From IMG/VR virus record IMGVR_UViG_3300032073_000238, positions 1 through 24,414 of that record: a DNA stretch of 24,414 nucleotides; one strand, 5' to 3'. Shown here piece after piece: positions 1 to 24,414 of the stretch. The number at the start of each line of letters is the position of its first letter. Within the stretch, counting starts at the first letter, position 1. Under the pieces are notes generated by a model, which worked only from the letters and a program-made list of their open reading frames with translations, ran no database searches and was not told the origin of the DNA. Source of the stretch: a virus. Both the position numbers and the translations under genes were made by a program.

Positions 1-1494
1 CTCAAAGTTTAAGGTTGCCCCACTTTCTATAGTTTGTGCAGCACTTAGTGTTAGGTTGCCATTTCCACTTGTTGCGCTTCTAGCTGTAACAGTTGGTGCG
101 GCGGAAGAAGCGTCTATACCTATACCACTAACAGTGCTATTATTTGTTAGTATACCCTTTACCTCTGTGACCGGTACTGTCGTGCTACTATTAACAGCTG
201 CTGTTGTAGTAGTTGTCACCGTGGTCAACTCAATAGCTAAATCCGTAAACTTAACGTCATAATTATAAAAGTTATTTACCTGGCCTTCACCGTTGGCGTA
301 TATCGTTATTGAATCGTCAGCTAACCCTGCTAACTGTGGACTACTAAATACGATATTACCCAACTGCGCCGTTACCAGTCCTTTGCTTATTGTTGGTTTT
401 TGACCTTTAGTATCTTTAAATGGAGCTTTATTTTTTACAATTATCTGTTCGTTTTCAGTGCCCTCAAACATGGTCACACTATCTTCGTAATCAGACACTG
501 TAGCTCCACTTGTAACGTTTGTTCCTTTTACAATCATGCCCTCTTGAATATTTTCAATATTATTAATTGGCCACTGTTTATATCTTTTATGATAAAAATA
601 TAGATTTGTATCAGCACTCACGCTAATAGCACTAGAAGCGGTAAATTGATTTGACGCTAGCCCACCACCACTAATAGCCGAAACAGTAATTATACTAGAA
701 AAATCTAAACCATCACTACTTGTAAGTCTAACCCTATCACCAATAACAAGACCGATATCCTCGATTGTAGTCGCCATAGTAACTGTTACAGAACTAGATG
801 TGGCTGTGCTGCCATGTGTTTTAGTTGTTATATCTAAAGTAGAATATTCGCTTTCTCCTGGTAGTAACTCTGGGGAGGAGCCAACTGTAAAAGTGTTGTA
901 AGATATTATATCACCCGCACTAGGTTGTTTTAGTATTTTGTAAGCTTTGGATGCGGTAGTAACGACCGATTTTACGGTAAAGCTAGCTTTTGTTAACCCC
1001 CTTCCCCTTGGGATAGTTATAGTTTCATTTACATGTCCGGTTCCAGTGCTTTCAATAGTACCATTTAATGAGTGCTTACCTATTGTTAGTTCTACATCTG
1101 TATATTGATATATCACCTTCTGCATCATTAAAGAATTAGATCCCACAGAAGAATTTAGATCCATACTACCGTCAGCAAATCTCACCTCCTTATACGTAGT
1201 GTGTTTAGTCCCAGGTCTTGCATGTAAATAAATATCATACTGATCATCAGAACCCGTTACGCTTGGAAATTGTATATTGCCATTATAAATTCTACCTACT
1301 ACAACATCATCTAGAGACGTTTGTGTGGCTTGGAAAGTATTTGTGTAAAAATTATAATAATAACCAGTTGTAGTATCTTTTATTTTTAAAATAAACTCAG
1401 CACCGCTATCAGCTATAATAGAAAAAGCTCTGTTTTCACCCGCTTCCTGTATATCGGATAAATCCAAATTAAATTTTTTTATAATTTTATCCAT
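1..1494 (-). CDS. Tail or fibre-like protein, N-terminal 498 residues (runs off the left edge)
   Basis: The frame is open from the ATG at 1494 to the window edge, so the 3' end is missing. It starts MDKIIKKFNLDLSDIQEAGE, NRAFSIIADSGAEFILKIKD, TTTGYYYNFYTNTFQ, an N-terminal domain seen in marine phage tail proteins. From about residue 130 it is a string of short beta domains rich in Thr, Ser and Gly. Two resemble the beta module of the adaptor, at about residues 228-300 (IGLVIGDRVRLTSSDG) and 310-385 (IQEGMIVKGTNVTSGATVSD). A Thr-rich linker (TTVTTTTTAAVNSSTTVPVT) follows. No signal peptide or membrane helix is seen. It is probably a tail appendage or fibre anchored at the muzzle protein, whose gene it follows after 13 bases. 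A minor capsid fibre is the alternative. There is no Shine-Dalgarno motif; the start follows AATAAAATAATAAA. Confidence 0.8.
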   Translation of the reverse strand, partial: MDKIIKKFNLDLSDIQEAGENRAFSIIADSGAEFILKIKDTTTGYYYNFYTNTFQATQTSLDDVVVGRIYNGNIQFPSVTGSDDQYDIYLHARPGTKHTTYKEVRFADGSMDLNSSVGSNSLMMQKVIYQYTDVELTIGKHSLNGTIESTGTGHVNETITIPRGRGLTKASFTVKSVVTTASKAYKILKQPSAGDIISYNTFTVGSSPELLPGESEYSTLDITTKTHGSTATSSSVTVTMATTIEDIGLVIGDRVRLTSSDGLDFSSIITVSAISGGGLASNQFTASSAISVSADTNLYFYHKRYKQWPINNIENIQEGMIVKGTNVTSGATVSDYEDSVTMFEGTENEQIIVKNKAPFKDTKGQKPTISKGLVTAQLGNIVFSSPQLAGLADDSITIYANGEGQVNNFYNYDVKFTDLAIELTTVTTTTTAAVNSSTTVPVTEVKGILTNNSTVSGIGIDASSAAPTVTARSATSGNGNLTLSAAQTIESGATLNFE

Positions 1495-1507
1495 TTTATT
1501 ATTTTAT

Positions 1508-4500
1508 TTATTTACTACTTTCGGTTATTTCAGAACTAACTGAGAATAATTCAGCTTCTATATTAGAGTTGTTTTTAAATCTAGCGCTAGCGTAATAACC
1601 AGATAAACCATTCATATTAATAACTTGATTTTTAACAAACATAGCGTAATCGCTTTCTGATGGTAATGTCCCGCTGTCATCTACTGTTATAATATTGCCA
1701 TTCACACCCGTAATCACTCCAGCCTTTTGTAATTGATCAGATTCTAGCCGTATAAAACCAAATGTTCCACCCGTCACAGCTTTTTGAATAGAAGCTTTCA
1801 TTGTGCCTGAATTAGTGTCTCTAGCAAATAAATCTGGTTTCGCAGCAACACTAGCAACAAAAAATTTCGTTACTCTAGCGTCCCCATTCGTGTCTACATC
1901 GTTCTCATCAACTCTAATAGTGCTACCCAAACCACCGCTGCTACTAAATCCTAAACTACCCGTGCCGTTGTAATCACTAACTTCTAAAGTAGCAAAATAA
2001 GTTTCACCAACAACTAGGTGTTCTGTTGTTAAATTATTAAAGAAATTAATCCCCGAGGGAACATTAATATCAGTTAAACCATTCCAAACTACAGTGTCAT
2101 CAGCGGCAATTACAAAGCCTTGGTCAGATCCCATGCTTGTATTTCCTATCAAATTATAATAATCTATATTGTAACCAGATGAAAACACGTTCATGTCTAA
2201 TATACTATCTTCTAATACTTGTGATGGTTGTTCGTAATAAATAATATCTCCAACCTGGAGAGAAGCGTTTAAATCTCCATTTATAGTTATATCATTGCTA
2301 TCTACACCTTGAACCATCCCCAGGCCTTGAATATCAAACGACCCAAAGTCAGTATCAGAACCAATCGCTGATTCAACTCCTTTTATATAGTTGAACCATT
2401 TACCTTCTTTTTCTATAAATTCAGATAAACTACCTTTTTCTTTATTTGTCTCAATATTACTAACGAACCAACCGTCTGTTGGAGTAGAATTAAATAGGTT
2501 AGAACCAATCGCGTGAATACTTTCTTCTTGGAGTTGCGTTGTTATAACATCTCCAACTTCAAAGTCCCCTGGCTCAGTACCTGTGTTATACCGCCCGTGT
2601 CCTTTTGTTGGGCCTCCAGAAGTTGAAGCAGGAAATAACGAGTTACTAGAAGTGTTATCCCAGATTTTCACTAACCCCGCGCGTATAAGTATACTATTAC
2701 GGTATTGCTTTACTTCAACAGTTGTAGTATGCCAATTTGAATTATCTAATAACGCGTCCATATCCGACACTTCAAAGAAGAAATATTTACCATCAATAGA
2801 CGAGCCATCAGCGTGTTCTATTCCTGTTACCTCTACTCTTTTGATACCTTCAACTCTAGATTGACTACCTTCATAATCTAAAGTGTGATATGATTTTATA
2901 CTACTAGGCATGTCGTTTAACAACACATCCACATGTGATTCTGTAAAACTATCATAAAAAGTATTTCTATCTACACCCTCGTCATGGTGTTTATAAAGCT
3001 TACCATCTTTCAATGTAAAATAATCATTTGCACAACTAATGGCATTGTCAGGCACAAAAGATTTAAAACTAACCCAACCTCTTATGTCTTCTTTAAACGA
3101 AACTGTAGTGCCCGTGGTTGGTAGCGTTAAGTTGTATTCATCTTTTTTATCATCATAACTACCAATTAATAAATCGTTATTTTTAAGATTATCTTTAAAG
3201 TAATCTTTCATGCCAGCATCGGATATAGGTGTCAACCCATCTTTTGATAATCTCATTACAGCGCCTCTAACTTTATCTGTAAAATAAGCTCTATAAGATT
3301 CAGACGCAAACGACTCTGGATTGCTTGATATACCATACTCACCTACAAAAGGTCTAGATTGCCCTAAAACTCTATTTGTAGCAGTCAACTGAGGACTACC
3401 GTCTGCTTCAAAAACAGCGTCTTTATCTGCTAGTATTTGTACTACTTTATCTTCACATAACGCTATTAAATCAGAATCTCTAGAGTGTAGTTTTTGAATA
3501 CTACCATATACAGGGTTTAGATCTTTAGTTATTTTTTCTGCGGCTATAAATTGGTTTAAATTATTAATACCGCCAATACTGTTGTAAAGCCCGGAGTATA
3601 TTAATCCACTTTTTCTACGATCTAATCTATAATCCTCTTCATCTTCTAATGTTGTAGATACTCTAGCCCCATTGTCAATAAATGGTAAATTAAAAGTATC
3701 TCTAATCCTATTTGATTCTACACCGTTACCAAAAGAAAAGCAATTGTGCCAATTTAGAGTGTATTTTTTATTGTATAGTTCTTCACCTATAAAAAACTTA
3801 GTAGCATTAGCATCAGAACCCTCCCAACCAGTCACTACAACATTTACAGAGCTACCGTCGGGTTTCGCAATGCGCAGGGTAGATTGCTCGACTATATAAG
3901 GCGCTCCGACGAACGGATCTGGTAGTTCTATTTTCGACCCAAGTATCATGTACCAACCGCTCTGAGCGTTTGCACTCATTGGTTCGTTATATGGGATAAA
4001 GCCAACACTAGCAACTAATGTTCCTTCTGAAATACTAGCGGAATTCCCAGTGTGGGTCACAGTTGAGCCAATGGGGATTGCTAAATGCTTAGTGTCATCT
4101 TCTAATTTAACAGGATTTAAGCCACTAGCCTCGTAATATACATCTAAAGGTGTATTTTCTTTTGGCTCTGTTTCCCATATTGCTGGATTGTCAGGCAGAA
4201 CGCTATCCGCTTCAACCTCTTCTAAAAACTCAATACTATAACCAAGCGCGTATAGACCTGGGTTTGTTAAACCGTATGTAGGAGCATTTTGCTCATTTAT
4301 TCTATTAGCAGAAAATTGACTATAACCATTCATTTTTGCTTGCTTAAATACCATTGACTGACTAACCGTTGGTGCAGTAGCAAATATTAAATGGGTGCTT
4401 TGCAGTAACTTAGAATATCCTGTTAAATGAATATTATACTTAGTAGCGGTTTGTTTTTCGATTTTCCATATTGCTAGATACTCTTTGTTGCTCGTGCCAT

Positions 4501-7500
4501 CGTATGTAGTACCACCATCGCTATGGCTAACCAATATCATTCCTTCTTTTATTGGCCAAGAGCCTCTAGTGGGATCAATTCCAATTGGACTTGCAACAGA
4601 AACAATAAGGTTTCCGTGAGTATTAGTGGGTGCAAAAGCACTATGATCTATCGTTATTTCTAAACCACCAGTTATAGGGCCCGCAGTCCCTGTTGGCACC
4701 CAGTTCATTTGCCCATCGTTGTTTGGGTTTTTAACTCTTAAATCCCAATTTCTGGTGAAGTTTGGAGATAGTTGAGCAATTTGTAAATTCCAACTATAGC
4801 CACTAGACCAAGGGTAAACGCCACTAACATGTCCTTGTGTTTCATCAGTAGGGTTACCATCATTAAACCTAAGCAGTTGACTATCCACTTTGGACTGCAC
4901 CGTATATACTGTTTGTTCTGGGTCATCTCTAAATCTAAACTTTTTACTCGAATTAAATTGACCAACTAAACTCTTTGTAGCGTCGTCTTGGTAATATGAA
5001 TTACCACCATCATACCCAACGTTGAAAAAATTATCAATAGACTGTTCATTTGAAGTTGATACGTCATCGTGGTATATACCGCCAATAGCAATGCTCAATG
5101 TGGCTTGGGGTGAGCCCGCTGCATAGTTCGATATACCACTTTTATTTCCATTTGATTGGCTGACATAGCCCCAATGTAAACTATTATAGTTAGTGCTTCT
5201 AGATCCAAAGTATTTATGAGCGTCAATAAACCAAACTTCTTCTTCGTCTGGATCTTGATTTGGATATTTATCTGCCTGTTTTAAGTTGGTGTATTGTCTA
5301 TAGTGCGGATTATTGTTCCAAGCACCGTCCCAGTAATTTGCCCCTCCACAAGTGTAGTCTAGAAACTCATTTTTCCAATGATCACCTAATCCAAAACGAT
5401 ATTGCCCAATAGGCTGTGGATTACCATTATCATCATTATGCTCCACAGAGCTAGGTGGGTATTTGTAGTTTCTAAAAAAAGGCGCTAATCTGCCAAAAGT
5501 ATTTGACGCACCGTTGGTATTAGTGCTTTCATACATATTAGCTACCTCGCCTATAGCAGCGTTATTACCTAGTCCAGTTATAGCGGCTGAGTGGATGGCA
5601 TTGTGATTAGTAAAGGGACTTAGGTAATATAATTTTTTACTAACAACAACCTTGTAGTCGGTGGCGCTTTGATTGGTGCTCACATTACTTTTAAAGATAC
5701 TGTCTTGTACTATTTTAACAAAAAATCTACCATCAAATTCTGGTGAGTTTTCTTTTTTGTATTTATATACCCTCACTATCGTGTTATCTAATATTTCGGT
5801 ACCATCATTAATAAAATCAACGTCATCACCAAGTTGCTTGTCTAGTTTTATAATATAAACAGGGTTGCTAGTCGTTTGATGTCTCCAATTGGTATCAATT
5901 TTACTTATTCTATATCGCTGAGAAATAGAGGACGATGTTAAGTTGGTAAACTCTACGTAATGTACGCTACCGTCATCAACTAAATCCAAATTTGATCCAC
6001 TACTGTTTCTAAAAGGCTCGTATTTTAGTTTAAATTCTTTAACACCTGGAATCGGCGTACCCGCAAGAGTGCTACCAAATAAATCTGTAGAACTAGCACT
6101 TTCAACGTGCATGTTTTCAGCTATTACGGTTTTTTTAGTTTTAATAAAGTCGGGCGCTTCGTTTTCTATAGCTATAACTTTATATCTAGCCGGATCTCCA
6201 ACTAAACTGCTAGAATCAATACCTTTTTTCAATATTAGATAAGAGTCTATATCAATCTTATTTACATCAGACGAAGGAAAAGACACCCAAACATGCCCAT
6301 CTTCTGCTTTCCAAAATCTATCCATCGCCATGTTATAATATTCTCCAGAAGTCTCTTTAACAAAAAATTTAAAGAACTTAGCGTCTTTCATAAAATCGTT
6401 ATTGTTTAAAACAACACTTATTTTATTTGCTTTGTCGGCTAGTTCTTTACTGGCTCTTTTAGCGTCAGATGTATTTTGAACTTGACCAGCAACAACAGGT
6501 GTTTCTCTACCATACTGATCAACAAACGTTATGCCAACCTGATAATCTCTAGACGATTTAATAGACGGTTTTACCTTACTACCAACTGTCTCGCTTTCAA
6601 AATCAACAGTAATATTTGACTCATACTCATTATCGCTGTTGTCTAGTAAGTCATAGCCCTGCTCGTAGTTAGCGTATACAATTCTACTACCTGTCACGTC
6701 CTGAGCTAAAGCTTTTTTAGGCACGTTATCCCAAGGCCTCAATAATTGGTTAGATGGAACGGCTCTATTAACAGCTTCTGACGTCACACTGTACATACTG
6801 TTCCAGTTTGCTTGCTTTATAGAGTCTAAAACATAAACATTTGGCGATTTTTCTTCTTTATATAAAACGTCTATAAGCGTAACGCCATCTGGAACAATAT
6901 TAGTCCCAGGGTACACGTTAACGCTATTAAGTCTATTAGTCATTCCAACGTTGTGACCTTTAATAGGGTCATAATCAAATGAGCCTGGTAAAAATGCCAC
7001 TGAAGTAAAGGGAGAAAAAGCAGAGTACTCACCGTCTTGATATTTGTATCTTGTAGCGAATCTAGGGAACTTAAACTCATAAAGCTTGTCACCTGTTTCT
7101 TGTTTGTCAATAGCATACTTTAGTTCTGTATCACCATCTTGAACTATAGGTGGGATGCCTTCTATATCTAGTACCTCAAACCTAACTCTAGCATTTGTAG
7201 CATCTAGATTTTCTATAGAAACAGAATCAATATTACCTACAAAACCTATACTAGTACTACTGTTTGTGAAAAAGAAGTTTTCAGCAAATTGGTTCCAATT
7301 ATGTACAGTAGCTCCTACATTTATGTCTGTTGTGATATCAAAAACATGGGTTCCATTAGTGGTCATATTACCAGTCTTCCACGCGTAGTTCCAACCGCCA
7401 TTATTTGTTTGGGAAGATACAATATAAAGCCGTAGCTGACCTTCTGTAACTCCAGATAATTCAACTGTAACTCTGTATGTCTTTGGCGTGCCGCCATCAT

Positions 7501-8668
7501 CCCAGTTAGGCTGGTTGTTGCTAGCATCTCTAATATACTTAAAAACTTTCCAACTAGTAGTGCTGGATGTAGGAAAGTTCCACTCTACTCTATTAAGAGC
7601 GCTATTATATGTAATACCGGCAGCAGACCCACCAGAAGCGTCGAACCTCTCAGGCCAAGTTCCAGTAGCATCGGGCGTGATAAAATCACCATTTATAGCC
7701 TCTTCACTTCTACTGTCAGTAAACCTATTTTCATTACTATTATTAAATTTTTCAGCTACTCTAGCTTTTATAGTGTAATTTGTTATTGGTAACGTTGGGG
7801 CTTGATCATCTATAAACTCCTTAAACAAGACAGTGTCACCATCATTCCACTCTAAAGTAAAATCACTTTCACCGTTTATATCAGTTTCTATTTCAGTTTG
7901 AAAACTATCACCAATCCTTAATCCAGAAAAATCATACCTAGTTTGAACTTGATTGGCGCTAAAATTAAATGATGATTCATTATTGGCATTACCCCCAGTA
8001 AATGGCCCTGTGATACGCATTACGCCAGTATAAGTTTTATCCTCGTCCCTTTCTGATATTAATTCTATTTTAGGTGCTGATAAAGGCGCTTGCTTAATAA
8101 CAGTAATATGCTTTTCTTCTATAGGTGTAGAAACGCTAGTCTTTTCGTTAATAAAATCTGTGTGAGTTAGGCCACCGGAATTGGTACCATTGATTGATCT
8201 TGGAATATTGATCTTTTTTGGCTCGGAATAATTGTCTGTCCAAAATAACATACCGTCAATTATATTAACGCCAGTTATATAATAAGTGGGGTCGTTAGTC
8301 CTGCCATTTTTAAAGTTTAACACATCACCACTTGTGTCAACTAATACTGGACTTATGCTATTGTCTTTTACATTATGTTGAATTATAACATCGCCTTTGT
8401 AAGAAGATTGGCCATTAACAATAAAATAATATAAAGTATCGTTTTTTTCGTCCGCTACAGAACCAACACAGTAAGCATCATTTTCAATAAAATCTTGCCC
8501 TGAAACTAAAGAGTTACCTAATATATTTTGAACGGTACCAACCTCAGAGCCTTCTGACGTTGACACTTGTACGTTCATCGCGTCTCTATATTCACCGTTT
8601 GGAACAAGCCTCTCGTCAAGATCCTTGTTCATCTTACCAGCGGTAAACTGGTGTTTTATCTCAGGCAT
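1508..8668 (-). CDS. Giant P22 gp10-like tail stabilisation (muzzle) protein, 2386 aa
   Basis: The N-terminus (FTAGKMNKDLDERLVPNGEY, then AMNVQVSTSEGSEVGTVQNI) and residues about 510-620 (LYEFKFPRFATRYKYQDGEY, SAFSPFTSV) carry repeated-strand features of packaged-DNA stabilisation proteins. Residues 1775-1930 do the same (EYGISSNPESFASESYRAYF, then GAVMRLSKDGLTPISDAGMK). Those proteins close the portal channel and carry the tail tip. P22 gp10 is about 470 residues; this one is some five times longer because of insertions. Residues about 325-490 look like a carbohydrate-binding jelly roll (NGDF, YRVTVELSGVTEGQLRLYI, ending FVGNIDSVSIENL). A second, similar segment lies at about 2160-2300 (LVVGETYFATLEVSDYNGTG). 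A Tyr/Asn/Gly-rich insertion lies at about 1010-1310. The frame is unbroken. The start follows the previous stop by three bases. Confidence 0.78.
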   Translation of the reverse strand: MPEIKHQFTAGKMNKDLDERLVPNGEYRDAMNVQVSTSEGSEVGTVQNILGNSLVSGQDFIENDAYCVGSVADEKNDTLYYFIVNGQSSYKGDVIIQHNVKDNSISPVLVDTSGDVLNFKNGRTNDPTYYITGVNIIDGMLFWTDNYSEPKKINIPRSINGTNSGGLTHTDFINEKTSVSTPIEEKHITVIKQAPLSAPKIELISERDEDKTYTGVMRITGPFTGGNANNESSFNFSANQVQTRYDFSGLRIGDSFQTEIETDINGESDFTLEWNDGDTVLFKEFIDDQAPTLPITNYTIKARVAEKFNNSNENRFTDSRSEEAINGDFITPDATGTWPERFDASGGSAAGITYNSALNRVEWNFPTSSTTSWKVFKYIRDASNNQPNWDDGGTPKTYRVTVELSGVTEGQLRLYIVSSQTNNGGWNYAWKTGNMTTNGTHVFDITTDINVGATVHNWNQFAENFFFTNSSTSIGFVGNIDSVSIENLDATNARVRFEVLDIEGIPPIVQDGDTELKYAIDKQETGDKLYEFKFPRFATRYKYQDGEYSAFSPFTSVAFLPGSFDYDPIKGHNVGMTNRLNSVNVYPGTNIVPDGVTLIDVLYKEEKSPNVYVLDSIKQANWNSMYSVTSEAVNRAVPSNQLLRPWDNVPKKALAQDVTGSRIVYANYEQGYDLLDNSDNEYESNITVDFESETVGSKVKPSIKSSRDYQVGITFVDQYGRETPVVAGQVQNTSDAKRASKELADKANKISVVLNNNDFMKDAKFFKFFVKETSGEYYNMAMDRFWKAEDGHVWVSFPSSDVNKIDIDSYLILKKGIDSSSLVGDPARYKVIAIENEAPDFIKTKKTVIAENMHVESASSTDLFGSTLAGTPIPGVKEFKLKYEPFRNSSGSNLDLVDDGSVHYVEFTNLTSSSISQRYRISKIDTNWRHQTTSNPVYIIKLDKQLGDDVDFINDGTEILDNTIVRVYKYKKENSPEFDGRFFVKIVQDSIFKSNVSTNQSATDYKVVVSKKLYYLSPFTNHNAIHSAAITGLGNNAAIGEVANMYESTNTNGASNTFGRLAPFFRNYKYPPSSVEHNDDNGNPQPIGQYRFGLGDHWKNEFLDYTCGGANYWDGAWNNNPHYRQYTNLKQADKYPNQDPDEEEVWFIDAHKYFGSRSTNYNSLHWGYVSQSNGNKSGISNYAAGSPQATLSIAIGGIYHDDVSTSNEQSIDNFFNVGYDGGNSYYQDDATKSLVGQFNSSKKFRFRDDPEQTVYTVQSKVDSQLLRFNDGNPTDETQGHVSGVYPWSSGYSWNLQIAQLSPNFTRNWDLRVKNPNNDGQMNWVPTGTAGPITGGLEITIDHSAFAPTNTHGNLIVSVASPIGIDPTRGSWPIKEGMILVSHSDGGTTYDGTSNKEYLAIWKIEKQTATKYNIHLTGYSKLLQSTHLIFATAPTVSQSMVFKQAKMNGYSQFSANRINEQNAPTYGLTNPGLYALGYSIEFLEEVEADSVLPDNPAIWETEPKENTPLDVYYEASGLNPVKLEDDTKHLAIPIGSTVTHTGNSASISEGTLVASVGFIPYNEPMSANAQSGWYMILGSKIELPDPFVGAPYIVEQSTLRIAKPDGSSVNVVVTGWEGSDANATKFFIGEELYNKKYTLNWHNCFSFGNGVESNRIRDTFNLPFIDNGARVSTTLEDEEDYRLDRRKSGLIYSGLYNSIGGINNLNQFIAAEKITKDLNPVYGSIQKLHSRDSDLIALCEDKVVQILADKDAVFEADGSPQLTATNRVLGQSRPFVGEYGISSNPESFASESYRAYFTDKVRGAVMRLSKDGLTPISDAGMKDYFKDNLKNNDLLIGSYDDKKDEYNLTLPTTGTTVSFKEDIRGWVSFKSFVPDNAISCANDYFTLKDGKLYKHHDEGVDRNTFYDSFTESHVDVLLNDMPSSIKSYHTLDYEGSQSRVEGIKRVEVTGIEHADGSSIDGKYFFFEVSDMDALLDNSNWHTTTVEVKQYRNSILIRAGLVKIWDNTSSNSLFPASTSGGPTKGHGRYNTGTEPGDFEVGDVITTQLQEESIHAIGSNLFNSTPTDGWFVSNIETNKEKGSLSEFIEKEGKWFNYIKGVESAIGSDTDFGSFDIQGLGMVQGVDSNDITINGDLNASLQVGDIIYYEQPSQVLEDSILDMNVFSSGYNIDYYNLIGNTSMGSDQGFVIAADDTVVWNGLTDINVPSGINFFNNLTTEHLVVGETYFATLEVSDYNGTGSLGFSSSGGLGSTIRVDENDVDTNGDARVTKFFVASVAAKPDLFARDTNSGTMKASIQKAVTGGTFGFIRLESDQLQKAGVITGVNGNIITVDDSGTLPSESDYAMFVKNQVINMNGLSGYYASARFKNNSNIEAELFSVSSEITESSK

Positions 8669-8671
8669 ATA

Positions 8672-10027
8672 CTAGTGTTTTATTTGCTTAGATTTACCTC
8701 TAAGTATTTGAGTTAATTCTTCTAATTTAATATTAGATAATCTTAATTTTGCTTGCCTTACAGCTGCAAATTTTTCTTTTTTAAATCTTGGCGCTAATTG
8801 TTGGTGGATTGGCAAAGAAGATGTAGATAGTATAGAGTGCGCTATAAATTTATACATTGCTTCTTCTGCAAATTTATGAACCTGCATTTCAGCATCAGTA
8901 CCAAGGCTGTCACTTATATAATCTAAGATCACAGTTTTTCCTGAAATATTAGAGCTAAAGTGTATTTTTCCTGACATGTTATCTATATAAAAAGATCCAT
9001 TAGCTTGGGCATGTTGAGGGTCTAATCCAAATCTTGATCCTTCAGCCGGCCAGTAAGTATCATCCTCGTAATCATCATTATTATTTTCAGATGGTGTTGT
9101 TGATTTGTAATTTGCCCAGGTCGTAGTATCTTTATCCGGATCTACAAATGTTATTTCACCAGCCGTTACCGCTGTCGTATCGAGCACAGAACTAGAGACG
9201 ATAATGGTTGTTCCGTCAATATTAACCACCGTTGTTCCAACTGTAAAATGATCATGAGAAACTAACATACCAACTTTTATATCTGCTATGTCAGCGGCGG
9301 CGCTGGCTGTTATTTTATCAAGGGGATAACCCGAGGCATTCCAAGTTAAGTTTTCAACTATATAGGAAGATTTTTGTGGTAATATTAAAGACCCATCTTC
9401 AGCTGTAAAAGTTAAAGTTGCATTTGTTAAGCTTTCCGTTGGAAAAAAATCAGTACTAGTATCGTTGTCATTGTCTATAGTTATAATCGTAATACCGCCC
9501 AAGTTTGATGTAGCAGTAACAACGGCCCCACTTGGTACATAAGGACCAGTCACCGCCATACCAACTAATATGTCTTTATATTCATCATCTAAAGTAATAC
9601 TACTTGACGAGTCGCTCAACGTTCCAACCGCTTGTAATACAAAATCACCCACAGAATCTTGCAATGGGGCCGAAGATGGATTTGAAGTTTTACTTGTAGG
9701 ATATAATAAGTGTTTAATACCAGCAGAGTCCACCCAACTAATTTTAGTATAGTTTACGTAGTCTTGTGGCAACGTCATTTGTAATGTAGCGGGAACTGTG
9801 ATTTCTTGTGCTTTTACAGATTTTAAAGTGTCAAAAGATAATTCTTGTAAAGCTCTTTGAGCGTGAAAAGCGATATCAGCTCTTTTTATTTTTGATATTA
9901 TTTTGTTCTCACCAACATAAGCAATTTCAAATTGAGTTATAATATCGTCTAAAGAAGTAAATTGATAACCACCAAATGTATTCGATTCATAATATTGTCT
10001 CTGCGTAGTACCGTCTAATAATCCCAT
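8672..10027 (-). CDS. Head-tail adaptor, P22 gp4 / tail-tubular-like, with inserted beta modules
   Basis: This 451-residue protein has a split core. Residues 25-110 contain a helical segment (AFHAQRALQELSFDTLKSVK) and the strand pair TVPATLQMTLPQDYVNYTKI. Residues 325-451 contain GKIHFSSNISGKTVILDYIS, a long helix KFAEEAMYKFIAHSIL, and a basic C-terminal helix. This is the pattern of gp4-like head-completion adaptors that bind below the portal. Between the two core parts, residues about 142-209 and 238-295 hold two copies of a beta module (VGMAVTGPYVPSGAVV and VGMLVSHDHFTVGTTVV) ending in TLTF or EITF. P22 gp4 itself is much smaller, about 166 residues. The modules probably extend outwards from the ring. 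The gene is followed closely by the giant stabilisation protein. Confidence 0.7.
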   Translation of the reverse strand: MGLLDGTTQRQYYESNTFGGYQFTSLDDIITQFEIAYVGENKIISKIKRADIAFHAQRALQELSFDTLKSVKAQEITVPATLQMTLPQDYVNYTKISWVDSAGIKHLLYPTSKTSNPSSAPLQDSVGDFVLQAVGTLSDSSSSITLDDEYKDILVGMAVTGPYVPSGAVVTATSNLGGITIITIDNDNDTSTDFFPTESLTNATLTFTAEDGSLILPQKSSYIVENLTWNASGYPLDKITASAAADIADIKVGMLVSHDHFTVGTTVVNIDGTTIIVSSSVLDTTAVTAGEITFVDPDKDTTTWANYKSTTPSENNNDDYEDDTYWPAEGSRFGLDPQHAQANGSFYIDNMSGKIHFSSNISGKTVILDYISDSLGTDAEMQVHKFAEEAMYKFIAHSILSTSSLPIHQQLAPRFKKEKFAAVRQAKLRLSNIKLEELTQILRGKSKQIKH

Positions 10028-10031
10028 TTAT

Positions 10032-10799
10032 TTATTGTTTTTCTTGTTGAATTTGAGCGCCTTGAAGTCCAGCCGCAACCTGTGTTAATTGTGGTTTTTC
10101 TATAGCAACACCAGCTAGCGCTAGTATTCTATATACCAGTTCTATTTCCTCTGAGCCATGTAGTTCAAAGTCAACAGCACTAGTTGCATTATATAACGGT
10201 TTATCATTTACAACTACATAAGACCAGTTTGGTTTTAATGGTTTTTGTATATAACTAATAAGAACACGATCTGTAAATATATACTCTTGATTATCAGCAT
10301 CCCAAACTGCATCTTCTGGGTTAGGGTATACTTTTAGCGCTTGAGGATTTGTAGAGCCCTTGTATCTCGTGTATACTGGTCTTTTTTTAGACCAAGTGGC
10401 TAAAGGCGCTGTGCCATATTTATTTAATTCATTAAGTTGTACTTCTTCAGCTACTACAAAAACACTATTAGCAACGTAATCAACTCTTACCATCTCTAAT
10501 CTATACAGATTATCAATCTCCGACATCATAACATTTCCAAGACCACCTTCCACCCTAACGTTTTGATCGTATCTTTCAAAAATACTAATTTTCTCTTCAA
10601 TATTGGTAACCACATCCGAGTGGCCAGTGTTATTACCAGGTAATCTTATAAATTGATTAATATCGTAAAAATATTGCTCAAAGATTTCCATCTGAGCATG
10701 GTCGGCAAATAAGTTAAACTCCTGAGGAGTTATATACCCTCTTTGTTCTTTGTTGGCTAATGCCAAAACTTTTTGATATACTCTATCTATACTTACCAT
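10032..10799 (-). CDS. Connector / tail-tube-like protein (255 aa)
   Basis: This 255-residue protein starts MVSIDRVYQKVLALANKEQRG, then YITPQEFNLFADHAQMEIFE. This helical N-terminus recurs in connector-ring proteins of Bacteroidota and marine podoviruses. The middle is beta-rich (YRLEMVRVDYVANSVFVVAE, RPVYTRYKG, LKVYPNPEDA). The end is helical (HGSEEIELVYRILALAGVAI) with a Gln-rich tail. Together with the next gene, which looks P22 gp4-like, it probably forms rings between the portal and the tail muzzle. The assignment comes from neighbourhood and sequence feel. It is not recognised as a named family. The start is the ATG 13 bases after the hairpin. Confidence 0.65.
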   Translation of the reverse strand: MVSIDRVYQKVLALANKEQRGYITPQEFNLFADHAQMEIFEQYFYDINQFIRLPGNNTGHSDVVTNIEEKISIFERYDQNVRVEGGLGNVMMSEIDNLYRLEMVRVDYVANSVFVVAEEVQLNELNKYGTAPLATWSKKRPVYTRYKGSTNPQALKVYPNPEDAVWDADNQEYIFTDRVLISYIQKPLKPNWSYVVVNDKPLYNATSAVDFELHGSEEIELVYRILALAGVAIEKPQLTQVAAGLQGAQIQQEKQ

Positions 10800-10812
10800 A
10801 ATTTCTTTTTGT

Positions 10813-10852
10813 TTGTATTTGCAATCGCCCCGTAGAGCGACTGCATCTACAA
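10813..10852 (-). promoter_or_regulatory. Strong mRNA hairpin between the 299- and 255-residue genes
   Basis: A 16-base imperfect inverted repeat has its arms at 10813-10828 and 10837-10852 and an 8-base loop (UCUACGGG on the minus strand). Folding gives 13 Watson-Crick pairs, one G-U pair and a 2x2 internal loop. No U-tract follows on the minus strand; the next bases are ACAAAAAGAAATT and then the ATG. It is therefore not a standard terminator. It may be an RNA processing or stability element, or a translation control structure 13 bases before the 255-residue gene. Confidence 0.6.
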
Positions 10853-10859
10853 GTGATTA

Positions 10860-11759
10860 TTATTTTAATCGTTTTTCAATATTGGAGTAAATCTCCATTC
10901 CTTCGTCAGTTTTAAACCAAGCAGCTAAAGCTGAGTAAGGGTGTTCGTCAAAAGGAACATTCATTAGTTTTCTATCATTAGATCCCCATGAAAAAGTTCT
11001 TTGATCTTGAGATAACTTAATTATCCCCATTTCCGTTGCTTTAATACCAAAGTTTCTTAAAACAACGTTTTCATCATTTACTAAATCTAAGAATAATCTA
11101 GGATTTCTTTTAGCATATAGTAACAAATCTCTTTTAAGCTCTTTAGAACTCATCTCTGATACTTTAGAACCAACCTCAACACGCATAACTGCCTCAGCCA
11201 TATCTATATCTATAGATTGAGCAGCGTTTAATGCCGCTATTTCGGTTTCTAAATCACCAATCTCATCTATAGCCTCAGCTTCTTTATTGACTTCTTCAAA
11301 AAGCCTATCTTTTAAAGGATGATATAAGGATAATAACTGTTGTAGTGTTACTTTGTTTTTAGGTACAAATAAACTACCATTTCTAAAAACAATATGTTCT
11401 AGCCTCTGCTCTCCTTTCATCTCATCTACAAATACAGTTCTCTGATTGGACGTGTATTTTAACTCTCTTTCATAACCCGCCTCTTTGTCAAAATAGTAAA
11501 TACCAGACGTTTTGATCGAATAACTTAATGGTGCTCTATCGTTTTTTAAAACATAGAGTCTATCTTTTATTTCCCAAGTATTTTTTTTTGGTTGTGGAAC
11601 GTCCATAACTGGAGTTTTAATCTTTGGTTGTTTTACAACCGGTGGAGTTGTTTCCACCTCTGTATTGTCTACAGTTAATGTTTGATCAACGCTTTTTTCA
11701 TTTTTAGTAAAAGCATCTTGCATTTTGTTAAAAATGCCTTTGTTTTCTTTTTTTGCCAT
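10860..11759 (-). CDS. Unrecognised virion-module protein (299 aa)
   Basis: No family is recognised. The N-terminal 60 residues are Lys/Pro/Thr-rich and probably disordered (MAKKENKGIFNKMQDAFTKN, then repeated PVVKQPKIKTPVMDVPQPKK). A compact beta region follows (KDRLYVLKNDRAPLSYSIKT to RLEHIVFRNGSLFVPK). Next comes a helical part with EIGDLETEIAALNAAQSID, and the C-terminal half reads KRDLLLYAKRNPRLFLDLVN and later TFSWGSNDRKLMNVPF. Its place between the capsid and the connector genes suggests a head-completion, cargo or minor capsid protein. It is the first gene after the capsid terminator. The start ATG at 11759 follows an A/T-only leader. Confidence 0.75.
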   Translation of the reverse strand: MAKKENKGIFNKMQDAFTKNEKSVDQTLTVDNTEVETTPPVVKQPKIKTPVMDVPQPKKNTWEIKDRLYVLKNDRAPLSYSIKTSGIYYFDKEAGYERELKYTSNQRTVFVDEMKGEQRLEHIVFRNGSLFVPKNKVTLQQLLSLYHPLKDRLFEEVNKEAEAIDEIGDLETEIAALNAAQSIDIDMAEAVMRVEVGSKVSEMSSKELKRDLLLYAKRNPRLFLDLVNDENVVLRNFGIKATEMGIIKLSQDQRTFSWGSNDRKLMNVPFDEHPYSALAAWFKTDEGMEIYSNIEKRLK

Positions 11760-11789
11760 AATATAATATATAATAAAATTAATAAAAAT

Positions 11790-11821
11790 AAAGGGACTGG
11801 GAAATTAATCCCAGTCTCTTT
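11790..11821 (-). terminator. Rho-independent terminator after the major capsid gene
   Basis: A 13-base inverted repeat has its arms at 11790-11802 and 11809-11821, with a 6-base loop. On the minus strand the RNA is AAAGAGACTGGGA, UUAAUU, UCCCAGUCCCUUU, with a single A/C mismatch. It is followed by a U-rich tail (AUUUUUAUUAAUUUU). It begins 13 bases after the capsid stop codon. It probably gives high capsid mRNA with reduced read-through into the connector and tail genes. Confidence 0.85.
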
Positions 11822-11834
11822 AAAATAATTGTGC

Positions 11835-13256
11835 TTAGTTCATTAACATGAAATTGTTTGCACCTTGAACCACTAAGCATCTTTCAGATAAATAGTGTAC
11901 TTCCATTGCATCTAGATCAGATGTTACAGCTCCAACCGCTCCTGTTACCCAAGTTTTCATTTTTCTTGATTCAGTTTGCGAAGCTCTATATCTAACATGT
12001 AAGAATGGACGTTTTAGGTTTTTACCTAAAGTTTGATCGTATACAGACGATACACCCGCTGGAATTATAGCCCCACGAATATTACTAACAGTATCAATCA
12101 TACCACCTCTAGCAGCTGCATCGTTTAGATATTTCCAGTCAGACTTATAGAAGTCATAAGAACCTCTTCTGAAACCAGAGAAACCTAAGTTTAAAGCCAT
12201 GTCTTCAGAGTTATTGAATACTCCGTAAGAAGTACCACCAGCCCCATAAGAATTCATAGAAGCTAACATGTCATCCATTGCTAAAGCAGTTGATCTATCA
12301 ACAAACATCATGTTCTCCTCAATAGCGCCGTTTTTATCAAACTCAGCTAAGATAGCGTCAAATTCTGCTAAATCAGTAGCAGCATTAACACCAGTAACAC
12401 CAGAAGTTTGATTACCTCTTGCTTCGATAGCAGCGAATAAACCTTCAGTACCAGTCATTGTACCACCAGTAGCTGAATCAGTATTAGTAACCGTAACAGT
12501 TGCTGATACAGACTCAAGCATTGCCATTTCTAAATAATCAGTAAATCTAGCTCTAGTATCACCTTCGGCTTTTAAGTACCATAAGTATCCATTCTGACCG
12601 TCTTCACCAGAAACTTCAACCCAACCAATTGCAGACGCATCAGATCCAGAGATCTCATACTTGTCTTTTAATATGATTGGTTTGTTGCTATAAGATTTGA
12701 ACGTTGGCGCGTTAGCCCCGTCTCTTCCTGTAACACCTTTAACGTACTCAGAACCGTAAACTAATACACTAACGTTAGTTGTACTAGCAACACCAGCACC
12801 AGCGATATTCGCGTGAGTATAAGGTAATACTGCAATAGTATCAGCAGCCACGTCATTAACGAAAGCTCTAATAGTTGCATTAGCGTCTGAGATTAATACC
12901 ATGTCACCTTTACGTATACCGTGTGTAGATACAGATGCAGAACCATCAGTTTCGTTAACAATAGTAATTGTATTAGTTGATACAGTACAATTTTTGTAAT
13001 GTAAATGTAATCTACCTTGCTCAGACCAAACAACTTGGTCAGAGGCCATAGCTTCTTCAGCTCCAACTTGTGATAAGAAACCTGAGATAGTTCTGTTTCC
13101 AAAAATCTCTGCTTCTTTTTCCATCAAGTCTGGTAGGTATTGTTGCGACCAGTCATTCCCTGAGGAACCGTCAGCAAAGTCAATATATGCAGACGCAAGC
13201 GTCTGTTTTCTTGGCGATGGTGTCAATGCACCCGCCGTTACTCCTGTAATTGCCAT
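11835..13256 (-). CDS. Major capsid protein (HK97-like fold expected)
   Basis: This 473-residue protein follows the scaffold and is followed by a transcription terminator, as expected for the most abundant virion protein. It starts MAITGVTAGALTPSPRKQTL, then has YLPDLMEKEAEIFGNRTISG, a segment that recurs in marine phage capsids. Residues about 90-168 form an inserted beta domain (HGIRKGDMVLISDANATIR ... TTNVSVLVYG). The core then continues with RARFTDYLEMAMLESVSATV and ends with CLVVQGANNFMLMN. The HK97 fold is inferred from its role and size, not from a visible signature. No protease cleavage site can be assigned. Its ATG follows A/T-rich sequence without a Shine-Dalgarno motif. Confidence 0.87.
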   Translation of the reverse strand: MAITGVTAGALTPSPRKQTLASAYIDFADGSSGNDWSQQYLPDLMEKEAEIFGNRTISGFLSQVGAEEAMASDQVVWSEQGRLHLHYKNCTVSTNTITIVNETDGSASVSTHGIRKGDMVLISDANATIRAFVNDVAADTIAVLPYTHANIAGAGVASTTNVSVLVYGSEYVKGVTGRDGANAPTFKSYSNKPIILKDKYEISGSDASAIGWVEVSGEDGQNGYLWYLKAEGDTRARFTDYLEMAMLESVSATVTVTNTDSATGGTMTGTEGLFAAIEARGNQTSGVTGVNAATDLAEFDAILAEFDKNGAIEENMMFVDRSTALAMDDMLASMNSYGAGGTSYGVFNNSEDMALNLGFSGFRRGSYDFYKSDWKYLNDAAARGGMIDTVSNIRGAIIPAGVSSVYDQTLGKNLKRPFLHVRYRASQTESRKMKTWVTGAVGAVTSDLDAMEVHYLSERCLVVQGANNFMLMN

Positions 13257-13276
13257 TTTGTAATAATTTTAAATTT

Positions 13277-14467
13277 TTATTTATTTTTGTTTTTAATTTT
13301 AAACTTAAAATCAGAAGAATCTTCTCCTAGCACTTTGAACTTCAAACCACCTGCTTCAATCTTTCCATGAGCTTGTCTTGGATTCATATTAACATTTTTG
13401 GCCTTAGCAACACTATCTTTCATAGCATCAGCTTTTCCTTGTTCATAAAAGTGTTTTGCAACAGCGTCCGCATTCATCGCCGTGTATAGAGATTTGTGAT
13501 AACCCTTAGCGTCTGTTAAAGCAGAATTCTTATCCAAAAACTTTTTGGTGAAATTACTTATATCGCTCTGGGTATTTTTAACCTCTTCGGCGTTGTTTAC
13601 ATTAAACCTGTATTTTTTATCACCGACGTTATATTCAAAACCTTTGAACTTGTCGTTGAAAACATTATTTGTTTTCTGTGTAAAAATGTCAGAGTTTGTT
13701 TTAACTGTTTTTTTAGTTGCTTCTGACTCCTTGTTGTATCTATTAAAGAAATCAACTGCTTTCTGCTGCTCACCCGTGAGCTTTGAACCAGCTTTAATTT
13801 CTTCATAGTATTTGGACTTTTGCCCGTCCAGATGGGCTCTAGCGCTGGCAACTTGCTCTTTTAGCGCTAATTTCTTTCTTCGTATATCTCTATCTTCATC
13901 AACTTCTTCGTCATAAGAGAACGAATCTTCCATAAGGAAGTTAATTTCTTCGTTATTTAAATGAGGTTTTGTTTGCTTGTAGTATTCGTATAATAGATTT
14001 TGATCATCTAATTTTGAATAATCTTGGTTAAGCTTTACATAGTCATTTAAATCTCCACCAGTTTCTTCCATAAAGTCCATTAACTTTTGGATATTCTCTG
14101 GTAATGGTTTACCGGTTTCTAAGTTTTCTTTAATAGCTTCTTCTGCTTCAGTAGCCATTTCTTCAACTTGCTCTTCAACTTCTTCTTCAGTAATTTCTTC
14201 TAATACTGGAGTTTCTTGTGTTTCAGCTTCCGGTTGTACTTCTTCTTGTTCTTGTGTGGGCTCGGCGTTTTCAGACCCTGCAACCACTCCGCTGTCGTCA
14301 GCGTTATCTTCTTTAGTTTCATTTTTCTCTTCTTTTGGTGTTGGTGGTTTGTTTAAATCTACTTTTATAACACTATCGTCACCAGCAGATTCAAATTTAC
14401 TTTCATCAACTTGTTCAGTTGTTTCTTGGGTAGTCTCTTCAACTACTTGTTCATCTTTTTCTTCCAT
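13277..14467 (-). CDS. Capsid scaffolding protein (acidic N-terminus, basic C-terminus)
   Basis: This 396-residue protein has a very acidic, low-complexity first 120 residues dominated by Glu, Gln and Thr. A helical middle follows (IQKLMDFMEETGGDLNDYVK). The basic, Phe/Lys-rich end reads GLKFKVLGEDSSDFKFKIKN. Acidic helical proteins with a basic capsid-binding tail, placed between the portal and the major capsid protein, are classical scaffolds. They guide procapsid assembly and then leave or are degraded. I see no protease domain fused to it or encoded beside it. The start ATG at 14467 follows a run made only of A and T. The motif FESAGDDS at residues 25-32 resembles the portal C-terminus. 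Confidence 0.82.
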   Translation of the reverse strand: MEEKDEQVVEETTQETTEQVDESKFESAGDDSVIKVDLNKPPTPKEEKNETKEDNADDSGVVAGSENAEPTQEQEEVQPEAETQETPVLEEITEEEVEEQVEEMATEAEEAIKENLETGKPLPENIQKLMDFMEETGGDLNDYVKLNQDYSKLDDQNLLYEYYKQTKPHLNNEEINFLMEDSFSYDEEVDEDRDIRRKKLALKEQVASARAHLDGQKSKYYEEIKAGSKLTGEQQKAVDFFNRYNKESEATKKTVKTNSDIFTQKTNNVFNDKFKGFEYNVGDKKYRFNVNNAEEVKNTQSDISNFTKKFLDKNSALTDAKGYHKSLYTAMNADAVAKHFYEQGKADAMKDSVAKAKNVNMNPRQAHGKIEAGGLKFKVLGEDSSDFKFKIKNKNK

Positions 14468-14495
14468 AATATAATATAATAATAATTAATAAATT

Positions 14496-16913
14496 TTAAC
14501 TAGGGTCAAACGCGCCTAAATCAAATCCCCCGCCTAAGGTATCATTACCTGCGGATTCAAAGTTTTTAGGTGGTTTTCCACTATTTCTTTGTTCAATCAT
14601 TTCTGATTGTTGTGTTGCTTGAATTTTTGTTCTCTCGTCTTTTCTATCTTCCTTTTGCTTTTCTCTATCTTTCATTCCATCAACTTCAACTCCTTTTAAT
14701 TGCATGTTGTATTGGAATTCTAGGGCCATTAACTCTTTCTTCATGGCAACTTCTTGTTGCATTTTCTGAGCGTCAATTTGCGCTTTCATTTGCTCAAGTT
14801 GAGCCTTATTTTGTGTTAATGCTTGTTCTTTTTGAACTTCAGTCTGGGCAGCCGCTTGAGCTGCTTGAGCGTTAGATTGGGCTTGCGCTTGGATATTTTC
14901 TAATTGCAACTGTCTGTCTCTTTCTTGTTTCTTAGCTCTTCTTATCTTTAACAATTGGTTTGCTAGTTTAACATTTTTTATATCCCTAACATCAATAGCA
15001 TCTTCAAGTTCTATGCTTTGTTGTTGCAGCGCCATTTGTATATTGTTTTCTAACATCATTTTTTCTTCTTCATCTGGCATTAAATCTATAAATATACCAA
15101 AGTCATATAAATGCAGATCTTGCATTTCTTCTAATGTAGCTACATTATGCACGCCTATCGCTTGAATAAAAGCGTCTTTAGTTGGAGAATACTCTATAAT
15201 GTCCGAAACTCTAAGTGATAAACACTCTGCTGTTTCAGCAGTTAAATATAAACCAGCCTGCAGTATATGTCTAGTTGCTGTATTAGAATTAGCAGCAGCT
15301 AATTTTTGCACCCCCACTAAAGCATTTTTATCTGGCATACTACCGTCTCTAGCTTCGTTAAGTCCGGTTACGTCTCTTATCATTTGTAAGTAGTAATTAT
15401 AATTACCTATAAGAGCTTGCATTTTGTTACCGCCAGATCCAGATGTTATTTCTTGAATAGGTACTTTACCAGGATTCATGTCGCCTTCACTTGTGAATGA
15501 TCTACCTATAACACTACCAGTTTGAAAGAACATGTTTAATGCTTCTTGTGGATTGTAGTTAGTTCCATTACCCAAATCAACTTCTGCCAAACCATCTGCG
15601 TCTAAATAAACACCATCTGGCACCATTCTAGCCATTACTTGTTGTAATTTCAAATGAGTTAACTGTATCATATCAGCAAAACCAGTTATACGTTTCACTA
15701 ATGAATCTATTTTTCCATTATACATTCTTGGCGCTACAATAGCATAGTTCATTTTTACTTTAGTAAAGTCACTTTTAGGACGCATCATATTAGATGCCAT
15801 TTCCCATCTAAGTAGTTTGTCAGTGCCTAAAATCATAGCGCCGTCATATAGACACTCTACAGATCGCAGCATTCTACTATATCCACCCTCTTTTTCTTGT
15901 GGTGGATTAAACGTGTCGTCTTTAGGTATAATTTTATCAGCACCTGTTCCAGTTTCTTTCACTTTATACACTTCGTTCATGTACGATTTCCAGTTGAAAT
16001 ATAAAACTTGAATAGTATTATTGTCCTCCTTATCATAGGCATGTATAGAGTTGTAATTAGATCTGTTGTTGGGTTTGTTTTTCATTATATCCTCAAGATC
16101 AACTTCTGTTAAATGAGGAAATTGTTTTGCTAATTCATTTACAGGGATAGTTTTAACCTCACCAACATAATATATATCGTCAAAATAAGGTGACTCAGTG
16201 TAAGAATAGACCAAGTTGGCTGGATCTACATAATCTATAACAACACCCTCAGAGGTATTAAACGAGGTTTTAACAGCACCTATACCCAACACCGTTAGAT
16301 CATAATAAAACTGCTTTTTAATTAATTCGTATTTATTACCTTCCATTAAAACATTTAAAGCTTGTTCTTCTGCTAATTCTACAGCCTGCTTGTAAGTTAA
16401 CTGCATGTGTAATTCTAACTCTTCTTTTGTTTCAGGCAAAGTATCCTCATCATTCTCAGCTATAGATATTCCAAAGGCCTCTTTAGAAAATTCATTTAAC
16501 TCTCTTGTTCTCATATCTGAAAGTATGGACTCCATATATTTTGTTCGCTTGGCAACACCATGTGGGTCTTGCGAGAACGCTTTTATGTCATAAGTTCTTT
16601 CAGCAATACCGTTCACAACTATATCCACAAATTTAGATATAATAGGTACTGGTTTCCAGTCTAAATTTAAATAGGACAAATCACCGTTTATAGATAATTC
16701 ATCCTTGTATTTTTGAATTGATTGCTCGCCACGAGCGTACAACCTTAAACTATGAAAATTGTTTTGATTAGATTTATATCTATTAAGACTTCTATCATTA
16801 TTAAACCACTCTTGCTCTATTGCTTTACCAACCTTTAAACCATAATCGTAGCTCAGCTTTTCAGCGTCACTTACAGTTTGATTTGGAAAATAACTATTGC
16901 CAGACTCTGCCAT
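14496..16913 (-). CDS. Portal protein with a long Gln-rich coiled-coil C-terminus
   Basis: This 805-residue protein follows the large terminase and precedes the scaffold and capsid genes, the standard place for the dodecameric portal through which DNA is packaged. The body contains helical and wing-like segments, for example ISKFVDIVVNGIAERTYDIK near residue 90 and MIQLTHLKLQQVMARMVPDG near 430. A conserved-looking VTGLNEARDGSMPDKNALVG occurs near 515-535. From about residue 625 to 770 it becomes a Gln/Ala/Lys-rich coiled coil (QLQLENIQAQAQSNAQAAQ), which could form the long barrel seen in podovirus portals. The very end carries FESAGNDTLGGGFDL, similar to a motif near the N-terminus of the scaffold. 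No frame break is seen. The assignment rests on gene order, size and architecture. Confidence 0.85.
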   Translation of the reverse strand: MAESGNSYFPNQTVSDAEKLSYDYGLKVGKAIEQEWFNNDRSLNRYKSNQNNFHSLRLYARGEQSIQKYKDELSINGDLSYLNLDWKPVPIISKFVDIVVNGIAERTYDIKAFSQDPHGVAKRTKYMESILSDMRTRELNEFSKEAFGISIAENDEDTLPETKEELELHMQLTYKQAVELAEEQALNVLMEGNKYELIKKQFYYDLTVLGIGAVKTSFNTSEGVVIDYVDPANLVYSYTESPYFDDIYYVGEVKTIPVNELAKQFPHLTEVDLEDIMKNKPNNRSNYNSIHAYDKEDNNTIQVLYFNWKSYMNEVYKVKETGTGADKIIPKDDTFNPPQEKEGGYSRMLRSVECLYDGAMILGTDKLLRWEMASNMMRPKSDFTKVKMNYAIVAPRMYNGKIDSLVKRITGFADMIQLTHLKLQQVMARMVPDGVYLDADGLAEVDLGNGTNYNPQEALNMFFQTGSVIGRSFTSEGDMNPGKVPIQEITSGSGGNKMQALIGNYNYYLQMIRDVTGLNEARDGSMPDKNALVGVQKLAAANSNTATRHILQAGLYLTAETAECLSLRVSDIIEYSPTKDAFIQAIGVHNVATLEEMQDLHLYDFGIFIDLMPDEEEKMMLENNIQMALQQQSIELEDAIDVRDIKNVKLANQLLKIRRAKKQERDRQLQLENIQAQAQSNAQAAQAAAQTEVQKEQALTQNKAQLEQMKAQIDAQKMQQEVAMKKELMALEFQYNMQLKGVEVDGMKDREKQKEDRKDERTKIQATQQSEMIEQRNSGKPPKNFESAGNDTLGGGFDLGAFDPS

Positions 16914-16917
16914 ATAT

Positions 16918-19131
16918 TTATTTTATTATTTGTGAATTAGTCCCAGTATTACTATACTTGGAAATGTTTATATTTAATTTAGGTTTTTCAACCTTAGCGT
17001 TTGGCGCATATAAATGCCTATTATTTGCCATAATAGCCAAACCAGAACTTATAGACGCATCATACTTCGTTCTTTTGTTTATATCGAACCTACTCCAATC
17101 ATTTAACAAAGCATTGAAATACAAGTCTCCAAAAGTTCCATCTTGTTTCACGCCTACGTGATCTTGAATATACATCTCGATTGCTGCCGCGTGAGCTTGT
17201 TTTATATCCTCACTAGAGTTTGGTATTCCACCAACTTCTTTCTCCGCTACAGATAATTTATTCCATATTTTATCAGGTCGATTCATAGAAAAACCTCTAT
17301 ACCCTCTTCTTCTTAAATAGTATAATAATCTAGGTTTATTATTCTCCGCGAGTATTGGCATTCCATAAAACACTAACGCCATTAAAACATCTTCAAAGAA
17401 TATTTCAGCCGTAGGTGGTCTTGATAAGTATTCTAAAAAGAAGCTATTCGCAGGAGCGTCCTCCATACTAAACCTGGTTAAGCCGTGTAGTGCTCCTTTA
17501 GATCCTTCTCCATCTACGGTTCCCGATATATCATAAGAGTCACAACCAAATGCCCCCATGTGTTCATTACCAGGATATTTTATACCATTTTTTAAAACCA
17601 CTCTATTTTGTATGCTAGAAGGTGGAACCCAACTAACTTTAAATCTACCCTTTGGATCTGGATAGAATATCACTTGTGAATCTTTAATTCCATTGACCCA
17701 TTGAAAATTACCTTGAGTAACTCCTAGGGTTCTAGACATTTCTTCGTTGTAATCTATCTGCTCGTATATCTTAACTAAGTTAAATATACTACCTTTTGAT
17801 TCATCCCTAAACGCGTGCTCTGTAGTTCTTGGGAACTGTCTGTAGAATTCGTTTAAAGCATCTTGATCTCCTTTTAAGCCATCTACTTCATTTTGCCAAC
17901 TATCTACTACTCCTATATCTATTAGTTCACCGTCTGGGGCAAACACATCTGTGTCAGGAGTAGTGAATACTGGAACTCCGTGCTCGTCAATAAATCCTTC
18001 GTAGTTCCACTCCATTGGGATAAACAAAGAGTATAAACCAGACTTTGTCTGACCATTTCTATTTCTTTTAGTGACGTCTGATGCATTGTATAGTTTTTTG
18101 AAGTTATCTCCACCTTTATCTAGGGCGTTGGAAGTTGACCCCATCATACACTTACCTATAATCCTACTACCTAATCTAAGACATGTTTTTGTAACACGCC
18201 AGTTGTTTAATATATTATCTGGTCTTTCCCATTTACCACTTTCATCATGTACTAATAATGCTAATTTTTCACCATCATAACTATTGTCACCTGTATTCTT
18301 CCAATCAATAGTAGTGTCTAACCCTTCAATTTCCTCCATGCCATCTGTAGCTGACATTTTCTTTCTTGTAAATTTACTAGCAGGCACTCTATAAGCAAGT
18401 TCGGATTTAGGACGATCCATACCATCTTGGACAGGTTTAAAAAAGAATGGATAGTTAATCGATATAGGAACAACTTTGTCTGTGAACATTTTTTTCGCAT
18501 CTGAACCTGTTTTAGATAGTATCCCATATCTACTATCACTCGATATAGTGGCCAAATTAACTGTTTCTGCAGATGACATGAACGAAAACCCTGATCTTCT
18601 GTTCTTTAGATAACACATACCGTAACATCTTTTGTCTGCTTTACAAGCCTCCCAGAATATAAAGAACAATCTATTTGCGTCCCTAAAGTCTGGAGCTCCA
18701 ACATCTATCTTGCTCCATTGCAAGTACATATAATGAGTTCCTACTATATAAGTTGGTTTACCATTGTTCATAAACCAAAACCCTTCGTCTCTTCTTTTAA
18801 ACTCCTCGTCTATATAATCGTACCACTGATCTTTTTTCTCTTCAGGATAGTTTCTCCAATCAAATATATTCTTTAAACGAGATAATTCTTTAGGTTGTTC
18901 AAATTTTACCCATTTGTTTTTGGGGTGCACGTACACTCCTTTTGGTTCCAACGGCAAGCCAATTCGCAAACCTTGGATTTCAATGACTTCACCAATTTTT
19001 CCCGTCTTTGAGATAACAACAATATCATGTTCTTTATTATATCCATATTTCCATTTTTTACCTTTGTTAAGACGACTAATAGTCGTTTTTTTAATTGGTT
19101 CTATTATTTTAAATAAATCTTGCTCGTACAT
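16918..19131 (-). CDS. terL: Terminase large subunit (DNA-packaging ATPase and nuclease)
   Basis: This is the packaging motor that moves DNA into the procapsid through the portal and cuts it. Counting from a GTG at 19134, the ATPase part has a Walker A-like YLKNRRSGFS near residues 176-184, a Walker B segment LALLVHDES at 291-299, and the coupling motif MGSTSN at 331-336. The RNase H-like nuclease part shows GCDSYD around 530-535, ILAENNK around 594-600, and a final Asp region around 684-692 (FDINKRTKYDAS). The length of about 737 residues is in the upper range and is similar to terminases of Bacteroidota podoviruses. I prefer the ATG at 19131, which overlaps the TGA of the previous gene. The GTG one codon upstream would add one residue. 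The portal gene starts five bases after its stop. Confidence 0.9.
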   Translation of the reverse strand: MYEQDLFKIIEPIKKTTISRLNKGKKWKYGYNKEHDIVVISKTGKIGEVIEIQGLRIGLPLEPKGVYVHPKNKWVKFEQPKELSRLKNIFDWRNYPEEKKDQWYDYIDEEFKRRDEGFWFMNNGKPTYIVGTHYMYLQWSKIDVGAPDFRDANRLFFIFWEACKADKRCYGMCYLKNRRSGFSFMSSAETVNLATISSDSRYGILSKTGSDAKKMFTDKVVPISINYPFFFKPVQDGMDRPKSELAYRVPASKFTRKKMSATDGMEEIEGLDTTIDWKNTGDNSYDGEKLALLVHDESGKWERPDNILNNWRVTKTCLRLGSRIIGKCMMGSTSNALDKGGDNFKKLYNASDVTKRNRNGQTKSGLYSLFIPMEWNYEGFIDEHGVPVFTTPDTDVFAPDGELIDIGVVDSWQNEVDGLKGDQDALNEFYRQFPRTTEHAFRDESKGSIFNLVKIYEQIDYNEEMSRTLGVTQGNFQWVNGIKDSQVIFYPDPKGRFKVSWVPPSSIQNRVVLKNGIKYPGNEHMGAFGCDSYDISGTVDGEGSKGALHGLTRFSMEDAPANSFFLEYLSRPPTAEIFFEDVLMALVFYGMPILAENNKPRLLYYLRRRGYRGFSMNRPDKIWNKLSVAEKEVGGIPNSSEDIKQAHAAAIEMYIQDHVGVKQDGTFGDLYFNALLNDWSRFDINKRTKYDASISSGLAIMANNRHLYAPNAKVEKPKLNINISKYSNTGTNSQIIK

Positions 19132-19406
19132 CACTTAGATCTTCCCTCTGCAAATCCTCTAAAAACTGTTTCCTTTTTCTCTTCAGGTTCCTTGCCTTCA
19201 AGCAAGTTCTCTTCTTCTTGGATTCTGTTAAGTATTTCAAATGCATCAAATATAGCTAGCTTTTTAGTAGCCGCAGCATTCTTTAATCTATCAGCTGATA
19301 TATCGTCGTCAGAATCTACAATAGGCTCTTTAGCGACCTTAATCAGTTCTTCCACTGCTCTCTGCCCAGCTTGGATTATATTCTTCTTCGTCTCCTTGAT
19401 ATTCAT
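19131..19406 (-). CDS. Possible terminase small subunit (91 aa)
   Basis: This small helical protein lies directly before the large terminase. With the internal ATG at 19406 it has 91 residues: MNIKETKKNIIQAGQRAVEE, then an acidic linker IVDSDDDISADRLKNAAATK and the helix KLAIFDAFEILNRIQEEENL. The C-terminus is charged (EEKKETVFRGFAEGRSK). An upstream ATG at 19457 would add 17 residues and deepen the overlap with the GroES-like gene, so the internal start is preferred. Position, size and helical build fit a small terminase, which recognises phage DNA and regulates the large subunit. No clear helix-turn-helix is seen, so the call is by context. Its TGA overlaps the ATG of the large terminase by one base (TGATG). 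Confidence 0.55.
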   Translation of the reverse strand: MNIKETKKNIIQAGQRAVEELIKVAKEPIVDSDDDISADRLKNAAATKKLAIFDAFEILNRIQEEENLLEGKEPEEKKETVFRGFAEGRSK

Positions 19407-19941
19407 ATTTGATTGTAATAAAATTAGATAAAACTCTATATAGTCTTTCACCGTCAACTATAAATTCATATTGACTACTTGGTCTAAAACCAACTAAGTC
19501 ATTTACTTCTACTGTACCGTCTGAATATTTAACAATACCTTGTAGAGGTTTTTCAGATTCAATATTAAATTGATCTATTGCTTTTAAAGGTTTTACAAAA
19601 CAATAACCTTTTGGAGCTGTCCACTTATCTTTTCTTTTGTATAAAAATATTTGATCGTGGCTTATAAAATAAGTAGACTCATTAAAATAGCTTCTACTAT
19701 TTTTCTCTATACCTTTTACATTGTGCCATCTTCTAAAAACATTGTGATGCACTATAACTGTGTCTCCAGCTTGTATTTCCGTATGTCCCGCTATAGGCGT
19801 AGATATAACAGTTGCCTCTCTATTTACATATTGATGATTAAAAATTTCAGTATTAAGTATTAATTCTGAATCACCAACTTTTGTAGTATTATTATATCTT
19901 TCTCCTTTTGGCGTTACAACAAAGTTGTGAACGCTTTTCAT
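19339..19941 (-). CDS. Tandem GroES-like (double chaperonin-10 fold) protein, putative
   Basis: This 200-residue protein can be read as two GroES-like halves. The first, residues 1-103, starts MKSVHNFVVTPKG. It then has a mobile-loop-sized segment with hydrophobic ELIL (26-29), the strand REATVISTP, IQAGDTVIVHHN and the closing STYFISHDQIFLYKR. This follows the order of the GroES encoded at 23919-24176 (AKIISCG, KDNDTIYYDKH, DTLYRVIRDGDVVLV). The second half, residues 110-182, has GYCFVKPL, LQGIVKYSDG, VEVNDLVGF and DGERLYRVLSNFITIKYE. It shares LYRV with GroES but lacks a mobile loop. An acidic tail of 18 residues follows. The role could be a co-chaperonin variant for capsid or portal folding, or a GroES-fold protein used for something else. 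The fold call is by eye. Its 3' end overlaps the next gene by 68 bases. Confidence 0.55.
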   Translation of the reverse strand: MKSVHNFVVTPKGERYNNTTKVGDSELILNTEIFNHQYVNREATVISTPIAGHTEIQAGDTVIVHHNVFRRWHNVKGIEKNSRSYFNESTYFISHDQIFLYKRKDKWTAPKGYCFVKPLKAIDQFNIESEKPLQGIVKYSDGTVEVNDLVGFRPSSQYEFIVDGERLYRVLSNFITIKYEYQGDEEEYNPSWAESSGRTD

Positions 19942-20162
19942 TAGTACTCAAGATTATATTCTACAGACACCGCCATGTTTTTATTAAAGTCTTTCCAAGG
20001 TAAAACGTCTTTATTCTTTTTAATATATATAGAATACTTTTCATCTTCTTCTAATATATCACAGATAGTATGACCACCATACACTTCTTGCCCCACGGCA
20101 TAGTGCATAGCGTCATTTTTATAGTCCTTACCTACAGAAATCTTACGAATTAGCTTCGCCAT
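19941..20162 (-). CDS. Small conserved-looking protein (73 aa), function unknown
   Basis: This 73-residue protein starts MAKLIRKISVGKDYKNDAMHY. Its body looks like a small beta barrel (VGQEVYGGHTICDILEEDEKYSIYIKKN), and it ends with MAVSVEYNLEY. No cysteine motif or membrane helix is present. It overlaps the gene before it by 20 bases, and its TAA stop shares a base with the ATG of the following GroES-like gene (TAATG). The tight coupling suggests that the two are needed in related amounts. I do not recognise a named family. Confidence 0.7.
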   Translation of the reverse strand: MAKLIRKISVGKDYKNDAMHYAVGQEVYGGHTICDILEEDEKYSIYIKKNKDVLPWKDFNKNMAVSVEYNLEY

Positions 20163-20445
20163 CTTCTTTGTAGTTTATAGTGCCATCGTTAATATTAATA
20201 TCAACAGTGCCATATTCTTTTTCAAGTTCTGTTTGTAGTGAATGTAACACTTCTTGACTAGCAGAAACTTGGTGCATTAAAGCGTGTTTTTTTGTTTCTA
20301 TAGTGCCTATTTCAGAATGTGCCCTGTTTATAATACCTACAGTTTCTTGAATTCTTTTCAACTGCTCATCACTAACCTTTTCAGGTTTAGCGCTTTTAAG
20401 TTCTTTAATTTTAGAGTTTGTACCCTTTGTTTTTGTTGTTGCCAT
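20143..20445 (-). CDS. Small coiled-coil protein (100 aa), function unknown
   Basis: This 100-residue protein has a Lys-rich N-terminus (MATTKTKGTNSKIKELKSAK). A long predicted helix, roughly residues 24-80, follows; it contains DEQLKRIQETVGIINRAHSE and later heptad-like QEVLHSLQTELEKEYG. An acidic strand-like end, VDININDGTINYKEDGEANS, closes it. It looks like a coiled-coil oligomer. Small proteins of this build lie before the terminase genes in many marine phages, but I know no function for them. Its last 20 bases overlap the following gene, which implies translational coupling. The start ATG is preceded by A/T-only sequence. Confidence 0.7.
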   Translation of the reverse strand: MATTKTKGTNSKIKELKSAKPEKVSDEQLKRIQETVGIINRAHSEIGTIETKKHALMHQVSASQEVLHSLQTELEKEYGTVDININDGTINYKEDGEANS

Positions 20446-20457
20446 TTTTATTTAATT

Positions 20458-21216
20458 TAAGTTAATTTAATTTATTTTATTTTTCGAAATGCAGTGTTAT
20501 TCTAATTGGATGGACATTGTACAGGCTTTTATCATTAACCTGTGTATTTAATAGTTCCGCAGTCATTGTAAAGTTCGCGTCGTCATCACCAATAGTTCTA
20601 ATTGTTCCATATTTAACGTCATCTTGATCGTCAATAACATCACCCACAGCAAAGTGTAATCTAGCGTCAACACCATCATACGTTATATCTGCTTGAGAGG
20701 TGCTATTAGTACCATCTGTTATTATGCCAGATTGAAAATCAATTGCTCCACCTGCTAAACCAGCTATGTAGTATTTGTCCAAGCCAACATTACTACCGCT
20801 ACTTGGTTCTGGAACTAAAACTAGTTCACAAGAAGATATTGTTGATTGATATGCTGTTCTTATACCTACAATATCAGAAGTTGCACTAGGTACTACACCT
20901 ATAATATCTGTTCTGCTAAAAGTTGTTATCTCTCCGTTTGCAGTACCAAGTGAAGTTGGCGATGTATCTGGAACTGGTCCTTTAGCAAATAATAAATCTA
21001 TGCCAGCAGGTTGCACGGTTGCTCCTGCGTCTCCTTTTGATCTCATAGAGATAGTAGCACCTAATAGTTTAGCTGTTCCTCTTGGTATCTCAAATGAAGT
21101 CCAATCAAAAACAATATCACCGTTTACAAAAGCAGCGTGTTGTGCTGATGCTTTAACGGTAGGTTTTATTTCTGGTGAATTAAAGTAGTTTGATTTCATC
21201 TAAGTTAATTTAATTT
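20458..21216. repeat. 16-base leader repeat before two adjacent genes (20458-20473 and 21201-21216)
   Basis: The plus-strand sequence taagttaatttaattt occurs at 20458-20473 and at 21201-21216. On the coding strand it lies just before the starts of the 100-residue and the 240-residue genes. Each copy is inside an A/T-rich gap, so low complexity explains part of the match. Its place before both starts suggests a translation or processing element. Confidence 0.45.
20477..21199 (-). CDS. Putative virion structural protein (240 aa)
   Basis: This 240-residue, beta-prone, acidic protein starts MKSNYFNSPEIKPTVKAS and ends with HPIRITLHFEK. It contains a stretch reading FDWTSFEIPRGTAKLLGATI and many short strands with Gly/Asp turns, and no signal peptide or membrane helix is seen. 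A composition with few Lys, many Thr/Ser/Asp and almost no Cys is usual for phage capsid or tail proteins. The family is not recognised. The gene follows the 198-residue gene after 24 bases. Its start is preceded by a 16-base A/T-rich element that is repeated exactly before the next gene. Confidence 0.68.
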   Translation of the reverse strand: MKSNYFNSPEIKPTVKASAQHAAFVNGDIVFDWTSFEIPRGTAKLLGATISMRSKGDAGATVQPAGIDLLFAKGPVPDTSPTSLGTANGEITTFSRTDIIGVVPSATSDIVGIRTAYQSTISSCELVLVPEPSSGSNVGLDKYYIAGLAGGAIDFQSGIITDGTNSTSQADITYDGVDARLHFAVGDVIDDQDDVKYGTIRTIGDDDANFTMTAELLNTQVNDKSLYNVHPIRITLHFEK

Positions 21217-21223
21217 GTTTTTA

Positions 21224-21820
21224 TTATTCTCCGAAGTATGCTATGATACCTCCACCGTCTTCTGTTTCAACCGTACAAGACAACCATCTACCGTAGATAG
21301 TTTCACCCTCAGCAACTAAAGCCATGTCTGTGCCTGTTGTTGTAGCGCGACCACCTGTACCGTGAACAGTGTCGTTTGGGTTAGTGAAGTATATTGTTTG
21401 ACCATCAGTACAGACAAAATCCGTATCTAATTTTATCTCTTTTACATCACTACCAACATTTACAGCTGATACTTTTGTCCCATAAGGAACACCAACACCA
21501 TCAACGTACCAACCAACCGCATAACCTTTTGTTGCGTAACTAGTAGTCATTGTTATAGCGGTTCCTGCCGATATAGTTTCAGAGGCTCCGTGATCTACAA
21601 TGTCACTAGCAGTTCCTATGTGGGCTGCAGCTTCAGAATTTGGGTACATTGAAGAGTCAGCTGCGACTAATTTTGTCATTACATTAGACGTTGTTGTTAA
21701 TCCAACTGCACGGATAGCTATAATATATTTACCGTGTGGTGCCGTAATTTTGTTTGCGGCTAGATCTGAGTAAGCGGCACCCGTTATTCTACCAGTCCAA
21801 TCGTTTGTTACTATTGCCAT
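21224..21820 (-). CDS. Putative virion beta-sandwich protein (198 aa) with a shared beta module
   Basis: This 198-residue protein is Thr-, Gly- and Ala-rich, with no membrane segment. Residues about 85-147 hold a module of the form AVGWYVDGVGVPYGTKVSAV, then a strand pair and TIYFTN. The same pattern (VGM.V.G..VP.G..V) recurs in the tail adaptor and the left-edge tail protein of this window. The N-terminus (MAIVTNDWTGRITG) and the C-terminal WLSCTVETEDGGGIIAYFGE are compatible with a small capsid decoration or tail protein. No homolog is recognised by name. The gene lies four bases after the holin gene. Its ATG is preceded by an A/T-only stretch, with no Shine-Dalgarno motif. Confidence 0.7.
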   Translation of the reverse strand: MAIVTNDWTGRITGAAYSDLAANKITAPHGKYIIAIRAVGLTTTSNVMTKLVAADSSMYPNSEAAAHIGTASDIVDHGASETISAGTAITMTTSYATKGYAVGWYVDGVGVPYGTKVSAVNVGSDVKEIKLDTDFVCTDGQTIYFTNPNDTVHGTGGRATTTGTDMALVAEGETIYGRWLSCTVETEDGGGIIAYFGE

Positions 21821-21824
21821 AATT

Positions 21825-22211
21825 TTATTTTTTTACTTTTTCTAGTGATCTACCGCCAAAATAAGCACCGATCACAGTTATTAATACTAATTGCAAAAGA
21901 TCTATGTAAGAATCTTTCACATTGAATTTTATTGCACCAGCGTCAATAAATATTAACAGCATGGTGCACACTATTAAAAATATTAAGACCATTGGCCTAA
22001 CATTCTTACTTAGCCAAGAGTCTGATTTTAAATCTGCTTCCCAGCGAGAGGTTATATTCTTCTCCATCTCAACCTCGTAGTTAGCAATTAGTTCTTTTAT
22101 TTTTGCCTCTGCCTCTAATCTTTCTTCGTCAGAAGTATGTAGGTTGTCTATTACTCCTCCAACACCTTTTACAAGGTCTGCTGCTCCACCTGAAAATAGT
22201 TTACCTAACAT
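21825..22211 (-). CDS. Holin of the 3TM / gene-transfer-agent type
   Basis: This 128-residue protein has an amphipathic N-terminal part (residues 1-62) with a charged helix containing DEERLEAEAKIKELI. The motif SWLSKNVRP follows, and then a hydrophobic helix at residues 73-90. A second helix lies at about 103-119 and ends in GAYFGGRSLEKVKK. The W-x-RP motif before the first helix and the GAYFGGR ending are typical of the holin family used by gene transfer agents and many marine phages. By family, it would form holes in the inner membrane and time lysis. No endolysin gene is visible next to it, so the enzyme must be encoded outside this window or be unrecognised. The start is the ATG three bases after the stop of the previous gene. 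Confidence 0.8.
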   Translation of the reverse strand: MLGKLFSGGAADLVKGVGGVIDNLHTSDEERLEAEAKIKELIANYEVEMEKNITSRWEADLKSDSWLSKNVRPMVLIFLIVCTMLLIFIDAGAIKFNVKDSYIDLLQLVLITVIGAYFGGRSLEKVKK

Positions 22212-22214
22212 ATA

Positions 22215-22427
22215 TTATTTCTTTGCGAATTTCTCTATACCACTTATACCGAAGCATCCAAGCACTACAAGCACAAATGAATCATATACAAATTCATTAA
22301 TCATTAGATCTCTTCCTAACCAACCGGTTACAAGATCTACTATCATAATCACACACATTATTGCAAATGCAATGAATCCTACGATAGATTTTTCATTCCA
22401 ACTGTTATTGTCTTTAAATATTTCCAT
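22215..22427 (-). CDS. Small two-helix membrane protein, holin-like (70 aa)
   Basis: This 70-residue protein starts at ATG 22427 (MEIFKDNNSWNEKS). It has two hydrophobic segments, roughly residues 15-35 (VGFIAFAIMCVIMIVDLV) and 47-63 (YDSFVLVVLGCFGISGI). A short basic tail, EKFAKK, follows. The size, paired membrane helices and charged C-terminus are typical of phage holins and related lysis proteins. It lies directly before a second holin-like gene. I chose the ATG that overlaps the stop of the 31-residue gene (TAATG). An ATG six codons further upstream is possible, but it would overlap that gene by 19 bases. The C-terminal pattern resembles the end of the next protein (GGRSLEKVKK), so the two may act together or be distant relatives. 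No signal peptide is seen. Confidence 0.7.
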   Translation of the reverse strand: MEIFKDNNSWNEKSIVGFIAFAIMCVIMIVDLVTGWLGRDLMINEFVYDSFVLVVLGCFGISGIEKFAKK

Positions 22428-22522
22428 TATTTTTTGCAAGAGCATTTAGAACCCGTGTACTTTTTACCACACTTTCTACATTTCTTTTTTCTTGTGTTTC
22501 CATATCCTCTTTTACTTGGCAT
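22427..22522 (-). CDS. 31-residue basic Cys-rich peptide (CxxC-x8-CxC), hidden small gene
   Basis: The stretch left between two recognised genes encodes a complete 31-residue peptide. It begins MPSKRGYGNTRKKK, has cysteines at residues 15, 18, 27 and 29 (CRKC ... CSC) and ends in KK. About half of the residues are Lys or Arg. The start ATG is one base after the TAA of the winged-helix-like gene. The TAA stop shares a base with the ATG of the next holin-like gene (TAATG). This perfect fit, with no spare bases on either side, supports a real coupled gene. The four cysteines suggest a single zinc-binding knuckle, so nucleic-acid binding is possible. No family is recognised, and the function is unknown. 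Confidence 0.65.
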   Translation of the reverse strand: MPSKRGYGNTRKKKCRKCGKKYTGSKCSCKK

Positions 22523-22523
22523 A

Positions 22524-22964
22524 TTATCTATCTTTATCTTTAATCATATCATCTATAGCTTTATTATAAACTTTATCTGTATATGATTTATTATTGTAAA
22601 AAACACTTCGTTCTGAAGTGGGCAAGTCTTCCTCACCTAATAGGATTCTATATATCCTACTAATCATTTGAGAGCATTTCCAAGAGGTTTTAAATACAGA
22701 GTACATTATCGTCGTACGATTTCTATGTCTCCAGGTTTCTATCCAACCTTCTCTTTTTAATCTCTCCCATCTTGCTTTATCCCACGAATATGTATAAACT
22801 CCGTTGATAAAATCGTTTCGTGTAAATCTTCCTTTACAATCTAAATAAATTAATAATTCTAAATCTGCGTCTTTTAACCCGTAAGTTTTACAGACCCACT
22901 TTCTAGTGAGCCTGTAATACTTAAGGATATTTAATTCACGCAGATCCTGCGCGGTTAGTCTCAA
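22524..22964 (-). CDS. Winged-helix-like (MarR-type fold) DNA-binding protein, TTG start
   Basis: This 146-residue basic protein is rich in aromatic residues. Residues about 20-95 read like a small winged-helix domain. A helix with LKDADLELLIYLDCKGRFT comes first, then a recognition-helix candidate around YSWDKARWERLKREGWIE and a beta-wing-like segment ending in TTIMYSVF. A conserved-looking tail follows. In marine phages such proteins are usually called MarR-like or winged-helix regulators. The only start that fits is TTG at 22964: an in-frame TAG lies three codons upstream, and no ATG occurs until the middle of the protein. The start sits directly after the stop of the previous gene, so initiation by reinitiation is likely. 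It may control late or lysis gene expression, which is inferred from its position only. Confidence 0.72.
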   Translation of the reverse strand: MRLTAQDLRELNILKYYRLTRKWVCKTYGLKDADLELLIYLDCKGRFTRNDFINGVYTYSWDKARWERLKREGWIETWRHRNRTTIMYSVFKTSWKCSQMISRIYRILLGEEDLPTSERSVFYNNKSYTDKVYNKAIDDMIKDKDR

Positions 22965-22965
22965 A

Positions 22966-23394
22966 TTATGCTACTCCGTAGGTAATAGCACAAGATGCAA
23001 TTGAGCTGTCTAATTGTATTGAGTTAACATCATCACAAACAGTAATAAAACCATCTGTGTTTGGACCAGAATTCAAGTGAGAAACTAAAGTTCTCATAAC
23101 TCCTTCGGCTAAAGTTCCAGCGGCAAGAGTCAATACAACCTTATCGTAAGCAATTGCACCGGCTGTAACAGCGGCAGTTTGAGCGGCCATAATAGCCGTA
23201 GCGTCACCACCCGTGTTGTCTATAGTGTAAGCTGGTTGTGCAAAAGTATTTACCACTCTACTTGAAAGCGGTTTAGAGCTTTTAAATCTAAACTCAAGAG
23301 AAGTATCTCCTTCGTGTGTTAATGATAACATGTTGCTAAGTGGGTATGTAGTAGCGTCGTTATCGGCGTCGTTAAAAAATAAGAATTTTTCCAT
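22966..23394 (-). CDS. Putative virion-associated protein, second of two tandem paralogs (142 aa)
   Basis: This is a paralog of the upstream 142-residue protein with exactly the same length. The N-terminus (MEKFLFFNDADNDA), the middle (AAQTAAVTAGAIAYD) and the C-terminus (GFITVCDDVNSI, SSIASCAITYGVA) are shared. The region around residues 28-70 and the stretch before the C-terminal block have diverged most. It is preceded by an AT-rich 27-base gap without a Shine-Dalgarno motif. Its TAA stop is followed almost at once by the TTG start of the winged-helix-like gene, so the two are probably co-translated. The function is unknown; a minor capsid or decoration role is a guess from context. Confidence 0.7.
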   Translation of the reverse strand: MEKFLFFNDADNDATTYPLSNMLSLTHEGDTSLEFRFKSSKPLSSRVVNTFAQPAYTIDNTGGDATAIMAAQTAAVTAGAIAYDKVVLTLAAGTLAEGVMRTLVSHLNSGPNTDGFITVCDDVNSIQLDSSIASCAITYGVA

Positions 23395-23463
23395 TTTATA
23401 TATATTTTTTTTAGTTAATAATTATGCTACTGCGTAAGTTATTGCACAAGATGCAATTGAGCT
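22988..23463. repeat. Duplicated 3' gene ends with a 20-base identical block (22988-23007 and 23444-23463)
   Basis: The plus-strand block gcacaagatgcaattgagct occurs at 22988-23007 and again at 23444-23463. It encodes SSIASCA near the C-terminus of both 142-residue paralogs. It is a direct-repeat trace of the gene duplication and a possible site for homologous recombination that could delete or amplify one copy. Confidence 0.75.
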
Positions 23464-23850
23464 ATGTATAAACACACTGTTTACATCATCACATATAGTT
23501 ATAAAGCCAGTTGAATGAGGAGCCTCGTTAATACCTCTGCATATCGCGCTAACCGCGTCTTTTGCCAAAGTTCCAGCAGTCACAGTTAAAGTAACGTCAT
23601 CGTAAGCAATCGCTCCAGCAGTTATAGCCGCTGTTTGAGCTGCTTTACCTTGAATATCATCACTTCCTTCATCAACAGTTGTTATTGCTGTTAGACCTGG
23701 TGTTGCAACTACTCTTTCTGATAAAGGCTTAGAGCTTGCAAACCTCATCATTACCGTATCGTTAGCTTCATGTGATATAGACAATAAATTGTCTAGTGGG
23801 TACAATGCCGCGTCATTATCGCCATCGTTAAAAAATAAGAATTTTTTCAT
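23422..23850 (-). CDS. Putative virion-associated protein, first of two tandem paralogs (142 aa)
   Basis: The family is not recognised. The protein is 142 residues, with no signal peptide or membrane segment, and is rich in Ala, Thr, Ser and Asp. It opens with MKKFLFFNDGDNDA and ends with GFITICDDVNSVF and SSIASCAITYAVA. It aligns without gaps over its full length to the next gene downstream (22966-23394), with more than half of the residues identical by eye. That points to tandem duplication followed by divergence. The even length, beta-prone composition and position in a late cluster fit a small structural or decoration protein, but this is inference. The start is the first ATG after a G-free A-rich leader, and no Shine-Dalgarno motif is present. 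Confidence 0.7.
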   Translation of the reverse strand: MKKFLFFNDGDNDAALYPLDNLLSISHEANDTVMMRFASSKPLSERVVATPGLTAITTVDEGSDDIQGKAAQTAAITAGAIAYDDVTLTVTAGTLAKDAVSAICRGINEAPHSTGFITICDDVNSVFIHSSIASCAITYAVA

Positions 23851-23918
23851 TTTTTGTTTTTTTTGTTAATTAATAATTTTTTTGTTTTAAGTTTAAGGTT
23901 TTGGGGTTATGGTTTAGG
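23851..23918 (-). other. G-free intergenic leader between groES and the 142-residue gene
   Basis: The whole 68-base gap contains no G on the transcribed (minus) strand. It is made of A-rich runs with C-rich blocks such as CCTAAACC and ACCCCAAAACC. It lacks a Shine-Dalgarno motif and I see no hairpin. An unstructured, A-rich leader of this kind would favour Bacteroidota-type initiation at the ATG at 23850. I see no clear promoter (TANNTTTG) in it. Confidence 0.4.
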
Positions 23919-24176
23919 TTAATCTACTAGAACAACGTCACCATCACGAATGACTCTATAAAGAGTATCTCTCCATGATATGTCGTGCCCAGCATGTTTA
24001 TCGTAATATATCGTGTCATTATCTTTTAAACCTTCTACAAGATTTCCACACGATATTATTTTTGCTTTTATATAACGGTTGTCTACATCAGTATCGTCCG
24101 TCATTATAAGACCAGCAACCTTTTTAGGTTCTGTCTTTATTCTGTCTACTATAATATATCTATTGATTGCTTTCAT
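23919..24176 (-). CDS. groES: Co-chaperonin GroES (chaperonin-10)
   Basis: This 85-residue protein has the GroES layout: an N-terminal strand (MKAINRYIIVDRIK), then a mobile-loop segment at residues 14-28 with the hydrophobic triplet LIM in the place of IVL of E. coli GroES. After it come the core strand AKIISCG, the turn LKDNDTIYYDKHAG and the closing LYRVIRDGDVVLV. It is slightly shorter than bacterial GroES (about 97 residues), which is common for phage co-chaperonins such as those related to T4 gp31. It should cap the GroEL chamber as a heptamer. Its ATG lies inside the end of groEL, so translation is probably coupled. The role in phage capsid or tail protein folding is inferred from T4-type phages, not shown here. 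Confidence 0.88.
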   Translation of the reverse strand: MKAINRYIIVDRIKTEPKKVAGLIMTDDTDVDNRYIKAKIISCGNLVEGLKDNDTIYYDKHAGHDISWRDTLYRVIRDGDVVLVD

Positions 24177-24414
24177 TTGTTCTCATATTTGAAATTACAC
24201 AATCTGCAGATATAATTGTTGATACTACGCTCACTGCATTTTTGAGCGCCGATTTTGTAACCAAAACCGGATCGATTATCCCGCTAACTATCATACTAAC
24301 GGGTTTGCCAGTTATAACGTTGATACCAGTACCTTCACTAAGATCTGTAGATGCTTTTAATCCAGCGTTATCTAATATAGTATGGAAAGGAGCGGTTATA
24401 GCTTTAAGCAGTAT
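24160..24414 (-). CDS. groEL: Chaperonin GroEL, C-terminal fragment (gene runs off the right edge)
   Basis: This is the 3' end (84 codons plus TAG) of a gene that begins beyond the window. The reading frame is open from the edge and ends with MRTNESNQ. The segment reading GIIDPVLVTKSALKNAVSVV matches the GroEL equatorial-domain signature (E. coli: GILDP followed by VTRSAL and AASVA), whose Asp helps bind ATP. An upstream segment, ITAPFHTILDNAG, matches the family's ALRAPLRQI..NAG region. The Gly-Met-rich tail typical of many bacterial GroELs is absent, and the protein ends in a short polar tail instead. By family, GroEL forms the double-ring ATP-driven folding chamber in the cytoplasm; phage copies are thought to fold virion proteins. 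The last 17 bases overlap groES, so the two are probably translated together. The order groEL then groES is the reverse of the usual bacterial operon. A different group I chaperonin paralog is the only realistic alternative. Confidence 0.88.
   Translation of the reverse strand: MLLKAITAPFHTILDNAGLKASTDLSEGTGINVITGKPVSMIVSGIIDPVLVTKSALKNAVSVVSTIISADCVISNMRTNESNQ

Follow-up and report, generated by a model that had tools for sequence, protein, structure and literature searches.

We identified, in a virus record, a gene whose product is predicted to join two GroES folds head to tail in a single chain and is very probably a co-chaperonin; we further consider it likely that this tandem protein works with GroEL as a double-domain co-chaperonin for a virion protein. 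The record, 24.4 kb in length, is the whole stretch of DNA that was analyzed and is hereafter called the window. It carries terminase, portal, and virion protein genes, which separates it from the plastid origin of Cpn20, the chloroplast protein that the tandem protein most resembles in architecture. The evidence comes from predicted structure for both halves of the protein, from profile comparison for the C-terminal half, and from the retention of a hydrophobic loop, a gene neighborhood, and chaperonin partners across a large phage family.

The tandem gene, its relatives, and its gene neighborhood

The tandem gene and the neighboring genes considered here are as follows:

19339–19941, minus strand: tandem (double-domain) GroES-like gene, putative co-chaperonin, ATG start, 200 aa
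19941–20162, minus strand: small ORF of 73 aa directly upstream of the tandem gene, with no PHROG match at E ≤ 1
19131–19406, minus strand: small ORF of about 91 aa before the terminase large subunit (TerL), overlapping the 3' end of the tandem gene
16918–19134, minus strand: terminase large subunit (phrog_6681, E 1.3e-174)
14496–16913, minus strand: portal protein (phrog_6547, E 1.7e-159)
11835–13256, minus strand: virion structural protein of 473 aa (phrog_13704 'virion structural protein', E 7.8e-103)

The tandem ORF is a real gene, backed by homologs in phage records and IMG/VR. Its product matched phrog_13932 'co-chaperonin GroES' over residues 1–123 (E 8.3e-17); searches against Pfam recovered nothing at E ≤ 1, those against NCBIfam nothing at E ≤ 0.1, and a PADLOC search with both the tandem protein and the standalone GroES of the window likewise nothing at E ≤ 0.1. 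Homologs covering at least 80% of its length were present in 77 of 50,697 phage records, comprising 68 Flavobacterium 'elemo' phages, 7 Cellulophaga phages (Calle, phi38:1, phi40:1), Maribacter phage Panino, and the Manatee Spring podovirus MW202828, with the elemo and Panino proteins only 32–34% identical to that of the window. When IMG/VR was scanned with the window protein, at least 599 of 600 candidate stretches encoded relatives; other scans confirmed 540, 20, 4, and 432 stretches in overlapping sets, the scan with the Panino protein as query found relatives in 0 of its 13 stretches, and the genome collection contributed nine tandem loci in MAG contigs.

Public annotations of these homologs vary between 'chaperonin cpn10', 'co-chaperonin GroES', and 'hypothetical'. 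In Table 2 of Bartlau et al. (PMC8776804), 'chaperonin cpn10' is listed among the Pervagoviridae core genes, the entry leaving unspecified which GroES-type gene is meant; in the Calle_1 record it is the tandem gene itself that bears this name. A passage of the Panino paper (PMC11590407) reports GroEL and GroES homologs. Our literature search, which covered titles, the beginnings of abstracts, and passages of open-licence papers, returned no phage protein described as a tandem GroES. The gene is therefore already known by name in public phage records and, as far as we found, its double-domain nature is apparently not recorded there.

The preliminary description of this stretch, made from sequence alone, had pointed to the packaging genes next door, and this placement extends across the family: the terminase gene lies downstream of the tandem gene, no more than 1.5 kb away, at all 227 loci that offer 1.8 kb or more of room, and within 600 bp at 220 of 260, with an extra gene in between at the five inspected among the 40 misses. 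An extra frame of about 160–195 aa separates the tandem gene from the small pre-TerL ORF at loci L118, L122, L127, L091, and L189. On the other side, a relative of the 73-aa ORF stands directly upstream at 259 of the 262 loci with room (71–80 aa in five examples), and it may be a functional partner of the tandem protein. The neighborhood offers some further observations. The pre-TerL ORF weakly resembles residues 71–148 of the longer Calle TerL (E 0.071), and the elemo and Panino TerLs are likewise about 140 aa longer than that of the window, which suggests gene fission or fusion. Two adjacent 142-aa ORFs on the minus strand (22966–23394 and 23422–23850) look like paralogs by eye, the former having no PHROG match at E ≤ 0.01, and the window contains no tRNAs. 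The terminase small subunit was also considered as an identity for the tandem protein and was ruled out, the predicted fold being that of GroES.

So fixed a position, which in four annotated phages holds relative to both terminase and portal, would also suit a repurposed GroES fold, serving as a head-assembly or packaging factor with terminase or portal and dispensing with GroEL binding. We regard this as unlikely; the phi38:1 record, for instance, calls several neighbors 'structural' but not the tandem gene. Under the co-chaperonin reading, the packaging and capsid neighborhood, together with the precedent of T4 gp31 as given in passages of PMC6318259, points to a virion protein as the client. 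The 473-aa virion structural protein is a possible candidate for both the major capsid protein and the folding client.

Predicted fold and sequence affinities of the two halves

The tandem protein divides into the following parts:

19630–19941, minus strand: N-terminal GroES-fold domain, residues 1–104 (predicted model)
19822–19896, minus strand: mobile-loop-like segment of the N domain, residues 16–40, with the triad LIL at 19855–19863
19396–19629, minus strand: C-terminal Cpn10 domain, residues 105–182, with a shortened mobile loop (HHalign and predicted fold)
19339–19395, minus strand: C-terminal extension containing EEYNPSWAESS, overlapping the next ORF

AlphaFold2 modeling of the whole protein from 77 family sequences gave a mean pLDDT of 85.0 and a pTM of 0.77, and residues 1–104 modeled alone reached 93.8 and 0.81. 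In a Foldseek search of the PDB, the whole model retrieved 7ekq_R first (E 3.2e-4, TM-score by query length 0.53) and as the sole match at E ≤ 0.001, followed by 7ekq_Q and then by GroES/Cpn10 chains; 7ekq_R, named 'Cpn20 co-chaperonin subunit', is a Cpn20 chain from a ClpP complex. VIA-align superposed the two with Z 9.6 over 156 residues (rmsd 3.8), and because the alignment spans residues 1–180 of the model against 11–194 of the chain, both domains align simultaneously, head to tail in one chain, which suggests that the predicted within-chain arrangement resembles that of Cpn20. Rows 2–16 of the same comparison were single GroES-family domains, all placed on the C-half except 8wuw_a (N-half, Z 7.9). 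Among predicted viral structures, S0A356, the 'Chaperonin cpn10' of Cellulophaga phage phi18:3, matched over the full length (E 1.7e-11).

The provenance of 7ekq_R raises a different role, that of capping or inhibiting the ClpP protease of the host in the manner of the Chlamydomonas Cpn11/20/23 complex, which a passage of PMC8889267 describes as a heterotetramer of CPN11, CPN20, and CPN23 on ClpP. We hold this to be highly improbable, and the best match may only reflect how few tandem co-chaperonins have been solved.

Taken singly, both halves adopt the GroES beta-barrel in the predicted models, as the preliminary description had anticipated, and neither shows a different fold. Against GroES 8wuc_a, the C-half of the model scored Z 8.3 (rmsd 2.2) and the N-half modeled alone Z 8.2 (81 residues aligned, target 94, rmsd 2.8), the latter barely above the level of 8 under which a VIA-align Z can reflect a common arrangement. 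T4 gp31 aligned with Z 6.6 to the N-half alone and Z 5.6 to the C-half; GroES and T4 gp31 were the two comparators initially proposed, but chloroplast Cpn20 is closer in architecture. For the N-half alone, chains of the Cpn10 family filled the first 15 VIA-align rows, with Z falling from 8.2 to 5.8; after them came dehydrogenases and reductases, enzymes that contain a GroES-like domain. Foldseek against the PDB returned no match to the N-half alone at E ≤ 0.001; its first 21 rows were nevertheless all GroES/Cpn10 chains (best E 0.03, probability 1.00).

Profile–profile comparison with Cpn10, suggested at the outset for each half, gave a significant match for one of them. With HHalign, the C-half matched seven GroES sequences, drawn from seven of the eight MAG genomes searched, at Prob 96 and E 3.9e-9, and phage GroES at Prob 75. 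The whole-family profile reached solved GroES through the C-half only (E 0.006). Pfam Cpn10 (PF00166) was matched by 16 of 77 tandem family members at E ≤ 0.1 (best 2.2e-6), and the relatives L218, L219, and L216 passed the curated cut-off in their C-halves (26.4, 26.9, and 28.0 bits). The N-half gave no significant match to MAG GroES (Prob 4.5), phage GroES (6.1), or the C-half (3); across eight HHalign comparisons, two of them repeats, with all 77 sequences, a diverse 14, or three of Cellulophaga type as input, Prob ranged from 1.7 to 34 and none was significant. Hence sequence and fold agree on Cpn10 for the C-half, whereas the assignment of the N-half rests on fold: it is predicted to be a GroES fold, from which its homology to Cpn10 appears probable. 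The missing sequence match of the N-half, with a Z barely beyond the common range, weighs against the co-chaperonin reading, as does the lack of Pfam and NCBIfam matches to the window protein itself.

So does a motif that GroES does not explain. In 77 sequences, H65 and N67 of an HHN motif in the N-half (residues 65–69; 19735–19749, minus strand) are invariant, and the motif is apparently no GroES feature. The 77-sequence family alignment consisted of the window protein, L187, L190, and 74 proteins chosen at 88% to represent a pool of 273; L082–L085 were excluded, and L081 was entered with its true end. The EEYNPSWAESS extension, among 16 sequences compared, occurs in the window, L021, L186, L256, and L299 and is missing from the other 11.

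Mobile loops, chaperonin partners, and the possible composition of a lid

Two further chaperonin-type genes lie at the end of the window:

23919–24176, minus strand: standalone single-domain GroES, 85 aa, with a mobile-loop-like AGLIM (Pfam Cpn10 30.1 bits against a cut-off of 21.1, 4.9e-7)
24160–24414, minus strand: phage GroEL, last 84 residues, cut by the window edge (108 bits, E 1.5e-35 against the phage GroEL profile)

In the tandem protein, the loop segment of the N-half is modeled as two strands (19–22 and 25–28). Its triad at window residues 27–29, LIL in the window, consists of hydrophobic residues in 260 sequences of an alignment of 274 from which redundant entries were not removed; LIL, FIV, and LLL are the commonest forms. 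The hydrophobic mobile-loop-like segment first noticed in the window thus recurs through the family. By position and hydrophobicity, a mobile loop with GroEL-binding-type residues is recognizable in the N-half only. The C-half loop, lying between P118 and G135, measures 16–18 residues in 269 of 274 sequences (16 in the window) and 26–27 in the remaining five, three of which are Calle/phi38:1 proteins (Calle counted twice) and the other two L218 and L219. The loops of the latter pair are of canonical GroES type (ETKMIGSIIVPNSGETHKG and ETKKIGSIIVQNSGDVHKG, vs TKTASGIIIPDNAKEKPQKG in a MAG-set GroES); because they keep it, the C-half loop is not absent family-wide, and the original statement that the second half lacks the loop applies, as a shortening, to most members but not to all. 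One GroEL-binding-type loop per two folds, as first described, does hold for the window lineage. The simplest history would be a two-loop ancestor from which one loop was lost in most lineages.

These loops cut both ways for the repurposed fold introduced above. The short C-half loop and the conserved HHN motif are in keeping with it, and one long loop per tandem chain would make an odd lid design for a co-chaperonin; the triad kept in the N-half is, however, hard to explain without GroEL binding.

The partners bear on the same choice. The window's GroES is complete, but its GroEL, reported at first simply as a separate gene, is represented by an edge-cut C-terminus; with the tandem gene, the three chaperonin-type genes suggested for this phage are present. 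Since GroES sits elsewhere in the L082, L083, and L085 genomes, whole records were searched rather than flanks; in the fetched flanks it had been found at 67 of 273 loci, and at 49 of the 85 with more than 6 kb upstream, with a median distance from tandem gene to standalone GroES of 4015 nt at the 67 loci with both. Among 34 tandem-bearing whole records, picked largely for length and including near-duplicates (elemo phages; Calle and phi38:1), GroEL occurred in 28 (18/22 plus 10/12) and standalone GroES in 29 (18/22 plus 11/12, one below the curated cut-off). In the 23 records of at least 45 kb, counted by hand, GroEL was present in 22 and standalone GroES in all 23, and this co-occurrence in nearly all long records speaks against a fold that no longer binds GroEL. 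The exception is G029, a record of 72.8 kb in which a standalone GroES accompanies the tandem gene but GroEL is absent; its tandem protein is L218, with canonical loops. It follows that phage GroEL is not obligatory, an observation that favors repurposing and counts against the co-chaperonin reading. The other five GroEL-negative records, of 31–42 kb, may be fragments. Conversely, elemo GroEL was matched in 245 phage records at E ≤ 1e-10 and the tandem protein was detectable by tblastn in 77, so that many GroEL-bearing phages have no detectable tandem protein.

Standalone phage GroES proteins carry a glycine–hydrophobic loop motif (AGLIM, GGLLI, and the like) in 12 of 13 inspected; the loop of the phi38:1 protein, GSGMTFRP, is less clear than the other 12. 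Phage phi38:1 has all three genes, with GroEL and GroES far from the tandem gene in separate modules. That GroEL and GroES can sit elsewhere in the genome is compatible with repurposing, and the distance in phi38:1 is a point against the co-chaperonin reading. A passage of PMC13288928 reports methylated peptides of the phi38:1 GroEL in infected cells and free virions, under a gene number that differs from the record's; because such peptides were detected, the phage GroEL of this group is made. Two records show peculiarities of their own. The GroEL frame of L211 (record G016), about 494 aa, is missing the profile stretch of about 155–239; the gap may be genuine or may stem from assembly. G026, the genome behind L194, has 11 Cpn10 matches, each on its own contig of a single MAG, the first far outscoring the other ten; several phage contigs have perhaps been binned together.

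In the co-chaperonin reading, which we prefer, the two joined GroES folds would occupy adjacent places in the ring of the lid, like those of chloroplast Cpn20. The tandem protein would cap phage GroEL, or host GroEL where the phage has none, while a virion protein made in large amounts folds at the expense of ATP. The capsid protein would be the most likely such client, with T4 gp31 as the model for this role. As to the composition of the lid, we tentatively entertain a mixed ring in which a single standalone GroES joins three tandem chains, which would provide seven domains and four mobile loops. Three tandem chains at one loop each plus one GroES give exactly the four loops reported as the minimum for binding GroEL, a coincidence that is suggestive but not proof. 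Seven domains are not compulsory, because engineered lids with six or with eight likewise function with GroEL, according to a passage of PMC5780408.

A second version of the same reading, possible though short of probable, has the tandem protein forming its own lid of three or four chains apart from the standalone GroES, for a different client or infection phase. Passages of PMC3542282 and PMC4242682 state that Cpn20 alone makes functional tetramers, and the spacing of the GroES-type genes, about 4 kb and in phi38:1 across separate modules, would allow separate expression. Three such chains would nonetheless offer three loops, below the reported minimum, and four chains would reach four loops at the price of eight domains on a seven-fold ring.

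For the mixed lid, we would venture, though doubtfully, that phages evolved the three-plus-one arrangement independently of chloroplasts and that most lineages then stripped one loop from each tandem chain, leaving an asymmetric lid with a weaker hold for bulky clients. Stripping would leave four loops, create loop-free positions, and weaken the hold on GroEL, tuning the lid to a bulky virion client.

Comparison with known systems

Phages with a Cpn20-like architecture would constitute a second natural experiment in how subunits of two domains are accommodated on a GroEL ring of seven-fold symmetry, and with how many binding loops. Direct tests of this question are within reach, given the loop series, which runs from two GroES-type loops in L218 and L219 to a single one in the lineage of the window, and given that phi38:1 and Calle are in culture. 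A tandem lid could also explain why one phage carries three chaperonin genes.

Chloroplast Cpn20 (Cpn21) is alike in its two Cpn10-type domains joined head to tail, its similar size, and its full-length structural match. It occurs in plastids, whereas the tandem protein is found in phages, the cultured ones being phages of Flavobacteriia, and the phage N-half has diverged far from Cpn10. In apicomplexan Cpn20, according to a passage of PMC3542282, each domain keeps its mobile loop and its roof loop, whereas most phage members have one short mobile loop; because it is the C-half mobile loop that is short, we note the resemblance in architecture and do not file the protein as Cpn20. The phage tandem probably arose independently of Cpn20, and double-domain co-chaperonins are called chloroplast-specific in passages of two reviews (PMC5780408, PMC5859369). 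Plastid-type organelles with Cpn20, the apicoplast excepted, also use single-domain Cpn10 (a passage of PMC5780408), and plastid Cpn20 and Cpn10 subunits join as functional hetero-oligomers with seven Cpn10 domains (a passage of PMC3542282). By analogy, this suggests that the phage lid would restore a seven-domain symmetry, not change it as initially suggested.

T4 gp31 shares with the tandem protein a phage-encoded GroES fold. It lacks roof loops, according to a passage of PMC6318259, and no segment of roof-loop length is apparent by inspection in either tandem half. It differs in being a single-domain heptamer that acts on host GroEL, whereas the tandem protein is usually accompanied by phage GroEL. 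The closest counterparts are the phrog_13932-type 'chaperonin cpn10' proteins of Cellulophaga (Callevirus) and Flavobacterium elemo phages, which are direct homologs in the same gene order; phrog_13932 is also the second PHROG match of the window's standalone GroES, through the C-terminal half of the profile (positions 112–197, E 9.4e-5). The Cellulophaga proteins have a longer C-half loop than the window tandem protein, and the annotations consulted for these proteins do not mention two domains.
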